From Chloroflexota bacterium (GTDB lineage Bacteria; Chloroflexota; Dehalococcoidia; Bin125): a stretch of DNA of 64,000 nt. The notes below the pieces were generated by a model. The model saw only the letters and a program-made list of their open reading frames with translations, ran no database searches and had not been told where the DNA came from. Location of the stretch: positions 186,001 through 250,000 of the forward strand of contig JAPPFB010000002.1 in assembly GCA_028875225.1 (NCBI GenBank). Direction: 5' to 3'. This document shows, one piece after another, positions 1 through 64,000 of this stretch (positions are counted from its first letter, which is position 1; each line of letters starts with the position of its first letter). The position numbers were made by a program, and so were the translations under genes.

Positions 1-415
1 TGTAGCGGAAATTCGAAGGACCCCAGATCAGCTGGATCACCGCCCGCAGCATGATCGAGATGCCCAACGACGCGATCGCGAAGACGAAGAATCCGCCGCC
101 CGAGGCTCGCAGCCGGCGGAAGACCAACCGCTCCAGCACCACCGAGAGCGCCGCGACGCCCAGCATCGCCACCAGCAAGCCGACAATCAGCCCCCAGCCG
201 AACGAGAGCGAACCGAACTGTCCGCCCGCGAATCCGAGGTTGGCGCCCTCGGACGAGACGACGAAGAAGGCCAGGAACATGCCCCAGCCCATCTTGTCGC
301 CGTGGGCAAAATCGCCGACGCCGAGCACGCCGAAGACCAGCGTCAGCCCCATCGCGCCGAGCGCGACGATCGAGCCGACGATGATGCCGATCGTGACCAG
401 TTGCGCGATCTCTAT
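1..415 (-). CDS. Branched-chain amino acid ABC transporter permease (LivH-like), partial
   Basis: The minus strand encodes about 138 residues of a very hydrophobic protein that runs off the left edge. The visible start contains LVTIGIIVGSIVALGAMGLT, then GVLGVGDFAHGD, a stretch that resembles the conserved LivH/LivM loop, then LERLVFRRLRASGG. Three membrane segments can be seen. It would move the substrate through the inner membrane with the LivG/LivF ATPases encoded just upstream. Its reading frame overlaps the LivF stop by a few bases. No ATG, GTG or TTG lies at the expected start; ATA at 413-415 or CTG about 15 bases further on are the only options near the junction, so the start is uncertain. 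Urea or another amide is an alternative substrate. Confidence 0.8.
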   Translation of the reverse strand, partial: MEIAQLVTIGIIVGSIVALGAMGLTLVFGVLGVGDFAHGDKMGWGMFLAFFVVSSEGANLGFAGGQFGSLSFGWGLIVGLLVAMLGVAALSVVLERLVFRRLRASGGGFFVFAIASLGISIMLRAVIQLIWGPSNFRY

Positions 416-1173
416 TGCGCCGTCCCTTCCTCGATCGTGAACCCCTCGCCGTCTGCCTGGCCCAGGAATGCGCGTCCCACATCGCGGCTGGTCAGCATCT
501 CCGTGCCGCTGCCCTCGAGGGCGATCTCGCCGTCGACCATCACCACGGCTCGGTCAGACCAGACCAGCGCCTCCGTCGCGTTCTGCTCGACCATCAGAAT
601 GCCCACGCCGGACATGTGAATCCGGTAGATCCGGCTGAACAGTTCGCCGCGCGCCGCCGGCGAGAGCGCCGCGGTCGGCTCGTCGAGGCAGAGCATCACC
701 GGATCGAGCATCAGCGCCCGGCCCATCGCCAGCATCTGCCGCTGACCGCCCGAGAGCCGGCTGGCCCGCTCGTTCGGCCGGCTCTCGAGGTCGGGAAACA
801 TGGCCAGCACTTCGGCGATCCGCTCCCCGAGTCCCGCCTGGCGCATGTAGCCGCCCATCTCCAGGTTCTCGCGGATCGAGAGCGAGGTGAACACGTTGTC
901 GACCTGCGGCACATAGCCGATCCCCGCGGCGATCATCCGCGGTGTCGACCAGCCGCTGACGTCCTCGCCCTGGAACGAGCGACGCCCCCGCTCGAACGGC
1001 AGCGCCCCCACCGCCGCCTTGAGCAGCGTCGATTTGCCGGCCCCGTTGGGACCGATGATCGTCAGAATCTCGTCTCGATATAGGTCAATCGCGACGTCAT
1101 GGATGATGTCGATCCCGTCGACGTAGCCGCCCGAGAACGCCTCCACGCGCAACATCGGCCGTCGATCGGTCAT
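412..1173 (-). CDS. livF: Branched-chain amino acid type ABC transporter ATP-binding protein LivF
   Basis: A 253-residue ABC ATPase that powers uptake through the LivH/LivM-type permease. Walker A (GPNGAGKST) lies at about residues 41-49, the signature LSGGQRQ near 140 and Walker B ending LCLDEPT near 160. The region YVPQVDNVFTSLSIRENLEMGGYMR is the LivF-type Q-loop, which separates it from LivG. It is a little longer than typical LivF (about 235) because of a short C-terminal tail. Its start overlaps the LivG stop by 4 bases, indicating coupled translation. The substrate cannot be read from the ATPase; the periplasmic binding protein is not in the window. Confidence 0.88.
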   Translation of the reverse strand: MTDRRPMLRVEAFSGGYVDGIDIIHDVAIDLYRDEILTIIGPNGAGKSTLLKAAVGALPFERGRRSFQGEDVSGWSTPRMIAAGIGYVPQVDNVFTSLSIRENLEMGGYMRQAGLGERIAEVLAMFPDLESRPNERASRLSGGQRQMLAMGRALMLDPVMLCLDEPTAALSPAARGELFSRIYRIHMSGVGILMVEQNATEALVWSDRAVVMVDGEIALEGSGTEMLTSRDVGRAFLGQADGEGFTIEEGTAQ

Positions 1174-1940
1174 GTTCGCCGCCCGCTCAGGTACGCAGCC
1201 TGCACCTCGGGATTGGCCAGCACGTCGTCGGGCGCACCGACGTCCAGGACCCGACCCTGGGCCATCACGACCACGGGGTCACAGAGCTGCCGGACGAAAT
1301 CGAGGTTGTGCTCGATGATCAGAAAGGTCAACCCCAGCCGTTCGCTCAGGTCGCGGATGTGGTCGGCCAGCCGCACGATCAGGGCCGGATTGACCCCCGC
1401 GCTGGGTTCGTCCAGCAAGATCATTTTCGGCTCCGCCATCAGCGCGCGAGCCAGCTCGAGCAGTTTGCGCTGTCCGCCCGACAGCGCGCCGGCGCGAATG
1501 TAGGCCTGGTGTCCGAGCTGGGTCTGCTCCAGCATTTCATGGGCGCGCGCCTCCAGGCGTTGCTCCTCCCGCCGGACCCGACCGGGCAGCACCCAGTTCA
1601 TCCAGGGCGCCTCGCCCGACTGGTGCTCGCCGGCCAGCATCAGGTTCTCCAGCACGGTCATCGTCTCCAGTCCCTGGGGAATCTGGAAGGTCCGCACCAG
1701 ACCGCGATTGAACATCCGGTGCGGCGGCAATCCGGTGACGTCCTCGCCGGCGAACGAGACCTGCCCGCCGTCGGGCTTCAGGAATCCCGCGACGCAGTTG
1801 AAGGCGGTGGTCTTGCCGGCGCCGTTGGGGCCGATCATTCCGGCGATCGCGCCGGTCTCGATCTGGAACGTCGCTTGGTCGCAGGCGCGCAGGCCGCCGA
1901 AGTGCTTGTCCAGATCGCGGACCTCGAGCAGCGTCTCCAT
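1170..1940 (-). CDS. livG: Branched-chain amino acid type ABC transporter ATP-binding protein LivG
   Basis: A 256-residue ABC ATPase, partner of LivF in the same transporter. Walker A (GPNGAGKTT) is at about residues 37-45, with LSGGQRKL near 153 and MILLDEPSAG as Walker B. The C-terminal segment IIEHNLDFVRQLCDPVVVMAQG is characteristic of LivG-type subunits, as is the long insertion between the Q-loop and the signature (residues about 100-150). It is the first transport gene of the minus-strand run LivG-LivF-permease and lies 17 bases downstream of the HIT gene, so all four may share a transcript. Confidence 0.88.
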   Translation of the reverse strand: METLLEVRDLDKHFGGLRACDQATFQIETGAIAGMIGPNGAGKTTAFNCVAGFLKPDGGQVSFAGEDVTGLPPHRMFNRGLVRTFQIPQGLETMTVLENLMLAGEHQSGEAPWMNWVLPGRVRREEQRLEARAHEMLEQTQLGHQAYIRAGALSGGQRKLLELARALMAEPKMILLDEPSAGVNPALIVRLADHIRDLSERLGLTFLIIEHNLDFVRQLCDPVVVMAQGRVLDVGAPDDVLANPEVQAAYLSGRRT

Positions 1941-1957
1941 CGACCGGTCTCGGCGCC

Positions 1958-2329
1958 TCAGCCCGGCGGCCAGCTCAGTCGGCGACCGCCCAGCACATGC
2001 AGGTGCAGATGCGCGACCGTCTGCCCAGCGTCTTCGCCGACATTCACAACCACGCGCCAGCCGTCATCCTCCAGCCCTTCCTGCCGCGCCACGGTCTGGG
2101 CCGCCTGCATCAGGTGCCCCAGCAGAGCCGCATCCGCCTGATCCGCTTCTTGCAGTCCCACAATCCCGGCTCGCGGGATCACCAGCACATGGGTCGGCGC
2201 CTGCGGATTCAGGTCGCGAAACGCAACGCACTGCTCGTCCTCATAGACGATGTCCGCGGGAATCTCACCGCGCACAATCGCGCCGAACACGGTATTCGAA
2301 GAACGATCTGGTTCACACACGCGCCACAC
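1958..2329 (-). CDS. HIT family nucleotide-binding protein
   Basis: A 123-residue histidine-triad protein, probably a purine nucleoside phosphoramidase or dinucleotide hydrolase of the HinT type. The core VFGAIVRGEIPADIVYEDE and the C-terminal triad HLHLHVLGG are clear. Most HinT relatives begin with a CxFC zinc pair; here the equivalent positions read TVFG, so the zinc site is absent. Translation probably starts at the GTG at 2327-2329; no ATG is available upstream of the conserved core. It lies 17 bases upstream of LivG on the same strand, with a palindromic repeat about 30 bases in front of it. Confidence 0.88.
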   Translation of the reverse strand: MWRVCEPDRSSNTVFGAIVRGEIPADIVYEDEQCVAFRDLNPQAPTHVLVIPRAGIVGLQEADQADAALLGHLMQAAQTVARQEGLEDDGWRVVVNVGEDAGQTVAHLHLHVLGGRRLSWPPG

Positions 2330-2357
2330 TCACCAACGCAACACCTCTCGGTTCTTC

Positions 2358-2401
2358 GCTTCCCCCCTTTGGGGGGAAGCTGCCGAAGGCTGAAGGGGGG
2401 G
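2358..2401. repeat. GC-rich palindromic intergenic repeat, family A
   Basis: A perfect inverted repeat GCTTCCCCCC-TTT-GGGGGGAAGC (2358-2380) is followed by the asymmetric tail TGCCGAAGGCTGAAGGGGGG. The same arrangement (C-run, short loop, G-run, then TG..CCG..GG.AGA/GAGGGGG) recurs at 5030-5080, inverted at 13572-13620, and at 60162-60205. It lies between the divergent HIT and gpmA genes. The form resembles REP-like extragenic elements; no function can be read from it. Confidence 0.75.
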
Positions 2402-2495
2402 CGTCGAGATGCTCCAGGGACATGCTGTGATTCCTGCCGCTCGCGACCAAGTGCTGATGCCCGGTTCGATGGCAACCGCAGGGTAGCCTGTGGGC

Positions 2496-3272
2496 ATGTC
2501 AGACGGCGTCAGCCCAGTCAATCTGGCCAACCTGGTCCTCGTCCGCCACGGCCAGAGCCAGTGGAACCTCGAGAACCGCTTCACTGGTTGGATCGACGTC
2601 CCTCTGTCCGAGCAGGGCGTCGCCGAAGCTCACAGCGCCGGCCGCCAGATCCGCGAAGCCGGCATCGAGTTCGACGCCGCCTGGACCTCCGTGCTCAAAC
2701 GAGCGATCCACACCCTCTGGATCATCCTCGACGAGATCGACGCTCCCTGGCTGCCGGTCCATCGCGACTGGCGTCTCAACGAGCGCCATTACGGCGGCCT
2801 GCAGGGTCTGAACAAGGCCGAAACCGCCGCGCAACACGGCGACGAGCAGGTCCACATCTGGCGTCGCTCCTACGACATCCCTCCGCCAGAGCTGGGCGGC
2901 GATCATCCCGATCATCCGCGTTTCGACCGCCGCTACGCCGCCATTCCCGCTGACGAACTGCCCGCCGCCGAGTCGCTCAAGCTGACCCTCGAACGGGTCA
3001 TGCCTTGCTGGCAGTCCCAAGTCGTGCCCGCCCTGCAGAGCGGTCAGCGGCTCCTGATCGCCGCACACGGCAACAGCATCCGTGCGATCGTCAAGCACCT
3101 GGACGCAATCTCGGACGACGAGATCACCCAGCTCAACATCCCCACTGGCATGCCCCTGGCCTACACGCTCGACCGGGACATGAACGTGATCGACCGCCAA
3201 TACCTCGCCGGCGAAGACGCCGCCGACGAAGCCGCGGCCGCCGTCGCCGCCCAGGGGCAGGCGTCAAGGTAG
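2496..3272 (+). CDS. gpmA: 2,3-bisphosphoglycerate-dependent phosphoglycerate mutase
   Basis: A 258-residue cytosolic enzyme that interconverts 3- and 2-phosphoglycerate in glycolysis and gluconeogenesis. The phospho-histidine motif [20 protein letters not shown] is at residues about 13-32. [15 protein letters not shown], which carries the acid/base glutamate, and [10 protein letters not shown] with the second histidine are also intact. ATG 2496 (MSDGVSPVN) is preferred; an in-frame GTG lies two codons upstream. The last 15 residues are Ala-rich and not conserved in the family. It is monocistronic and convergent with the oxidoreductase at 3497. Confidence 0.93.
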
Positions 3273-3363
3273 ACCGTTAGGCCAGCCCCTGGCGCGCGCC
3301 TCTCCCTGTCTTGGCTACCCTGAGATCGGTACGACTCCGCCAGTGGTGAAGTATTGTGCGATT

Positions 3364-3443
3364 GGGCGGGCGAAGAGTTGGACTGGCAGTCACCACAACT
3401 CTCCGCCCTAGCGTGAGAGCCGACTTTTGCTGGGACGGCTCTC
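3364..3443. terminator. Two adjacent strong hairpins between convergent genes
   Basis: Hairpin 1 pairs GGGCGG (3364-3369) and AGAGTTG (3374-3380) with CAACTCT (3396-3402) and CCGCCC (3403-3408): 13 base pairs with one 4-base bulge. Hairpin 2 pairs GAGAGCCG (3415-3422) with CGGCTCTC (3436-3443) around a 13-base loop. They lie between the stops of gpmA (+) and the LLM gene (-), so a bidirectional terminator is the simplest reading. There is no T-run on either side, so a structured RNA is an alternative. Confidence 0.45.
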
Positions 3444-3496
3444 GCGCTGCGCCCCAACTTACGTCGTCCTGCGTTCCCATTGAATGTCAATCGGCC

Positions 3497-4369
3497 CTAC
3501 GCCGTCACCGCTTCGCGATACTGACGCACCGCCTCGATGTGCGCGTCGATGTCGGGCAGACCCGCGTTCATCGTGGTGATCGAGATCGCCGTCGCGCCCA
3601 TCTCGGCCCACTTCTCCGCGTGCGACACCCACAGCTCCGGGTTGCCGCCCCGGAACTGCGCCTGGGGCTCCATCGGGAAGCTCGCGGGATCACGGCCGTT
3701 GTCGGCCAGGTAGCCGCGCAGCGTCTCGACCATCGCCGCCGAATCCGGATTCGGGGGCCCGACCGGGAACCAGCCGTCGCCGATCTTCGCCGTGCGGCGC
3801 AGTTGCAGGTCATGTCCGCCGCCAAACCAGACCTCGATCGGCTCACTTGGCCGCGGCTCAATACCCGCTGACTTGACCGTGTGGAACTCGCCCTCGAAGT
3901 CGACCAGGTGTTGGTTCCAGAGCGCGCGCATCAGCTCGATCTGTTCTTCCTGGCGACGTCCCCGATTACGGAAATTCTCATTCAGCGCCTCGTACTCGAC
4001 GTGGTTCCAGCCGCTGCCCACGCCTAGCCGGAATCGGTTGTCCGAGAGCACGGCCAGCTGCGCCGCCTGCTTGGCCACGAGCGCCGTCTGCCGCTGGGGC
4101 AGGACCAGCACACAGGTCGCCATGCCCAGGTTTCGGGTGCAGGCGGCGATGAAGCCCAGCGTCACGAAGACCTCGTGGAACGGATGCTCGTCGGTGTAGG
4201 GACCGGTCATCCGGTGTACGGACGGATCGGCCCCCAGCACGTGGTCATAGATCAACAGGTGGTCGAAGCCCATGCCCTCAACCGCCTGGGCAAAGTCCCG
4301 AATCGCCGACGGATCGCCGCCAATCTCATTGGTCGGCAACACCGCCCCAAGTGTCAGATCAATTGCCAT
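3497..4369 (-). CDS. LLM class F420-dependent oxidoreductase
   Basis: A 290-residue luciferase-like TIM-barrel protein. Recognisable parts are FDHLLIYDHVLG near the N-terminus, TRNLGMATCVLVLPQRQTALVAKQAAQL, the strand FRLGVGSGWNHVEYEALN and EVWFGGGHDLQLRRTAKIGDGWFP. These fit the bacterial F420/FMN-dependent monooxygenase-reductase group, whose members act on varied organic substrates; the substrate here is unknown. ATG 4369 (MAIDLTLGA) fits the family start better than the ATG 12 bases upstream. It stands alone, convergent with gpmA, with a repeat-rich gap upstream. Confidence 0.86.
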   Translation of the reverse strand: MAIDLTLGAVLPTNEIGGDPSAIRDFAQAVEGMGFDHLLIYDHVLGADPSVHRMTGPYTDEHPFHEVFVTLGFIAACTRNLGMATCVLVLPQRQTALVAKQAAQLAVLSDNRFRLGVGSGWNHVEYEALNENFRNRGRRQEEQIELMRALWNQHLVDFEGEFHTVKSAGIEPRPSEPIEVWFGGGHDLQLRRTAKIGDGWFPVGPPNPDSAAMVETLRGYLADNGRDPASFPMEPQAQFRGGNPELWVSHAEKWAEMGATAISITTMNAGLPDIDAHIEAVRQYREAVTA

Positions 4370-4490
4370 CACAACTCCCATCTCAGCTCGCGAAACAATG
4401 CCAAAATACTAACCCCGCCCCATTCCCCGTCGCTCCCGCGCCAGTTCCCGTCCCTCCCTCGCCGCTCTCCGTCATTCCCGCACCGGTTTC

Positions 4491-4522
4491 CGTCATTCCC
4501 GCGCTTGCCGCGGGAATCTCGC
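4491..4522. repeat. CGTCATTCCCGCG palindrome, family B
   Basis: ATTCCCGCG (4495-4503) pairs with CGCGGGAAT (4509-4517) around a 5-base loop (CTTGC), flanked by CGTC and CTCGC. The same 32-base unit occurs at 6366-6397 (direct), 6481-6511 (inverted) and, with a compensated base pair, 25201-25232. A truncated copy (CGTCATTCCCGC) starts at 4470. Confidence 0.8.
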
Positions 4523-4634
4523 TCCCTCCAGCACAGCCACCTCCACCCCAACCCCCAGCGCCGCCCTTCGTCCGACGCCCCGCCGCTCTCCCATACCCGA
4601 CACTCTCCCTCCGATGCCCCACACGCACCTCTCC

Positions 4635-4663
4635 GATGCCCCGCACTTGATGCGGGGCCCAGA
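4635..4663. repeat. GATGCCCCGC palindrome, family C
   Basis: GCCCCGCA-CTTGA-TGCGGGGC forms a perfect 8-bp stem, preceded by GAT and followed by CCAGAC. A diverged copy, again upstream of the paralogous small gene, lies at 61875-61903 with the same GATGCCC...GGGGCCCAGAC frame. Confidence 0.7.
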
Positions 4664-4796
4664 CAGCGATCGCCATCCCCGACGCCACTCTGACCCCATG
4701 CTCAGCCCCACCGACAACCCCAACACATCCCCACCACCCATTACAGAACACATGTACCTACAATGAACTCCTTCTCGCACACGTCAGGACCGACCA

Positions 4797-5120
4797 ATGC
4801 AAACCACGACCAACCCCTTCCACTTCCGAGCCAGGATCGACCGCCTCTGGCGACGCGCGAACAGTCACGCTCCCGCCTATCGCCGGCTCAACGCCCTCGA
4901 CGCCGTCGTCCGCGAACTCTTCGCCCCCAACGACCGCGCCCGCCGCAACCACCAGATGTACCTCGTCACCGACCCCTTCGACGTCGCCCGCCACTTCCTC
5001 CGTGACCTCCACGACCGCCCTCATCTCTGCTCTCCCCCCCCCAACGCGGGGGGAGATGCCGCAGGCAGAGGGGGGTTCCCTTGTCCTCACCGAGGGAACG
5101 CAACTCGAGGAAGACGATGA
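4797..5120 (+). CDS. Small basic protein of unknown function, copy 1; frame broken by a palindromic repeat
   Basis: As read, 107 residues. Residues 6-75 match the product of 62029-62355 at about 50 of 70 positions in a hand alignment, with the shared stretches RIDRLWR, APAYRRL, VVRELFAPN and DVARH. After residue 75 the frame enters a family A palindrome beginning with C9 (5034-5042) and then ends in an unrelated Arg-rich tail. Past the palindrome another frame encodes LVLTEGTQLEEDDDPW followed by TAA at 5128-5130, which corresponds to the acidic EDDDPL tail of copy 2. Losing one C from the C9 run would restore a 110-residue protein. So either the tract varies, the sequence has a homopolymer error, or this copy is a recent pseudogene. 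No known family is recognised; the body is strongly basic and the tail acidic. Confidence 0.6.
   Translation: MQTTTNPFHFRARIDRLWRRANSHAPAYRRLNALDAVVRELFAPNDRARRNHQMYLVTDPFDVARHFLRDLHDRPHLCSPPPNAGGDAAGRGGFPCPHRGNATRGRR
5030..5080. repeat. Family A palindrome inside the small gene
   Basis: TCTCCCCCCCCC-AACGC-GGGGGGAGA followed by TGCCGCAGGCAGAGGGGGG has the same build as the element at 2358. It lies inside the reading frame, between the conserved basic body and the acidic C-terminal tail of the small protein. The paralogue has a different palindrome at the same place. Confidence 0.75.
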
Positions 5121-5158
5121 CCCCTGGTAACGCCAATCTGCTCTCATGCTCCCGCTCG

Positions 5159-5167
5159 TTTTTTTTT
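5159..5167 (+). terminator. T9 tract downstream of copy 1 small gene
   Basis: Nine T residues follow CCCGCTCG, starting about 29 bases after the TAA of the restored frame. The paralogue has T8 in the same setting (CGCGCG then T8) 32 bases after its stop, and the sequences after both tracts are alignable (GGATC..CTCCC.GC..TGCCGTG). I see no strong stem in front, so termination is a guess, but the conservation shows the tract belongs to the duplicated unit. Confidence 0.35.
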
Positions 5168-5271
5168 CTTCCTGAGGATCGCTCCCTCCGGCTCCGCCGT
5201 GTCCCCCGGCGGATTTCGCCGATACCCCGAATCCCCCGATAGGCTCAGGCCAGAAGCCAGGAGGTCAATCC

Positions 5272-6330
5272 ATGCCCGTCCCCCGACAGTTCCTCCGTCC
5301 GCTGGTGCTCGGCGCGCCGGACCCGCCGACCGACATTCCCACCTATCCCTCGCGCATGATCCACTTCTTCGACCCATCCAACGAGCGCATCCGCGACCGC
5401 CTGCCGCAACTGGCGCCGACCGTCGACATCCTGCTGGGCAATCTCGAAGACGCGATCCCACCCAGCGCCAAGGAAGCGGCGCGGGCCGGACTGATCGAGG
5501 TGGGCCAAACGCTCGATCTGGGCGCGACGAAGCTCTGGACCCGGGTCAACGCGGTCGACAGCCCCTGGTTCCTCGACGACATGCTCGAGCTGACCGCGGA
5601 GATCGGCGGCGTGCTGGACACCGTCATGCTGCCCAAGGTCAACGGTCCGGAGGAGATCCGCTTCCTCGACCTGCTCGTGGCCCAGCTCGAAGCGCGCAAC
5701 GGCCTGAGCCGGCCGATCCTGATCCACGCCATCCTCGAGACGGCGCAGGGCGTCTCCAACGTCGAGGCGATCGCCCAGTCCAGCCCGCGGCTCCAGGGCA
5801 TGAGCCTCGGTCCGTCGGACCTGGCCGCCTCCCGGCGGATGAAGACGACTCGCGTCGGCGGACCGCATCCCGGCTACGTCGTGCGCACCGACGCGGACCC
5901 CGACGACGAGACCGCCTCGCGCACGCCCTACATCCAGGACCCCTGGCACTACACGCTGGCGCGGATGATCGACGCCTGCGCCGCCAACGAGATCTATCCG
6001 TTCTACGGACCGTTCGGCGACTTCTCCGACCCCGTCGGCTGCGAGGACCAGTTCCGCGCCGCCTTCATCCTCGGCTGCGTCGGCGCCTGGACGCTGCATC
6101 CTAACCAGATCCCAATCGCCAAAACGGTCTTCCGGCCCAACCCGGACGAGGTCTCCTTCGCCCGCCGCGTCGTCGCCGCCATGGAAGAAGCGGGCGGTTC
6201 CGGCGGCGTCGCCGTCGTCGACGGCAAAATGCAGGACGACGCCACCTACAAGCAATGCCAGGTCCTGCTCGACCTCGCCGACATGCTGTCCGCCAAGGAT
6301 CCTGAATTGGCCGAACTGTATGCCACATAA
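5272..6330 (+). CDS. mcl: L-malyl-CoA/beta-methylmalyl-CoA lyase (HpcH/HpaI family)
   Basis: A 352-residue TIM-barrel CoA-ester lyase that cleaves or forms malyl-CoA-type thioesters to give acetyl- or propionyl-CoA plus glyoxylate. Characteristic segments, in order, are PSRMIHFFDP, ILLGNLEDAIPPSAKEAAR, KLWTRVNAVDSPWFLDD, ILIHAILETAQG, SLGPSDLAASR-MKTTRVGG, DPWHYTLARMIDA and DGKMQDDATYKQ. The match runs along the full length to the malyl-CoA lyase of Chloroflexus as I remember that protein. A strong ribosome site AGGAGG (5259-5264) lies 7 bases before the ATG. In Chloroflexus the enzyme serves the 3-hydroxypropionate bicycle; without its other genes here, glyoxylate or methylmalate metabolism is equally possible. 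It stands alone, convergent with the P-type ATPase. Confidence 0.87.
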   Translation: MPVPRQFLRPLVLGAPDPPTDIPTYPSRMIHFFDPSNERIRDRLPQLAPTVDILLGNLEDAIPPSAKEAARAGLIEVGQTLDLGATKLWTRVNAVDSPWFLDDMLELTAEIGGVLDTVMLPKVNGPEEIRFLDLLVAQLEARNGLSRPILIHAILETAQGVSNVEAIAQSSPRLQGMSLGPSDLAASRRMKTTRVGGPHPGYVVRTDADPDDETASRTPYIQDPWHYTLARMIDACAANEIYPFYGPFGDFSDPVGCEDQFRAAFILGCVGAWTLHPNQIPIAKTVFRPNPDEVSFARRVVAAMEEAGGSGGVAVVDGKMQDDATYKQCQVLLDLADMLSAKDPELAELYAT

Positions 6331-6366
6331 GAGATGTTCTGCTGCAGACCAGAGCAATCAGGGTCC

Positions 6367-6511
6367 GTCATTCCCGCGCTTGCCGCGGGAATCTCGCCTG
6401 GCGCCGCAGGGACGCATCAGACCGAGCCCCGCCGCGCTGCCCCGACCGGCATTCAGTCGGCAGGCACTCTACAGTTCGCTGCGGGATTCCCGCGACGAGC
6501 GCAGGTATGAC
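6367..6511. mobile_element. MITE-like 145-bp element with 31-bp inverted ends
   Basis: The left end is a family B palindrome (6367-6397). The reverse complement of 6481-6511 aligns to it as GTCAT.CC.GCGCT.G.CGCGGGAATC.CGC, with about five differences. The 83-base interior has no reading frame of note. It occupies the gap between the convergent mcl and P-type ATPase stops. I could not define target-site duplications. Confidence 0.5.
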
Positions 6512-6521
6512 CGAATTGGGT

Positions 6522-9296
6522 TCAGTTCGCCCGACCGCGCGCAGCGGCTTCCTCGTAGGCCTGACCGGTCAGGCGGCGTATGATCTGGGCGGCATAGGTC
6601 GACAGCACCCACTTGCCGGCCAGCGCCGCGGCGACGGCGAACGCGACGATCGCCCACTCAGCCGCGGACAGCGGGGAGAAGTCGAAGAAGTTGCGCAGCG
6701 GCGGCGTGTACAGGGTGAGAATGAAGACGCCCAGCAGCGCGACGCCAAAGAAGGTGACCAGCGCCGGGCGCATCAGGTTCTCGCGAGTCGCGCCCTGGTA
6801 GCCGATCACCTCGACCATGTAGGCCAGCCCGACGATGCCGATCGTCGTCGAGACCAGGGTCCGCGCGTCCTCCACCGGTCGCCCGAGGATGCCCTCGGTC
6901 AGCAGGTGCACGGCCACGGCCGAGACGGCCAACGCGAGCGAGGCGGGAATCGCGAAGCGCATCGTCGAGGAGAGAAAGTCGCGACCGGCCGAGCGAGGCG
7001 GCCGGGTCAGGGTGATGAAGACGGCCGGCACGCCAAGCGTGAACAGCGCCGTCAGCGAACCGTGCCGGGGCAGGAAGGGGAACTCGAGGCCCATCATGTT
7101 GGAGATGAAGATGATCAGAAAGGCGTAGAAGCTCTTGGTCACAAACAGCTTAGAGAGCTGCGAGGCGTTGCCAAGGACGCTCTGCGCCACAGCCGATCCC
7201 TTGACCAGCGCCTCGAACGAATCGTTGCGCAGGACGATCGACGCGACCCCCTTAGCCGTGTTCGCGCCCGACTCCATGGCCACGCCGACATCGGCCTGCC
7301 GCAATGCGCGGACGTCGTTGGCGCCGTCGCCAACCATGGCCACATATCGCCCGTTCGCCTGCAACGCCGCGACGATCTGTTCCTTCTGCTGTGGTGCGAT
7401 CCGTCCAAAGACCGAGTTGGATTCCACGGCGTCGGCGAAATCGGACTCGTTGAGCCTGGCCAGCGCCGAACCGGTGATCAGCCCGCCCGGCAAACGAATC
7501 CCAAGTTGCTGGACGAGCGCGGCGACGGTGGCGGGATTGTCCCCGCTGATGATCTTGGGCTCGATCCCGAGATCGTCCATCATCCGGAAGGCGTTCGCGA
7601 TCTCCTCGCGCAGCTCGTCGGCGACCGTGATCAACGCGATCACCCGAAGCGCCGGCAGCGTGTCGGACTCGGCATCGGGCATGGCCGCCGATTCCGCGAA
7701 GACCACGCCGCGCAGCCCCCGCTGCGCCGAGAGCTCGTACTCGGCCAGCAGTTCCGAGCGCGCCGCCCTGTCATCGTCAGCGTCGTCGGCGTCATCGTCT
7801 GCGGATCGCAGCAGTCGCTCCGGCGCGCCGAGCACGAAAACCCGCTCTTCGGTCCCCAGGCGCAGACGCGCCGCGCTCCAGCGTCGCTCGGAGTTGAACG
7901 GCTCGTCGTCAACCAGCTGCGCGCCGTTGGTCTGCGCCGTGAAGGCGGCCGAGAGCGCTTCGGCCGTCTTGTTGTTGGCCGAGGTCGAGACTGCGAACGC
8001 GCCCAGCCAGCCGGCCAGCGAACGACCGCCCGGCGCCCAGCGCACGTCATCGACCTGCAATCGATTGGCGGTAATCGTGCCGGTCTTGTCGAGGCAGATG
8101 GTGTCGAGGTAGTTGAGCGCCTCGACGGCGGTGTTGTCCTGGACAATCGCGCCGAGTCGGGAGACGCGCAGCGCGCCAACGGCAAACGCCACGGTGAAGC
8201 CGAGCATCAGTCCCTCGGGCACGACTGAGGTGGCGGTCGCAATCGTCGCCTTGACCGCTTCGTCGAACTCGCGACCGGTGATGAGGAAGGAAATCATGAT
8301 CAGCAGGCCGAGGATCGCCGTGGCGACGATCAGGCCGTCGAGGATGCGCTTGAAACGAAGCTGAAGCGGCGTCTCGGTGCGCTTCAGTTCGCGTGCGTCG
8401 CGGGTCTCGCGCACGGCGCGCGACTGGTCGCCGACGTGCGTCGCCTGGTAGTAGCACGAGCCACCGACGCAGAACGCGCCCGACTCGAGCGTGTCGCCCG
8501 GGCCGCGCCGGACCGAACTCGTCTCGCCGGTCAGGATCGATTCGTCAAGTTCGGCCTCGTCCCAGACAATCGGGCCGTCGGCGACGACCTGATCGCCGCT
8601 GCGCAGCACGAGCAGATCGTCCGCGACCACGTCCGTCGCCAGGACCTCGCGCTCAAAGCCCTCGCGCACGACCGTCGCCGTGGGCGCGGTGAGCGCCACG
8701 AGCTGGCGCAGTTTGCGCGTCGCCCGCAACTCCTGGAATGTCCCCACGAGCACGTTGGCCAGCACCACCATGCCAACGAACGCCGCGTCCTGCAGGTGGT
8801 CAGTCTTCTGCTCTGTGATGGCCAGGATCAACAGGATGCCGATCAGGCTGAAGAGGACCATATTGAAGTAGGTGAAGACGTTGGTGACGATGACGTCGAG
8901 GTCGGAGCGCTGCTTCGACGAGTCGCGATTGACGCGGCCGTCCTCCATGCGCTGTGCGACTTCGGTCTGCGTCAGACCGACCAGTTCGGGTGGTTCGGCC
9001 GGACTGGTTCTGGCCGGCGGACGGGGCGCTTCGGCCGGCTCGGCCAACGGCGAGAGTGCGGCCCCCGACTCCAGCGCGAGTGGCGGGGGCGACTCGATGG
9101 TGGTGGCCGAGGTCGGCCAGTCGGAGAGCCATCCGCCCAGGCTTCGGCCTTCTGCCTCCGCAAGCGCCTCAGTGACGCGGCCCAGCGTGTCGGGATCAAG
9201 CGGCGGCTGGCCCTCTTCCAGCGCCGCCAGGTCGAAGATGGGCGGCGGCGCATCCTCGATGGAATCGGCGGAGCCGTTGCTGGGCTGGCTGGACAT
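6522..9296 (-). CDS. Cation-transporting P-type ATPase, CtpE-like
   Basis: A 924-residue membrane pump. The first ~105 residues are Pro/Ala/Ser-rich and precede the domain start GLTQTEVAQRMEDGRVN. The actuator loop TGETSS, the phosphorylation motif CLDKTGTIT (aspartate near residue 400), the hinge GDGANDVRAL near 657, and eight to ten membrane segments are present. The M4 motif SVVPEGL, rather than CPC or PEGLP, together with the QELRA..KLRQLVAL region, resembles mycobacterial CtpE, reported as a Ca2+ uptake ATPase. The ion is therefore probably Ca2+ but unproven. It is transcribed alone, divergent from the small coiled-coil gene. Confidence 0.87.
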   Translation of the reverse strand: MSSQPSNGSADSIEDAPPPIFDLAALEEGQPPLDPDTLGRVTEALAEAEGRSLGGWLSDWPTSATTIESPPPLALESGAALSPLAEPAEAPRPPARTSPAEPPELVGLTQTEVAQRMEDGRVNRDSSKQRSDLDVIVTNVFTYFNMVLFSLIGILLILAITEQKTDHLQDAAFVGMVVLANVLVGTFQELRATRKLRQLVALTAPTATVVREGFEREVLATDVVADDLLVLRSGDQVVADGPIVWDEAELDESILTGETSSVRRGPGDTLESGAFCVGGSCYYQATHVGDQSRAVRETRDARELKRTETPLQLRFKRILDGLIVATAILGLLIMISFLITGREFDEAVKATIATATSVVPEGLMLGFTVAFAVGALRVSRLGAIVQDNTAVEALNYLDTICLDKTGTITANRLQVDDVRWAPGGRSLAGWLGAFAVSTSANNKTAEALSAAFTAQTNGAQLVDDEPFNSERRWSAARLRLGTEERVFVLGAPERLLRSADDDADDADDDRAARSELLAEYELSAQRGLRGVVFAESAAMPDAESDTLPALRVIALITVADELREEIANAFRMMDDLGIEPKIISGDNPATVAALVQQLGIRLPGGLITGSALARLNESDFADAVESNSVFGRIAPQQKEQIVAALQANGRYVAMVGDGANDVRALRQADVGVAMESGANTAKGVASIVLRNDSFEALVKGSAVAQSVLGNASQLSKLFVTKSFYAFLIIFISNMMGLEFPFLPRHGSLTALFTLGVPAVFITLTRPPRSAGRDFLSSTMRFAIPASLALAVSAVAVHLLTEGILGRPVEDARTLVSTTIGIVGLAYMVEVIGYQGATRENLMRPALVTFFGVALLGVFILTLYTPPLRNFFDFSPLSAAEWAIVAFAVAAALAGKWVLSTYAAQIIRRLTGQAYEEAAARGRAN

Positions 9297-9436
9297 GAAA
9301 CGATTCTATGGACGGAGCGATGTTGCCCGCTGGTTCTGACTCTAGCCAGTCAATCGGTCGTTGAGGGAGCGTCCGATCCGGTTGTGGCGCTGGTGGGATT
9401 AGTCCGGTATCATGACATCGCTGTGTGAGGTGCGAG

Positions 9437-9712
9437 ATGGTATCGAACAGTGAGCAGATTCCGGATGCAGATCGTCGGCCCGTTGAGTTGGGAGAGTTCC
9501 AACGTTCGATCGCCCAGATAAACACCCGAATCGACGATCTGCGCTCGGACATGAACGCGAGGATCGACGATCTGCGCTCGGACATGAACGCGAGGAGCGA
9601 CGACTTGCGCTCGGATATGAAGTCGGGCCAGGCCTGGATGCGGTGGGGCATCGGCCTGATACTGGCATTGACGCTCACATTGATGGGGCTGATTCTCAGC
9701 GGTGTGGGCTGA
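9437..9712 (+). CDS. Small coiled-coil membrane protein with an 11-residue tandem repeat
   Basis: A 91-residue protein. Residues about 31-63 are three copies of RIDDLRSDMNA (the last reads RSDDLRSDMKS), forming a charged coiled coil. It is followed by a single C-terminal membrane helix (WGIGLILALTLTLMGLILSG). ATG 9437 with GAGG just upstream is preferred over the GTG at 9425. Such short coil-plus-tail-anchor proteins are common hypotheticals in Chloroflexota and Cyanobacteria, and no function is known. It is divergent from the P-type ATPase. Confidence 0.7.
   Translation: MVSNSEQIPDADRRPVELGEFQRSIAQINTRIDDLRSDMNARIDDLRSDMNARSDDLRSDMKSGQAWMRWGIGLILALTLTLMGLILSGVG
9527..9625 (+). repeat. 33-bp in-frame tandem repeat, three units
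   Basis: Units at 9527-9559, 9560-9592 and 9593-9625 are nearly identical (CGATCTGCGCTCGGACATGA core) and keep the frame, each coding for 11 residues. The first two translate identically; the third carries I-to-S and NA-to-KS changes. Eleven residues is a known coiled-coil repeat length (hendecad). Confidence 0.85.
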
Positions 9713-9776
9713 GGCAAGAGTCTATGGACTCTGAACAATCTGGCACGCCTGTCGGCCTCGTTGATCCGAGAACCTG

Positions 9777-10646
9777 CTAGTCGTTGAGCGACCGCTCGAG
9801 GCCGGCGAGCCGTTCCGCTCGACGCGCGGCGCTGAACCCCCGACGCGACTCCAGGACACCCCAGCCGAGCGTGAGCGCGAACACGGCCGACTGGACCAGC
9901 ACGACGGTCGCGCCGGAGGAGACGTCGACGAACCAGGACACGTACACCCCCAGAAATCCGGTGACCGCGCCAATGACCACGGCAATGATGAACAGTCGAG
10001 GAAACGAGTCGGTCAACAACCTGGCGACGACCGGCGGAATCACCAGCGCGGCGGCGATCAGCGTCACGCCCAAGACCTGCAGAGCAGCGACGACCGTCGC
10101 CGCCAGAGCCAGGGAGAAGATCGCTTCAACCCAGCGCACCGGTATGCCGTAGGACGTGGCGACATCCTGGTCGAAGGTAATGAAGACGAGCGGCTTCCAG
10201 AGCAGGAACATCACGACCGCAATCAGCAGGACCATTCCGGCGGTGACGTAGAGATCCTGGTTCGTGATACCCAGGATCTCGCCGAACAGGGCAGCCTCGA
10301 AGTCGCGTGTGAAACTGCGCGCTCGCGAAATCACGGCGATGCCAATTGCGAAGGCGGCCGTAGTGACGATGCCAATCGCGGCATCCCCGCCGATTTGCCG
10401 GCGACGCGCCGCCTGGTTGATCAGGAAGACGCTGAACGCTCCCCAGAGGCTGGCGCCGAGGAAGAAGTTGAAGCCGATCGTGAACGAGACGACGGCGCCA
10501 CCGAAGATGCTGTGGGCGAGGCCGTGACCGATGTAGGCGAGCCGGCGCAGAATGACGAATACGCCGACTGCGGCGGTGACGCCGCCAACCAGCGTGGCAG
10601 CGATCATCGCCCGTTGCATGAAACCGAACTCGAAGGGCTCAAGCAT
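9777..10646 (-). CDS. Zinc/manganese ABC transporter permease (ZnuB/MntB family)
   Basis: A 289-residue integral membrane protein with about eight helices. MQRAMIAATLVGGVTAAVGVFVILRRLAYIGHGLAHSIFGG is the family N-terminal signature, and GVTLIAAALVIPPVVARLL comes from the conserved C-terminal part. It forms the channel for the ATPase and binding protein encoded upstream. ATG 10646 is preferred because it lies 8 bases inside the ATPase end and starts the conserved sequence; the longer frame is an unstructured Arg-rich extension. It is the last gene of a three-gene operon. Confidence 0.88.
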   Translation of the reverse strand: MLEPFEFGFMQRAMIAATLVGGVTAAVGVFVILRRLAYIGHGLAHSIFGGAVVSFTIGFNFFLGASLWGAFSVFLINQAARRRQIGGDAAIGIVTTAAFAIGIAVISRARSFTRDFEAALFGEILGITNQDLYVTAGMVLLIAVVMFLLWKPLVFITFDQDVATSYGIPVRWVEAIFSLALAATVVAALQVLGVTLIAAALVIPPVVARLLTDSFPRLFIIAVVIGAVTGFLGVYVSWFVDVSSGATVVLVQSAVFALTLGWGVLESRRGFSAARRAERLAGLERSLND

Positions 10647-11517
10647 TGTCAGATATCGGGCCAGAGTCAGCTTCGCCGTCCTCATCACTGTCAGGGCGTC
10701 CAATGACGTTGACGACCTCGGGCGGCGGCAGAACATCGCCGTGGGCGCCGGGCGCTTCCTCCGGAATCGGCAGGACGTAGGTCTCGTGGCCGCTCTGCAC
10801 AACGAGCATCGGCTGTCCGTAGGCACGTTCGAGAATGCCGGGCTGCAAGACCTCCGATGGCGGCCCGTCGGCCAGCACCGTCTGTTCGCCCAGCGCGATC
10901 AGGCGCGGCAGGTGCGAGGCGACGCCGTTGAGGTCGTGGGTGGTCAGGACGACCGTGACGCCGGCGGTGTTCAGACCGGCCAGCTGATGCAAGATCTCGT
11001 GTCGGGTCTTGATGTCGACGCCCGAGGTCGGCTCATCGAGCAGCAACAGATCCGGCGAACGGATCAGTGCCCGAGCGAGAAAGGTGCGTTGCTGCTGCCC
11101 GCCTGACAGTGCGCGGATCGGGCGATCGGCCAGGTCGGCGATCCCGAGCTGGGAGAGCACCACCCGAGCGCGACTTCGTTCGGCCCGGCTGGTCCAGGGC
11201 AGCCAACGCCGGGTCCGCCAGCTGCCCAGCATCGCGACCTGCTCCACCGTGATGGGAAAGTTCCAGTCGACCGTCTCGACCTGGGGCACGTAGCCAACCC
11301 GCGTGTTGTCGGCGACCTTGGCCGTGCCGGCGTAGAGTTCCGGCTCGCCCAGCAACGACCGCAAGAGGGTGGTCTTGCCGCAGCCGCTGGGGCCGACGAT
11401 GCCGATCAGCTCACCGGGCGCGATGGTCACGTCGACATCGCGCAAGGCGACAACGCCCTCGTAGCCCAGGGCAACGCCTTGCAGTTCGACCAGTGCGTCT
11501 ACTCCGACGGTTGCCAC
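10639..11517 (-). CDS. Zinc/manganese ABC transporter ATP-binding protein
   Basis: A 292-residue ABC ATPase. Walker A is GPSGCGKTT, then VGYVPQVETVDWNFPITVEQVAMLG (the Q-loop typical of metal-uptake ATPases), signature LSGGQQQR and Walker B LLLLDEPTSGVD. The C-terminal 60 residues, after AYGQPMLVVQSGHETYVLP, are acidic and longer than usual. The start overlaps the binding-protein stop by 19 bases and the end overlaps the permease start by 8, so the three genes are translationally linked. Confidence 0.9.
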   Translation of the reverse strand: MATVGVDALVELQGVALGYEGVVALRDVDVTIAPGELIGIVGPSGCGKTTLLRSLLGEPELYAGTAKVADNTRVGYVPQVETVDWNFPITVEQVAMLGSWRTRRWLPWTSRAERSRARVVLSQLGIADLADRPIRALSGGQQQRTFLARALIRSPDLLLLDEPTSGVDIKTRHEILHQLAGLNTAGVTVVLTTHDLNGVASHLPRLIALGEQTVLADGPPSEVLQPGILERAYGQPMLVVQSGHETYVLPIPEEAPGAHGDVLPPPEVVNVIGRPDSDEDGEADSGPISDNA

Positions 11518-12485
11518 GTGCTGCCTGTGTCAAATCCATCCAACGCCGATGCGTCGCCGCCGAGCACGGTGACCATGGTGCGCACATTCTCCACCATCAT
11601 GCCGACCAGCGTGTTCTCCGGATCACCCGGAGTTCCCGGCAGGTCATCATCCGACAGCGTCGAGACCTGCACCGCGCCGGCTTCTTCGGCAATGGTCTCC
11701 AGCACTTCCGAGGGGAAGACTTCCGAACCGAAGATCGCCGGGACGCCGGCGTCGCGGATCTGTCCAATCAGATCGGCGACTTCCCGTGGCGCCGGCTCGG
11801 AGAAGTCGGAGGGCTGAATCGCGCCGATGATCTCCAGCCCGTAGCGCGGGGCGAAGTAGGGGAACGAGTCGTGATAGGTGATCAGTTTGCGATGCGCCTC
11901 CGGAATCGTGGCCGTTGCTTCGGCGATCGCTTCGTCAAGTTCCCAGAGTCGGGCGATGAACAGATCGGCGTTATCGGAGTAGTAGCCGGCGCCCTCGGGA
12001 TCGACCTTGCTGAGCTCTCCACGGACTATCTCTGTGTACTCGACGGCCAGGTGAGGAGCCGTCCAGAGATGTGGATTCGGGTTGCCGCCCTCTTCGGGGA
12101 AGGAGAAGTCGAAGACATACTCGTCCGGCGAGACGGCAAGATTGCCGAGCAGAACGATCGGCGTATCGTCGGCGGCGTTCGCCTCGGCCAGTTCCAGCGT
12201 CGGCAATTCAAGATTGAGGCCGTTGATGATGATCAGATCGGCCTGCTCGATCTCGCCGACGGCCGAAGGCGGCGGATCGAACGTATGGCTGTTGGTGCCC
12301 TCAGGAACGAGTGCAACCACATTGATGCGGTCTCCTCCGACCTCTTCGATGATGTTGCGCAGCGGCGCGACCGTGGTGACGACCAACAGTCGGTCATCCT
12401 GCGCGTCGTCGCCGCAGGCCGCAATGAACAGCGAGCAGACAATCGCCACGACGGACAACGAGAGAGCGGGATGGAGTCTCATCAC
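11499..12485 (-). CDS. Metal-binding lipoprotein of a Zn/Mn ABC transporter (ZnuA/TroA family)
   Basis: A 328-residue extracytoplasmic binding protein. The N-terminal helix ends in the lipobox FIAAC (Cys about 24). The three metal-binding histidines are visible in TNSHTFDPPPS, NPHLWTAPHL and ITYHDSFPYFAPRYGLE. The fourth ligand is probably in IFGSEVFPSEVLETIA, where a glutamate or aspartate is normal. There is no His-rich loop of the kind found in many zinc-specific ZnuA proteins, so manganese is possible. The start is GTG 12485 or the adjacent ATG 12482. It heads the operon, with a candidate operator and hairpin just upstream. Confidence 0.9.
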   Translation of the reverse strand: MMRLHPALSLSVVAIVCSLFIAACGDDAQDDRLLVVTTVAPLRNIIEEVGGDRINVVALVPEGTNSHTFDPPPSAVGEIEQADLIIINGLNLELPTLELAEANAADDTPIVLLGNLAVSPDEYVFDFSFPEEGGNPNPHLWTAPHLAVEYTEIVRGELSKVDPEGAGYYSDNADLFIARLWELDEAIAEATATIPEAHRKLITYHDSFPYFAPRYGLEIIGAIQPSDFSEPAPREVADLIGQIRDAGVPAIFGSEVFPSEVLETIAEEAGAVQVSTLSDDDLPGTPGDPENTLVGMMVENVRTMVTVLGGDASALDGFDTGSTWQPSE

Positions 12486-12490
12486 AGAAC

Positions 12491-12515
12491 CTGACTTCTA
12501 GTGGTGCGAAGTCAG
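12491..12515 (-). promoter_or_regulatory. Leader hairpin in front of the metal-uptake operon
   Basis: CTGACTTC (12491-12498) is perfectly complementary to GAAGTCAG (12508-12515) with a 9-base loop. The hairpin ends about 6 bases before the start codon on the coding strand, so it would cover or abut the ribosome site. The position suggests control of translation or mRNA stability; this is inference only. Confidence 0.35.
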
Positions 12516-12537
12516 ACTATGGGCGACCGGCAGCTAA

Positions 12538-12551
12538 TGCAACCAATTGCA
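12538..12551. promoter_or_regulatory. Candidate operator TGCAA-N4-TTGCA upstream of metal-uptake operon
   Basis: A perfect 5-bp inverted repeat with a 4-base spacer lies 53 to 66 bases upstream of the binding-protein start. It is the only clear dyad there apart from the leader hairpin. Fur-family regulators (Zur, Mur) or MntR commonly control such operons through dyads placed like this, but I cannot match this one to a known consensus. Confidence 0.35.
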
Positions 12552-12565
12552 ACAACAGACCGCGA

Positions 12566-13543
12566 TCAGACCAGGCCTGGTCGGATGCTGTTGCGGGGGA
12601 ATCCGCCCGCGCCGAGCGTGTGCGGCCAGAGATCGAAGAGGGTGTCGACGTCGATCTTGGTGTCGTCGAAGTGCAGGTAGCGCTCGAGCACCGGCTCGGA
12701 AAACAGCGAAATGCGATGGCCGCTTGCGCCGAAGATGCGGCCGTTGGCGGCGTCGGACTGGTCCGAGGCCAGCCAGGCCACGATCGGCGCGACGTTCTTC
12801 GGGTCGCGCGCCGTGCCGGCGGCCGACTCGGACGGGGCCGCTTCGGAGGCATCGACGCCGCGCCCGCGGTCGGTCATGCGGGTCGATGCGCCCGGTGCGA
12901 TGCAGTTCGTAGTCACGCCGTAGCGTCCCAACGCGCCGACATTGGAGCGCATCAGTCCCAGCTTGGCGGCATGAGCCGCCGAGTAGTTGGGCTGACCGGC
13001 CGCTCCCCGAATTCCGGCGTCGGAGGTGAAGTAGATGATCCGTCGATGCCCGCCGTCGCGGTTGGCGCGCCAGTAGATCGAGGCGAACTTGGTCGGCGCA
13101 AAACAACCCTTGAGATGCGCGCGGACGAGGCCGTCCCATTCGTCCTCGGTCATGTTGAAGATCATCCGCTCGCGCAGGATGCCGTGTGCGCAGACCAGCA
13201 CGTCGAGGCCGCCGAACTCGTCGATTGCGGTCTGGACCATGCGCTCGGCGGTATCCATATCGGCGACATCGCCGACAAACGGAACCGCGTCGCCGCCGGC
13301 GTCGCGGATCTCGTCGACGATGGCCTCGACCTTGGAGGCGTCCATGCTGAACCGGCCCTCGACGTCGAAGCCGGTGTCGGCAACGACGATCTTCGCCCCT
13401 TGCTCGCCGAAGACGCGGCAGAGGTTGGAGCCGATGCCGCCGGCGCCGCCGGTGATGATGCAGATGCGTCCATCGAGGTGTTTCACGGTTTGATCGCTCC
13501 GTCCGACGAAGGGAGGGGTGTTGTCGGAGTCTGGTGTGGTCAT
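12566..13543 (-). CDS. SDR family oxidoreductase with YxxxH in place of YxxxK, copy 1
   Basis: A 325-residue Rossmann-fold protein. The NAD(P) motif is ITGGAGGIGSNLC; DVADMD and VCAHGILRERM are typical SDR segments. The serine lies in FTSDAG. The active-site tyrosine is in PNYSAAHAAKLG, where the residue four after Tyr is His instead of the catalytic Lys; a Lys follows three residues later. Over 60% of residues match the adjacent paralogue at 13627-14541. The C-terminal ~70 residues (LFSEPVLERYLHFDD...) extend past the SDR core. The start follows a good GGAG site. The substrate is unknown; the fatty-acyl/hydroxyacyl dehydrogenase group is the nearest by feel. Confidence 0.85.
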   Translation of the reverse strand: MTTPDSDNTPPFVGRSDQTVKHLDGRICIITGGAGGIGSNLCRVFGEQGAKIVVADTGFDVEGRFSMDASKVEAIVDEIRDAGGDAVPFVGDVADMDTAERMVQTAIDEFGGLDVLVCAHGILRERMIFNMTEDEWDGLVRAHLKGCFAPTKFASIYWRANRDGGHRRIIYFTSDAGIRGAAGQPNYSAAHAAKLGLMRSNVGALGRYGVTTNCIAPGASTRMTDRGRGVDASEAAPSESAAGTARDPKNVAPIVAWLASDQSDAANGRIFGASGHRISLFSEPVLERYLHFDDTKIDVDTLFDLWPHTLGAGGFPRNSIRPGLV

Positions 13544-13571
13544 GGTGATTCTCCTTCAGGGGCGGTGCGCA

Positions 13572-13620
13572 GGCCCCCTCCGCCGCTTCGCGGCACCTCC
13601 CCCAGAGGGGGAGGTCTGGG
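13572..13620. repeat. Family A palindromic repeat, inverted orientation
   Basis: Read on the minus strand this is CCTCCCCCTCTGGGGGAGG followed by TGCCGCGAAGCGGCGGAGGGGG, the same plan as the element at 2358. It separates the two tandem SDR genes, and its outer edge is a few bases after the downstream gene's start region. Confidence 0.65.
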
Positions 13621-13626
13621 AATTGC

Positions 13627-14541
13627 TTATGGGAACTGTCGCGGAGGCGGGCCCATGCCCTGCAGCTCGAACGTCAACGGAATCAGGTCGAACAGCGTGT
13701 CGATGTCCCAGTACGGTTCGACATTCCAGATCGTCTGCTCCCACTCAGGCTCTTTCCAGATGGTGAGGCGCCCACCGGTTGTGCCGACGACGCGGCCGCT
13801 GATGTCGGCTGAGGCGTCGGAGGCGAGGTAGGTGATCACGGGGGTGACGTTGCTCGGGTCCATCATCGTGCCGGCGGCGCTCAGACTGGGCGCGTCGGCG
13901 CTCTGATCGACCTCGCGGCCGCGGTCGGTCATCCGCGTGGAGGCGGCGGGCGAAATGCAGTTCGAGGTCACGCCGTAGCGTTCGAGCGCCTCGGCGTTTG
14001 AGAGCGAGAGACCGATCTTGCCGGCGTGGGCGGCGGAGTAGTTCGGTTGGCCGGCCTCGCCGCGGACGCCGGCGGAGGAGGTGAAGTAGATGATTCGCCG
14101 GTTGCCCTTGTCGCGGTTGGCGCGCCAGTGAATGGCGGCGAACTTGGTCGGCGCGAAGCAGCCTTTGAGGTGAATTCGGACGAGTTCGTCCCACTCCTCC
14201 TCGGTCATGTTGAAGACCATGCGCTCGCGCAGGATGCCGTGGGCGCAGACGAGGATGTCGAGGTCGCCGAAGGTGTCGATCGCGGTCTGCACGGCGCGTT
14301 CGGCGGTGTCCATGTCGGCGATGTCGCCGGCGACGGCGACTGCCCGTCCGCCGTTGGCGATGATGTCGTCAACCACTGCCTGGACCTTTGAAGGGTCCAT
14401 TCCGGCGCGGCCTTCCACGTCGAAGCCGGTGTCGCAGGCGACGACGGCGGCGCCTTGCTCGGCAAAGACCTTGCAGATTTGTGATCCCATGCCGCCGGCG
14501 CCGCCAGTAACCAGCGCCACCTTGCCATCGAGGTGTCCCAT
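13627..14541 (-). CDS. SDR family oxidoreductase with YxxxH in place of YxxxK, copy 2
   Basis: A 304-residue paralogue of the 12566-13543 protein. Cofactor motif VTGGAGGMGSQIC, then GDIADMDTAERAVQTAID, VCAHGILRERMVFNMT and the serine in FTSSAG. The tyrosine motif PNYSAAHAGKIG again has His at Tyr+4. The longer frame from 14634 adds 31 residues without family character; ATG 14541, preceded by GGGGACGAT, is chosen. Both copies keep the unusual residue as well as the STRMTDRGR segment, so it predates the duplication. They are probably co-transcribed in the order 13627 gene then 12566 gene. Confidence 0.85.
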   Translation of the reverse strand: MGHLDGKVALVTGGAGGMGSQICKVFAEQGAAVVACDTGFDVEGRAGMDPSKVQAVVDDIIANGGRAVAVAGDIADMDTAERAVQTAIDTFGDLDILVCAHGILRERMVFNMTEEEWDELVRIHLKGCFAPTKFAAIHWRANRDKGNRRIIYFTSSAGVRGEAGQPNYSAAHAGKIGLSLSNAEALERYGVTSNCISPAASTRMTDRGREVDQSADAPSLSAAGTMMDPSNVTPVITYLASDASADISGRVVGTTGGRLTIWKEPEWEQTIWNVEPYWDIDTLFDLIPLTFELQGMGPPPRQFP

Positions 14542-14602
14542 ATCGTCCCCAATCCCTCTACGTGAGATACGGATGGAGGCTAGGCGCGGTCGGCGGGCAG
14601 GG

Positions 14603-15049
14603 TCAATCGATTGCGGGTTGGACGGTGAGTCCAATGCTGCGAGCGGCGTCTGCCTGTCGTCGATCCCACGTGGCGAGCGTCAATGTCAAGTCCTGTGGAA
14701 TCGACAGGGCGCTGGCGATCTGGACTGCGTCCGCGCCTGAGAGGGGAAACTCGAGAATGAAGGCTGCCGCGTCAAACGCGATCCGCTCGGAGAATTGAAC
14801 GACCTCGAAACGAGGCCAGAGCATGCCGAATCGATCCAGGGCATCCTGCAGTCCCTGATCGGACAGTCGCCGATCCCTTCGTGCTCGCGTGAGCGCCGAC
14901 ATCGTCTCCGGATAGGTCAGGAGGCTGGTCTGTATCACATCAGACCGGGCGACCAGCTCGGCAGCAACGTCGGCGTCCCGCTCTTCCCTGATGAGGAGTT
15001 TGGCAACCGCGCTCGTGTCCAAGTAGAGATGAGCTTCGTTCACTGACAA
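14603..15049 (-). CDS. PIN domain ribonuclease, VapC-like toxin
   Basis: A 148-residue PIN-fold protein, probably a Mg2+-dependent RNase of a type II toxin-antitoxin pair. The four acidic positions of the fold can be located: YLDTSAVAK (Asp about 11), YPETMSAL (Glu about 47), SGADAVQIASA (Asp about 105) and ATWDRRQADAA (Asp about 127). The start is TTG 15049 or GTG 15043, overlapping the end of the upstream small gene, as toxin genes often do with their antitoxin. Confidence 0.82.
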   Translation of the reverse strand: MSVNEAHLYLDTSAVAKLLIREERDADVAAELVARSDVIQTSLLTYPETMSALTRARRDRRLSDQGLQDALDRFGMLWPRFEVVQFSERIAFDAAAFILEFPLSGADAVQIASALSIPQDLTLTLATWDRRQADAARSIGLTVQPAID

Positions 15050-15312
15050 CAGTCACAACGGCCGAGTGCGCAAACAAGATACTCATCGGTGATGTCGTGA
15101 CGAAGTGGCTTCCACGTCCTGACGATTTCGGCAATCGTCTGCCCATGCCGACGCCCTCGATATGGCGGATCAACCAGGCCTTCGTCGTAGAGCGCTTCCC
15201 AAACCTCGTCCGGTTCTTCGTCGCCCCAGTCAAGCGGCAGACGAGATTCGAGGACGGGTTCGCCCCTCGCCGGCTGTCGGATGCGCTGTTGACTCTGCTC
15301 TTCGCTGGTCAC
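15040..15312 (-). CDS. Putative antitoxin partner of the VapC-like toxin
   Basis: A 90-residue acidic protein assigned by position only: same strand, stop overlapping the PIN gene start by 10 bases. The sequence (LPLDWGDEEPDEVWEALYDEG, then RGRRHGQTIAEIVRTW) has no recognisable ribbon-helix-helix, AbrB or Phd DNA-binding motif. It ends in an unusual GRCDCCQ with three cysteines. GRRHGQTIAEIV faintly recalls the GRPVARLV strand of Phd-type antitoxins. If the frame is right it is a divergent antitoxin; otherwise the frame may be spurious. Confidence 0.45.
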   Translation of the reverse strand: MTSEEQSQQRIRQPARGEPVLESRLPLDWGDEEPDEVWEALYDEGLVDPPYRGRRHGQTIAEIVRTWKPLRHDITDEYLVCALGRCDCCQ

Positions 15313-15370
15313 CGCTAGACCTTGCTGTACCGGTTCAGGCTACCAAGAGATTCGAGCGTCGGTCATCGCG

Positions 15371-16843
15371 TCACCTCTGGCCAAGCCACTTCGGATCGAG
15401 GAGGCGGAGGACGGTTTCGATTGACTCGGTCTTGTCGAAGCGGAGGTAGGACTGGGACTTGGAGACTTGCTGATCGCCGAAGAAGAAGCGTTCGTAGAGT
15501 TCCTGGCGGCCGGCGAGGGAGGTGCCGACGACGTCCCAGGCGAGGCGGAAGAGAGGGACCTTGTCGATGCCTTCATCGGTCATCTCGGCTGCGCCTTTGA
15601 AGTACCGCTCGACCGCTGGGCCGATGGCTTCGCTGATCGCTTCCATGTTGGCCGCGGACGGGGCGGCCATGAAGTTGCTGCCGCCGATCTGCTTGATGTG
15701 GTCGATGATCTGGACGTAGTACTCGGGGAAGAGTCGGAGGCCGGCGGTGATCGCGTTGGCGTTGCAGTACCAGACGCCGTTGTCGGGGTTCTCGACGGCG
15801 CCTTCGACCGCCGCAATCGCGATCGACTCCAGCGTCTGCAGCATGGTGACGATTTCACCGAGACGGATCTGGACGTTGATGAACGAGTTGGTCTGCGCGT
15901 TCTCGGCGATCAGATGGGCCAGGCCCAGCAGGAAGCGAGTCTTTGCGACGTTCTTGACGATGACGTGGTGACCGAGCGATTCCTGGAAGCGCATGACCAT
16001 CAGTGCCGTGTTGTGGATCTTCTCGTCCTGGTAGCCGAAGACGTTCTCCCAGGGCACTTCGACGTCGTCGAAGACAGCGACGGTGTCGATCTCCTCGAAG
16101 CGGCTGGAGATCGGGTAGTCGTGGGTGGAGCGGTTGGGGTCGAAGGAGTCGCGGCAGACCCAGTGCAGGCCCGGCGCGTCGACTGGGATGGTGAAGCAGA
16201 GCGCGTACTTGAGCTCCGCTTCGCCCTTGACGATCGGCAGGACCATCGAGAGGTTTTCGTCGGAGAACGGCGCCAGCGTGCCGAGGATGCGCGCGCCTCG
16301 CACGATGACGCCGTCCGGGGTTCGCTTGACGACGCCGGCGTTGAGGAAGGGTTCCTGTTCGCCCAGCGGGGTCTTGCGGTCGATCTGGGGCGTGATGAAG
16401 GTATGCGTCAGGCAGATGTCGTTGCGGCGGCAATGGTCGAGGATCCCCACGGCGTGCTTGCCGAGCTGGGGATCCTGTTGACCCCAATGATGCTCGGCTG
16501 CGGCGACGCCAGCGATGGCGGCGTTCATGTAGTCGGGCGCGCGTCCGAGTTGTCCGCCGGTGTGTTCGGCCCAGGCGGCGTAGGCCGCCGAGCGCTTGCG
16601 CAGGTCGTCTTTCGAGCGCGGAATCTTGAACGAGCGGTGGGAACGTTCGCCGTCTTCATCCTCGTAGGTGAGGATGTCGCGGTTGGCCGGGTCGCACTGG
16701 AAGTCGTAGTACCCGGCGATGGTGTGGGCGGCGTTGGCGAAGCCGGGCGCGGTGGTGACGTCTTCCACCAGCGCGCCGTTGTGCCAGATACGCCGTTGAT
16801 CCTTCAGCCCGGCCAGGTAGGCCGCGCCGTCGCGCATGGCCAT
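15371..16843 (-). CDS. HpaB-type flavin-dependent (4-hydroxyphenylacetate 3-hydroxylase family) monooxygenase
   Basis: A 490-residue protein of the FADH2-dependent aromatic hydroxylase family with an acyl-CoA-dehydrogenase-like fold. Characteristic stretches are LTHTFITPQIDRK, RTPDGVIVRGARILGTLAPFSDE, RFEEIDTVAVFDDVEVPWENVF and GGSNFMAAPS near the C-terminus. Members hydroxylate phenols using reduced flavin from a separate reductase, which is not encoded nearby. It is translated 12 bases after a small VOC dioxygenase gene, suggesting a hydroxylation then ring-cleavage pair. The aromatic substrate is not predictable. Confidence 0.88.
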   Translation of the reverse strand: MAMRDGAAYLAGLKDQRRIWHNGALVEDVTTAPGFANAAHTIAGYYDFQCDPANRDILTYEDEDGERSHRSFKIPRSKDDLRKRSAAYAAWAEHTGGQLGRAPDYMNAAIAGVAAAEHHWGQQDPQLGKHAVGILDHCRRNDICLTHTFITPQIDRKTPLGEQEPFLNAGVVKRTPDGVIVRGARILGTLAPFSDENLSMVLPIVKGEAELKYALCFTIPVDAPGLHWVCRDSFDPNRSTHDYPISSRFEEIDTVAVFDDVEVPWENVFGYQDEKIHNTALMVMRFQESLGHHVIVKNVAKTRFLLGLAHLIAENAQTNSFINVQIRLGEIVTMLQTLESIAIAAVEGAVENPDNGVWYCNANAITAGLRLFPEYYVQIIDHIKQIGGSNFMAAPSAANMEAISEAIGPAVERYFKGAAEMTDEGIDKVPLFRLAWDVVGTSLAGRQELYERFFFGDQQVSKSQSYLRFDKTESIETVLRLLDPKWLGQR

Positions 16844-16855
16844 TGATCGAATGAC

Positions 16856-17410
16856 CTAGTCGCCGCCGGTGAAGGCGGGCGTCGGTTCGTCGACGAGGGC
16901 CTCCTCGCCCTCGGTCGGGAGGACCTCTGCGTAGTTGAGGGCGCCGTCGATGTCGCCCTCCCAGTGCTCGCGGGGAAGTTCGTAGAGCACTTCGATGCCG
17001 TGGCCGTCGGGGTCGTTGATGTAGACCGAGTGGGTCATGCCGTGGTTGATGCGCAGGTTGAACTTGACGCCTTTGGACTGAAGGAAGGCGATCTGCTTGA
17101 GCCACGAGTCGCGGTCCGGGTAGTGAACCGCGAGGTGATTGAGTCCGGGTCGGCGGGGAGCCATCGACCAGTCGCCGGAGTCCTCGGAGTCGCCCATGAT
17201 CTCGGCCAGGGCGAGGTCGTGGTGGCTCTCGGAGAGGCCGTTGTAGAAGCGCATAGTCATCGAACGCTGATCGCGGGGCTTGAGCGATCCGATGTGGCGG
17301 AAGCCCATCACATCGGTCCAGAACTCGTGGGCGACCTCGATGTCGCGCACGTTGAGGACCAGGTGATTGACGCCGACGGGGGTCATTGCGCGGGCGGGTG
17401 CGTCACTCAT
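16856..17410 (-). CDS. VOC family extradiol-type dioxygenase
   Basis: A 184-residue protein of the vicinal oxygen chelate fold with two beta-alpha-beta-beta-beta modules. Putative metal ligands are His in GVNHLVLNV (residue about 15), His in LNHLAVHY (about 92) and Glu in GHGIEVLYELP (about 141). The segment NHGMTHSVYINDPDGHGIE is typical of single-domain extradiol dioxygenases. It comes first in a two-gene operon with the HpaB-type hydroxylase, whose catechol product it might cleave. A glyoxalase-like role is possible. Confidence 0.83.
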   Translation of the reverse strand: MSDAPARAMTPVGVNHLVLNVRDIEVAHEFWTDVMGFRHIGSLKPRDQRSMTMRFYNGLSESHHDLALAEIMGDSEDSGDWSMAPRRPGLNHLAVHYPDRDSWLKQIAFLQSKGVKFNLRINHGMTHSVYINDPDGHGIEVLYELPREHWEGDIDGALNYAEVLPTEGEEALVDEPTPAFTGGD

Positions 17411-17804
17411 GATTCGTCTTCTTTCCGATCATCCAACTCGCCGAGACTGATCGAAGTCAAAGGTACCAAACGCCGGATGAACCCTGGGCTCGTTCATGCG
17501 GCGCGAAGTGGGTCGACGCTGAACAGCGGGCGAATTCCGATGGAGACCTGCGAATCTGCTGTTGGGGACTGACGATCGTGCGTGCGGGTGTTCAGATTTG
17601 TCCAGATTTGTCCAGATCAGTCCGGATTGGGCTCGATTGGGATAGGTTTCTTCCGGCTGAATCCACGCGGTTCCAGGGCCGTCCAGATTCGTCGCGGGAT
17701 GTTGGCGGATTGGAGCCGGCGCACTTGCCGTGTGGGAGATCATACGTTCTGATCGTAGCCCGATTGGTCGACGGCGACCGATGCCGCCGTGACGCAAACA
17801 GGTC
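17411..17804. other. 394-base intergenic region upstream of the hydroxylase operon
   Basis: I see no convincing gene; the open frames here lack family signal. The region holds the four-fold 10-bp repeat at 17591-17630 and a looser related GTCCAGATTCGTC at about 17680. It is upstream of the VOC-HpaB operon and downstream of the phosphotransferase-like gene, so it should carry the operon promoter. Confidence 0.5.
17591..17630. repeat. Four 10-bp tandem repeats, candidate operator array
   Basis: Consecutive decamers TTCAGATTTG, TCCAGATTTG, TCCAGATCAG and TCCGGATTGG repeat at exactly one helical turn. They lie about 180 to 220 bases upstream of the VOC gene start. Iteration on one face of DNA is typical of cooperative regulator sites, but the regulator is unknown. 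Confidence 0.45.
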
Positions 17805-18713
17805 CTAGCGCAGTTGCTTGAGGGCGTTGGCGACGGATTCGCTTTCGGGGCCGTCGCGGTCGGCGGCTTCGGCCAGGTCGCGGAAGCGTGCGACGGTCTG
17901 CTGGAGGCGGATGCGGCGGAAGAGGGCGGCGTCGGCGGTGGAGCCGAGTTCTCCGTAGTGTTCGACGATGCGCCAGCCCAGCTCGGTTCCGTAGCAATCA
18001 ATCAGCTGAGCGAAGTCGACGGCCGGGTCGGCGACGCGGAGTCCGTGCCAGCCGGTGACGGCGGTGAGCTGTTGGACCAACGGGTCGACGTGCAGGCGTT
18101 CGACGGAGACGCCGCCGTGCACTAGGCGCGGCTCGATGTTCCAGACCGCGTCGTCGCCGAGCAAGCGCGACCACCAGCGCCGCGCCCAGGTGATCTGCGA
18201 CCAGTTGACGAGGGGGCGCATGATGGTCAGCGAGCGGCGGGAGAGCGCCTCGTGCTGGTCGCGCCACTCTCGGAACGCAGGCGCGCCCAACCCTCGGGCG
18301 CGCTCGACGGAGAATTCATGCAGCTCATGGAAGAAGCCGGCCAGGTCGCGCACGAGGCGCTCACGATTCTGCTCCACGATCAGTTCCGGCCTCAGTGGAC
18401 GACCCTCCGTTTGCCGAGCGGCGCGCCAGTGACGCTTCCAGTTGTCGACGTGATCGGATTCCTCCCAGAGCGGCACCGTCGGGCTGAGGAAACCGCGCAG
18501 ATGGGGCATCACGGAGGACATGACGGTCAGCTGCTCGGAGGCGGCCTCGGATTGCGGGAAGAGCGCGATCCAGCCTTCCCACTCAACCCTGATCAGGTCG
18601 GCGTCGGGCTCCTCGACGACGCTGAGGTCGTCGGCCTCGATGTCGGGGAATCGCGCGCCCAGCGCGAATGCGAGCTCAGTCGCTCGATCGGCGATCGCTG
18701 GCGCTGACGGCAT
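17805..18713 (-). CDS. Phosphotransferase-fold protein lacking both catalytic aspartates
   Basis: A 302-residue protein of the aminoglycoside phosphotransferase/kinase-like superfamily by its C-terminal layout. LVHGGVSVERLHVD occupies the place of the catalytic loop LVHGDxxxxN, and AVTGWHGLRVADPAVDFAQL that of the metal-binding VIDW....GDPAYDLA strand. In both, the key Asp is Gly, so kinase activity is unlikely. The N-terminal lobe keeps an IRVEWEGWIALFPQ strand. The ATG at 18713 shares its A with the TAA of the M23 peptidase gene upstream, so the two are coupled. A scaffolding or small-molecule-binding role is inferred. Confidence 0.7.
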   Translation of the reverse strand: MPSAPAIADRATELAFALGARFPDIEADDLSVVEEPDADLIRVEWEGWIALFPQSEAASEQLTVMSSVMPHLRGFLSPTVPLWEESDHVDNWKRHWRAARQTEGRPLRPELIVEQNRERLVRDLAGFFHELHEFSVERARGLGAPAFREWRDQHEALSRRSLTIMRPLVNWSQITWARRWWSRLLGDDAVWNIEPRLVHGGVSVERLHVDPLVQQLTAVTGWHGLRVADPAVDFAQLIDCYGTELGWRIVEHYGELGSTADAALFRRIRLQQTVARFRDLAEAADRDGPESESVANALKQLR

Positions 18714-19981
18714 TAGTTGAGTGTATCGGCGGTCTGCCCGGATTCCGGAGGAGCCGGCGGCAGCGGCGCCTGATCTTCGCCCAGCCACTGGACGGGATCG
18801 ACGTCGACGCCCTGGATGATCACTTCCCAATGCAGGTGCGGCCCGGTCGAGAGGCCGGTCGTGCCGATGTTGCCGAGCCAGTCGCCGGGAGCGACCTCCA
18901 TGCCTTCGCGGACGGCGATCAGCGACATGTGCCAGTAACCGCTGTAGACGCCGGCGCCGTGGTCGAGGATGACACCCATGCCATGGATTATCAGTTCACC
19001 GGTCCAGACCACCGTCCCGGGGGCCGGAGCGACGATGGGATCGCCGTGATCGGCGGCGATGTCGTGGCCGTGGTGCCAGCCATCGGACAGGACGCCGTCG
19101 TACGAGCGTTTTGCTCCGAAGACGCCGGTGACTTCGCCCTGAACGGGCAGGAGCCACGGTGTTCGCCAGCGAGCGGGGCCGGACACCAGGACGTTGTGGA
19201 CGAAGCGGACGTCGTGATCTCGCTGGATCTCGGCCGGGTCGGCGGCGATTCCGGTTCCGCCGAGGATGACCTCCTCAAACGGGGCGGCGCTGGCCAGGAC
19301 GATGATCGAGGATGAGATTGATCGCAGCCAGGAACCGCCGGGGCCGTAGAGGTCGACGACGACATCGGTCGAGCCGGTCGCGGCGTCGCGCGGTATCGCG
19401 ACGACCGCCCACCAGACGCCTGGCTCCGTATCGAGCAGATTCCAACTGCGCCCAGCGATTGTCGCGGCCACCGCGGAGGCCTCGTCGCTCTCGACCGTGA
19501 GCGACAGCGCCTCACCCTGGGTAACGAGATTCGGCATGGTTATGATGACGAGATGCGCCTCGGCATCGACGGGCGCTTCTTGCTGAGTCTCGCGCTCGAG
19601 CTGATCTTGCCGGTCTTCGTCCGGTTCGTTCTGCTCGGTCTCCGCTGCCTGAACGGACTGCACGTCGCCTGATTCGCGCTCGACCGTCGGCTGCTGGTCT
19701 TCGGTGGGCGGCTGCTGCTGGGGCGCCGGCTGCTGCTCCGCATCTTCAACCGGAGCCACGGATTGTGCGGCAGCTTGATCGGTCTCCTCGGACGAGGGCT
19801 CTGCCGGCGCCGGTTCCGGCTGATCCATGGCATCGGCGGCGTTGGTTGTCGCGACGACGGCGACCTGCGCGGAAGTCTGGACGGGATCGTCATCGGGCTG
19901 CAGGAGGACGGCCAGTCCCGCTCCGACGGCGGCGGACAGCAGAGCCAGGATCGCTATCGAGACCAGGAATCGACCGCTCAC
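18713..19981 (-). CDS. M23 family metallopeptidase with N-terminal membrane anchor
   Basis: A 422-residue cell-envelope protein. Residues about 4-28 form a signal anchor (FLVSIAILALLSAAVGAGLAVLL), followed by ~110 residues of Gln/Glu/Pro/Asp-rich linker, then a beta-rich domain. The C-terminal LytM-type domain has GWHHGHDIAADHG (zinc His and Asp) and STGPHLHWE (HxH). It probably cleaves peptidoglycan cross-links outside the membrane. The start is GTG 19981. It is the first gene of a pair with the pseudo-phosphotransferase and divergent from the cupin gene at 20102. Confidence 0.88.
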   Translation of the reverse strand: MSGRFLVSIAILALLSAAVGAGLAVLLQPDDDPVQTSAQVAVVATTNAADAMDQPEPAPAEPSSEETDQAAAQSVAPVEDAEQQPAPQQQPPTEDQQPTVERESGDVQSVQAAETEQNEPDEDRQDQLERETQQEAPVDAEAHLVIITMPNLVTQGEALSLTVESDEASAVAATIAGRSWNLLDTEPGVWWAVVAIPRDAATGSTDVVVDLYGPGGSWLRSISSSIIVLASAAPFEEVILGGTGIAADPAEIQRDHDVRFVHNVLVSGPARWRTPWLLPVQGEVTGVFGAKRSYDGVLSDGWHHGHDIAADHGDPIVAPAPGTVVWTGELIIHGMGVILDHGAGVYSGYWHMSLIAVREGMEVAPGDWLGNIGTTGLSTGPHLHWEVIIQGVDVDPVQWLGEDQAPLPPAPPESGQTADTLN

Positions 19982-20101
19982 ACACGGACTCCGATGCCCG
20001 AAGCAATGCTGAGATTGGCGTCCAGCGGTTGGTTGACGCCGCTGGCCCTCGTACCCTCACTCTAGTCAGGGCAACGGACGGCAGAACGGCGAGGAGGCTT
20101 C

Positions 20102-20518
20102 GTGACGAAGGAATCGGGGACATCGACCATCCTCGCCGGCCCGCCGCTGGAACGTATTGCCAAGCCGTGGGGCGAAGAGCTGATCCTCAAACGGACGGCA
20201 CGCACCGTCGTCAAGGCGCTGCGGATCGGGCCACACCGGCGCCTGTCGCTTCAGTTCCACCGCCGGAAGCACGAGACGTTGATGCTGCTCAGCGGCGAGG
20301 CGGAGCTGACGTTCGGTCCCAGCATCGACACGTTGGGTGAGATTGCGCTGCGTGAAGACGTTCACTGGGAGATCGACGCAGGCGTGTTGCATCGGATCTG
20401 CGCCGGACCGTCGGGCGCCGACATCCTCGAGATCGCCTCGCGTCTGCCCGACGATGTCGAGGACATCGTGCGCCTGGCGGACGACTACGGGCGCGTGGAC
20501 ACCCACGAACGAGTCTGA
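20102..20518 (+). CDS. Mannose-6-phosphate isomerase-type cupin protein
   Basis: A 138-residue single cupin resembling the C-terminal domain of type II phosphomannose isomerase. Motif KPWGEE near residue 23, SLQFHRRKHETLMLLSGEAEL (metal histidines and glutamate) and the late HRICAGPSG histidine are present. It would bind a divalent metal and act on a sugar phosphate or serve as sugar-nucleotide partner. The start is GTG 20102, immediately after GGAGGCTTC. It is followed after 11 bases by the sigma-like gene. Confidence 0.82.
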   Translation: MTKESGTSTILAGPPLERIAKPWGEELILKRTARTVVKALRIGPHRRLSLQFHRRKHETLMLLSGEAELTFGPSIDTLGEIALREDVHWEIDAGVLHRICAGPSGADILEIASRLPDDVEDIVRLADDYGRVDTHERV

Positions 20519-20529
20519 TTGCCGGTCCT

Positions 20530-21036
20530 GTGGCATCGCGAGAACTGTTCCAGCGGATCGTCGAGGGCGACGAGATCGCCCTGCGCGACGCATTCCGCAG
20601 TTACGGCGCGACGGCGAGGGAGCTGGCCCGGCGAGTCGTTGGTCCAGAACAGGCCGATGAGATCGTCGAAGAGGCATTTCTGCTGATCTGGTCGGAGCCG
20701 GACCACTGGGCGTCCGAGGCGCTGGACGTTCAGCTTCTTCGGGTTGTGCGCGATCTGGCGCTGGCGGTGCGCCGTCGCGGCGTCACCGCGGTGCTGGCCG
20801 CACAGGACCTGCAACCGTTCGTGATGGCCCCTGATCCAGGGATGCCCGATGTCGTCCACGAGCTTGACCACGACGAACTGCAACGAGTCATGTTGCGTTT
20901 GCCGAGCGACCAGGGTCGTCAACTGGAGGACGCCTGGCTGGATGGTCTGCGAGGGGATGACGAAGCGCTGAACGAGGCCCTGGACACGGTGGCCGGCGCC
21001 ATGTTGAGCGGTCATCTGACGCGGCAGGCGCGCTAG
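20530..21036 (+). CDS. Degenerate ECF sigma factor-like protein
   Basis: A 168-residue protein. The first ~90 residues align to sigma region 2: FQRIVEGDEIALRDAFRSYGATARELARRVVGPEQADEIVEEAFLLIW. Where region 4 should carry a helix-turn-helix (GLS..EIA..LG...GTVKSR), the sequence reads WLDGLRGDDEALNEALDTVAG, with no recognition helix. The start codon is GTG. The gene is immediately followed, stop codon abutting start codon, by an RskA-like anti-sigma gene, which supports its sigma ancestry. DNA binding through region 4 is doubtful. Confidence 0.68.
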   Translation: MASRELFQRIVEGDEIALRDAFRSYGATARELARRVVGPEQADEIVEEAFLLIWSEPDHWASEALDVQLLRVVRDLALAVRRRGVTAVLAAQDLQPFVMAPDPGMPDVVHELDHDELQRVMLRLPSDQGRQLEDAWLDGLRGDDEALNEALDTVAGAMLSGHLTRQAR

Positions 21037-21771
21037 ATGTCGGAACCAGTTGAGCCTGTGGAGCCTGTAGAGGTGGGGGAGCGGACCGACGAGCTGCCGT
21101 TGGCGGCGTTCTATCTGGGACTGCTCGAGGGCGCCGAGCAGGAGATGGTGCAGCGGGCGGTACGGTCTGACTCTGCGATCCGCAGGCGTTCCGCGCCCTG
21201 GCCGACCGCGGTGGCCGCGATCACCTGCGCGAGCCTCGTGATCGACCGATCGAGCGTCGAAGCGCGGCTCGAACAGCGGCTGATCCAGCGCGCGCGGCTT
21301 GAGCGTCCGCCGCAGGTTCGCTCGCGGCGCACCTTGCGCCGGGCGGGTCGCAGTTCGGTCTGGCTGCTGCTGGCCGGCCTGGTGGCCGTGGCGGCGTTGT
21401 TCGGATACCTCGCATTCCGCGGCGACGATCCGATCTCCGGTCAGGCGGTCGCCCTGACCGACGACGGCGTGACAGGCGTCCTGCTGCCGCGCTACGAGGA
21501 GCGGCTGTTCGCCCTGATCTTCTGGGGGCTGCCGCAGCTTGAAGCAGGCGAACGCTGGCAACTCTGGCTGGTGCGTGAATCGGGAGCGGTCGAACCCGGG
21601 CCGATTTTCGAGCGGGACGCCGAGGGACGGGCGGCGGTCTCGGTCAATCCGAACGAGTTGGAATCCGACGACGCGCTGATTGGATTCGCGGTGTCGCGAG
21701 ACAATCCGAGCGAACGAACGGACGGGACTCCGTCCTCGGAGGACATCCTGTATCAGTTCTCGCGTCCGTAG
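21037..21771 (+). CDS. Anti-sigma-K factor RskA family membrane protein
   Basis: A 244-residue protein with one membrane helix (SVWLLLAGLVAVAALFGYLAF, about 107-127). The C-terminal outer domain contains LPQLEAGERWQLWLVRESGAVEPGP, the RskA signature. The N-terminal part (ELPLAAFYLGLLEGAEQEMVQ) resembles the cytoplasmic sigma-binding segment. It should hold the sigma-like protein encoded directly upstream at the membrane. The Arg-rich middle (95-107) is a positive-inside flank. Confidence 0.8.
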   Translation: MSEPVEPVEPVEVGERTDELPLAAFYLGLLEGAEQEMVQRAVRSDSAIRRRSAPWPTAVAAITCASLVIDRSSVEARLEQRLIQRARLERPPQVRSRRTLRRAGRSSVWLLLAGLVAVAALFGYLAFRGDDPISGQAVALTDDGVTGVLLPRYEERLFALIFWGLPQLEAGERWQLWLVRESGAVEPGPIFERDAEGRAAVSVNPNELESDDALIGFAVSRDNPSERTDGTPSSEDILYQFSRP

Positions 21772-21846
21772 CGGGGATTCCTCGGGGATTCGCCCGGGTC
21801 GCGGGTAAACTGGCCAGAAGCGCGCGAACACTGACGAGGACGCACG

Positions 21847-23016
21847 ATGGACTTTGAATTCAACACCGACCAGGAAGCATGGCGGAACGAGATTCGCGGA
21901 TGGATCCGCGATGAGTTCGGGGAAGACTGGAACGGGCTCGACGTCTCCAACGACGAAGAGGGGTCGGACGAGGCCTGGGAGTTCTCGAAAGGCATCCGCA
22001 GCAAGCTGGCGGAGAAGGGCTGGACGGCGCCGGCCTGGCCGACCGAGCACGGCGGCATGGGTCTGTCGTTCGCGGAGCAGGCGATCTTCAACGAGGAGTT
22101 GGCCTATCACCGCGTTCCCGGTCCCGATCTGATCTCGGTCGGCTACGTTGGCCCGACGCTGCTGGTCTACGGCACGGACGACCAGAAGAGCCAGTTTCTC
22201 GACGACATCGTCAACTCGCGGGCGTCGTGGTGCCAGGGCTACTCGGAGCCCGGTTCCGGATCCGACCTGGCCTCGCTGCAGACTCGCGCGGTCAAGGACG
22301 GCGACGACTATGTGATCAATGGTCAGAAGATCTGGACATCGAACGCGCACCGAGCCGACTGGATGTTCGCGCTGGTGCGGACCGACCCGGACGCGCCGAA
22401 GCACCGTGGGATCACCTACCTGCTGGTCGACATGAACACGCCGGGGATTACTGTGCGGCCGCTGATCAACATGCTGGGCGGACATGGATTCAACGAGGTC
22501 TTCTTCGAGGACGTGCGCGTGCCCGTGGAGAACCGCGTGGGCGAGGAAAATCGCGGCTGGTACGTGGGCATGGCGACGATGGACTTCGAGCGCTCCGCGC
22601 TGTCGGGCAGCGCGGCGCTGCGGCGAAACTTCGAGGACTTCATCGACTACCTCGGGGAGAATCCGGCTGCGACGCGCGAGGCAAAGCTTGGCGTCGCCGA
22701 CACGGCGATCAACATCGAGGTCTCGCGGATGCTGTCGCTGCGCGTCCTGTCGATGCAGCAGGGCGGGCTGGCCCCGAACCATGAGGCGTCGGTGGCGAAG
22801 ATGTTCTCGTCCGAGCTTTCGCAGCGCTTCGCGCGCTTCGGGATCAACACGATGGGCAGCTACGGACAGGTGCGCAAGGGCGACCCGTACGCGCAGATGA
22901 AGGGCTGGTTCACCGAGCAGTACATGTCCTCGGTGCCGGCCACGATCGCGGGCGGATCGTCGGAGATTCAGCGCGGGATCATCGCGACGCGCGGCCTCGG
23001 CCTGCCCCGGGCTTAG
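21847..23016 (+). CDS. Acyl-CoA dehydrogenase
   Basis: A 389-residue FAD flavoprotein that introduces the alpha-beta double bond into an acyl-CoA. QGYSEPGSGSDLASLQTRA and YVINGQKIWTSNAH are the FAD/acyl-CoA signature region (about 128-160), and AGGSSEIQRGIIATRGLGLPR is the C-terminal signature. The ribosome site is GAGGACGCACG before ATG 21847. It is downstream of the RskA gene but separated by 75 bases. It probably works with the CoA-transferases and enoyl-CoA hydratase elsewhere in the window; the chain specificity is unknown. Confidence 0.92.
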   Translation: MDFEFNTDQEAWRNEIRGWIRDEFGEDWNGLDVSNDEEGSDEAWEFSKGIRSKLAEKGWTAPAWPTEHGGMGLSFAEQAIFNEELAYHRVPGPDLISVGYVGPTLLVYGTDDQKSQFLDDIVNSRASWCQGYSEPGSGSDLASLQTRAVKDGDDYVINGQKIWTSNAHRADWMFALVRTDPDAPKHRGITYLLVDMNTPGITVRPLINMLGGHGFNEVFFEDVRVPVENRVGEENRGWYVGMATMDFERSALSGSAALRRNFEDFIDYLGENPAATREAKLGVADTAINIEVSRMLSLRVLSMQQGGLAPNHEASVAKMFSSELSQRFARFGINTMGSYGQVRKGDPYAQMKGWFTEQYMSSVPATIAGGSSEIQRGIIATRGLGLPRA

Positions 23017-23056
23017 CCTTACAGGACGATTCTGAGCAGCGCGTCGGAGGCGTCGG

Positions 23057-24454
23057 ATGGCCACGCTGTACGACGACTTCACGGAGTACTTCGAGGCGGC
23101 GGCGCAGTACTCGGAGCTGAATCCGAGGCTGCTTGAGCAGGTCAAGACCTGCAACAACGTTTACCAGATGTCCTTCCCGGTCGAGAACGACGACGGGGAG
23201 ATCGAGGTGATCGAGGCATATCGGGCGCAGCACAGCCATCACCGTCTGCCGACCAAGGGCGGGATTCGCTACTCGACGATGGTCGACGCGGATGAGGTCC
23301 GAGGCCTCGCAGCGCTGATGACATTCAAGTGCGCGATCGTCGATGTGCCCTTCGGCGGAGCCAAGGGCGGGGTCTGCATCGATCCCTACCAGCGCTCGCC
23401 GGAGTTCGTCGAGCGGGTCACGCGGCGCCTAGTGATCGAGCTCAATCGACACCAATTCATCGGACCGGCGATCGACGTCCCGGCGCCCGACTACGGCACC
23501 AGCGCGCGGGAAATGGCCTGGATTGCCGATACCTATCGCACGCTGAACCCGCACGACATCAACCACTTCGCCTGCGTCACGGGCAAGCCGCTCTCGCTGC
23601 ACGGGATTCCCGGCCGGCGCGAGGCGACCGGGTTGGGCGTGTTTCACGGGATCATCAACTGCCTGGCCGACGCCAGGGCCGGACATGATCTCTCGCCCGG
23701 ACTGGACGGCAAACGGGTGATTGTGCAAGGACTCGGCAATGTCGGCTATCACGCAGCGCGCGAGCTGTCCGACCATGGGGCGCGGATCGTAGGGATCGCC
23801 GAGCATGACGCCGGTCTGTACGACCCGAACGGGCTAGACATGGAAGCGATCGCCCGGCATCGCTGGGAGCATGGCGGGATCGGCAACTTCCCGGCCGGGC
23901 AGGTCTTCGCCAACTCGTTGGAGACGCTGGAGCAGTCGTGCGACATCCTCGTCCCCGCGGCGCTGGAGCATCAGATCACGGTCGACAATGCCGACCGCAT
24001 CCGCGCCGGAATCATTGCCGAGGCGGCCAATGCGCCGACCACGCCGGATGCAGACCGCATCCTTCGAGAGCGGGGCATCACCTTGATTCCCGATCTCTAC
24101 CTGAACGCCGGCGGGGTGACGGTTTCCTACTTCGAATGGATCAAGAACCTGTCGCACGTCTCGTTCGATCGGATGCTGACCGGCACGGCCGACATGCAAA
24201 ATCGCCGCATCCTCGACACGATGCAGGCGATCACGGGCAGCGCCGTGCCGTTGCAGGAGCGGGCCATGCTCGAGCGCGGTCCAACGGAGATCGATATCGT
24301 CCACAACTCGCTGGCCAAGACCATGGGCGAGTCGTATCAGCGCATCTCCGACCTGCGCAGCGAGCGAGACCTGCCCGACCTGCGCACGGCCGCGTATCTG
24401 TACTCGCTGGAGTTGGTCGCGCAGAGTTACCTCGAGCTTGGGCTGTTCCCCTGA
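23057..24454 (+). CDS. gdhA: Glu/Leu/Phe/Val family dehydrogenase (glutamate dehydrogenase)
   Basis: A 465-residue oxidoreductase that interconverts glutamate and 2-oxoglutarate plus ammonia. LPTKGGIRYS and the catalytic-lysine motif VDVPFGGAKGGV (about 95-106) are intact. The Rossmann motif is VIVQGLGNVGYHAA. NAGGVTVSYFEWIKN completes the family pattern. It is ~45 residues longer than the common 415-420-residue form, with an extended C-terminus (IDIVHNSLAKTMGESYQRI...). It is transcribed after acyl-CoA dehydrogenase with a 40-base gap. Confidence 0.9.
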   Translation: MATLYDDFTEYFEAAAQYSELNPRLLEQVKTCNNVYQMSFPVENDDGEIEVIEAYRAQHSHHRLPTKGGIRYSTMVDADEVRGLAALMTFKCAIVDVPFGGAKGGVCIDPYQRSPEFVERVTRRLVIELNRHQFIGPAIDVPAPDYGTSAREMAWIADTYRTLNPHDINHFACVTGKPLSLHGIPGRREATGLGVFHGIINCLADARAGHDLSPGLDGKRVIVQGLGNVGYHAARELSDHGARIVGIAEHDAGLYDPNGLDMEAIARHRWEHGGIGNFPAGQVFANSLETLEQSCDILVPAALEHQITVDNADRIRAGIIAEAANAPTTPDADRILRERGITLIPDLYLNAGGVTVSYFEWIKNLSHVSFDRMLTGTADMQNRRILDTMQAITGSAVPLQERAMLERGPTEIDIVHNSLAKTMGESYQRISDLRSERDLPDLRTAAYLYSLELVAQSYLELGLFP

Positions 24455-24486
24455 AGCTGGGTTCGTGTCCCGCGTACTATGTGCTC

Positions 24487-24642
24487 ATGCATCGGCGCAA
24501 GACACCAGACACGGGCCAACTGTGGACGCGACCGATGCTTGTCGCCGATCTCAAAGCGATGGAGCGCCGCCTGATTCGATGGATGATCGCCTGTTCTGTG
24601 GTCATCGTCGGCGCGATCACTGCCATCGACAAACTCACCTGA
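24487..24642 (+). CDS. Small single-helix membrane protein, unknown
   Basis: A 51-residue frame, MHRRKTPDTGQL then a charged segment LKAMERRLIRWM and a membrane helix IACSVVIVGAITAI. It has the layout of the C-terminal part of the 9437 protein (charged helix then one membrane span). It sits between gdhA and the HhH-GPD gene on the same strand. No clear ribosome site is visible, so it is tentative. Confidence 0.45.
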   Translation: MHRRKTPDTGQLWTRPMLVADLKAMERRLIRWMIACSVVIVGAITAIDKLT

Positions 24643-24655
24643 CTGGAGACACGAC

Positions 24656-25183
24656 ATGGGCAATCCTGAGATGTACGTCGACCTCGCGCCGGAATTCACC
24701 GATGCCGGGACGCCGGTGATCAAGTTCACCAATGACGACGACGCGAACGAGTTGCTGGCCAACGACCCGAATGCGCTGCTGATTGCGATCGTGCTGGACC
24801 AGCAGATCTCAACGACCAAGGCGTTCAGCGGGCCGCGCGATCTGAAGCAGCGGCTGGGCCACCTGGATCCGGCGCAGATCGCCGAGATGGACGAGGAGGA
24901 GTTCCTCACCATCTTCCGCGAGAAGCCGGCGATCCACCGCTTCCCGGCGTCGATGGGCAAACGCGTCCAGGCCGCCTGCGCGACCGTGCGGGACGAGTTC
25001 GACAACAACGCCGAGAACATCTGGGATGATCAGCCCGACGCGAAGACGATCATGAAGCGGCTGGGCGGCGTGCCCGGCGTCGGCCCGGCGAAGCAGAAGA
25101 TCGCGATCCTGCTGCTGGCCCGCTACTACGGCATGGACATTCCCGGCTGGCGCGACGTGATCCCGGTCGAGTTGCCCGACTGA
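24656..25183 (+). CDS. HhH-GPD-type base excision DNA repair protein
   Basis: A 175-residue protein of the helix-hairpin-helix DNA glycosylase group. ALLIAIVLDQQISTTKAFSGP is the helix before the hairpin domain; LGGVPGVGPAKQKIAILLLA is the HhH-GPD motif (about 140-160). No iron-sulfur cysteines are present. It ends soon after the GPD region, shorter than Nth or AlkA proteins, as in a known uncharacterised bacterial family. A good GGAG site (GACTGGAGACACGAC) precedes the ATG. Confidence 0.85.
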   Translation: MGNPEMYVDLAPEFTDAGTPVIKFTNDDDANELLANDPNALLIAIVLDQQISTTKAFSGPRDLKQRLGHLDPAQIAEMDEEEFLTIFREKPAIHRFPASMGKRVQAACATVRDEFDNNAENIWDDQPDAKTIMKRLGGVPGVGPAKQKIAILLLARYYGMDIPGWRDVIPVELPD

Positions 25184-25200
25184 CGGTATCGCAGCTGCTT

Positions 25201-25232
25201 CGTCATTGCCGCGCTTGCCGCGGCAATCTCGC
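25201..25232. repeat. Family B palindrome with a compensated base pair
   Basis: It is identical to the element at 4491-4522 except at two positions that pair with each other: ATTGCCGCG / CGCGGCAAT instead of ATTCCCGCG / CGCGGGAAT. It lies just after the HhH-GPD stop codon. Confidence 0.8.
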
Positions 25233-25271
25233 TGTGCTGTGGGAGAACGTTGGTGCTGCGCTCGGCGAGAT

Positions 25272-25320
25272 ACCCCCGTTCGAGCCGGGGGCAGGCTCCG
25301 CGGCAGGCGCGGGGATAACG
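25272..25320. repeat. GC palindromic repeat, ACCCCCGTTCGAGCCGGGGGC type
   Basis: CCCCCG-TTCGAGC-CGGGGG (25273-25291) followed by CAGGCTCCGCGGCAGGCGCGGGGATAAC. It resembles the repeat at 60367-60395 (CCCCCGCGAAAGCGGGGG). It lies in the 212-base gap between the HhH-GPD gene and the LLM oxidoreductase. Confidence 0.55.
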
Positions 25321-25395
25321 GAATGCGTCGAGCGTTATCCTCCACTGACTGCGAGTGCGCCGATTGTGGTCGGCGTTGAGTAGGAGCGGGTTCCG

Positions 25396-26355
25396 ATGGC
25401 CGTATCGTTTGGCGTTCACACCGGACAGCAAAATGTGTCGATGGGCGGTCTGCGCCAGTTGTGGCGCTGGATCGACGAGCAGGGGATGGACTGGATCTCG
25501 GTCTGGGATCACTTCTACGAAGCGCCGCCGGTCGATGGGACCTCGCCGCACTTTGAGTCGTTGACCTGCATGGCCACGATTGCCGCCGAGACTGAGCGCG
25601 TGCGGATCGGCTGTCTCGTGTTCTGCGTGCCCTATCGCAATCCCGCCTACCTGGCCAAGTCGCTGATGACGTTGGATCACATCTCCAACGGGCGGATCGA
25701 GCCGGGTCTTGGCGCTGGCTGGCACCAGATGGAGTTTGAGGGCTTCGGCTACGGCTGGCCGAGCCTCAAGACGCGGTTCGAGATGCTCGAGGAGGGTACC
25801 CAGATCATCAAGGGCATGCTCTCGCAGGAGCGGACCAGTTTCGAGGGCGTTCACTACAACGCGATCAACGCGACCAACGAGCCGCGCCCGGTGCAGGAAC
25901 ACGTGCCGCTCTGGATCGGTGGGCGAGGCGAACGCAAGACGCTGCGCATGGCGGCGCAGTACGCCGACGGCTGGAACGTGCCCTACATCGGTCCGGAGGA
26001 GTTTGCTCGGCTCTCGGGCGTGCTCGATGTCCGCTGCGGCGAACAGGGCCGCGATCCGGCGACCATCGACCGCACGGTCAACCTGCAGTTCAATCTCAGC
26101 CCGACCGAGGCCGAGGCGGAGATCGCCCGGCAGAAGCTGGTGGAGCAGTGGGGCGACCAGGCCGACCGCGTCTCGGAAGGCGCGCTGCAGGGCACGCCCG
26201 ACGACGCCTTCGATCGGGTATCGATGTACTGCGACGCCGGCGCGGCCGGCGTCAACGTCGCGCTGCGTGCGCCGTGGAGCGAAGAGGCGTTGGCGGCGTA
26301 CATCAATGAGGTCGTCCCCGCGTTGCGCGAGAAGTACGGCGCCGTCGAACTCTAG
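25396..26355 (+). CDS. LLM class F420-dependent oxidoreductase
   Basis: A 319-residue luciferase-like protein. FGVHTGQQNVSMGGLRQLW, SVWDHFYEAPPVDG, ETERVRIGCLVFCVPYRNPAYLAKS, GLGAGWHQMEFEGFGYGWPS and VPLWIGGRGERKTLRMAAQYADGWN are in the order expected for the actinobacterial/chloroflexal F420 group. It is a distant relative of the 3497-4369 protein. The substrate is unknown. It precedes the PAC2 gene by 40 bases on the same strand. Confidence 0.88.
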   Translation: MAVSFGVHTGQQNVSMGGLRQLWRWIDEQGMDWISVWDHFYEAPPVDGTSPHFESLTCMATIAAETERVRIGCLVFCVPYRNPAYLAKSLMTLDHISNGRIEPGLGAGWHQMEFEGFGYGWPSLKTRFEMLEEGTQIIKGMLSQERTSFEGVHYNAINATNEPRPVQEHVPLWIGGRGERKTLRMAAQYADGWNVPYIGPEEFARLSGVLDVRCGEQGRDPATIDRTVNLQFNLSPTEAEAEIARQKLVEQWGDQADRVSEGALQGTPDDAFDRVSMYCDAGAAGVNVALRAPWSEEALAAYINEVVPALREKYGAVEL

Positions 26356-26395
26356 TTGACTGCGGTGGGGATTCCACAGGGACTACCCTCAACAC

Positions 26396-27292
26396 ATGAG
26401 CAACGAACGCATCGACGACGCGCTGACGATTGACGGCTTGCCCGACGATCTGCGCCGGCCGATCCTGGTGCTGGCCTTCTTTGGCTGGAACGACGCCGCC
26501 GAAGCGGCCACCGATGCGGTCAAGTTCCTGCGCAATCTCGATCCGGCCGCGCCGGTGGCGTCGCTCGACTCTGACGAGTTCTTCGTCTTCACCGAGCATC
26601 GACCGACGGTGAAGTGGATCGACGGCGACAACGCCCGCCGGGAAGTGGTCTGGCCGCTGACCGAGTTCACCGTGCTGCGCCGGCCGGAGGCTGACCACGA
26701 CCTGATCCTGGGACTGGGAACCGAGCCCGATTTGCGTTGGCGCCGCTACTGCCGCGCGGTGCTGCAGGTGGCCGAGATGGCTGGAGCGGAAGAGGTCGTG
26801 ACCCTGGGCGCGTTGCTGGCGGACGTGGCGCACACGCGGCCGACCAGGGTGTCGGGCGGATCGTCCAATCCCGAACGCCAGAAGCAGTTCGGATTTCAGA
26901 CGTCGCGCTACGAGGGACCGACTGGCATCGTCGGATCGATCGGCGACGCCTGCCGGATCGCCCAGGTGCCGCACATGGGTTTCTGGGCTTCGGTTCCCCA
27001 CTATGTGACCTCGCGACACAATCCGGGCGCGACCAAGGCGCTGCTGACTGAACTGGACCGCGTCTTCAGCCTGGATCTTGATCTGCGCCACCTCGATGGC
27101 GCCCAGGAGCGCTACCGGGCCCAGATTGACACGGCGCTCGAAGACAAGCCTGACATCCGCGACTACGTGCGCAACCTGGAGGCGCAATCGGACGAGGAGT
27201 CGCCCGAGGATGCGCCGGCCGAAGCTCCGTTGGACAGCGACGACATCATGGAGGCCGTGAATCGCCTGCTGCGCGGCGACGAGTCCAACTGA
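26396..27292 (+). CDS. PAC2 family protein
   Basis: A 298-residue protein with the PAC2 (proteasome assembly chaperone 2-like) fold: PILVLAFFGWNDAAEAATDAVKFL at the N-terminus, EFFVFTEHRPTVKW, ADHDLILGLGTEPDLRWRRYC, VTLGALLADVAHTRP and FWASVPHYV. In bacteria the family often goes with F420/actinobacterial genomes; its function is not established. It is one base away from the MBL hydrolase gene downstream, so co-transcription is likely. Confidence 0.87.
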   Translation: MSNERIDDALTIDGLPDDLRRPILVLAFFGWNDAAEAATDAVKFLRNLDPAAPVASLDSDEFFVFTEHRPTVKWIDGDNARREVVWPLTEFTVLRRPEADHDLILGLGTEPDLRWRRYCRAVLQVAEMAGAEEVVTLGALLADVAHTRPTRVSGGSSNPERQKQFGFQTSRYEGPTGIVGSIGDACRIAQVPHMGFWASVPHYVTSRHNPGATKALLTELDRVFSLDLDLRHLDGAQERYRAQIDTALEDKPDIRDYVRNLEAQSDEESPEDAPAEAPLDSDDIMEAVNRLLRGDESN

Positions 27293-27293
27293 C

Positions 27294-28052
27294 ATGGCGC
27301 AGGACGACGATATTGGCCGCGACCACGAAGAAGACGCGTCGGGCGAACCGTTCGTCAATGAGGTTGAGGTACGCGGCCTGATCGTCGGCGCGTTCCAGGA
27401 GAACTGCTGGGTGATCGGTAACCGACGCACCGGCGAAGCGATCTGCATCGATCCGGGTGAACAGGCCGACGACATCGTGCATATGGCGTCGGAGATGGGC
27501 GTCAAGATCAAGATGATCGCCAACTCGCACGCGCATCTCGACCATGTGCTGGGCGTACGCGGGGTGCAATCCGACGACAACGCCACCTTCCTGCTGCACG
27601 AGGCGGACCTGGACATCCTGCAGGGAGCGGCGGACTCGGCCGCCCGGTTCGGGATGCAGGTCGAACAGCCGCCCGATCCCGATCACTACATCGAGGACGA
27701 GCAGCAGGTTGAGGTGGACGGCGTCTCTCTCCATGTGATTCATACTCCGGGCCATACTGCTGGCTCGGTCTGCTTCTACGGGCACGGGGTGTTGTTCTCG
27801 GGGGACACGTTGTTCCGCAACAGCATCGGCCGGACCGATCTGCCGGGCGGCGATTACAACCAGGAGATGTCGTCAATCGTCGACAAGCTGTTGATGTTGC
27901 CCGACGAGACAATCGTGCTGCCCGGACACATGGACCAGACCACGTTGGGCGCCGAGCGGGTGCAGAATCCGTTCATCCTGCAAACCCTGCAACAGCGCGG
28001 CATCAATCCGGGCGAGCGACGCACCCCCGGTGGTCTGATTCTTCCGAACTGA
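27294..28052 (+). CDS. MBL fold metallo-hydrolase, glyoxalase II-like
   Basis: A 252-residue metallo-beta-lactamase-fold hydrolase. Metal ligands are visible in NSHAHLDHVLG (HxHxDH), HTPGHTAGSVCF, FSGDTLF and VLPGHMDQT. The acidic N-terminal ~20 residues are extra. The family hydrolyses thioesters such as S-lactoylglutathione or acts as a persulfide dioxygenase; the absence of the dioxygenase-type motif points to hydrolase. It starts one base after the PAC2 stop codon. Confidence 0.9.
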   Translation: MAQDDDIGRDHEEDASGEPFVNEVEVRGLIVGAFQENCWVIGNRRTGEAICIDPGEQADDIVHMASEMGVKIKMIANSHAHLDHVLGVRGVQSDDNATFLLHEADLDILQGAADSAARFGMQVEQPPDPDHYIEDEQQVEVDGVSLHVIHTPGHTAGSVCFYGHGVLFSGDTLFRNSIGRTDLPGGDYNQEMSSIVDKLLMLPDETIVLPGHMDQTTLGAERVQNPFILQTLQQRGINPGERRTPGGLILPN

Positions 28053-28085
28053 GCTCAACGATGAATCATTGACGGGAGGGGCCGA

Positions 28086-28547
28086 ATGACCGACCAGGCA
28101 TCGACGTTGCAGGAGATGGCCGAAGCGAAGTCGTCGCTGGACGAGCGGCTGGACCGGATTGATGAGGCTCACGGGTCGTGGGAAGGCGCGGTCGGCGAAT
28201 GGTCGGTGGCGCAGATGTTGCAGCACATGCACGGCTGGCTGACCGAGATGACGACGGCCGTCGAGCGAATGAACGCCGGTCAGCGCCCGACGCCCGAGGG
28301 CGTGGACTACTCCGACCCGGAGGACTGGAACCCGGGCTTCGTCGCCGATCGGGGCGAACAGAGCTATGAAGCGGCGCGCGCCGCATTCGACGAGGGCCAC
28401 GAACAGTTCACGGCCGCCGTGGGGGCGGTCGATCCGGGACGCTTTGGCGATGGCAAGACGATCAACCGCATGGTCGAGGGTGTGGTCACGCATCACTACG
28501 TCGAACACGGCGAGGACCTGGATAGCTTCCTCGGCGGCGAGCACTAG
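28086..28547 (+). CDS. DinB-like four-helix protein
   Basis: A 153-residue helical protein. EWSVAQMLQHMHGWLTEMTTAVERM and the C-terminal VTHHYVEHGEDLDSFL place histidines as in the DinB/YfiT metal site. Family members are thiol-dependent S-transferases or isomerases (mycothiol, bacillithiol) or of unknown role. A strong GGGAGGGG site lies before ATG 28086. It is followed by a hairpin-rich gap. Confidence 0.78.
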   Translation: MTDQASTLQEMAEAKSSLDERLDRIDEAHGSWEGAVGEWSVAQMLQHMHGWLTEMTTAVERMNAGQRPTPEGVDYSDPEDWNPGFVADRGEQSYEAARAAFDEGHEQFTAAVGAVDPGRFGDGKTINRMVEGVVTHHYVEHGEDLDSFLGGEH

Positions 28548-28568
28548 CTTCCTGTCGGCGTCCCGTAG

Positions 28569-28611
28569 CGCCTGAGCCGCGCTCAGGCGATACTTGAGCG
28601 AGCCTGCGCTC
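28569..28611. terminator. Hairpin pair after the DinB-like gene
   Basis: CGCCTGAGC-CGC-GCTCAGGCG (28569-28589) is a perfect 9-bp stem with a 3-base loop. A second, weaker stem GAGCG...CGCTC spans 28596-28611. No T-run follows, so this may be a factor-dependent terminator or another extragenic palindrome. Confidence 0.4.
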
Positions 28612-28652
28612 GCCCACTGAACTGAACAGTCGGCGCTGGAAGAGAGTCAACC

Positions 28653-29123
28653 ATGAGCGATGACGAGAGTCTGATCACGCCTGCAATGGAAGCGGCGATC
28701 GGGACTGAAGGCGAACCGCGCGAGGTGACGGTCGACAAGGAACTCGTCCTGCGCCTGATGCGCGCGTTGGATGAGGACGACGAGGATCTGCTCGCGGCAG
28801 TCGAAGCGGGCGACACTGCCTATCCGATCCCGACCTACGCGCTGCTGACAACCAGTACGTCGCAGCGGCAGCTGGAAGTACCGGACGCGCCCGAGCGTGC
28901 GCTGATGGCGGCCGACGCCTGGGAGGTCAAGGCGGACATCCACCTGGGCGACCAGCTGACCATTGTGCCGCGTCTGGCCGAGATCCAGGAACGGATCGGC
29001 GGGCGCGTAGGTCATTCGCTTTTCATTCACCACGAATGGGTCTACACCAACCAGGACGAGGTGGAGGTTGCCCGAGTCCGGCGCACTGTGACCCACTTCC
29101 AGACTCGACACACGGGAGAGTAG
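28653..29123 (+). CDS. FAS1-like/MaoC N-terminal hotdog dehydratase domain protein
   Basis: A 156-residue single-hotdog protein of the MaoC dehydratase N-terminal (FAS1-like) family. VTVDKELVLRLMRALDEDDE, YPIPTYALLTTSTSQ, and LGDQLTIVPRLAEIQERIGGRVGHSLFIHHEWVYTNQ show the typical order. This half usually gives structure while a MaoC partner with Asp/His does the hydration. It starts a run of three hotdog genes (8-base and 14-base gaps), probably forming a heteromeric complex. Confidence 0.8.
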   Translation: MSDDESLITPAMEAAIGTEGEPREVTVDKELVLRLMRALDEDDEDLLAAVEAGDTAYPIPTYALLTTSTSQRQLEVPDAPERALMAADAWEVKADIHLGDQLTIVPRLAEIQERIGGRVGHSLFIHHEWVYTNQDEVEVARVRRTVTHFQTRHTGE

Positions 29124-29130
29124 GGCGACG

Positions 29131-29547
29131 ATGGCGTATCAATACGACGAGCTCCAGGAAGGCACCGAACTCCCGACCGAACACCGCACGCCCTCAACCG
29201 AGCAGGTGGTGGGGTTCTGCAACGCGACCGGCAACGCCGGTCCGCAGTTTCTCAATCCGGAGTTCGCGAAGGAGAAGATGGGGCTCCCCGGACCGATCGT
29301 TCCGGGCAACATGAAGCAGGGTTTCCTCGACCAGTACCTGCGCCGGTACTTCGGCCGCAACCAGATCACGCGGTTGCAACTTAATCATCGCCGGCCCGAC
29401 GTCCACGACGCGGAAATGACGATCGGCGGCGAGGTGACGCGCACCTATGAGGCCGACGGACGGCGGATGGTCGACCTGGAGATCCACATCGACAACCCGC
29501 AGGGCGACCGCTCGGTGCGCGGCGCGGCGACGATCGCGTTCGACTAG
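29131..29547 (+). CDS. MaoC-like hotdog protein without the hydratase dyad
   Basis: A 138-residue hotdog protein. The core is NATGNAGPQFLNPEFAKE. In active MaoC hydratases this site reads GDxNPxH with catalytic Asp and His; here the positions are Asn and Phe. The rest, GPIVPGNMKQGFLDQYL and GEVTRTYEADGRRMVDLEIHIDN, is normal. It is likely a partner subunit rather than the catalytic one, or uses other residues. It is related to the next gene over the full length. Confidence 0.78.
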   Translation: MAYQYDELQEGTELPTEHRTPSTEQVVGFCNATGNAGPQFLNPEFAKEKMGLPGPIVPGNMKQGFLDQYLRRYFGRNQITRLQLNHRRPDVHDAEMTIGGEVTRTYEADGRRMVDLEIHIDNPQGDRSVRGAATIAFD

Positions 29548-29561
29548 GTCTGCCGAGCCCT

Positions 29562-29999
29562 GTGCCGCTGCCTCGATTGGTTGACCTGGGCGAGTTGGGC
29601 GAAGGCACACCGCTGCCCGAGCACTCGCTCGCGCCCGACATCATGGATGTCGCGAAGTTCATCGGCGCGGCCGGCTTTGCGATTCCGATCTTTCTCGACC
29701 CCGTTGCCGCTCGCGCGACCGGACTGGAACGGCCGCTGATTCCGGCGGAGTACAAGTCCGCGTATCTGCTCGCCTACCTGCGCCAGCTGGCCAAGCCGAA
29801 CGGCAGGATTGTGCGGCTGCAGTCGGGATTCCGGCGTCCGGACTACCACGGCAACCGCTTCACGATCGGCGGCCAGGTGACGCGCGTGGAGCCGGTCGAG
29901 GGCGTCAGAGAGATCCACCTGGAGCTGTGGATCGAGCAGGCAAGCGGCGACCGCAGCGTGCGCTCTTCGGCGGTGATTCTGCTGCCGGAGCGTGCTTGA
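29562..29999 (+). CDS. MaoC-like hotdog protein, second copy without the hydratase dyad
   Basis: A 145-residue protein related to the preceding gene product. Shared stretches include FRRPDYHG (HRRPDVHD before), FTIGGQVTR (MTIGGEVTR) and SGDRSVRSSAV (QGDRSVRGAAT). The catalytic segment reads AGFAIPIFLDP, so Asp and His are again absent. The start is GTG 29562. It ends 3 bases before the convergent TldE stop. With the two upstream genes it makes a three-hotdog operon. Confidence 0.75.
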   Translation: MPLPRLVDLGELGEGTPLPEHSLAPDIMDVAKFIGAAGFAIPIFLDPVAARATGLERPLIPAEYKSAYLLAYLRQLAKPNGRIVRLQSGFRRPDYHGNRFTIGGQVTRVEPVEGVREIHLELWIEQASGDRSVRSSAVILLPERA

Positions 30000-30002
30000 G
30001 CG

Positions 30003-31370
30003 TTATACCCCGCTGACCGTCATCCTCGACATGCGCAGCGTCGGAGCCGAGGTGGCGCCAAACCACTGGGCGTCGTTGCCGATCGCGTCGATGCGCTGGA
30101 ACATCTCAAGCAGATTGCCGGAGACGTTGATCTCCTGCACCGGTTCGGCCAGTTCGCCGTTGCGGATCCAGATGCCGGCCGCGCCGCGGGAGAAGTCGCC
30201 GGTGGTGTAGTTGATCCCGAATCCCATCAGGGTGGTCAGGTAGAGGCCGTCGTCGACCTCCCCGATGATCTCCTCTGGTGATGTTTCACCTGGTTCGATC
30301 GTGAGGTTGCCGCTGCCGATCTGGGGCAGGCCGCCGACGCTGCGCCAGGCTGAGCCGGTGCTGGCCGCATCGAGCCGCCGGGCGTTGTAGGAATCGAAGA
30401 GGAAGCCCTGGAACATGCCCCGATTGACTAGCGCGTTGCGTCGAGTGACGACGCCTTCGCCGTCGAAGGGTCGCGACCCGAGCCGGTTGGTCAGCGTCGC
30501 GTCGTCGATGATCGTGAGCAACGGCGATGCGACCTCAGCCTCCTGCCGATCGGCCAGGAAGGTGGCCTTGCGGTAGAGCGCTTCTCCGCTGGCGGTGCCG
30601 GCGACGATTCCGGCCAATCCAGCGGCCATGCGCGGCTCCCAGACGACCGGCACCTCGCAGGTCGAGGCCTTGGAAGCGCCCAGCTGACGGAGTGCGCGCG
30701 CGGCCGCCTCGCGGCCGACATCCTCGGGGTTGTCCAGCCGGTGCAGGCTGCGCTCGGACGTCGACCAACCGGCGTTTCGCAGTTGGCCGTCTTCCTCCTC
30801 GGCCATGACTTCGACCCACATCGAGGCGGAGGTGTCGGCGTAGGAGCCGGCGAACCCGTTGGTGTCGACCAGGGCGAAACTGCTGAAGCTGGTGCTGAAG
30901 GTTGCGCCGCCGCTGTTGACGATTCTGGAGTCGGCGTCGAGCGCCGCCTGCTCGCAGGTCAGCGCCTGACCGAGCCGATGGTCGCCATCGACTTCGGGGA
31001 TCTGCTCGTCGAAGAGCGCGAGCTGGGGCACATTGCGTGCCTGGTCCTTCGGATCGGCGAGGCCGGAGAATGGATCCGGCTCGGACACTCGAGCCAGTGC
31101 CAGGGCCGTCTCTACCGTCTCGGCCAGTGCTGAGTCGCCAATGTCGCTGGTCGAGACCGTCGCCTGCCGGCCGTCGAGGATGACGCGCAGGCCCACGGAC
31201 CGCGCCGTCGACTCCGAGACCTTTTCGATCTGCTGTTTGCGGACGGAGGTGGAGGCATTGGTCGAAGCAACCGCGACGGCGTCGGCCTGGTCGGCGCCGG
31301 CGGCCTGGGCCAGTTCGAGCAGGCGCGCTGCGAGTTCGAGCGGTTCCGTCGAGAGGGTCGCGGTCGCCAT
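30003..31370 (-). CDS. pmbA: TldD/PmbA family protein, TldE (PmbA) subunit
   Basis: A 455-residue partner of TldD in a heterodimeric metalloprotease that degrades unfolded or modified peptides and matures some antitoxins and RiPPs. DAVAVASTNASTSVRKQQIEKVSESTARSVGLRV is the N-terminal signature. It lacks the HExxxH zinc site, as TldE subunits do, and has NRLGSRPFDGEGVVTRRNALVNRG in the C-terminal half. Its ATG overlaps the TldD TGA by one base (TGATG). Confidence 0.9.
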   Translation of the reverse strand: MATATLSTEPLELAARLLELAQAAGADQADAVAVASTNASTSVRKQQIEKVSESTARSVGLRVILDGRQATVSTSDIGDSALAETVETALALARVSEPDPFSGLADPKDQARNVPQLALFDEQIPEVDGDHRLGQALTCEQAALDADSRIVNSGGATFSTSFSSFALVDTNGFAGSYADTSASMWVEVMAEEEDGQLRNAGWSTSERSLHRLDNPEDVGREAAARALRQLGASKASTCEVPVVWEPRMAAGLAGIVAGTASGEALYRKATFLADRQEAEVASPLLTIIDDATLTNRLGSRPFDGEGVVTRRNALVNRGMFQGFLFDSYNARRLDAASTGSAWRSVGGLPQIGSGNLTIEPGETSPEEIIGEVDDGLYLTTLMGFGINYTTGDFSRGAAGIWIRNGELAEPVQEINVSGNLLEMFQRIDAIGNDAQWFGATSAPTLRMSRMTVSGV

Positions 31371-32836
31371 CAGGCCGACATCCCGGCGCCGGGACGCATC
31401 TGTGTGCCGCCGACCGTGATTCCCGAGACCAGGACGGTCGGAATGCCGACTCCGACGGGGACCGATTGCCCCGATTTGCCGCAGGTCCAGCGACCGTCGG
31501 ACATCTCCAGGTCGTGTCCGACGCCGGTGACCTTGGACAATACGTCGGGTCCGTTGCCGATCAGGTTGACGTCGCGGATCGGCGCGCTGATCTGTCCGTT
31601 CTCAATCAGGTAGCCCTCGGTGACCGAGAAGACGAAATCGCCGTTGGTGATGTTCACCTGGCCGCCGCTGAACGCCTTGCAGTAGATGCCGTACTCGACC
31701 CGCCGGATCAGATCCTCCGGCTCGTCTTCGCCGGCGGTCATGTAGGTGTTGGTCATCCTCGGCATCGGCGAGTGGCGGAACGACTGCCGCCGACCGTTGC
31801 CCGACGGCGCGACACCGAAGTGATCGGACGAGATCCGGTCCTGCATGTAGGCGGCGAGTTGGCCGTTCTCGATCAGCAGGTTGTGCCCGGCGACTTCGCC
31901 TTCGTCGTCGATATTGACCGAACCGCGGGACAGATTGAGCGTGGCGTCGTCAATCACGGTGACCAGTTCGGAAGCGACCGATTGGCCGATCCGGTTGGAG
32001 TAGTTCGAGGTCTCCTTGCGATTGAAGTCGGCTTCGAGTCCGTGGCCCACCGCCTCGTGCAGGAGGATGCCGGAGTCGCCGGCGGCGAGCACGACCGGGA
32101 ACGTGCCGGCCGGCGCCTCCCGCGCCTCCTGTTGCAGGACTGCCTGGCGCGCAGCTTCCTCAGCCAGTGATTCCGGCGTGTGGTCGTCGAAGTAGGGCAT
32201 GCCCATGCGACCGCCGCCGCCCCAACGCGCATTGCGGCGTTCCCCGTCGATCTCGGAGAGGCAGGACACGTTGAAGCGCAGCAGCGGTTGATAGTCGGCG
32301 ACCATCCGGCCGTCGCTGCGGACAATCAGGACGCGCTTCTCTTCATCGACCATCGACGCATCGACTCGGGCAATGCTGGAGTGGTACGCGCGCGCTGCGT
32401 CGTCGGCGCGACGGAGCAAGTCCACCTTGTCGGCCAACGGCGTGGACGTGCTGGGCGAGGCGATCGCGTATCGGTCGGCGGGGTACGACTCCGCGGTGAC
32501 GTCGACGGGTTCAGCATCGCTCGCGCCATGGGCGATCTGTGCTGCCGTCGAGGCAGCGCGGCGCATGGCCTCGAGCGACAGGTCTTCGGTGTAGGCGTAG
32601 CCAATCGCGTCGCCCTCGACAACGCGGATGCCGACGCCCTGCGAGAGCGAGGCCTGGGTCGACGCCACTCGCTGATCCTCGAAACTGAGCGAACCCGCTC
32701 GCTTGTGCTCGAAGTACAGTTCGGCGAATGATCCCCCGCGTCCCAATGCAGAATCGAGGACCGACTCGGCCGCCGCTTCATCGATGCCCAGTTGGGTCGA
32801 ATAGAAGCCGATCACGTCGGCTGGTGTATCGCTCAT
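31370..32836 (-). CDS. tldD: TldD family metalloprotease, catalytic subunit
   Basis: A 488-residue subunit carrying the zinc motif HEAVGHGLEADF (about residues 260-271), the HExxxH type seen in TldD. GGSFAELYFEHKRAGSLSFEDQRV is the N-terminal conserved region, and NLIGNGPDVLSKVTGVGHDLEMSDG-CGKSGQSVPVGVG the C-terminal one. The ATG at 32836 (MSDTPADVIGF) fits the family; the longer frame is a shadow extension into the CoA-transferase gap. It is co-translated with TldE. Confidence 0.92.
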   Translation of the reverse strand: MSDTPADVIGFYSTQLGIDEAAAESVLDSALGRGGSFAELYFEHKRAGSLSFEDQRVASTQASLSQGVGIRVVEGDAIGYAYTEDLSLEAMRRAASTAAQIAHGASDAEPVDVTAESYPADRYAIASPSTSTPLADKVDLLRRADDAARAYHSSIARVDASMVDEEKRVLIVRSDGRMVADYQPLLRFNVSCLSEIDGERRNARWGGGGRMGMPYFDDHTPESLAEEAARQAVLQQEAREAPAGTFPVVLAAGDSGILLHEAVGHGLEADFNRKETSNYSNRIGQSVASELVTVIDDATLNLSRGSVNIDDEGEVAGHNLLIENGQLAAYMQDRISSDHFGVAPSGNGRRQSFRHSPMPRMTNTYMTAGEDEPEDLIRRVEYGIYCKAFSGGQVNITNGDFVFSVTEGYLIENGQISAPIRDVNLIGNGPDVLSKVTGVGHDLEMSDGRWTCGKSGQSVPVGVGIPTVLVSGITVGGTQMRPGAGMSA

Positions 32837-32855
32837 GTGCAGGTCTTTCCAGGAT

Positions 32856-34040
32856 CTAGGTCGGCAATGCCCCGCAGGAGCGGAGGAGTCCAATCTCGTC
32901 AACGCTATAGCCGCATTCCGAGAGAATCGAGTCGGCGTCGGCATTCAGTTCCGGTGCTCGTCCCTGCACTGCGCCGGGCGTATGGGAGAAGTTCCAGGGC
33001 AGACCGGTGACCCGCCGGGTTCCGTAACGGGGATCGGGGATCTCGGTCAGATAGCCGTTGGACCAGACCTGCTCCGAAGCCTCGACATCGGCGTAGCTGT
33101 TGACGGGCGCCGAGGGGATATCGGCCTCGCGTAAGCGACGCAGCCATGCATCACGGTCGGCGCTCACGAAGCACTCTTCCAGCTGAGCCTCAAGGTCCTC
33201 GGTATGCGCGAGGCGGGCCGAAGGAGTGGCGAAGCGCTCATCAGTCTCCCACTCCGGATGGCCCAACAGGCCGCAGAGCGCGCGCCAGTTCTTCTGGTCG
33301 ACCACGCCGATCACCAGCCAGCGGCCATCGGAGGCCTGGTAGAAGGTGAAGGTCGGCATGCGCCGCCGCCGCATGTGCGGCTGCTGGCCATCCTTGAGAA
33401 AGCCGGTGATGTAGACGGACTGCAGGGCAATCTGGGAGCCGAGCAGCGAGACGTCGACCTGTTGTCCTTGGCCGGAATCCCTGGCCGCCAGCAGCCCGGC
33501 CAACATCGCGATGCAGGCCTGCATCGCGCCGACCTGGTCGGCGAACCCGCCGGGCAGCGTGCGCGGCTCCTCCTCTGGTCCGAGCGCCTGGAGCGTCATC
33601 ACGCCGCCGGTGGCCTGGCCAATCACGTCGTAACCCGGTTCCCCGGCCTGTGGGCCGTCGGCGCCGAAGGCCGAAGCCGAGACCATGACGATCTTCGGAT
33701 TCCGTTGGCGGAGATTGTCGTAGCTCAGTCCGAGTCGATCCATCACGCCGGGCCGGTAGTTGTCGATCACGCCGTCACAGCGCTCGGCCATGCGCAGCGC
33801 CGCCTCGACCGCCGCCGGCTCGCGCAGGTTCAGGACCACCGATCGTTTGCCGCGGTCGTGGGCCTCGAAGTAGCGGGAGAAGCCGTCTCCCGACATGTCC
33901 GAGCCTCGGCCCGGGTCGCCGCCTGGCGGCTCGACCTTCCAGATCTCCGCTCCGAGGTCGGAGAGCAGGACGGTGGCATAGGGACCCTGCTGATAGCGGG
34001 TGAAATCGAGGATGCGATATCCCTTCAAGGGTCCTTGCAT
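32856..34040 (-). CDS. CaiB/BaiF family III CoA-transferase
   Basis: A 394-residue CoA-transferase that moves CoA between carboxylic acids. The N-terminus GYRILDFTRYQQGPYATVLLSDLGAEIWKVE, the segment DVIGQATGGVMTL and the catalytic aspartate in GGFADQVGAMQACIAMLAGL (about 170) are as in the family. It is upstream of the tldDE pair on the same strand (19-base gap) but functionally unrelated. The substrate is unknown; a second member lies at 60439-61644. Confidence 0.92.
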   Translation of the reverse strand: MQGPLKGYRILDFTRYQQGPYATVLLSDLGAEIWKVEPPGGDPGRGSDMSGDGFSRYFEAHDRGKRSVVLNLREPAAVEAALRMAERCDGVIDNYRPGVMDRLGLSYDNLRQRNPKIVMVSASAFGADGPQAGEPGYDVIGQATGGVMTLQALGPEEEPRTLPGGFADQVGAMQACIAMLAGLLAARDSGQGQQVDVSLLGSQIALQSVYITGFLKDGQQPHMRRRRMPTFTFYQASDGRWLVIGVVDQKNWRALCGLLGHPEWETDERFATPSARLAHTEDLEAQLEECFVSADRDAWLRRLREADIPSAPVNSYADVEASEQVWSNGYLTEIPDPRYGTRRVTGLPWNFSHTPGAVQGRAPELNADADSILSECGYSVDEIGLLRSCGALPT

Positions 34041-34103
34041 GCTGGAGTCCCGTCGGCTGGATCACTCTGCGCTCGTGCTACCCGGGCAGGATACCCTCGC
34101 GTC

Positions 34104-34376
34104 ATGCCGCCACGGGTCCGTCTATCTGCCGAAGACGCAGCACGGCTGCCTGCCCTCCTGGAAAGAGTCGAGGCGCTGCAGTCCGACTTTCCTGTGACGG
34201 CTGACGCTGCCAGGCAAGCCTCGTGGATTCGAGATTCCTACTCCGACGAATCTCCGCTGTCCCTGAACCTCGTCACCCTGCTGTTGTTTGAGCATGGCGT
34301 GCATCGTTCCATTGACCAGGTTTCACAAGACCTCGCTATCCTGCGCGAGGACTCGGACAACAAGCAGAACGAGTAG
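34104..34376 (+). CDS. Small hypothetical protein
   Basis: A 90-residue frame divergent from the CoA-transferase and 14 bases upstream of the NTF2-like gene. The sequence looks like a folded helical protein (AARLPALLERVEALQSDFP, LNLVTLLLFEHGVHRSIDQVSQDLAIL) rather than a shadow. I recognise no family. The GTC-ATG context has no strong ribosome site, and ATG 34104 is the first in-frame start after the divergent gene. Confidence 0.5.
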   Translation: MPPRVRLSAEDAARLPALLERVEALQSDFPVTADAARQASWIRDSYSDESPLSLNLVTLLLFEHGVHRSIDQVSQDLAILREDSDNKQNE

Positions 34377-34390
34377 CGGAAGGAACCGAC

Positions 34391-34783
34391 ATGGCACTCG
34401 ACGCAGCGGACAAGATGGAGATTCTGGAACTCGCGGCGCGCTACAACCACGCGATCGATTTCGGCGACGGCGAAGCGTGGGCGGGCACGTTCACTGAGGA
34501 TGGCGTGTTCAACGGCGGCCCGCAGCCGGTCAGCGGTCACGTCGCGCTGGCGCAGTTTGTCGCTGGCTTCGGCTCGCAGATGGCCGGCGCGCGGCACTGG
34601 ACCAACAATCACGTCGTCGACGGCGATGGCGACGATGCGACCCACAGTTGCTATCTGAACCTGATTCAGACCAAAGACGGCGGCAGCAGCGTGATCACCG
34701 GCCGCTACGACGACAAGCTTCGCAAGGTCGATGGACAGTGGCGCTTCACTGAGCGCAACGTCACGCCCGACCCCAAGGACTAA
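34391..34783 (+). CDS. NTF2-like/SnoaL-like protein
   Basis: A 130-residue cone-shaped alpha+beta protein. EILELAARYNHAIDFGDGEAWAGTFTEDGVFNGG is the family N-terminus (helix, Asp-rich turn, F-x-xDG), followed by ARHWTNNHVVDGDGDDATHSCYLNLIQ and DKLRKVDGQWRFTERNV. Such proteins include ring-hydroxylating dioxygenase beta-like subunits, isomerases and dehydratases. No role follows from the context. A GGAAGGAACC ribosome site precedes the ATG. Confidence 0.85.
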   Translation: MALDAADKMEILELAARYNHAIDFGDGEAWAGTFTEDGVFNGGPQPVSGHVALAQFVAGFGSQMAGARHWTNNHVVDGDGDDATHSCYLNLIQTKDGGSSVITGRYDDKLRKVDGQWRFTERNVTPDPKD

Positions 34784-34884
34784 GTCAACAATCTCCGGAG
34801 ACGTGAACGCGCCCACATTAGCTCGCCTGTCCGCAAGCGAATGAGGGCGCGCTTGTCACATTCGCCGGTTTGCCGGCTTGCCGG

Positions 34885-36069
34885 TTATTCCTCCATCATG
34901 TCGTCGTTGGCGCCGCTCGCTGCGGTCTCTTCTTCCTGCATCAGATCGTCTGTCGTCTCGCTCGCCGTGGCCTCGGCGCCCGCTTCGAGCTCCAGGTTCT
35001 GCTGGCTGTTGACGATGACGCCGGCGTCGCCCTGGTAGCCGACCGGAACTAACAGTGAGGCGCCGACGTAGATCAGGTTGGGATCGCTGATCCCGTTGAG
35101 CGCCATGATCGCTTCGACGGTCGTGTCGTTGGCCAGGGCGATCGCCTGCAGGCTGTCACCCTCCTCAATCAACACCGGGGCGATCGTGTGCCAGTTGGCC
35201 AGCTCGTCGGAGGCCAGCGGCGCCTCGGTGACCGCCGCCGTGATTGCGACGGATCCCTCGTCGGCCGCGACCGACTCAGTGCCCTCGTCGGCGACGACCG
35301 GGGTCGTCACGACATCCTCGGCAAAGCCAACCGGGATGACCAGTTCCTGTCCGATGCTGAGCGTCGAGGGATCGGCGATGTTGTTCAGCGTGGCTATCGC
35401 CGAGATCGTGGTGTTGTAGTTCTGGGCGATCAGCCAGAGGGTCTCACCCGGAAGCACCTGGATGGTCTCCAGATCCGTCCACGCGGCGAGGCGGGCGGCC
35501 GGATCCAGCTCGGAGAGGTCGACCGCGGGTTCTTCCGCGGCGACTGCCGCCGCGCTGGTGGTGGGTTCCGCGACCGTTGATTCGCTCGAGGCGGCGACGG
35601 TCGCTGCCTGCGTCGTCGTCGTCGCGGAGGTCGTTGGAGTTTCGGTCGCGGTCGATGTGGACGCCACGGCCGAGGCTGCGGCGCTGGTGTCAACCTGCGA
35701 GGTCACCGGCGCAGCGGGCGTCGTGGTGACGCGGGTGACCGTCGGCGCCGGCTCAGGGCCGCTACCGAACAGTTGCCAGGCGATCACGCCGGCGACGGCG
35801 GCCGGAATCACAATCGCCAGACCGACCACCGTCCAGGCGCGGCGCCGGGAAGCGCGCATGTCGGGCGCGCCGTCGTCGGCGAACGCCTCGCCAGCGGTGG
35901 CTGGAAAGTCATAGGGGTTGCCAAAGGGCGACGTCGGCTCGGCGACCGCCTGGTCGCCGGCGGCGCCACCCGCAGCAGCTTGGTGCGTCAGGGCAGGGCG
36001 CTGTTGGTCAGATGGTTGCGCCGTTCCCGGATTGAATGAACCGGACGAGGCGGCTTCCTGCAGGGACAT
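34885..36069 (-). CDS. Membrane-anchored double LysM protein
   Basis: A 394-residue protein with a Pro/Ala/Asp-rich cytoplasmic part, one membrane helix near residue 75-97 (WTVVGLAIVIPAAVAGVIAW) and a long Thr/Ala/Ser/Val-rich linker. It has two LysM modules: IQVLPGETLWLIAQNYNTTI...LSIGQELVIPVGF and VLIEEGDSLQAIALANDTTV...IYVGASLLVPVGY. The C-terminal tail is acidic. It probably binds peptidoglycan or another GlcNAc polymer. It is convergent with the NTF2-like gene. Confidence 0.85.
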   Translation of the reverse strand: MSLQEAASSGSFNPGTAQPSDQQRPALTHQAAAGGAAGDQAVAEPTSPFGNPYDFPATAGEAFADDGAPDMRASRRRAWTVVGLAIVIPAAVAGVIAWQLFGSGPEPAPTVTRVTTTPAAPVTSQVDTSAAASAVASTSTATETPTTSATTTTQAATVAASSESTVAEPTTSAAAVAAEEPAVDLSELDPAARLAAWTDLETIQVLPGETLWLIAQNYNTTISAIATLNNIADPSTLSIGQELVIPVGFAEDVVTTPVVADEGTESVAADEGSVAITAAVTEAPLASDELANWHTIAPVLIEEGDSLQAIALANDTTVEAIMALNGISDPNLIYVGASLLVPVGYQGDAGVIVNSQQNLELEAGAEATASETTDDLMQEEETAASGANDDMMEE

Positions 36070-36122
36070 CCCGGTCTCCCAACCGAGTCACCCCGCCGCA
36101 TGGTTGCCTGATGGCGTGTCGC

Positions 36123-36911
36123 TTAGCGGAATTTCGCCGGCCGCTTCTCAAGAAACGCGGCAATCGCTTCCGCATGCTCCGGTGTCTGCATCGCCCACTC
36201 TAGCGCCTCGCCCTCGCGTTGTTGCACGAGGCCGATATTCGTTTCCAGTTGATTTTGCAAAAGGAGTGATTTTACGCGGCGCATAATCGAGTCGGGATTC
36301 TGAGCCAGCTCTTCGCCGAGTGCGACGGCGCGATCGATCAGTTCGTCGTCGGGCGCCACATCGCGAACGAGGCCGGCTTCGAGCGCTTCCTGCGGCCCCA
36401 CAAATCGGCCGGTCAGGCACCAGTCAAGTGCGCGTCCCGCGCCGACCAGCCGGGGCAGCAGCGTGGTCGAGGCGGCTTCGGGCAGCAGACCCATCTTGAC
36501 GAAGCGGAACCCAAACTGCGCGCTCTCTCCGGCGATACGGAAATCGAACGGCAGGATGGTCGTCACCCCGACGCCGACGGCGTAGCCGTGAACGGCGGCG
36601 ATGAGCGGCTTGCTCGAGGTGCAGAAGTCGGTCCAGGTCTCGTCGTGTTCGTCGGCTGCGCCGGCCCGCCGTGAGGCGTCGCCGCTCTCGACGTCGGCCT
36701 GCTGCTGTTGCAGATCCAGTCCGGCACAATAGGCCCTGCCGTTTCCGGCGAAGACGATGGCGGCGACCTCGGGGTTGTTGTTGAAGCTGGTGACCGCGTC
36801 CTGCTCTTCGGCGGCCATGGCTCGGCTCCAGGCGTTGAGCTTTTCGGGACGATTCTTGCGAATGATCCCAACGGCTCCGCGCTGTTCAACCTCGATCAGT
36901 TCGTACGTCAT
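36123..36911 (-). CDS. Enoyl-CoA hydratase/isomerase family protein
   Basis: A 262-residue crotonase-fold enzyme, likely hydrating enoyl-CoA in beta-oxidation. RKNRPEKLNAWSRAM, FAGNGRAYCAGLDL (oxyanion hole), KPLIAAVHGYAVGVGVTTILPFDFRIA and FVKMGLLPEAASTTLLPRLVG are the conserved segments. The first catalytic-glutamate position (usually E in the second turn after GGG) reads GVGVTTI here; the second position reads PEAAST, so activity may be isomerase-like. ATG 36911 (MTYELIEVEQRG) is preferred over 36962. Divergent from the LysM-M23 gene. Confidence 0.9.
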   Translation of the reverse strand: MTYELIEVEQRGAVGIIRKNRPEKLNAWSRAMAAEEQDAVTSFNNNPEVAAIVFAGNGRAYCAGLDLQQQQADVESGDASRRAGAADEHDETWTDFCTSSKPLIAAVHGYAVGVGVTTILPFDFRIAGESAQFGFRFVKMGLLPEAASTTLLPRLVGAGRALDWCLTGRFVGPQEALEAGLVRDVAPDDELIDRAVALGEELAQNPDSIMRRVKSLLLQNQLETNIGLVQQREGEALEWAMQTPEHAEAIAAFLEKRPAKFR

Positions 36912-37064
36912 GGGGCAGCCAGTTCTCGCTTCCACGCTCAGGAGTGCTTGATGCGGCGACAATTGCAGCCACCAGCAGGCTGCGTTACGTCACTGGTGAG
37001 GAAGTTATCACTCCCTTGACAATGGTCCGATCTGGATGTCCCGCGTTGGTGCATAGAGTGACAT

Positions 37065-38924
37065 ATGCGCCGCTGCAGACGTGTACTGTTGCTTCCCCTG
37101 GTCGTGGTGTTCGTGATTGTCTCGGGCTGGGTTGCGGCCGGAGGCTGGAACCGAGTCTCGGCCGACACCTACACGATCCAGCCCGGCGACACGCTGTGGG
37201 AGATCGCCAATCGGTTGCAGGTCCGCATCTCCGTCTTGTTGGCGTTGAATGAGGAGATCACCTCGCCGAACAACATCTATGTCGGCCAGCAGATCCAGAT
37301 CCCCGACAATGCCGCATCCAGCGGCTCGGGACACTCTCACGGTTCTTCAACGCATTCGCACTCGACCAACTCGCGATCGTCACAACCGGACTCGGACGGT
37401 AGCGCGCAACGCCCCGGCAACACCGGCGGGCTGACGATTGTCTATCGCGTGCAGTTGGGAGACACGTTGAGCGAAATCGCGGCCTCCTACGGCGCCAGCG
37501 TCGAAGCGATTCTGCTGCTCAACCCCGGACTCAATCCCAACCTGCTCTGGGTCGGCAACGAGATCACCATCCAGCGAGGCAGCGGCCTCGGAACCAACTC
37601 GGGTACATCAGGAAGCGAACCAGCGTTGAACGCAGGAATCCGAAGTCCGGACCCGGCCCCCACGTCAATGCAGACGGTGCAGTACGTGGTCGAGCCGGGC
37701 GACTCGTGGACGGGGATCGCGGTTGCGGCCGGGATCTCATTGAGCGACTTGCGGGCCTACAACACCGAGGCCGATTTCCCCAATCTTCATCCTGGCGACA
37801 TCCTCAATGTGCCAATTCCGGACTACCGCGCGCCTGCCCTCGACCCATCCGAATCCATGCAGCTGTTGACGGAGTTGTACACGGTCAGGCCCGGCGACAA
37901 CGCCTCTCAGATTGCGCAGCACTACGACCTGACCCTTGGCGAGTTGAGTCGGCTCAACGGCGGTCTTGACCTGTCGATGATCTTCGTCGGGCAGACCCTC
38001 ACGGTGCCCTGGAACGGCGTCGCCGCGAACGCTGCGCCGGGCACTGTTCCCGCTGTTGAGGTCCGACGCCGCACCTACCGAGTGCAGCCGAACGACACAC
38101 TCTCCGGCATCGCCGAACGGCACGGCCTGACGCTCAATGAACTCCGCGAGCAGAATCCGTTGAAGCTCAGCGACCTGCTCGTCATCGGCGAGTTGCTGTA
38201 CCTGCCGGGAACCATCGATCCGCCGGTCGTGGCGGAGACTCGAACGCTGTGGGAAGCGGACACGGTCCAGTACGCCGCCGCCGCTCTGGGCGTCACTCCG
38301 CATACCTTGCTGGCCAATCATGGTTGGGTGGACAGCGGCCAGTGGCTCGGCGAGGGCACGACCTGGCGACTGCCGTTGAGGGATGGATTGCTGATCACCG
38401 TCCAACCGGGAGACACCCTTCAACAGATCGCGAACGCGCATGGCGTCGACATCGATCTGATCCTTTCCGACCCCGCCAACGGCGTCGAAGATCCGAATGC
38501 CATCGTGATTGGCCAGGAGATCATCCTGCCGCTCGCCATGCCTCAGTTCGGATGGCCCGCCTCCGGCCAGCTAACCGACCCCTTCGGACAATGCCGAAGC
38601 TGGGACTGTTCCTACCGACACCGGGGACTCGACATCGCGCTCGACTTCTACGAGCCGATCCTGGCAGCTGCCGACGGCGTCGTGACCTTCCTTGGCGGAG
38701 ACTCGCTCCTGGGCCTCGGCTGGTACGTCGAGATCGAGCATGAACACGGCTGGAAAACGGTCTACGCCCACGTGGTCGAGTTCAACGTGTCCCTGGGCCA
38801 GACGGTCAGCCGAGGCGATGTCATCGCGTACAACGGCAGCACCGGCTACAGCACCGGCCCGCACCTGCATTTCGAGGTCCATCACAATGACTGGTACGTC
38901 GATCCGCTCGTGATCCTGCCCTGA
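37065..38924 (+). CDS. Secreted LysM-repeat M23 peptidase
   Basis: A 619-residue exported cell-wall hydrolase. The signal peptide is RRCRRVLLLPLVVVFVIVSG. There are six clear LysM modules (starting near residues 35, 125, 205, 270, 340 and 440: YTIQPGDTLWEIA, YRVQLGDTLSEIA, YVVEPGDSWTGIA, YTVRPGDNASQIA, YRVQPNDTLSGIA, ITVQPGDTLQQIA) and one degenerate module between the last two (TVQYAAAALGVTP). A C-terminal LytM domain has HRGLDIALDF and STGPHLHFEVHHNDW as zinc ligands. It likely cleaves peptidoglycan outside the cell, a second M23 hydrolase beside the one at 18713. Confidence 0.92.
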   Translation: MRRCRRVLLLPLVVVFVIVSGWVAAGGWNRVSADTYTIQPGDTLWEIANRLQVRISVLLALNEEITSPNNIYVGQQIQIPDNAASSGSGHSHGSSTHSHSTNSRSSQPDSDGSAQRPGNTGGLTIVYRVQLGDTLSEIAASYGASVEAILLLNPGLNPNLLWVGNEITIQRGSGLGTNSGTSGSEPALNAGIRSPDPAPTSMQTVQYVVEPGDSWTGIAVAAGISLSDLRAYNTEADFPNLHPGDILNVPIPDYRAPALDPSESMQLLTELYTVRPGDNASQIAQHYDLTLGELSRLNGGLDLSMIFVGQTLTVPWNGVAANAAPGTVPAVEVRRRTYRVQPNDTLSGIAERHGLTLNELREQNPLKLSDLLVIGELLYLPGTIDPPVVAETRTLWEADTVQYAAAALGVTPHTLLANHGWVDSGQWLGEGTTWRLPLRDGLLITVQPGDTLQQIANAHGVDIDLILSDPANGVEDPNAIVIGQEIILPLAMPQFGWPASGQLTDPFGQCRSWDCSYRHRGLDIALDFYEPILAAADGVVTFLGGDSLLGLGWYVEIEHEHGWKTVYAHVVEFNVSLGQTVSRGDVIAYNGSTGYSTGPHLHFEVHHNDWYVDPLVILP

Positions 38925-38945
38925 CGGCCGTAACCTCCGAACCCG

Positions 38946-39920
38946 TCAATCAACGCGCGACTGAATCTCCACGCATGCGTGACGCAGGATCTCAGGACTC
39001 GGTCGGCCGTACACGTCCATGGACCGGTCGCGGTAGTCGTCGCGCTCGCGCCAGCCCGGAGGCGCCGCCTCGACCACGCCATCCAGCTCGGCCGCCGCGG
39101 ACATGGCGACCCAGGCAGCTGCATCACGATCACCGGCGGTCAGCAGCGCATCGCTGCCCCGACGAGCCGGAATCAACGCTCGCTCGAGACGCGGTACCAG
39201 CGCTGACCCAACCTCGGGCATCCTGGCGTCAAGGTGCGACCTGGCCAATGCATGCAGCCGTTCGACCGCGTCCCAGCGCCGACTCAGGTCCACAGATTCA
39301 GATTGCAGCGCCGCATTGAGTTGCGGTAGCAGCTCCGGCAACTTGAGCAGGCGGGACGCCGCGCGCAGGCGGCGCGGCATTCGCAGCGCGTCCACCCGCT
39401 CACCGACGAGCGCGCTCGCCGCCGGATAGATGCCCGAGCGCACCGCCTCGATCGCGAAGATCGGCCGTTTCGTCGAGTCGTAGTCGTCCAGGGCCACGCG
39501 GGCTCGTTGGAGAGCTCGCCGAGCTCTCAGTTGACGACCGTCGGCCGAGTGGTAGCGATCGCGAAAGCTGGCCAGCACGTCACGCAGGGTTGGATCGGCC
39601 ATGCGCAGCGTATGCATATCGGCCAGATTCCCGGCCAACGGTTCGAGATGCAACAGCTCTTCCAACTCGACCAGTGAGCCGGAAGTGATGCTATCGACGG
39701 TGACGGAAAATCCGTTCTCTTCGACCACGCCGCCTTCGTCGATCAGCGCTTCGCTGCGATGCCGAAACAGCAGGATCTGCAGCAGCGATCCTTCCCAGAC
39801 CTGGTTGCGGGCGTAGTCGCCGACGACGGCGACTCCACGGATCAGAGAGTCGCGTCCCCGATGCCGAGCGCTGATTCGCTCGGCCAGGAGCTGCCAATCA
39901 GCGCCATCTGAATCCGGCAT
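38946..39920 (-). CDS. Degenerate nucleotidyltransferase-like protein, unknown
   Basis: A 324-residue protein. RGVAVVGDYARNQVWEGSLLQILLF has the shape of the nucleotidyltransferase motif GSxARG....SDxDL, but Ser and both Asp residues are missing, so catalysis is unlikely. It is followed by a helical region rich in Arg/Leu/Ala (QLRARRALQRARVALDDYD, LRMPRRLRAASRLLKLPELLPQL), as in the accessory domain of kanamycin-type transferases. ATG 39920 is chosen over the upstream in-frame extension. It is 7 bases downstream of NAD synthase on the same strand. Confidence 0.62.
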   Translation of the reverse strand: MPDSDGADWQLLAERISARHRGRDSLIRGVAVVGDYARNQVWEGSLLQILLFRHRSEALIDEGGVVEENGFSVTVDSITSGSLVELEELLHLEPLAGNLADMHTLRMADPTLRDVLASFRDRYHSADGRQLRARRALQRARVALDDYDSTKRPIFAIEAVRSGIYPAASALVGERVDALRMPRRLRAASRLLKLPELLPQLNAALQSESVDLSRRWDAVERLHALARSHLDARMPEVGSALVPRLERALIPARRGSDALLTAGDRDAAAWVAMSAAAELDGVVEAAPPGWRERDDYRDRSMDVYGRPSPEILRHACVEIQSRVD

Positions 39921-39927
39921 GGGAGTC

Positions 39928-41652
39928 TTAGAAGCCGCGGTAGCGGTTGGCGATCGGGAAGCGGCGGTCGCGTCCAAACGAGCGCGGCGTGATCCTCAGT
40001 CCCGGCGCGGCCTGGCGACGCTTGTACTCCGCGCCGGTCACCAGCGACATCACCCGCTTGACGTCCGTCTCGTCGAATCCCGACTCGACGATTTCATCGA
40101 GCGAGCGATCCTCTTCCACAAACGCTTCGAGGATTGGGTCGAGCCGCTCGTACGGCATCAACGACTGCTCATCGAACTGGTCGGGGCGCAACTCGGCGCT
40201 GGGCGGTTTGGTCAGGACCGACACGGGAATGATCCCTCGTCCGGCGCGTTCATTGACCAGCTCGGACAGCCGATAGACGAGCAACTTGGGCACATCCTGG
40301 ATCACGGCCAGCCCGCCGGTCATATCGCCGTAGAGCGTCGTGTACCCCGTGGCCGACTCGCTCTTGTTGGACGTGGTCAACACCAGCGCCCCGGTCTTGT
40401 TCGATATCGCCATCATCAGCACGCCGCGGATGCGGGCCTGGAGGTTCTCCTCGGTCACGTCCTGCGCCAAACCCTCGAACAATGGCGCGAGGGTGTCGAT
40501 GTTGGATTGATACGGACCCTCGATCGGCAGGACATCCATGCGGATGCCGAGGTTGTCGGCCAGCGCCCGCGCATCGGCGACGCTGCCTTCCGAGGAGTAT
40601 CGGGACGGCATCGAGACGCCGCGCACGTGTTCCGGGCCCAATGCGTCAACAGCGACCACGGCCGTCAGGGTCGAGTCGATCCCGCCGGACAGCGCAATCA
40701 CGACGTCGCTGAACCCGGTCTTGTGGACGTAGTCGCGGGTGCCGAGGACCAGCGCTTCGTAGATTTGCTCGTCGTCGGTAAGCGAATCGATCAGCTCGGA
40801 GTCCAGAGCCGGACCCCGCTCGGCCGGCCGATCGCTGGACACGGATCGCAACTCGGCCTGCGCCTGCGGCAGGCGGCGCAAGCGTGGATCGTGCAGCCGC
40901 GTCTGACGTACCTCCTCGACATCGAGGTCCACGGTGAGCAGATGCTCGCGGAACATCGGCGCCCGCGCAATCAGGTCGCCGCCGGGTCCGAAGACCGTCG
41001 AACCGCCGTCGAAGATCAGGTGGTCCTGTCCGCCGACGAGGTTGCAGTAGAGGGTCAGGACGGCGTTGTCCGACGCTCGTGTGGCCAGCATCTGCTCGCG
41101 CTGCATCGATTTGCCGGCATGGAACGGCGACCCGTTGATGTTGACGACCACCTCCGCGCCCGCCAGGCACTGATCCTGCATCGGACCGGAGGAGTACCAG
41201 ATGTCTTCGCAGATCGTGACGCCGACGCGAGCACCGGCGATGTCGAAGAGTTGCACGCCGGTGCCCGGGCGGAAGTAGCGCGCCTCGTCGAAAACGCCGT
41301 AGTTGGGCAGGTACTGCTTGTGATAGGCGCCCGCCAGATGGCCATCGTGGACGACCGCGGCAGCATTGAAGATGTCGTGCGCATAGTCAACGAAGCCGAT
41401 GACAGCGGTGACATGCAATCCGCTGGTTGCATCGCGGACGCGCTGGAGCGTCGCGAGGTTGTCCTCGACGAAGCCGCGTCTGAGTACAAGATCTTCGGGC
41501 GGGTAGCCGGTCAGCGCCAACTCGGGAAACGCGACCAGGTCTGCGCCGATCGACTCCGCTTCGCGGATCCGGTCGATGATCTTGGCAGCGTTGCCCTCCA
41601 GATCACCGACGGTCGAATTGATCTGCGCCAGGGAGGCGCGCAAACGTCGCAC
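39928..41652 (-). CDS. nadE: Glutamine-dependent NAD+ synthetase
   Basis: A 574-residue two-domain enzyme that amidates nicotinic acid adenine dinucleotide to NAD+. The N-terminal glutaminase (CN hydrolase) has AFPELALTGYPPEDL (Glu about 44), YHKQYLPNYGVFDE (Lys) and GVTICEDIWY (Cys about 152). The C-terminal synthetase has the PP-loop VIALSGGIDSTLTA (about 317-330), followed by TTSNKSESATGY and GRDRRFPIANRYR at the end. The length is normal for the glutamine-using form. Divergent from the ABC exporter gene at 41720. Confidence 0.95.
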   Translation of the reverse strand: MRRLRASLAQINSTVGDLEGNAAKIIDRIREAESIGADLVAFPELALTGYPPEDLVLRRGFVEDNLATLQRVRDATSGLHVTAVIGFVDYAHDIFNAAAVVHDGHLAGAYHKQYLPNYGVFDEARYFRPGTGVQLFDIAGARVGVTICEDIWYSSGPMQDQCLAGAEVVVNINGSPFHAGKSMQREQMLATRASDNAVLTLYCNLVGGQDHLIFDGGSTVFGPGGDLIARAPMFREHLLTVDLDVEEVRQTRLHDPRLRRLPQAQAELRSVSSDRPAERGPALDSELIDSLTDDEQIYEALVLGTRDYVHKTGFSDVVIALSGGIDSTLTAVVAVDALGPEHVRGVSMPSRYSSEGSVADARALADNLGIRMDVLPIEGPYQSNIDTLAPLFEGLAQDVTEENLQARIRGVLMMAISNKTGALVLTTSNKSESATGYTTLYGDMTGGLAVIQDVPKLLVYRLSELVNERAGRGIIPVSVLTKPPSAELRPDQFDEQSLMPYERLDPILEAFVEEDRSLDEIVESGFDETDVKRVMSLVTGAEYKRRQAAPGLRITPRSFGRDRRFPIANRYRGF

Positions 41653-41719
41653 ACAGGCTCCTCAGCTGCACGTGGCCCGACGGTTCGCAGCGTATCGCAC
41701 GGCGGATAAACTTTGAGCC

Positions 41720-42685
41720 GTGCCGAACGCCGAGACCGAAGTCGCAACTGCCGCACTGCCGGCTCAGTTGAGTGGAGCCACCTTCTGGTGGCAGGAGGGA
41801 CGCGGCGCCGGTGAGATCGATCTCAGCGTCCGAGCGGGCGAAGTCGTCACCCTGCTCGGGCCGAACGGCGCCGGCAAATCCACCATCCTGAAGATGCTGA
41901 GCGGCGAGATCGAGCCGCAACAGGGCTCGGTCACGATCTTCGACCAACCGCACGGGCGCGAAGCAAGGCGCCGAATCGGGCTCGTACTCCAGGAACCCAG
42001 CACCGACGACTTGATGACGTTGCAGGAGACCTTGCAGCTTCACGGGCGGTTGTTCGGACTCCGAGGGTCAACACTGCAGCGCCGCTGCGACGAGCTGCTC
42101 GATTCGCTCGGGCTCGGCGATCGCGCCGGCGACCGATGCGAGACCCTCTCCGGAGGCCTGAGACGCCGACTGGATATTGCCCGCGCGCTGCCGCATGAAC
42201 CCGACCTGCTGCTGCTCGACGAACCGACCCTGGCGCTCGATCCCGACTCCAGCGCCGCGATCTGGGAGGCGCTGAGCGAGAAGGTATCGGCCGGCGCGGC
42301 AGTGGTCGTCTGCTCGAACGACACGGCCGAGGCTGAAGCGTATGCGGACCGCGTGGTCATCGTCAGCGATGGGCGAGTCGTGGCGGAAGATAGTCCCAGC
42401 AACTTGACTGACGGGCTGCTCCACGACGCGTTGGAGCTGGACTGGCCGTCGGCCACCGGGGACGACATTGCAGAACTCGAGCGATGGCACGGCGTAGGGA
42501 CGGTGTTGTGGACGGAGGATCAACTCGTCCTGACAGTTGAGAACTCCAGCGAGACCGTGCCGCAGCTGTTCCAGCGCTATGGCTCCAGGATCACCGGCTG
42601 CCGGACTCGCGAGTCGAGTCTGCGCGATGCCTGGTTTCAGATCGTCGGTCGGCCGTTGACCGACAGCCGCGAGGACCAACGGTGA
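41720..42685 (+). CDS. ABC exporter ATP-binding protein (ABC-2 type)
   Basis: A 321-residue ABC ATPase with LLGPNGAGKSTILKML (Walker A, about 50), ETLSGGLRRRLDIARALPHEPD (signature) and LLLLDEPTLALDPDS (Walker B). The DrrA/CcmA-like layout and a C-terminal substrate-side extension (~100 residues) fit an exporter. The downstream permease overlaps by 4 bases. Because the pair precedes a lipoprotein and faces the cytochrome oxidase cluster, a role in oxidase or heme/copper handling is possible but not shown. Confidence 0.88.
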   Translation: MPNAETEVATAALPAQLSGATFWWQEGRGAGEIDLSVRAGEVVTLLGPNGAGKSTILKMLSGEIEPQQGSVTIFDQPHGREARRRIGLVLQEPSTDDLMTLQETLQLHGRLFGLRGSTLQRRCDELLDSLGLGDRAGDRCETLSGGLRRRLDIARALPHEPDLLLLDEPTLALDPDSSAAIWEALSEKVSAGAAVVVCSNDTAEAEAYADRVVIVSDGRVVAEDSPSNLTDGLLHDALELDWPSATGDDIAELERWHGVGTVLWTEDQLVLTVENSSETVPQLFQRYGSRITGCRTRESSLRDAWFQIVGRPLTDSREDQR

Positions 42686-43473
42686 TCGACGCGGCATATG
42701 CATCCTGGGCCTTGCTCAGCCGCGATCTGCGCGCCGTGGCCCGGTCCAGATCGCAGCTCTACTCTTCGCTGCTGTTTCCCCTGATGCTGCTGGCGCTGCT
42801 CGGCACGGGCGTCTCCAGTGGGCTCGCGCCGACGTCACCGCGAATCCTCGACGGCGATTACACCTCGTATCTCGCGCCGGGCATGATCGCGATGACGGCG
42901 CTGTTCTCTTCCACTTTCTCCAGCGCCGGCTTCTACCGCGACCGCGAGAGCGGTCTGCTGCGGGCGATGCTCGCCTCGCCGCACAGCGCGCAGACCATCC
43001 TCTTCGGCAAGGCGCTCGGCGCGATCCTGATCGGCACGATCCAGGCACTCGCGGTGCTGGTGCTCGCAGTGATGATTCCGGGGATTGATCTGGCCTGGCA
43101 GTTCGGCTGGTTGGGCGGCGTCGCCACGGTCGTCGTCACCATCCTCGCGCTCAACTTCATGCTCTCGGGGCTCTCGCTGCTGCTGGCGGTGCGGATCAAG
43201 ACCATGCAGGGATTCCACCTGATCATGAACCTCGTCCTGTTCCCGCTGTTTTTTCTCTCCGGAGCATTCTTCCCACTCGACCAGGTGCCGACCTGGCTGG
43301 AAGCGATCGGATACATGAACCCGCTGACCTACGCCGTTGACCTGCTCCACTACGCGTCGTACGCAAACTCTTCCAACGGGTTGATTGGGCCCTTGATCGA
43401 CGGTCTGGTGCTCGGCGGACTGGCCGTGCTGCTGTTCGCCGTCGGTCTGAGGCGGGCGCCGAGGGCGGTGTGA
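42682..43473 (+). CDS. ABC-2 type permease
   Basis: A 263-residue membrane protein with six helices. The core SAGFYRDRESGLLRAMLASPHSAQTILFGKALGA is the ABC-2 family coupling region and PLFFLSGAFFPLDQVPTWL..IGYMNPLTYAVDLLHYA is the C-terminal signature. It forms the exporter with the ATPase encoded directly upstream. Confidence 0.88.
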   Translation: MIDAAYASWALLSRDLRAVARSRSQLYSSLLFPLMLLALLGTGVSSGLAPTSPRILDGDYTSYLAPGMIAMTALFSSTFSSAGFYRDRESGLLRAMLASPHSAQTILFGKALGAILIGTIQALAVLVLAVMIPGIDLAWQFGWLGGVATVVVTILALNFMLSGLSLLLAVRIKTMQGFHLIMNLVLFPLFFLSGAFFPLDQVPTWLEAIGYMNPLTYAVDLLHYASYANSSNGLIGPLIDGLVLGGLAVLLFAVGLRRAPRAV

Positions 43474-43477
43474 GCAG

Positions 43478-44371
43478 ATGAACAATTCCCGTCAGTCGCT
43501 TGCGCTCCTGAGTGGCGCCTTCGGGATCGTCCTGGCCGTACTGGCGATCGTGGGCTGCGGCGAATCGACCGACCGGCGGGTCATCACCTCATCAGAGGCG
43601 GCGTTCGTCCCGGTCATCGAGTCGTCGGACATCCACGTCGGGGTCCCGCGCCTGGTGCTGACCTTGTTGGAACGCGACAAGCAGCCGCAGTTCCCCGAGG
43701 ACGCAGAGTTCCGCATCCGTTACTTCGACCCGACCGAAGACGGGATCAAGTTTCACTCGGAAGCAGCGCTCCGAGAGATTGACGTTGAAGGACTGCGCTA
43801 CTTGATCGCCTCGAACCCGCCCTTTGCTGCGGCGGGACAATGGGCGCTCGCCGTGACCGTCGACTTGCCCGATGGCACTGCTGAAAGCACGCCCCGCTTG
43901 CCGTTCCTGGTTCGCGGGACGGCCAGGGGCCTCACAGCAGGCGATCAGGCGCCGCGGGTCGACACACCGACGATCTCCGATGGCGTGCTTGAGCGAATGG
44001 CCGAACCAGGACCGGAAGCTCGTGATTTGTACGAGCGCTCCGCGTCTGAGTTGATCGCCAGGGGGGAGCCGTTTCTGATCGTCTGGGCGTCGGCGGAACG
44101 GTGCGCGGGCAGGCGCGCCTGCGCACGAGCGCTGGAGCAGGCGATCGAAGTGCTACAACAAGAAACACTCGCGGTTCTGCATGTAGAACCCTTCGGCAGG
44201 CCGCGTCCTCAGGCACTGCAAGCCCTGATCGATGAGGCCAACGAGGCCTGGTCGATCGAGGCGGAGCCGCAGTTCTTCCTCGTTGACCGGGATGGTCTGG
44301 TCGCGGCGCGATTCGAGATTATCGTGGAACGGGCGGAACTGGAAGCGGCCGTCGAGAGGTTGGTTCGCTAG
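43478..44371 (+). CDS. Lipoprotein with a thioredoxin-like C-terminal domain
   Basis: A 297-residue protein with a signal peptide ending in lipobox AIVGC (Cys about 27). The first half (VPRLVLTLLERDKQPQFPEDAEFRIRYFDP) is an immunoglobulin-like beta domain. The second half runs PFLIVWASAERCAGRRACARAL, then HVEPFGRPRPQALQALIDEANEAWSIEAEPQFFLVDRDGLVAARFEI, the order of a thioredoxin or Sco/redoxin fold. Its two cysteines are five residues apart (CxxxxxC) rather than CxxC or CxxxC. Its stop shares CTAG with the stop of ctaB on the other strand. A role in oxidase maturation is inferred from its position. Confidence 0.72.
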   Translation: MNNSRQSLALLSGAFGIVLAVLAIVGCGESTDRRVITSSEAAFVPVIESSDIHVGVPRLVLTLLERDKQPQFPEDAEFRIRYFDPTEDGIKFHSEAALREIDVEGLRYLIASNPPFAAAGQWALAVTVDLPDGTAESTPRLPFLVRGTARGLTAGDQAPRVDTPTISDGVLERMAEPGPEARDLYERSASELIARGEPFLIVWASAERCAGRRACARALEQAIEVLQQETLAVLHVEPFGRPRPQALQALIDEANEAWSIEAEPQFFLVDRDGLVAARFEIIVERAELEAAVERLVR

Positions 44372-45297
44372 ACCAGCACGTCGAGTCCAACGGCTGCGAA
44401 GACGATGAACAGGTACGCGATCGAGGCGAAGAAGAGCCGCATCGGCGGGGCCTGGTTGCGCCAGACCTGCCAGGCGATCCAGATGAACGCAGCGCCCGAA
44501 ATGGCGCACGTGGTCAGGTAACACCAGCTGAGATGACCGCCGAGCGGTCCGAGCAAGCTCACGGCAACCAGCCCAACCGAGTAGATCATGAGCTGCTTGC
44601 GCGTCTCGCGTTCGCCGGCGACGACCGGCAGCATCGGCACGTCGGCCCTGGCGTAGTCCTCGCGATACTTGAGCGCGAGAGCCCAGAAGTGCGGCGGCGT
44701 CCACATGAAGATGACCAGGAACAGGATGAACGGCGTCCAGGTGACCTCACCGGTCACGGCGGCCCAGCCGACCAGCGGAGGGATCGATCCGGCCGCTCCG
44801 CCGATCACGATGTTTTGCGTGGTCGAGCGCTTGAGCCAGACCGTGTAGACGAGCACGTAGAAGAGCACGGCGGCCTCGGCCAGCAGCGCCGACAAGAGGT
44901 TGACGGTGAGGGCGAGCTGGATCCCGCCCAGGGTCGCGAGCAACACGCCCCAGGCCAGCGCCTGCCAGGGCTGAACGACGCCGGCAGGCAATGGCCGCCC
45001 GGCCGTCCGCTCCATGATCGCGTCGATATCGCGGTCGAACCACTGATTGAACGTGTTGGCGCCACCCGCGGTCAGGATTCCGCCCAGCAGCGTGAGCAGG
45101 ATCAGCACCAGCCCCTCGCCGAAGCTTCCCTTTGGCCAGCCATCGGCGGCGACGATCATGGTCGGAACGGTGGTGACCAGGAGCAGGCCGATGATGCCGG
45201 GCTTGGTCAGATCCCAGAGTCCCCGCGCGAATTCAAGCGCGCGCCGTGAACTGAGAAGCGAGGCCGGTCGGTCGAGTGTGAGCGGACGATCGGTCAT
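44368..45297 (-). CDS. ctaB: Protoheme IX farnesyltransferase (heme O synthase)
   Basis: A 309-residue, eight- or nine-helix prenyltransferase of the UbiA family that adds a farnesyl group to heme b to give heme O. The Asp-rich motif NTFNQWFDRDIDAIMERTAGRPLP (about 82-105) and the second motif WALALKYREDYARADVPMLPVV are intact. It overlaps ctaA upstream by 4 bases and ends the cox cluster. Convergent with the lipoprotein gene. Confidence 0.95.
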   Translation of the reverse strand: MTDRPLTLDRPASLLSSRRALEFARGLWDLTKPGIIGLLLVTTVPTMIVAADGWPKGSFGEGLVLILLTLLGGILTAGGANTFNQWFDRDIDAIMERTAGRPLPAGVVQPWQALAWGVLLATLGGIQLALTVNLLSALLAEAAVLFYVLVYTVWLKRSTTQNIVIGGAAGSIPPLVGWAAVTGEVTWTPFILFLVIFMWTPPHFWALALKYREDYARADVPMLPVVAGERETRKQLMIYSVGLVAVSLLGPLGGHLSWCYLTTCAISGAAFIWIAWQVWRNQAPPMRLFFASIAYLFIVFAAVGLDVLV

Positions 45298-46352
45298 CCG
45301 TTGCGCTCACTCTCCGCCGACAGGCCTGCGTCGGCGACACCGGGCGGTTGCAACCCCGGCGTTGCCTCTGCGTCGCTGCGCAGACCGCCGGCGCGGTAGA
45401 TCGCCAGCAGCGCCGCGCCTGAGACCAGCAACCAGGTGATCGAGCCCATCGACAGGTGGAGCGCTCGAGCCCAGGCATCGAAGTTGATCCAGATCATTGC
45501 CGCACCGATGAAGATCTGAGCGACATAGAGCGTCGCCGCGCCATGGACCATGAAGGTCAGGCCGCGCGCGCGAGGTCGCAGCATGACCACGCCCATTGAC
45601 GCGCCGAAGAGGGCGATCGCGCCGAAGAGGACCAGGAATCGATGTCCCATGTTCCATTGAGCGTACTCGCCGTCGGGAAACAATCCGCCATAGCAGAGCG
45701 GCCAGTTGTTGCCGCAGGCCGCGCCGCCGGGCCCGACGTGCGCGCCGGCGTCGGGCCCGGCGCCGACGTGGGTGACATACGAGCCAACCACCACGACGGC
45801 ATAGACGAGCAGGGCCGTGAGCAACGCCACCCAGGCGTAGTTCCGCGCCTGCGAGGGAGAATCGGACCCGAGCGGCGCCTCGTCGTCGCTGCTGACGACA
45901 CGCCACTGGAATGTACTGAGCCACGAACATGCGACCACCATCAGGATCAGCATTGCGGTCGCGAGATGCAGCGTGACGATCAGTTCTTCGAGGCGCTCGG
46001 TCACGGTCAGGCCGCCGAGCACGACCTGCACGGCCAGCAGCGGAATCGAGAGCACGGCCGGCAGCCAGATGCGCTTCCGATCCCGATGCCTCAGCCAGGC
46101 CACGATCGCGTAGCCGAGGATGATGAAGCCCATGATCGCGGCGACCAGCCGGTGGGTCCATTCGAGCCACACCTGGTGTGCGGCGAACTCACCGAAATCG
46201 CCCGACGGGATGACCGCGCCATAGCAGCCCGGCCAGTCGGGACACGCCAGACCGGAACCGGTCACGCGAACAATCCCGCCCAGCGCCGTCAGCACGAGCA
46301 GGCCGAACACCAGCCCGAGGCCGACACGCTGAAATCTGGTCATCGACGCCAT
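45294..46352 (-). CDS. ctaA: Heme A synthase, COX15/CtaA family
   Basis: A 352-residue, eight-helix membrane enzyme that oxidises heme O to heme A for the oxidase. The two cysteine pairs of the CtaA type are present: GLACPDWPGCYG and GAACGNNWPLCYG. Conserved histidines are in FAAHQVWLEWTHRLVA, VTLHLATAMLI and WNMGHRFLVLFG. ATG 46352 (MASMTRFQRVG) is preferred over the 46514 start, whose extra 54 residues would overlap the CtaG gene and lack family character. Confidence 0.94.
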   Translation of the reverse strand: MASMTRFQRVGLGLVFGLLVLTALGGIVRVTGSGLACPDWPGCYGAVIPSGDFGEFAAHQVWLEWTHRLVAAIMGFIILGYAIVAWLRHRDRKRIWLPAVLSIPLLAVQVVLGGLTVTERLEELIVTLHLATAMLILMVVACSWLSTFQWRVVSSDDEAPLGSDSPSQARNYAWVALLTALLVYAVVVVGSYVTHVGAGPDAGAHVGPGGAACGNNWPLCYGGLFPDGEYAQWNMGHRFLVLFGAIALFGASMGVVMLRPRARGLTFMVHGAATLYVAQIFIGAAMIWINFDAWARALHLSMGSITWLLVSGAALLAIYRAGGLRSDAEATPGLQPPGVADAGLSAESERNG

Positions 46353-46470
46353 CTGCCGGTGCTCCGGATTTGTGGTCGCGACGCTTGCGATGCCGCTTAA
46401 GTGTCGCACTTCTACGCGTACCGGCGAGATTTCTGGGCGGCCGACAACCACCTGATCGCAAACTGATTGG

Positions 46471-47481
46471 CTATTGATCGCCCGGTCGCGGGCCGAGTGT
46501 GGGGACCTCGCCATGGACGCGGATCTGCATGTCGCGGACTGCGTCGTTGCGGCGATCCTTGAAGCCCTCGCGCTCAGCCCAGTAGTAGACCGTGACGATG
46601 ATCGCGAGCGCGAACATCATCGATCCGGGTACCCACATGATCCCGGCGCCGATGCGTTGATCGAGCAGCGCGTCGGGCCCCCATTCGCGGACCGCCGCCG
46701 CGGTCGCGTAGGTGTCGTAGACGGGTTCGCCGACGTTGATCAGAATCAGTCCGAGTCCGATGTTCTGCAGGATCGCCACAACCAGCAGCGCGCAGCGCCA
46801 GACGTGATGGGGACGCAGCCGGGTCGCGTCGACGCCGATCACGAGCCACCAGAGCAGCACGGCGCCGAACAGGAATACGCCGTGCTCGACGAAGTGGACC
46901 GCTTCGGAGGCGATCGCCGCGTCGTAGGCGTCGGGCCAGTGCCAGCTCCAGACGCTGGCGATGTAGATCACGATCGCCGAGGGCGGCCAGGTCAGCGCGC
47001 GGACCAGGCGAGAGTTGAGGAACGGGACGAGATAGGTCGTCCGGACCCGAGGCGACGCGGCTCGCAGGGCCAGGGTGGCCGGCGCGCCGAGCAGCATCAG
47101 CGGCGCGACGATCATCGTGATCATCACGTGCTGGATCATGTGCATCCAGAAGAGGTCGTCCGAATAGGTGTCGACCGGCGACATCAGGCCGAGGATCATC
47201 ACGACCCAGCCGGCCGCAAAGGACCATGCGTGCCAGCGCGGGAAATGGAAACTGGGCGAGTCTCGGCGCAGCCGGTAGTAGCCCCAGGCGTACAGACCAC
47301 CCACCACGATCACGATCGCCAGGCCGGGCGCGTCGACACTCCAGACCTGCAGGGCATTCAGGAGCTCGCCCGACTCGGCATAGCGGCCGTCGTGGGCCAG
47401 CAGACCCGTGGGCAGCAGAACTGCTGCGAGGGCAGCGATTGCCGCGACCAGCGCCGTCAGCGCTCGCGGTCTCCTGGTCAC
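46471..47481 (-). CDS. ctaG: Cytochrome c oxidase assembly protein CtaG (caa3 type)
   Basis: A 336-residue polytopic protein of the caa3-CtaG family, needed for formation of the caa3 oxidase CuB centre in Bacillus. WMHMIQHVMITMIVAPLMLLGAPA and SWHWPDAYDAAIASEAVHFVEHGVFLFGAVLLWW are the signature segments, rich in His/Met that could bind copper. It lies between CoxC and CtaA in the cluster, 13 bases after CoxC. Confidence 0.9.
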   Translation of the reverse strand: MTRRPRALTALVAAIAALAAVLLPTGLLAHDGRYAESGELLNALQVWSVDAPGLAIVIVVGGLYAWGYYRLRRDSPSFHFPRWHAWSFAAGWVVMILGLMSPVDTYSDDLFWMHMIQHVMITMIVAPLMLLGAPATLALRAASPRVRTTYLVPFLNSRLVRALTWPPSAIVIYIASVWSWHWPDAYDAAIASEAVHFVEHGVFLFGAVLLWWLVIGVDATRLRPHHVWRCALLVVAILQNIGLGLILINVGEPVYDTYATAAAVREWGPDALLDQRIGAGIMWVPGSMMFALAIIVTVYYWAEREGFKDRRNDAVRDMQIRVHGEVPTLGPRPGDQ

Positions 47482-47494
47482 GGGCCGGTCCGCG

Positions 47495-48115
47495 TCAGCT
47501 GAGGAAGAAGACGAGCGGGAAGATCACCAGCAACCACACGAAGCCCACAAAGTGCCAGTAGAGCGTCGCCGCCTCAATCGCCGTGTTGCGCTTGGCGTCG
47601 AAGTGTCCGAGCAGACCCCGCAACCACTGGGCGAAGATGAAGACCAGCCCGCCGATCACGTGCGCTCCGTGGAAGCCGGTCAACGTGTAGAACGTCGCCG
47701 CGTAGGGGCCGTCGGAGATGCCGAAGCCGGCATGGCTCCACTCGAAGTATTGGTTGATGATGAACGCCGTGCCAACCACCAGCACGATGGCCATGTTGAT
47801 CAGCATCGCCTTGCGGTTGCCCTTGCGAATCGCAAAGGCGGCGAACTGCATCGGAATACTGGTCGAGACCAGGAGCACGGTGAACAGGATCGGCAGCACG
47901 TGAGCACCCTCGACCCGGTGCGCGCCGTTGGTCGGCTCCCAAACCAGGGTGTCGCTGTGCAGGGCGAGCATCGCCGCGATCAGCCCGGAGAAGAACATGA
48001 TCTCCGAGAAGATGAAGAAGATGATGCCCCACAGTCCGGTCGTCATCGGCTCGTCGCCGACGAGGAAACTGCGGACCGGATGCACGCGCTTGTGCGGGAT
48101 GGCGCTGGCTGCCAT
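47495..48115 (-). CDS. coxC: Cytochrome c oxidase subunit III
   Basis: A 206-residue, five-helix subunit. GIIFFIFSEIMFFSGLIAAM, EGAHVLPILFTVLLVSTSIPMQFA and FYTLTGFHGAHVIGGLVFIF (the conserved E..H pair) are family motifs, and the C-terminus AATLYWHFVGFVWLLVIFPLVFFLS is characteristic. It starts 2 bases after the subunit I stop. It supports proton and oxygen access to subunit I in the inner membrane. Confidence 0.94.
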   Translation of the reverse strand: MAASAIPHKRVHPVRSFLVGDEPMTTGLWGIIFFIFSEIMFFSGLIAAMLALHSDTLVWEPTNGAHRVEGAHVLPILFTVLLVSTSIPMQFAAFAIRKGNRKAMLINMAIVLVVGTAFIINQYFEWSHAGFGISDGPYAATFYTLTGFHGAHVIGGLVFIFAQWLRGLLGHFDAKRNTAIEAATLYWHFVGFVWLLVIFPLVFFLS

Positions 48116-48117
48116 GA

Positions 48118-49857
<1,740 letters not shown>

Positions 49858-49908
49858 CGTTTCGCCTCCCTCTGCGTGTTCCCCTGAACGCGTCGCGCCG
49901 TGGCGGGG

Positions 49909-51261
49909 CTAGCCGCCGGCCTCAATCAACTCTGCCAGTTTGCTGGGAATGATCTCTGACTCAGGCGGCCTCGGGACCGACTGCAGCCAGGCGTAAATGT
50001 CGGCAATCTCTTCGTCCGAGACCTGGTCGGGCGGGAACTCGGTCATCGCCTCGAGCGGCTCGCGGTACTGGGTGATCACGCGGTCCAGCGGAACGACGGT
50101 CATCGCGATCGTCGGACCGACCAGGCCCTCGCCCAGGTCGCCATGACACACGTTGCAGCCCATCTCGAAGAACAGGCTCTGCCCGTTGGCGGGATTCCCG
50201 ACGGCGCCTTCCTCCTGCTCGACTTCTTCCTCGCCGCCGAAATCGCCTTCGACCGGCGCCGGCGCCTCGCCCGCCTTGTCCTCGAACCAGGCGGCGTACT
50301 CACCCTCGGGCAGGGCTCGGACGGTGTAAATCATGCGTGCGTGGTCGCGACCGCAGAACTCGGCGCACTGACTGATGAAGTCGCCCGCGTCGGTGATTCG
50401 CACCCACAGCGTCTGCACCCGGCCCGGAACGGCGTCGAGCTTGGTCAGGAACACGGGAGTGTAGAAGGCGTGCAGCACATCGGCCGAGGCGATGTTGAAG
50501 CGGATCATCTGTCCAACCGGCACGGTCACGATCGGCGTATTGTCCGCCGCCTGCAGGCGGCCTTCGGCGACCGTGTCGGTGCCGTTGAAGACGCGCTCGA
50601 CGGCGCTGCCGGCGGCGTGCCGGATTGGCACGGTGCCGTTGACCGCACGGTCAACGGTGACCACGTCCCCGGTGCGCGCCACGACACGCATGTGCTCAAT
50701 GCCGATCTTGATCGTCATGAAGGGCACGACCAGCGACGGATCCTCAAGGTGGATTTCGGTCTCGGCCGGATCGGGAGAAATGCCCTCGGCCAGTTCGGTG
50801 CCAAGCGGAACCCCGTAGTTGAAGGCCCAGGCCCATTGCCGGCCCTGGACGTCGACGATCGTGACGTCTTCATCCGAATCGGCCGCCGCCTGGATGTCCT
50901 GGAGGACGAAGAATGAGACGATGAACAGCACCACCACGATGACCAGCGGGATGCCCGTCCAGAGAATTTCGGCCGTGGTGTTATGGGCGATCTGGGTGGG
51001 CAGCTCGTCGTCCGACTTGCGCTTGTAGCGGAACACGACCCAGATAATCATCGCCTCGACGATGACGAAGACGATCACCCCGATGGCGAGCACGACGAAG
51101 AACAACGACCGAATCGAGTCTCCCTGTTCGGTGACCGCTTCGGGCAGTGCGACCTGCGCGTTCGCCAGTCCGGAGAAGGCGAGCAGTGCCAGGGCGGCAA
51201 CGCCCATGATCAGTGAGAGCCGCCCGATCCGGGTTCGCCATAGCCGTACGTAAGCCCTCAT
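49909..51261 (-). CDS. coxB: Cytochrome c oxidase subunit II fused to cytochrome c, with an inserted domain
   Basis: A 450-residue subunit that takes electrons into the oxidase. After a signal segment (RLSLIMGVAALALLAF) and two membrane helices, the CuA domain begins DVQGRQWAWAFNYG (about 137-150). The CuA ligands are H264, C299, E301, C303, H307 and M310 (VLHAF; QCAEFCGRDHARM). A C-terminal cytochrome c has CNVCHGD (C369-H373). Residues about 170-239 interrupt the CuA beta barrel between its first strand and VPVGQMIRFN. They contain IKIGIEHMRVVARTGDVVTV and DRAVNGT..IRHAAGSAV, unlike normal CoxB. ATG 51261, with GGAG 7 bases before it, is preferred over 51312. Confidence 0.93.
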   Translation of the reverse strand: MRAYVRLWRTRIGRLSLIMGVAALALLAFSGLANAQVALPEAVTEQGDSIRSLFFVVLAIGVIVFVIVEAMIIWVVFRYKRKSDDELPTQIAHNTTAEILWTGIPLVIVVVLFIVSFFVLQDIQAAADSDEDVTIVDVQGRQWAWAFNYGVPLGTELAEGISPDPAETEIHLEDPSLVVPFMTIKIGIEHMRVVARTGDVVTVDRAVNGTVPIRHAAGSAVERVFNGTDTVAEGRLQAADNTPIVTVPVGQMIRFNIASADVLHAFYTPVFLTKLDAVPGRVQTLWVRITDAGDFISQCAEFCGRDHARMIYTVRALPEGEYAAWFEDKAGEAPAPVEGDFGGEEEVEQEEGAVGNPANGQSLFFEMGCNVCHGDLGEGLVGPTIAMTVVPLDRVITQYREPLEAMTEFPPDQVSDEEIADIYAWLQSVPRPPESEIIPSKLAELIEAGG

Positions 51262-51330
51262 CCGCCCGCTCCGTTCGCTCCCTGGTTCAGTCCCGTATTC
51301 ATGCAGGTTCATGACTGCCGAGGCAGCCGG

Positions 51331-52473
51331 TCAGCCGGCGCGTTGCTCAGCGCCGCCTTCGCTGTGCATCAGCGGCGCATCAGATTCGTGGTCGTCGTGA
51401 TGCTCGTCGTGAGCCGGCTCCTCGAAGTACTGGATGTCCTCCAGGAACCAGCCAACGCCGCCGAAGACAATCAGGGTGATGCCGGCGCCCAGCACCTGGT
51501 CGGTGAATATGGCCCCGGCCGCCGTGATGATCAGTCCGGCGGCGAAGATCAACGGAGACAGACTGGGCGGCGGCATATGAATGCCGGCTGGTGGCGACAC
51601 GTCGGGCATGACTTGCAGCGGACGTTGCCGGAACTCCGCCGGTCCACCCGCCTCGAAGTAGCCCATGTCCTCCAGGAACCAGCGGGCGGCTCCGAGGACG
51701 ATCAGCGTGATTCCGACGCTGAGCATCTCGCCAACGAAAATCGCCCCGGCCGCCATCACGATCAGTCCGAGGGCGAACAGGATTGGCGCGAGGCTGGGCG
51801 GGGGCAGATGCGACTCGGGCGAATCGTGCTCACCGTGACCATGCTCGTCGTCCAGTCCGGAGGGCAGGGCGAGCGTCGCCGCCGGTTGCTCGGCCGGCGC
51901 GGCGATCGCCGGAACGTCGCCGCTGCGGGAGGCGGGCAGCGGTTGCAGATAGGCGTCCGCGACCACCTTGCGCTCGTTGCGATATGCCATGGGGCGCAGC
52001 GCCGGCGGCAGCAATCCCGCGATCGGCTTGAGCAGATCCGGTCCGCTGTACGCCTGTTGCAGGTCGATGCCGAAGCCCGCCGGCCGTTGCCGGTAGGTCA
52101 TCAGCTTGTGCAGCTTGATCCCGTTCATCCGGCACAGCCGGATCGCGCGGCCGCTCTGGCCCATGGGCACATAGAGAATCAGCGGAGCCGTCTGCGCCAA
52201 CGGCTTCCAGCGTTCGACCGCGGTCTCGTTGGTGACCTCGTGCGTCAGCGCCAGGTCAGCGGCCATGGCGATGAAGTGTCCCGGCTCGTCGGTGACGACG
52301 ATGTCCGGATAGAGCCAGCCGCCCGACCTGACCCGCACGCCCATCTGCTCGGTGGGAAAGTTGGTCGTCATTTCCCGATCGGGGAACTCGTCGTTGGGAT
52401 AGCCGTACGACGCTTCAGCGATCTGCTGAAGGACACTGGCGCGCTTCTGCCTCGCCGATTCCAGCGTGGGCAT
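51331..52473 (-). CDS. PD-(D/E)XK-like domain fused to two COX4-like membrane hairpins
   Basis: A 380-residue protein upstream of coxB. Residues ~50-130 (GGWLYPDIVVTDEPGHFIAMAADLA, then ERWKPLAQTAPLILYVPMGQ and AIRLCRMNGIKLHKLMTYR) look like the small restriction-endonuclease-like domains common in Chloroflexota hypotheticals, but lack the E-x-K half of the active site. After a linker ending in a His/Asp-rich stretch come two near-identical units, residues 223-275 and 299-352, each PPPSL.P..FA.GLI..AAGAIF....L..GITLIV.G...WFLED..YFE. Each unit makes one helical hairpin, as in subunit IV of actinobacterial caa3/aa3 oxidases. It is probably an oxidase accessory subunit. Confidence 0.68.
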   Translation of the reverse strand: MPTLESARQKRASVLQQIAEASYGYPNDEFPDREMTTNFPTEQMGVRVRSGGWLYPDIVVTDEPGHFIAMAADLALTHEVTNETAVERWKPLAQTAPLILYVPMGQSGRAIRLCRMNGIKLHKLMTYRQRPAGFGIDLQQAYSGPDLLKPIAGLLPPALRPMAYRNERKVVADAYLQPLPASRSGDVPAIAAPAEQPAATLALPSGLDDEHGHGEHDSPESHLPPPSLAPILFALGLIVMAAGAIFVGEMLSVGITLIVLGAARWFLEDMGYFEAGGPAEFRQRPLQVMPDVSPPAGIHMPPPSLSPLIFAAGLIITAAGAIFTDQVLGAGITLIVFGGVGWFLEDIQYFEEPAHDEHHDDHESDAPLMHSEGGAEQRAG

Positions 52474-52603
52474 TGCCGTCTGTTCGCCTCTCGCTCAGCC
52501 GCTCCCTGTGCGGGACGTACGGTCGATCTCCGATCCTAACCCAGCCCCGCGACAGAGGCTATCCCCCATCGAGGCGGCGTCCACATGGTGCGCGACGCAC
52601 GAT

Positions 52604-53773
52604 TCAGCTTGAGAGCGAGCGAGCCGGCTGGTTGATCGGGATGTAGCGAGGCCGGTAGATCGCGACGCCGCGGCCGCCGCGGGCGCGAGTGCGCTCGTCG
52701 ACGATTTGCGCGCCGATTCCGGAGATCCGCGACCAGCCGAACAGCGTCGTGTAGTAGTCGGGGTCGGTGAAGCCAAGAGCGTTGACCAGGCTGCCCGAGA
52801 TCAGGTCCACGTTCGGGTACGGATTCGACACCTTCGGGTTCTCTTTCAGTGCCCGGATCCCGCCTTCGCGCACGGCCTTGACCACTTTGAACCAGTGGTC
52901 GTCGGGACAGAGTTCCTCGCCGACTCCCAGTTGCACCTTGGCCCTGGGGTCTTCCTGGCGTAACACGGCGTGACCAAACCCGAAAATCAGCCCGCCATCG
53001 GCCAGCCGCTGCTTCAGAATCTGGTACGCCTCGTCCGGGTCCTCGGTGTCAACCTCATGCACCATCTTGAAGGCGTCCTGGTTGGCCATCCCGTGACGCG
53101 GACCGGCCAGCGCGTTCATCCCCGAGGCCATCGACCGGTACATGTCGGCCAGACCCGAGGCAACCGCGCGGCCGGTGAACGTCGACAGGTTGCCGCCGCC
53201 GTGATCGGCGTGCAAGTTGTAGTAGACCGAAAGCAGTTTGGTCAGGGCCGCTTCGTCGCCGCCGGGCATGCCCAGCATGTGGACGAAGTTGTTGACGTAC
53301 CCGCGCGACGGCTCCGAAGGAATCAGGTCGCCCCATCCCTCGCGCAACCGGAAGATCGCGGCCAGAGCGGTCGGCATCCTGGCGACAAGATTGACCGCGT
53401 CCTCGTAGTAGTCGTCGGTCTTGCTGGTCATGCCCAGGATCTGGATGGCGGCGCAGAACAGGTCCATGGGATGCCCGGACATCGGCAACGAAGAGATCGC
53501 CGCCAGCGCCTCCTCCGAGACCTCGGAACGTTCGGCAATGTCGTCGGCCACGGCCTGCCGCTCGGCGTCGGTCGGCAGCGACTTGTTGAACAGCAGGTGG
53601 ATGATGTCCTCGGCCGGCAGGAAGGCCAGATCCGCGATCGGATAGCCGACGTACGAGACGCCCTCCTGGGGATCGACGTAACTGGTTTCGCAGGTGCCCA
53701 CCGGATAGCCCCGGAGGCCGGTGTCGAGGTTGTCGTTGGTGATCGTGAACTCAATGGTCGGGATGTCGGACAT
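52604..53773 (-). CDS. gltA: Citrate synthase
   Basis: A 389-residue enzyme condensing acetyl-CoA and oxaloacetate. The conserved histidine regions are present: YYNLHADHGGGNLSTFTGRAVAS (about 210), LAGPRHGMANQDAFKMV (about 247) and IFGFGHAVLRQEDPRA (about 290). The C-terminus has GWSRISGIGAQIVDERTRARGGRG. ATG 53773 (MSDIPTIEFT) is preferred over GTG/ATG options 8 residues upstream. It is on the same strand as the cox cluster, 131 bases upstream of it. Short-form bacterial type, or the related 2-methylcitrate synthase. Confidence 0.92.
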   Translation of the reverse strand: MSDIPTIEFTITNDNLDTGLRGYPVGTCETSYVDPQEGVSYVGYPIADLAFLPAEDIIHLLFNKSLPTDAERQAVADDIAERSEVSEEALAAISSLPMSGHPMDLFCAAIQILGMTSKTDDYYEDAVNLVARMPTALAAIFRLREGWGDLIPSEPSRGYVNNFVHMLGMPGGDEAALTKLLSVYYNLHADHGGGNLSTFTGRAVASGLADMYRSMASGMNALAGPRHGMANQDAFKMVHEVDTEDPDEAYQILKQRLADGGLIFGFGHAVLRQEDPRAKVQLGVGEELCPDDHWFKVVKAVREGGIRALKENPKVSNPYPNVDLISGSLVNALGFTDPDYYTTLFGWSRISGIGAQIVDERTRARGGRGVAIYRPRYIPINQPARSLSS

Positions 53774-53895
53774 CGGCATCACTTTCCCCGCGCGCACGCT
53801 GCAGGCGTGGATGCTGACCGCGACCCGGTGCGCTCGGGACGCGGAACATCTCGCTCGTTGGTTGTCTCGCTCAGGCTGCCGGTAACTCCGGCCGG

Positions 53896-54927
53896 CTAGC
53901 CCGTGACCGCGAGCAGACGGAACCGTTTGCGACCGCTCGGGGCCTGGATTTCAATCTGCCGGTCGGCAGGTTGGTCAAGCAGTCCTCGGCCCAGCGGACT
54001 CTCCACAGAGATTCGCCGCGCCGCTGCATTCGCTTCTGTGGTTCCTACCAGAGTGTACTCTTTGGCGTCACCGAGATAGGCGCCGCTGTCATCGACCTCG
54101 ACGACCGAGACTCGACTACCCAGTTTGGCCCGACCGGTGGCTTGCTCATCGCGAACCACGGCGTGCGCAATCTGGTACTCGAGCTCGTCAATCCGCGACT
54201 TCAGCCGTTCCTGGTATTCGCGCGCCGCTTCCAGCGGCGCATTCTCGCGAATGTCTTTGTCCTCCCGCGCCGCGGCGACCGCCTGCACGGCCTCAGGCAT
54301 TTCGGCGTTCAGCTGTCCCAGTTCCTCATGCAGCAACTGCAGTCCGTCAGCCGTCATCTCGAACGTCTGGGCCTGTTCGTGCTGGAAGCGGGAATCATCC
54401 CTGACCACCGAGGTCGGCCGTTTGATCCGCAGATAGTTGCCCAGGTTCTGCGCACTGGCATTGCCCTCGGCGTCGACAGTAACCGTGTACTCCTGCTTCC
54501 AGCAGTAGCGCAGGAACTCCTTGACCGGTTGCAGCCGCGAGGCGAGATCCATCGTGTTGCTGCCGACCGTCTCCTGGAATCCCTCCATGGACTTGGGCGA
54601 GAGATCAGCGATCGGCGTACTCGGCCCGAAGTGCCAGAGAAATCGTGTCACCGCTTCACGGGCGTGTTCATCGAGCACAAACGTGCCCCGGCGTGGCCGG
54701 ATCGCGCTGGCCGCCTTGCGACGCGAGCGCTTCGCCTCGCGCTCCTCCTCCCACGAGAAGTACTCCATCACCGCCGTGTCGAGCGTCACCGGCTGAACCG
54801 TCGACATGCCGGAATCGACGTCGTCCGCGACAACCCCATCGTCAAAGAGTTCCGCGTCACCTTCGACCACATCGTCGAGCACATCCGTCGCCGTGTCTGC
54901 TGTCTGTTCGTCGTCAAAGAATGCCAT
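53896..54927 (-). CDS. greA: GreA-type elongation factor with an N-terminal integrase-like SAM domain
   Basis: A 343-residue protein; ordinary GreA is about 158. Residues ~1-45 are acidic, ~55-75 charged, and ~85-150 (AREAVTRFLWHFGPSTPIADLSPKSMEGFQE, then LASRLQPVKEFLRYCWKQ) resemble the core-binding SAM-like domain of tyrosine recombinases. The GreA coiled coil follows (about 190-260), keeping the acidic tip residues in EDKDIRENAPLEAA that rescue stalled RNA polymerase, then the FKBP-like domain ending ESPLGRGLLDQPAD. ATG 54927 follows TTGGAGACGACG. It precedes citrate synthase on the same strand. Confidence 0.85.
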   Translation of the reverse strand: MAFFDDEQTADTATDVLDDVVEGDAELFDDGVVADDVDSGMSTVQPVTLDTAVMEYFSWEEEREAKRSRRKAASAIRPRRGTFVLDEHAREAVTRFLWHFGPSTPIADLSPKSMEGFQETVGSNTMDLASRLQPVKEFLRYCWKQEYTVTVDAEGNASAQNLGNYLRIKRPTSVVRDDSRFQHEQAQTFEMTADGLQLLHEELGQLNAEMPEAVQAVAAAREDKDIRENAPLEAAREYQERLKSRIDELEYQIAHAVVRDEQATGRAKLGSRVSVVEVDDSGAYLGDAKEYTLVGTTEANAAARRISVESPLGRGLLDQPADRQIEIQAPSGRKRFRLLAVTG

Positions 54928-55055
54928 CGTCGTCTCCAACTATCGAGCAGCAATTGAGATGTCCCCAGATGGCACGCGCCGCAACGAGTTCGCTTGGCAC
55001 GCACGACCAGCAGAGCGTCACCCGGCTCCGACACCCCTATCCTACTCCCTTGTCG

Positions 55056-55787
55056 ATGCTGTACTTGATAGATGAGCAGCGAATTCGAGCAGCGCTTCGC
55101 CTTGCCGGCCTGAGTTATGTGGAGGACCTCAACACCGATCTCCCTCGACAGGCCGGCCTCTGGCTGAGCATGATGCTCGACGCGCCGCGCAATCTGACCG
55201 CAGTCCGTGAGCCCCAGGCCGCAATCGAGAAACACGTGATCGAACCATTGTCGGGGCGTCATCGCCTGTTCCTCGCCGACCTGCCGATCCCTGATGGGCC
55301 ATTGATCGATGTCGGCAGCGGCAATGGCGCGCCCGGACTGCCGTTGGCCCTCTGCGAACCGCACCGAGCGACCACCCTGCTCGATTCCCGCGCCGGCGCC
55401 ACCCGCTTCCTGGAGCGGGTCGTCGAGCAGATCGATGCCCCGGGGATCGACGTGCGGCAACAGCGGGCGGAGCAGGCGGCGCACTCCGAACTGCGGGAAC
55501 GCTTCGCCATGGCCGTGAGCCGTGCGGCGGCGACTCCGACGATCGCACTGGAACTCATGTTGCCCTTCCTTCAGATCGGCGGAATCGCCGCGGCCTGGAC
55601 TGGCCGGCTCTCGGACGCCGAGAACCAGGCCGTGGTTGCGGCGCTCCAGGAGCTGGGAGCCGAACCGACGCCGATCGATCCGCCGCCCGACATCATCGTT
55701 GCGACGAAGGTTCGCCCGAGCGAAGCCAGATACCCGCGCTCCTGGAGCATGATCCGGCGTCGTCCGCTGGGCGCGCGACGCGTGTAA
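55056..55787 (+). CDS. rsmG: 16S rRNA (guanine-527-N7)-methyltransferase RsmG
   Basis: A 243-residue methyltransferase that uses S-adenosylmethionine to modify G527 of 16S rRNA. WLSMMLDAPRNLTAVREP is the family N-terminal motif, PLIDVGSGNGAPGLPLAL the SAM-binding loop (about 88-105), and MAVSRAAATPTIALEL carries the conserved SRA. It is divergent from greA. The ATG at 55056 gives the expected length; upstream frames read into the greA promoter. Confidence 0.9.
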   Translation: MLYLIDEQRIRAALRLAGLSYVEDLNTDLPRQAGLWLSMMLDAPRNLTAVREPQAAIEKHVIEPLSGRHRLFLADLPIPDGPLIDVGSGNGAPGLPLALCEPHRATTLLDSRAGATRFLERVVEQIDAPGIDVRQQRAEQAAHSELRERFAMAVSRAAATPTIALELMLPFLQIGGIAAAWTGRLSDAENQAVVAALQELGAEPTPIDPPPDIIVATKVRPSEARYPRSWSMIRRRPLGARRV

Positions 55788-55827
55788 CGCAGACAAGAGG
55801 CGCGCCGGCACCGTACATTGGTCAGGT

Positions 55828-57273
55828 ATGTCTGTCCCAGCCACCGCGCCGCCGAGGTACGACCCGGCCCGCTTCCAGCGCAACATTCGGCTCTACTACC
55901 TGTTCATGGGCGCGACCGGCTTCATGCTGTTTCTGCCGGTCTGGATCATCTACCTCATGGACGCCCGCGGACTCTCGTTGACCGAGGTCGGCGTCTTCGA
56001 GTCCTTCTTCTGGCTCACGATCATCGTGGCCGAAGTGCCGACCGGGGCGATCGCCGATCGGTTTGGACGGCGCATCTCGCTCGCCCTGGGCGCAATCCTG
56101 TTCGCGATTTCGAATGTGATCTTTGCGCTGGCGGGGCATTTCTCGATTCTGCTCGGTTCGTATCTCGTCATGGGCATCGCCATGACGCTCTATTCGGGCG
56201 CCGGCGATGCGCTGCTTTTCGACACTCTGCGCGTCCTCCGACGAACCCGCGAGTACGAGCATCACGCCGGCCGCTCGCACGGATTGTTCTTCGCCGCGAT
56301 GGTCGCCGCCACCGCGATCGGTGGGCCGCTTGCTTACCTCGTGGGCTACACCGCTGCCATCCTCATGTCCGCCGGCGTCTTTCTCATTTCGGCCGCCGCC
56401 GCCCTGATGCTACGCGAACCGCCTCGCCGGGAATCCGACTTCTTGCCGGATCCACTCCATGGCACACCCTCCGAAATCCGCAACACCGCGGCCGATATTG
56501 CCCAGCACGATTCCGGCGGCGTGCCGATCTTCCACGAAATGATCGAGGGATTCCGGATCGTCTGGCGCAACCGGCCCATTCGCTTCCTCATCCCCTTCGT
56601 GGCGATCATCCTCGCCCTCTACCAGATGCCCGGGTTCATGTCCCAGCCCTACGTGGCCCAGCATGGGCTCGATCCGCTCGCGGGCGCGGTCGACGGCTTC
56701 ATCTGGTCGGCGCTGATGCTGCCCGGCTACGTCGGCACAATGCTGGGCATGTTCGGAGCGGCCCGATTGGTCGGCAAGCTCGGGGAGCGGCGGTCCTTCG
56801 CGACCATCCTGCTCTTCGGCGGCGTCTGCCTGATCCCGCTCGCGATCTGGAATCATCTCGGCTTGCTCGGCGCGATCTTCCTGGTCAGCATCGCGCCGGC
56901 TGCCGTCCGACCGATCGCCAACGGCTACCTCAACCGCCGCATCACCTCCGATCAGCGGGCCACCGTGTTGTCGATCCTCTCCCTCGTCCACGGAGTCGCC
57001 ATGAGCGTGGTCATGATCGTCTTCCTGCCGGCGGCCGACATGATCTCGTTCCCGGCGTCGTTCGGCCTCGCGCTGCTGACGGTGGCCACGCTCGGAGTCG
57101 GCCTCTGGCTGCTCTGGCATCGCGCCCATCGACACGACCAGACCGATCGCATCCGCCGCTGGTCGATCTCCGTGCCGAAACCGCAGGCGCCGCGCGCACA
57201 GGCGGGGACCACTCCCAATGGACATGGCGGCTCGGGCGCCGCTGTGTACCCCAATGTGCAGAACCTCGACTGA
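55828..57273 (+). CDS. MFS transporter, tandem copy 1
   Basis: A 481-residue major facilitator permease with 12 helices. RNIRLYYLFMGATGFMLFLPVW is the first helix and TGAIADRFGRR (about 70) is motif A. The centre (about 195-235) is a cytoplasmic loop, the second half contains NGYLNRRITSDQRATVLSI, and the tail is Asn/Gly-rich (TPNGHGGSGAA). The three MFS genes here share helix 1, motif A and the INRRI.SDQRATVLSI segment, so they are tandem paralogues. The substrate is unknown; drug or metabolite export is typical. Confidence 0.9.
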   Translation: MSVPATAPPRYDPARFQRNIRLYYLFMGATGFMLFLPVWIIYLMDARGLSLTEVGVFESFFWLTIIVAEVPTGAIADRFGRRISLALGAILFAISNVIFALAGHFSILLGSYLVMGIAMTLYSGAGDALLFDTLRVLRRTREYEHHAGRSHGLFFAAMVAATAIGGPLAYLVGYTAAILMSAGVFLISAAAALMLREPPRRESDFLPDPLHGTPSEIRNTAADIAQHDSGGVPIFHEMIEGFRIVWRNRPIRFLIPFVAIILALYQMPGFMSQPYVAQHGLDPLAGAVDGFIWSALMLPGYVGTMLGMFGAARLVGKLGERRSFATILLFGGVCLIPLAIWNHLGLLGAIFLVSIAPAAVRPIANGYLNRRITSDQRATVLSILSLVHGVAMSVVMIVFLPAADMISFPASFGLALLTVATLGVGLWLLWHRAHRHDQTDRIRRWSISVPKPQAPRAQAGTTPNGHGGSGAAVYPNVQNLD

Positions 57274-57350
57274 GGAGCAAGCGCTCCCGTTCCCTGTTTT
57301 CGTAGGATTGAGTGCGTTGTCGGTCGCGCCGTCCGCCGAACCCCTGCCCG

Positions 57351-58843
57351 ATGCCAGGTTCCATGTCTCGCCCTGAACGCTACGCGCGCAACATTCCGAT
57401 TTACTACCTGTTCCAGTTCGCGACTGGATTTCTGATCTGGGTGCCCGTCTGGATCATCTTCCTGCAGGACGAGCGCGGTCTGACGCTGACCGAGGTCGGC
57501 CTCATGGAAGCCGTCTTCTGGGCCTGCATGATGCTCTTCGAAGTGCCCACCGGCGCGATCGCCGACCGTTTCGGTCGCCGCGCCTCGCTGGCCCTGGGCG
57601 GATTCCTCTTCACCGGCGGCACGATCTTCTTCGTCCTCGCCGACGGCTTCGTCGGCCTGGCCATCAGCTACGTCATCATGGCGATCTCGATGACGCTCTA
57701 TTCCGGCTCCGGACACGCCCTCCTCTACGACAGCCTGCGCGTCCTCGGCCGCACCCGAGAGTACGAAAAGCACATGGGCCGCTCCGAAGCGCTGATGACC
57801 GGCGCCCTGCTCGGCGCCGCGCTCTTCGGCGGCCCCATGGCCGGCCTCTGGGGACTCGAGACCGTCTTCCTGATTGGCGCCGGAACCATGGCAGGCGCCG
57901 GCTTCGTCGCCCTGCTGCTGCGCGAACCGCCGCGCACCGAAGCCGAGTTCGGTCCCGATGGCCTCCACGCCGCGCCGATCTCCGCCGCCGACGCCGCTTC
58001 CGACCACCACGCCACGCCGGGCATCTTCGGCTACGTCTTCGAAGGCTTCCGCATCGTCCTGCGCCAGCGGCCGATCCTCTGGATCATCCTCCTCGCCGGC
58101 ATCGTCACCGTCGCCTACGAGATGCCCAACTTCTTCGTCCAACCCTTCCTCCGCAGCCACGGACTCAGCCCCTCCGGCGGCCTGCTCGACGGCGTCACCT
58201 GGAGCGCCCTGATCGTCCCCGGCTTCGCCGCCATGTCGGCCGGATCACTGCTCGCCGCCCCCTTTGTCGCCCGCGTCGGCGAGCGCCGCGCCATTCCCCT
58301 GCTGATGTTCGGCGGCGCGTTCCTCTTCATTCCACTCCTGATCTTCAACCACATCAGCATCGTCGCGCCGATCGCCATCCTCGGAGGCATCCACGCCGCC
58401 ATTCGACCGATCGCCACCGGCTACATCAACCGCCGCATCCGCTCCGATCAACGCGCCACCGTGCTCTCCATCTTCGAGCTGATGATGGCCGCCCAGATGG
58501 CCGTGATCGTGCCCTTGATCTCGGCATCCGCCGACGTCATCGACTTCCGCTTCGCCTACGGACTCTCGATCGGCGTGGTCCTCACGCTCGGCGTGCTGTT
58601 CCTGATCGTCTGGCGTCGCTCTCACCGCCGCGAGCAGACCGACGCCCTCCGACGCATCAGCCTCCGCCCAGCACCCCAGGCAGCACCCCAGGCGATCGCC
58701 GTCACACCCGACGGCACAACGATCGGCGTCCACGCGAACGGCGTCAATCCCGGCGCCAACGGCAACGGAGCCAGCGTCGCCCACAGCGCGGCTGAGAACG
58801 GCGCGGCGACACACAGCGCGGCGATCAAGCACCCCGACCGCTC

Positions 58844-58847
<4 letters not shown>
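57351..58847 (+). CDS. MFS transporter, tandem copy 2
   Basis: A 498-residue 12-helix permease related to its neighbours. RNIPIYYLFQFATGFLIWVPVW, PTGAIADRFGRRASLALGG and TGYINRRIRSDQRATVLSI correspond to copy 1. It has a long hydrophilic C-terminal tail (about 440-498) rich in Asn, Gly and Ala (NPGANGNGASVAHSAAENGA). ATG 57351 is chosen; the 57312 frame only adds Arg-rich residues. Its stop overlaps the start of copy 3 by 4 bases (ATGA). Confidence 0.9.
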
Positions 58848-60151
<1,304 letters not shown>

Positions 60152-60438
60152 GCGCCAACCCGCTCCCCCTTGCAGGGGGAGCTGTCCCGTAGGGACTGAG
60201 GGGGTCCCTCGGCCGTCGCGGCCAGACAGCAGACGAGGGAACGGCCCCTCCGCCGTCGGAACCCCCTCCCGCGAAAGGAAGCAGAAAGCGTTCCTGTGAG
60301 ATCCCCTACCGGAGACCTGCGCGTAAACCCTCCGATCCCCTCTCCCGGCGGGAGAGGGTTAGAGCCTGCCCCCGCGAAAGCGGGGGGTGAGGGCCCCGCG
60401 GCGGCCGAGGTGAGGCCCCGACCTGTTCCAAGCGCCGC
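60152..60438. repeat. Cluster of GC palindromic repeats
   Basis: This gap between the last MFS gene and the convergent CoA-transferase contains a family A element (60162-60205: GCTCCCCC-TTGCA-GGGGGAGC then TGTCCCGTAGGGACTGAGGGGGT). Next is a CGAGGGAACGGCCCCTCCGCCG stretch, then CCCTCTCCCGGCGGGAGAGGG (60339-60359) and CCCCCGCGAAAGCGGGGG (60369-60386). All are hairpin-forming, and I see no gene. Confidence 0.65.
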
Positions 60439-61644
60439 TCACGCCACGATCTCCCGCTCCCGCAACGACGCCACCGTCTCCGCTTCATACCCCAGCGACG
60501 ACAGCAAGGCCTCCGTGTCCTGACCTCGCGACGGCGCGCCGCCCCGGATCCGTCCCGGCGTCCCCGACAGTTTCGGCGCAACCCCTGCCTGCCGCATCGT
60601 GCCGCCGTCCGGCGTCGCAACCTCAACGACCATCTCGCGCGCGATGTTGTGCGGGTCCTGGAGCGCCTCCTCCAGCGACAGCACCGGCTTGGCGCACACG
60701 TCGATGTCGTTGAGCAGTTCATGCCACTCGTGCGCGCTGCGCTGCTTGAATACCGCCGCGAACGCCGCCCGGATCTCTTCGCGCCGCGCCGCATCCGTCG
60801 TGCCCTGGTCTTCAATGTACTGCTCAAGATCCAGCGCCCGGCACAGGTTCGCGTAGAAGTACGGCTCCATCGAGCCGACCGAGAACCAGCGCCCGTCCGA
60901 GGTCTCATAGACCTGGTAATGCGGCTCACCGCCGTTGAGCACATGCTGCGCCGGCCGCATGTCCGCGCCCGCGCCTTCGTAGCCCGCCAGCGCCGACGTG
61001 ATCAGCGACATCGACCCGTCCGACATGGCCAGGTCGATGTATTGCCCCTCGCCCGTCCGCTCGCGAGCCTGGATCGCGCAGACGATCGCGAATGCCGCCA
61101 TCAACCCGCCGCCGGCGAAGTCGGCAATGATGTTCACCGGGATCGCCGGACGCCCGCCGCTGGCGTAGTCGCCAATCATGCCCAGTGCGCCGGCCGTTGC
61201 GATGTAGTTGATGTCGTGCCCCACGTGGGCCGCATACGGGCCCGTCTGTCCGAACCCGGACAGCGAGCAATAGACCAGGCGCGGATTGCGGGCCGACAAC
61301 GTCTCCCAGTCCACCCCTAACCGCTTCACCACGCCCGGCCGGAACCCCTCCAGCACGACATCGGCCTCGTCCGAGAGCTGGTAGAAGATCTCCCGCGCCT
61401 CATCCGCCTTGAGATTGAGCCCAATCGACCGCTTGCCCCGCCCCAGCGCATACGACGAGTACCGGCGCCGCTCTTCGTTCGGATCGCGCGCCACATCTCT
61501 GCGTCCCTGAGGCCGCCCCGCCTGCTCGACCAGGATCACCTCCGCCCCCATATCGGCCAACAACATCGAGCAGTACGGACCAGGCGCCAGCGCCGACAGA
61601 TCCACCACCCGAATCCCGTCCAACGGCCCATCAAGCATCGTCAT
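60439..61644 (-). CDS. CaiB/BaiF family III CoA-transferase
   Basis: A 401-residue CoA-transferase. RVVDLSALAPGPYCSMLLADMGAEVILVEQ is the N-terminus, GFRPGVVKRLGVDWETL and LVYCSLSGFGQTGPYAAHVGHDINYIATAGALGM are family signatures, and the catalytic aspartate lies in PVNIIADFAGGGLMAAFAI. These last features match the alpha-methylacyl-CoA racemase/bile-acid CoA-transferase side of the family. The RDVARDPNEERRR insert near residue 47 is typical of that subgroup. It is monocistronic. Confidence 0.91.
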   Translation of the reverse strand: MTMLDGPLDGIRVVDLSALAPGPYCSMLLADMGAEVILVEQAGRPQGRRDVARDPNEERRRYSSYALGRGKRSIGLNLKADEAREIFYQLSDEADVVLEGFRPGVVKRLGVDWETLSARNPRLVYCSLSGFGQTGPYAAHVGHDINYIATAGALGMIGDYASGGRPAIPVNIIADFAGGGLMAAFAIVCAIQARERTGEGQYIDLAMSDGSMSLITSALAGYEGAGADMRPAQHVLNGGEPHYQVYETSDGRWFSVGSMEPYFYANLCRALDLEQYIEDQGTTDAARREEIRAAFAAVFKQRSAHEWHELLNDIDVCAKPVLSLEEALQDPHNIAREMVVEVATPDGGTMRQAGVAPKLSGTPGRIRGGAPSRGQDTEALLSSLGYEAETVASLREREIVA

Positions 61645-62028
61645 CGCAACAGCCCTTCACGCAAAACCGATACCCAGCCTCAGGCTACGCGCTCCGTCTG
61701 CCGCACTCTCGAGACCGACATGCAATCAGATCGAGGTCGGCCCCGCGCAGGCGGGGCCCCATAGCGTCCGAGACCAGCTCACTACTCGACCAGAGCCACC
61801 CCCGCACGCCCATCCGCTTCGATGTCCCGCGCACGCCCATCCGCTTCGATGCCCCATCCTCCCCCACCTGGTTCGATGCCCGTGCTTGACTCGGGGCCCA
61901 GACCTCGATCACAGAGCGCAGGCAACAGCCAATCCTCGCCACAATCTCCTCAAGCCCACGACTCCGACCCCGCCAAAACTCGATATAGTCAGAACATACG
62001 TCCGCCTGAGAGCCAAGGAGCATTCCCC
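61645..62028. other. Repeat-rich upstream region of small gene copy 2
   Basis: A 384-base gap with no gene. It contains a palindrome GGCCCCGCGCAGGCGGGGCC at 61739-61758, two units of GCACGCCCATCCGCTTCGAT starting at 61804 and 61831 (27-base period), and the family C palindrome at 61875-61903. The layout mirrors the region before copy 1: repeats, palindrome, about 130 bases, then the gene. Confidence 0.55.
61875..61903. repeat. Family C palindrome, diverged copy
   Basis: GATGCCCGTGCTTGACTCGGGGCCCAGAC shares GATGCCC and GGGGCCCAGAC with the 4635-4663 element; its stem is less perfect. Both copies lie upstream of the paralogous small genes, by about 130-155 bases. Confidence 0.6.
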
Positions 62029-62355
62029 GTGCCAAACCCTTACCACCTCCGAACGAGAATCGACCGCCTCTGGCGACACGCTAACTCCGACGCCCCCGCC
62101 TACCGACGCCTCACGTCCCTCAACAAGGTCGTCCGAGAACTCTTCGCCCCCAACCAATGCGCCCGCCTCAACCACCAGCTCTACCTCGCCTCCGACCCCT
62201 ACGACGTCGCCCGCCACCTCCTCCGCGACCTCTACGACCATGCCTCCCCTGCTTGGGAAGACCCCGCGCCCGTAACCATAGAAGTCGCCCCCGCGCAGGC
62301 GGGGGCCGCGCCGCTCGTTGACGAGTCCCCCGACGAAGACGACGACCCCTTGTAA
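62029..62355 (+). CDS. Small basic protein of unknown function, copy 2, with in-frame palindrome
   Basis: A 108-residue protein, GTG start with AAGGAG (62015-62020) 8 bases upstream. Residues 3-72 match the 4797 copy at about 50 of 70 positions: RIDRLWRHANS, APAYRRL, VVRELFAPN, DPYDVARHLLRDLYD. The C-terminal part is acidic (DESPDEDDDPL). Between them, codons 87-92 (APAQAG) are written by the palindrome GCCCCCGC-GCAG-GCGGGGGC-type element at 62287-62306, with the frame kept. No known family is recognised; basic body and acidic tail suggest binding to nucleic acid or a charged surface. Confidence 0.7.
   Translation: MPNPYHLRTRIDRLWRHANSDAPAYRRLTSLNKVVRELFAPNQCARLNHQLYLASDPYDVARHLLRDLYDHASPAWEDPAPVTIEVAPAQAGAAPLVDESPDEDDDPL
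62287..62306. repeat. Palindrome inserted in frame in the small gene
   Basis: GCCCCCGCGCAGGCGGGGGC forms a 7-bp GC stem. The similar GCCCCGCGCAGGCGGGGCC lies at 61739-61758 outside genes, so the sequence is a repeat and not just codon choice. It falls at the same point of the protein as the family A repeat in copy 1. Confidence 0.7.
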
Positions 62356-62386
62356 CCGCCACCCTCACCTCGTTCCCCACCGCGCG

Positions 62387-62394
62387 TTTTTTTT
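62387..62394 (+). terminator. T8 tract downstream of copy 2 small gene
   Basis: T8 follows CACCGCGCG, 32 bases after the stop, and corresponds to T9 at 5159-5167 behind copy 1. Downstream sequence (CTTTCCGCGGATCACCCGCTCC) also aligns. It looks like the end of the duplicated cassette; no clear stem precedes it. Confidence 0.35.
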
Positions 62395-62446
62395 CTTTCC
62401 GCGGATCACCCGCTCCCGGCCCTGCCGTGCCCGACTGGTTCTGACC

Positions 62447-63502
62447 TCAGGACTCGCCCCGCATCAGCCGGCGCTGCGGTGAAACCTGGAAGACCCACAG
62501 CGCCAGCAGGCCGACGAACGAGATCGGAATGATCACCAATCCGTGCAGGATCGCCGCGAACGCCACCGCCGTCGCCTCCGCATCCTCGATCCCCAGCCCG
62601 CCCACCGTCGGCAGCCAGATCAGCAGCGTCGCCTTGGTCGCCCACTCGAACGGCCCCACCCCGCCCGCCGTCGACGGCGCCGTGATCAGCAGGTTGGCCG
62701 CCGCCGCGACCAGCAGATAGACGGGAAACGGCAAGTCCAGATTGAACGCCTGGCCCACCATCCAGTACATCAACGCCTCCAGCGTCCAGGCGATCAGGCT
62801 GGCGACCAGCGCCCCGATCACCTGGCGCCGGTTCGCCTGCGCCGACATCCCGGTAATCAGCGGCGGCAACCAGGTCCACTCGCGCCCAGCCTGTCCGGGC
62901 AACCGGCTCAGTATGCGGCCGATCACCCGCTCGGCGTCGGCCGGACGCCGCGCGATCGCGCCAAACACCAGGAAGGCGCCCGTGATGCCGAACACGAGAA
63001 ACGCCATCGCGCCCGTCAGCTCGTCGCCGGCGTCATTCATGCCCTGAAATCCGATCAGGCTCATGATCACGCCGATCACCAGGAAGAACGTCAGCATCAA
63101 CCCGTCGTACACCCGGGTCATGAAGATGCTGGACAGTCCCGACAGCCGCGAAATCTCGTGCCGCTGGTACAGCACATGAGCCCGAACCAGCTCTCCGGCC
63201 CGCAACGGCAGCACGTTGTTGACCCCGAACCCGATCGCCACGATCGGGAACAGCCGCCACCAGGCAATGTGTTGGATGTGCAGCAGCAGCCAGTGCCAGC
63301 GCCAGGCCCTCGCTGCGATGCCGGCGAAGTAGACGACCAGCGCCGGTCCGATCCACCAGGCCGAAACTTCGGTAAACGCGCGTCCCACTTGATGGAAGTC
63401 CGCGTTGCGCAGGAACAGCACCAGGAACGCGGTGCTGCCGCCCAGTCCCAACGCGAGCCGCGCCGCCGATCCAGTCGCCCAAGCAGGAAGCCGAACGCTC
63501 AT
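62447..63502 (-). CDS. Lysylphosphatidylglycerol synthetase-type flippase domain protein (UPF0104)
   Basis: A 351-residue polytopic protein with about eight helices. FGVNNVLPLRAGELVRAHVLYQRHEISRLSGLSSIFMTRVYDGL (about 90-135) is the diagnostic segment, followed by ITAPSTAGGVGPFEWATKATL. These match the stand-alone flippase-like membrane domain, without the cytosolic aminoacyl-transfer domain. It may move a lipid or isoprenoid glycolipid. It is adjacent to the PAP2 phosphatase gene (30-base gap, same strand), consistent with lipid metabolism. Confidence 0.88.
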   Translation of the reverse strand: MSVRLPAWATGSAARLALGLGGSTAFLVLFLRNADFHQVGRAFTEVSAWWIGPALVVYFAGIAARAWRWHWLLLHIQHIAWWRLFPIVAIGFGVNNVLPLRAGELVRAHVLYQRHEISRLSGLSSIFMTRVYDGLMLTFFLVIGVIMSLIGFQGMNDAGDELTGAMAFLVFGITGAFLVFGAIARRPADAERVIGRILSRLPGQAGREWTWLPPLITGMSAQANRRQVIGALVASLIAWTLEALMYWMVGQAFNLDLPFPVYLLVAAAANLLITAPSTAGGVGPFEWATKATLLIWLPTVGGLGIEDAEATAVAFAAILHGLVIIPISFVGLLALWVFQVSPQRRLMRGES

Positions 63503-63532
63503 TGCCCAGTCCGCGAAAAATCTAGGCGGAGG

Positions 63533-64000
63533 CTAGCCTGCCTCGATCCGTCGTGGCGGGAAGCGCAGCGCTTCGCGCACCCACTGCCCGGCTCGCTGTC
63601 CCGCGATCGTCAGTTGCTCACGTCGGAGGATGATCTGTGCGCGCGCGTATCGCCCGCCCTCAACGGCGGAGAAGGCGATCAACGCCACGGCCGCGCCGGC
63701 GATGATGTCGGCGATGTAATGCTCGCCCAGGTAAACGAGCGAGAACGCCAGGGCGATCGAGTACAGCACGGCCACCGAGATCACCCAGCGAGAACGCAGC
63801 AGAATCCCCACGCCGACCACCACGAACGAAGCGGCAAAATGCAGCGAGGGCATGGCGGCCGTCGGATTCGGCTCCGCCATCGCCTCGAATGCCCAGTTGT
63901 AGAACTCGACGCCCAGCAGGGCCGGACCCACGGTGTTCATCCCCCGCACGATCCCATCGACAAACCCTTGGTCCGCCGCCATCCACGGCGGCGCAGTCGG
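63533..64000 (-). CDS. PAP2 superfamily phosphatase, partial
   Basis: The C-terminal ~155 residues of a membrane phosphatase; the frame stays open to the window edge (PTAPPWMAADQG at the cut end, a segment seen in the inositol phosphosynthase/PAP2 type). AAMPSLHFAAS carries the first catalytic histidine, and LVYLGEHYIADIIAG the second with the conserved aspartate. Four helices are visible. It would dephosphorylate lipid phosphates or transfer phospho-head groups. Probably co-transcribed with the flippase gene downstream. Confidence 0.87.
   Translation of the reverse strand, partial: PTAPPWMAADQGFVDGIVRGMNTVGPALLGVEFYNWAFEAMAEPNPTAAMPSLHFAASFVVVGVGILLRSRWVISVAVLYSIALAFSLVYLGEHYIADIIAGAAVALIAFSAVEGGRYARAQIILRREQLTIAGQRAGQWVREALRFPPRRIEAG

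Follow-up and report, generated by a model that had tools for sequence, protein, structure and literature searches.

A C9 tract in a palindromic linker of a multi-copy Chloroflexota gene family: probably a recent lesion or misassembly rather than an evolved switch

Does a run of nine cytosines decide whether a small gene of this Chloroflexota genome makes its full protein? We analyzed the whole stretch of 64,000 nucleotides (hereafter the window), in which a first-pass annotation had placed a C9 tract inside a palindrome of a gene, here called copy 1, and had explained the loss of the C-terminus by an assembly or sequencing error, by phase variation of the gene, or by its recent decay into a pseudogene. 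Direct reading of the given sequence located the tract at 5034–5042 on the plus strand, within the palindrome as claimed. The frame of copy 1 (4797–5120, plus strand) runs from ATG at 4797 to TGA at 5118–5120 and comprises 107 aa with a basic, out-of-frame tail, which bears out the annotated Arg-rich end. Its last 34 residues carry a net charge of +5, and the last 12 residues of the intact copies have a median of −7 (n = 69). The other frame leads to LEEDDDPW, followed by TAA at 5128–5130. This tail frame, LVLTEGTQLEEDDDPW plus stop (5080–5130, plus strand), is open and, as given, out of frame with the head; the annotation had let the shifted frame run to 5130 with a tail resembling that of copy 2, and this arithmetic is right, the tail type being conserved in the family as its C-terminus. 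C9 is the sole C or G run of at least eight nucleotides in the 64-kb window. As about 0.5 C runs of nine or more are expected from the window's CC frequencies, the run alone is not improbable, and its position is what counts.

The surroundings of copy 1 contain further recurrent elements. A motif, CAGAACACATGTAC, lies at 4744–4757 (plus strand) and ends 39 nt 5′ of the start. Its counterpart upstream of other own-genome copies is CAGAACATACGTAC or a variant, with deviations in L031, L033, and L035 (alignment of 13 own copies), and it may be a promoter or operator. On the 3′ side of the stop, a terminator-like T-run (5159–5167, plus strand) is kept, with some variation, in own-genome copies (downstream alignment of 11). 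The same perfect-arm palindrome, ATTCCCGCGCTTGCCGCGGGAAT, occurs at 4495–4517 and 6370–6392, flanking copy 1 together with its downstream neighbor gene. A CCCCGCACTTGATGCGGGGCCCAGAC-like repeat is found at 4639–4664 and at about 61880–61903, about 125–135 nt upstream of the starts of copy 1 and copy 2, respectively, and also 5′ of several other own-genome copies.

To place copy 1 among its relatives, its first 75 residues were used to search 61 genomes. In total, 85 copies were found in 11 genomes, all belonging to the window's own genus (Chloroflexota), with 13 copies in the window's genome (G000). No match came from the other 50 genomes, of which G003, G007, G008, and G012 belong to that genus too; the restriction to one genus is thus a statement about these 61 genomes. 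In a named collection, at least 41 loci were found, and among the matches listed all derive from metagenome bins designated as Dehalococcoidia or as Chloroflexi/Chloroflexota bacterium, whose names hint at a possible sponge source. The family protein is small and has three parts: a four-helix head with a length of about 70 aa, a disordered linker that varies between copies, and, in most copies, an acidic tail with EDDDPL/W at its end. Copy 2 (62029–62355, plus strand; 108 aa, GTG start) is an intact example and ends in the acidic tail DEDDDPL (62332–62352, plus strand, direct reading). All 85 copies were read, and 70 of them carry the strict tail pattern. L074 is intact after correction of its start, five copies have variant in-frame tails (L067, L068, L073, L079, and L101), four are truncated or damaged at contig ends (L027, L032, L037, and L096), and three have head deletions (L053, L092, and L097). 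Only two, copy 1 and L059, are broken in frame inside the palindrome. As a separate observation, L029 and L030 of G000 share an identical protein and near-upstream sequence and differ 3′ of the stop, a pattern that looks like a recent conversion or duplication.

The head, which occupies 4797–5021 (plus strand) in copy 1 as delimited by the family search, is a real protein domain, since it shows a median dN/dS of 0.38, copy 2 is modeled with four helices, and tail residues are conserved across the family by sequence comparison. The dN/dS value stems from 789 pairs with 78–97% identity and dS under 1.5. The head of copy 1 itself differs from that of its G010 orthologue by dN 0.050 and dS 0.362 (dN/dS about 0.14), and from that of its G014 orthologue by dN 0.24 and dS 0.37, the latter indicating weak constraint. 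In the model of copy 2 (pTM 0.52), block means of pLDDT exceed 90 at residues 11–50 and fall below 50 at residues 74–102; the four-helix assignment for copy 1 rests on homology to this model. Searches for relatives among protein families, folds, phages, plasmids, and viruses yielded nothing convincing. Pfam and NCBIfam gave weak matches only, each for one or two of 53 members (best E-values 0.058 and 0.011, respectively), and a separate Pfam scan gave none. In PHROGs, phrog_30150 (unknown function) was matched by two of 53 members, L028 (E 2.3e-6) and L030 (E 3.4e-4). The matched region, about residues 42–113, takes in the linker, the two members have a common linker type, and 38 other members did not match upon rescanning; we regard the match as probably compositional. 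Single members matched phrog_3431 (Arc-like repressor; L070, E 0.032) and phrog_7850 (L044, E 0.066). A PDB sequence search reached an E-value of 1.1 at best, no fold match was obtained at E 0.001 or better, viral contigs and, at E 1, phage and plasmid records contained no relative, and an exact 28-mer of the copy 1 locus had no match in viral contigs.

The linker of copy 1 holds a type-A palindromic repeat (5031–5075, plus strand), and the C9 tract makes up its 5′ arm together with a portion of the loop. The repeat comprises a hairpin at 5031–5056 followed by TGCCGCAGGCA and GAGGGGGG. The linker of copy 2 contains a type-C repeat instead (62284–62307, plus strand), read as EVAPAQAGAA. Palindromic repeats of five types were identified in 64 of the 81 linkers read, and the remaining 17 lack the core of all five classes. 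Hairpin arm scores of at least 8 were reached by 61 of 80 linkers versus one of 157 head pieces, and 42 of the 80 scored above all of 20 codon shuffles. Counts of hairpins, C/G runs, and class frames leave aside L093, L092 (head deletion, G7 run), L037, and L053; L093 is included in the paralogue-closeness test and in the count of 65 linkers given below. Dispersal in the genome was examined for types A, B, and C, and types D and F are known from linkers. In G000, type A gave 40 pattern matches at 37 places, type B 23 matches, and type C 45 matches with up to two mismatches, each with a control of 0. The first hairpin of type A measures 26 nt in 26 of the 40 matches and 27 nt in copy 1 and five others.

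Some related observations were made along the way. In the L025 linker (G000:C17), the hexamer CTCCCT is repeated several times, an in-frame length change adjoining a type-B palindrome. L200 (G011:C4:377000-385500) contains tandem arrays at 861–1457 and 1894–2183, with units of about 152–160 bp that consist of paired type-A palindromes. In the G000 assembly, long poly-C/poly-G junk was seen at 10-N gaps (L184, L185, L186, L188, L189, L195, and L197), at contig ends (L187, L196, and L199), and at a further site (L198).

The repeats in the linkers are read in a fixed way. Each class showed one strand and one frame, which applies to all linkers with type B (21/21), C (16/16), D (10/10), and F (5/5). 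Type A, which also matched on the minus strand because it is nearly symmetric, kept the same frame in 22 of 24 plus-strand matches. Overall, of the 65 linkers whose palindrome class is known, 62 preserve the frame, 59 by script and three by reading, the exceptions being copy 1, L059, and L097. L042, L051, and L066 are one substitution off the script's tail pattern, yet in frame, and L096, one of the 62, lacks a stop afterwards. Among type-A repeats of the TGTC form in four genomes, the first hairpin measures 28 nt in 15/15 family copies versus 12/102 dispersed ones, and its phase agrees with that of the family in 15/15 versus 13/102 (Fisher's test, 1e-11, copies treated as independent). As copies are linked by descent and conversion, such statistics overstate the case. 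The 15 family repeats include L092 and the frame-broken L059. Furthermore, reading of the GCCG and TGTC forms shows that their frames differ within the hairpin and agree on entry and exit, a pattern indicative of selection for the overall frame. Common descent of the inserts within a genome could explain a fixed frame without selection.

How stable such an insert is at a given locus can be followed in syntenic orthologues. Those of copy 1, in the two species represented by G010 and G014, have linkers reading SLPLPLLLPLPLGEGWGEGPP and SPPASSGGRCHGVACPALDAGTEGGSP with intact tails, and they carry other palindrome forms without C9. The first-pass annotation had counted a missing tail frame in relatives among the things that would refute its account, and the relatives retain the tail. 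Among 31 pairs that are syntenic on both flanks, each member has a known class in 24: 14 share no class, six have the same set, and four overlap. The pairs are not independent, and two of the 14 are arguable because L026 resembles a decayed type B that contains D. When heads were compared, 22 of 27 pairs showed each of the two more similar to a paralogue from its own genome than to its syntenic counterpart (three of 30 pairs were skipped, and L035/L053 of the 31 syntenic pairs was not entered), as expected from gene conversion, and copies within a genome are probably homogenized in this way. The other five pairs, copy 1/G010 among them, lack this two-sided pattern.

Turning to the nature of the change in copy 1, C or G runs longer than six occur in only two of the 81 linkers, copy 1 (C9) and L059 (G8), both without the tail frame, and the longest run in the 70 intact linkers measured is six. 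The annotation had let the C count alone decide the frame, a premise that is weakened by the dispersed repeat found to be most similar to that of copy 1. This repeat, L123 (C17:114265), is the best non-family match and intergenic by reading; it has C9 followed by GCAACGC and yet an open frame through the repeat. As L123 with nine C and then GC would keep the frame, C9 itself need not be the lesion. A C6-GCAACGC form is present in G006 and G011, and in G000 the loop pattern was found only at L123 and copy 1 (seven genomes compared). From an L123-like form, copy 1 can be reached by one event, a two-base loss; starting from the common form, it takes two, namely a substitution plus one more C. The change need not lie in the tract length. 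We give about half of our credence to a real and recent single-copy frameshift in the palindrome, with the tail loss being tolerated or the gene being on the path to a pseudogene. This reading is consistent with the conservation of the head relative to the G010 orthologue, with the tail frame that remains open, and with L059 as a second case from another species; in that case, too, syntenic relatives (L034, L077, and L085) are intact. However, sequence alone cannot separate a lesion from an error, in L059 as in copy 1.

An assembly or consensus error, in which case the true repeat would be in frame and copy 1 intact, is a serious possibility, if not the one we would expect. The assembly contains 10-N scaffold gaps, and poly-C/poly-G junk lies at these gaps and at contig ends. 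Some of this junk adjoins a dispersed palindrome, which is a sign that assembly fails at these repeats. Several family copies are located at contig ends. Exact C9 or G9 runs in the genome (n = 15) fall into junk in ten cases and into clean sequence in five, namely copy 1, L123, one run in a repeat resembling type C, 90 nt away from the end of its contig, and two more; three of these five, including copy 1, lie in palindromes. On the other hand, the window is free of N and of a second C or G run of at least eight, the frame of each of seven neighbor genes stays unbroken in alignment with the G010 region (2,452 of 2,462 codons), and the same assembly has exactly six C in the 5′ arm of 37 of 40 type-A matches, with a pattern that admits no fewer. 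Evolved phase variation via slippage of the C tract can draw on a slippage-prone tract inside the coding frame and on frame arithmetic, by which the tail is lost at five of the seven tract lengths from 6 to 12. Nevertheless, the tract is kept neither in the two syntenic orthologues nor in the intact paralogues, including the 70 intact linkers; an evolved switch is therefore very unlikely, and it was rejected as the main reading. Most improbable of all appears transcriptional or ribosomal slippage on C9, which would produce both tails from one sequence: a long homopolymer does lie directly 5′ of the open tail frame, but again the tract is not conserved. From the annotated set of explanations, an error or a fresh single-copy lesion fits, and the switch is unsupported. 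Altogether, we consider it likely that copy 1 has either suffered a recent lesion or been misassembled, without an evolved switch, and that it belongs to a multi-copy family with frame-constrained linker palindromes and largely concerted evolution.

Based on this reading, the following picture can be proposed. The family combines a folded helical head, a flexible linker, and an acidic C-terminal tail, in multiple copies within one genus. The linker is a tolerant site that holds dispersed palindromic repeats as frame-constrained inserts, which are presumably translated. Copies are homogenized within a genome, probably by conversion, and the inserts at one locus differ between species. In copy 1, the type-A repeat lies one base out of phase, so that a basic nonsense tail follows the head in place of the acidic one; the cause is most likely a recent small indel, either one extra C or two bases lost from a C9-GC form, or alternatively an assembly error at the repeat. 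Other members of the family might stand in for copy 1 in function or repair its sequence. More tentatively, the dispersed palindromes might act as interchangeable linker cassettes with one strand and frame per type, swapped by conversion, and length errors might transiently remove tails. Taken by itself, the C9 tract matters little. Of broader interest is a gene family whose palindromic linkers are exchangeable and apparently frame-constrained; it would show, within one genus, short palindromic repeats turning into coding sequence. Several types at one linker, 62 of 65 cases in frame, and a family-specific phase make it testable whether coding palindromes are tolerated selfish DNA or used linkers, and the family offers dozens of natural replicates for this question.

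Several known systems share features with this family. Phase-variable contingency genes with poly-C tracts have a homopolymer in the coding frame, as does copy 1; however, the tract of copy 1 is not conserved and is part of a dispersed repeat. Single-stranded DNA-binding proteins (SSBs) comprise a folded domain, a variable P/G-rich linker, and an acidic tip before a terminal P-hydrophobic pair. The family resembles them in its fold, disordered linker, and acidic tip before such a pair, but its head is helical and did not match any known family convincingly. Of the three SSBs encoded in the genome, two terminate in GDQPF and one in DLPFE, none in EDDDPL/W; since these tips differ, the idea that the family tail is an SSB-type tip was rejected.

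A literature search that covered few subscription journals revealed no coding-palindrome family in Chloroflexi and no multigene linker of this kind. Inverted repeats in coding genes are described for mitochondria of Nematomorpha (PMC6649704). A survey of intragenic REPs (PMC3733652) reports short palindromes that are mostly intergenic and partly inside ORFs, as well as different REPs at about the same recB site in two Xanthomonas species. The repeats described here resemble this GTAG/CGTC type in being short palindromes, some inside ORFs, with different repeats at one site. Hypothetical proteins of fewer than 120 aa were excluded from that survey, the size class into which most copies here fall. 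A REP/RAYT system found no support, as the Y1 (RAYT) transposase PF01797 was not found in G000 (control positive in 5 of 14), an absence that is not final because the assembly is 96% complete. Coding palindromes have also been described in Rickettsia (Rickettsia palindromic elements, RPEs) and Wolbachia (PMC10969869, PMC2996958, PMC2694212), as several dispersed families lying in frame in ORFs, in non-structured segments (PMC10969869, PMC2996958). The family linkers likewise contain several dispersed palindromic repeat types in frame inside ORFs: types A, B, and C are dispersed in G000, and the frame count together with the head dN/dS suggests in-frame inserts within an ORF under selection. 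Unlike RPEs, which measure approximately 150 bp and occur in unrelated genes, the repeats described here are about 20–50 bp long, and several types share one linker of one family.

Follow-up and report, generated by a model that had tools for sequence, protein, structure and literature searches.

A dispersed small-gene cassette, probably under SOS control, whose copies evolve in concert within one genus of Dehalococcoidia

Concertedly evolving prokaryotic genes such as tuf have paralogues that are more alike than orthologues in conserved positions, a pattern attributed to gene conversion, and the described cases are genes of known, mostly central function that often occur in two copies (PMC6053082). 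MITEs and REP-type elements are short, dispersed, non-autonomous sequences that lack a transposase and lie between genes (reviewed in PMC10969869). LexA (SOS) regulons carry boxes of the GAACN4GTTC type (e.g. PMC4234289), and SSB combines a folded domain, a disordered linker and an acidic C-terminal tip ending in proline plus a hydrophobic residue (PMC7145534). The cassette described here resembles each of these systems in part. The tuf-type genes are the closest precedent for its evolutionary pattern, with paralogues exceeding orthologues in similarity, but the family here is an orphan one, with as many as about 20 scattered copies; it also acquires new loci, and homogenisation extends to its promoter and 3′ block as well as to the gene. 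Like MITEs and REP-type elements it is short, dispersed, intergenic and without a transposase; unlike them it has no terminal inverted repeats, it encodes a maintained protein and its old copies are overwritten. Its operator, located in the −10/start region, is of the same type as in LexA regulons, and lexA and an imuB-like gene here also lie behind such sites, whereas the cassette forms many dispersed units, each with its own operator, and its protein is unlike known SOS proteins. The protein shares the domain-linker-tip plan of SSB at the level of sequence plan only; the body is predicted to be helical rather than an OB fold, there is no sequence similarity and the tip ends in DPL or DPW.

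The window, the whole 64,000-nt stretch of contig JAPPFB010000002.1 that was analysed, belongs to a 3.2-Mb assembly of 29 contigs (G000) and contains two cassette copies. The features of the copies are as follows.

61695 to 62445, plus strand: inserted segment around copy 1, approximate, with ends uncertain by 10-20 nt; 14 of 14 congeners are without it
61984 to 61989, plus strand: −10-like box TATAGT, directly 5′ of the operator; TAnnAT stands at the matching place in most copies
61991 to 62003, plus strand: LexA-type operator AGAACATACGTCC of copy 1, compared with lexA promoters
62029 to 62355, plus strand: cassette gene copy 1, 108 aa with a GTG start; 70-aa body, linker and acidic tip
62029 to 62241, plus strand: conserved basic four-helix body of copy 1, from AlphaFold2 helices
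62287 to 62306, plus strand: linker GC palindrome of copy 1, translated in frame as EVAPAQAGAA
62332 to 62355, plus strand: acidic tip DEDDDPL and stop codon of copy 1, from the tip-pattern search of the own genome
62387 to 62394, plus strand: T8 run of the 3′ block of copy 1, from the T-run pattern across the family
62418 to 62432, plus strand: 3′ end block GGCCCTGCCGTGCCC of copy 1
4639 to 4660, no strand assigned: C-type palindrome ahead of copy 2; general repeat outside the unit
4745 to 4757, plus strand: LexA-type operator AGAACACATGTAC of copy 2, from the motif search
4797 to 5120, plus strand: copy 2 ORF, 107 aa; body conserved, frame shifted after the linker
5107 to 5130, plus strand: EEDDDPW tail and stop codon of copy 2, out of frame with the body
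5159 to 5167, plus strand: T9 run of copy 2, from the T-run pattern
5190 to 5204, plus strand: 3′ end block GGCTCCGCCGTGTCC of copy 2

Both reading frames described by the original prediction exist and are identical at 50 of 68 residues, and the T8 and T9 runs are present where they had been placed. The acidic tail that had been assigned to both genes is in frame in copy 1 but out of frame in copy 2, where the 107-residue ORF terminates as ...RGRR* at 5120. Because a C9 run (5034-5042) lies between the copy 2 body and the acidic tail, the tail may have been lost by a true frameshift or the indel may lie in the assembly; in the copy 2 orthologue in G010 (L057) the tail is in frame.

About 80 copies with flanks were collected to define the unit, which spans approximately 480 bp and consists of a −10 box, the operator, the 70-residue body, a variable, disordered linker, a near-invariant acidic tip, a T-run and a GGCCCCGCCGTGCCC-like block. 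The TAnnAT box is followed directly by AGAACATACGT[A/C]C, mostly 34-46 nt ahead of the start codon. A pyrimidine or T run about 26 nt past the stop codon was found in 76 of 77 copies, compared with 0.5% of control windows, and the strict pattern for the GGCCCCGCCGTGCCC-like 3′ block in 34 of 77, compared with 0.08% in the control. Sequence past the stop codon can be aligned between paralogues, as had been predicted, and the similarity extends to about 75 nt, where paralogue similarity falls to background and orthologue similarity starts rising; paralogue flanks thus reach background identity only outside the unit. The most conserved non-coding feature is the AGAACANNNGTNC operator (61991-62003 and 4745-4757), which was absent from the original prediction. 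Interpretation of the T-run as an intrinsic terminator was ruled out, there being no stem ahead of it, and a hairpin in the 3′ block was also rejected (no consensus structure, one of five folds better than shuffles, no match in Rfam). The conserved 5′ and 3′ ends are by inspection not inverted copies of each other, and no terminal inverted repeats were found.

Palindromes had been proposed as part of the conserved plan. C-type palindromes do lie upstream of both copies, at 4639 and 61741, and are the only matches to the pattern in the window, and each linker contains one GC palindrome, though the two are different repeats. Across the family, the patterns used detected palindromes upstream of 28 of 78 copies and in the linkers of 35 of 78; since they are present in under half of the copies they were rejected as unit components and are regarded as general repeats outside the unit. 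In the linkers of many loci, GC palindromic repeats of several kinds are translated as part of the reading frame (EVAPAQAGA, LPLGEGWGEG, SPPASGGGRC and ACPALDAG). Rickettsia palindromic elements are likewise palindromic repeats that lie in frame inside coding regions. In contrast to those elements, whose presence in genes is mentioned in PMC2694212, the in-frame palindromes of the cassette are of several unrelated types, are confined to the linker and do not define the unit.

The cassette occurs in many dispersed copies, not merely the pair that had been reported, and constitutes a defined unit made up of −10 box, operator, gene, T-run and end block. The own genome has 13 dispersed copies. The tip pattern gave 14 matches there and none for the control; a body accompanies 11 of them, and the other three are orphan tails at the ends of contigs, which raises the true copy number to at least 14. 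Carriers number 11 of 15 genomes of the genus with a one-protein query and 12 of 15 with a profile, with 0-20 copies per congener. A search of 60 relatives limits the family to one Dehalococcoidia genus, and a class-wide sample of 393 Dehalococcoidia genomes found it in one of 226 genera and in none of the other 225. Matching contig titles name Dehalococcoidia, Chloroflexi or Chloroflexota MAGs. Several of the MAG series with matching contigs are presumably from marine sponges. No relatives of the cassette protein were found in viral contigs, phages or plasmids. The main technical caveat is that every genome is a MAG and that many of the copies are located at the ends of contigs. Contigs that end in or near a cassette include C5, C29 and C8 (at their starts) and C26 and C16 (at their ends) of G000, together with C45, C55, C46 and C21 of G010, C26 of G014, C19 of G013 and C30 of G002. 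This suggests that near-identical copies break assemblies and that copy numbers are underestimated.

The cassette has inserted into intergenic sites. Copy 1 lies between a CaiB-type and a UPF0104-type gene (names assigned by eye), and in 14 of 14 congeners these two genes are adjacent and the cassette is absent, with a spacing between aligned anchors of 25-78 nt, compared with about 790-835 nt in G000. Because the site is also empty in G002, the nearest relative of G000 in a three-gene tree, the insertion is most simply read as a gain by the lineage of G000. CTCAGG occurs near both ends, but the junction is ambiguous, and neither a clear target-site duplication nor a mobilising enzyme was identified; no recognisable transposase is encoded in the cassette. 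At the copy-2 locus G000, G010 and G014 carry the cassette, and the other genomes examined lack it. The corresponding site holds approximately 2 kb of other sequence without a cassette in G002 (C22:272585-274735) and G006 (C6:137772-139747). The earlier proposal of a mobile cassette is supported with regard to the cassette itself, given the non-coding ends that are conserved in nearly all copies, the insertion at 62029 and the lack of a known family, while its toxin-like alternative found no supporting feature.

At older insertion sites that several species share, the content has been replaced by the genome's own version, and the copies evolve in concert. Flanking sequence defines 18 groups of loci common to several genomes. 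Across 67 orthologous pairs the flanks are 86% identical and the bodies 75%, compared with 87% for the best same-genome paralogue, and in only four pairs is each member closer to its orthologue than to such a paralogue. At shared loci, paralogous copies of one genome thus resemble each other more closely than orthologues do. On the tree of bodies, 21 changes are needed for the genome label and 41 for the locus label, and AU tests rejected one clade per locus at all six loci tested (p between 1e-44 and 0.026), the weakest rejection being at the window's own copy-2 locus. The resemblance of bodies to paralogues over orthologues, together with the rejection of locus-wise trees, leads us to conclude that the unit evolves in concert. 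In the two locus groups that were aligned in full, all or nearly all genomes share one 3′ junction but differ in content; the junction reads TACGCTGAGC at one locus and AGTTCAGTGGATTACG at another. Orthologous content is kept at some loci (L080/L086, L051/L059 and L111/L120), so replacement is frequent and not universal.

Based on these between-species patterns, replacement at shared loci would most likely occur by gene conversion between dispersed copies. A mobile element with preferred sites could mimic concerted evolution without gene conversion if old copies were lost and same-genome copies re-inserted, and both the clear new insertion at 62029 and the range of 0-20 copies between congeners would fit such behavior; we regard it as unlikely, given that the 3′ junction and orientation are constant across genomes at the aligned loci and that no target sequence shared between loci is apparent. 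Plain birth-and-death of an ordinary gene family, with recent lineage duplications and loss of old copies, would account for the genome-specific clades and near-identical pairs, but old loci with conserved flanks are still occupied by lineage-specific content and the non-coding ends are conserved along with the gene, making this explanation very unlikely. Overall, the data are probably best described by a non-autonomous, spreading small-gene cassette, itself probably SOS-controlled, whose copies overwrite one another.

The putative SOS control derives from the operator. A score of at least 10 of 13 was reached in 66 of 80 copies compared with 25 of 1600 shuffles, and the motif has 39 matches in the own genome compared with seven for a control motif. 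The lineage contains lexA, and G[AT]ACN4GTTC is found at one fixed position in 13 of 14 lexA loci examined, with GTAC variants of this site in G003, G004, G011 and G013. Read as its reverse complement, G[TG]ACGTATGTTCT, the cassette site fits the type seen at the lexA loci. The right half-site of the cassette operator is mostly GTAC or GTCC, not GTTC, and differs by one base in most copies. In a G014 subfamily the operator is positioned upstream of the −10 box instead of downstream. No clear LexA-type site was seen at recA. When compared with the lexA loci, the operator is thus, as judged by its sequence, of the type of the lineage's own LexA site, and LexA control of the cassette is likely because the lexA-locus sites match this type and the site position in G014 would be tolerable for an operator. 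Assignment of the motif to another regulator or promoter class, which would place the gene in a different regulon, has a small but real chance of being correct: the right half-site is usually GTAC or GTCC and HTH-type and other small genes also have the motif in front of them, but same-type sites are found ahead of lexA in nearly all congeners, some of them with a GTAC half-site, and ahead of an imuB-like gene, and the shift of the motif across the −10 box in the G014 subfamily is compatible with an operator but not with a sigma-recognition element.

Several other genes lie behind similar sites. At L142, an imuB-like gene (weak IMS match) starts directly behind GAACGGGTGTTC, a LexA-type site. 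A second dispersed group consists of HTH-type genes behind the same operator (L124, L133, L136 and L145; G000 C2:299252, C12:35943, C16:275153 and C22:148854), one copy being apparently frame-shifted; profile comparison showed no relation between these and the cassette protein. Small ORFs or spacers follow the same operator at L123, L129, L135, L139, L140 and L141, several with repeated TCTGGACAAATC-type DNA, and the one at L140 precedes a gene that looks to be uvrB. At L149 (G000 C23:64673-64874) a different small ORF has a promoter region of about 200 nt that is 78% like window positions 4600-4800, ahead of the copy at 4797. The L149 ORF was rejected as a relative of the cassette protein (a weak 20-residue match only), and it looks as if promoter modules had been exchanged between unrelated small genes such as L149 and copy 2.

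The cassette protein is predicted by AlphaFold2 to consist of a confident four-helix body (residues 4-18, 24-39, 43-54 and 57-70; block pLDDT 83-95) followed by a disordered linker and tail. The 70-residue body has a mean net charge of +4, while the last 12 residues carry about −7; 75 copies end in the tip, and EDDDPL or EDDDPW is found in 61 of the 75 tails. As the original prediction had supposed, the bodies belong to no well-known family, with no match in Pfam, NCBIfam, PHROGs, PADLOC or PDB sequences. Foldseek searches of known structures and viral folds gave nothing below E 0.001, and the OB-fold domain (PF00436) is absent. Reading frames are kept across copies, with dN/dS of 0.17-0.54 in five conserved orthologous pairs and medians over all less-diverged pairs of 0.52 within and 0.68 between genomes, values that indicate a fast-changing yet maintained protein. 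A multicopy toxin, toxin-antitoxin or defence gene might likewise be small and vary between genomes, but the absence of a PADLOC, Pfam, NCBIfam or PHROGs match, of a hydrophobic segment and of a partner gene in the unit makes this highly improbable.

The nucleic-acid-related role that had been suggested for the protein is possible, and we favour, from its sequence features, a damage-induced accessory of DNA repair. In this model, LexA would bind the operator and DNA damage would induce the gene; the basic helical domain, joined through the disordered linker to an SSB-like acidic tip (D-D-P-L/W), would then act at damaged or single-stranded DNA, where the protein may bind DNA and/or dock on the SSB-tip pockets of repair proteins. 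The analogy of the acidic tip with that of SSB is tentative and somewhat doubtful. Two of the three host SSBs end in D-Q-P-F, and the tail was rejected as a direct copy of the host tip, the own SSBs ending in DLPFE or DQPF and not DDPL. A homing-like drive without a nuclease, in which the damage-induced, SSB-tipped protein would direct host recombination to its own dispersed copies until a single version had replaced all others in the genome, is decidedly unlikely.

Bacteria rarely show concerted evolution in protein genes that are dispersed in many copies. The orphan gene described here is restricted to one genus and has a probable damage-response operator; it acquires new loci and is also overwritten at old ones. 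With this family, ectopic gene conversion can be measured directly in an uncultured lineage, and the cassette protein is a candidate for a new protein in the bacterial response to DNA damage.
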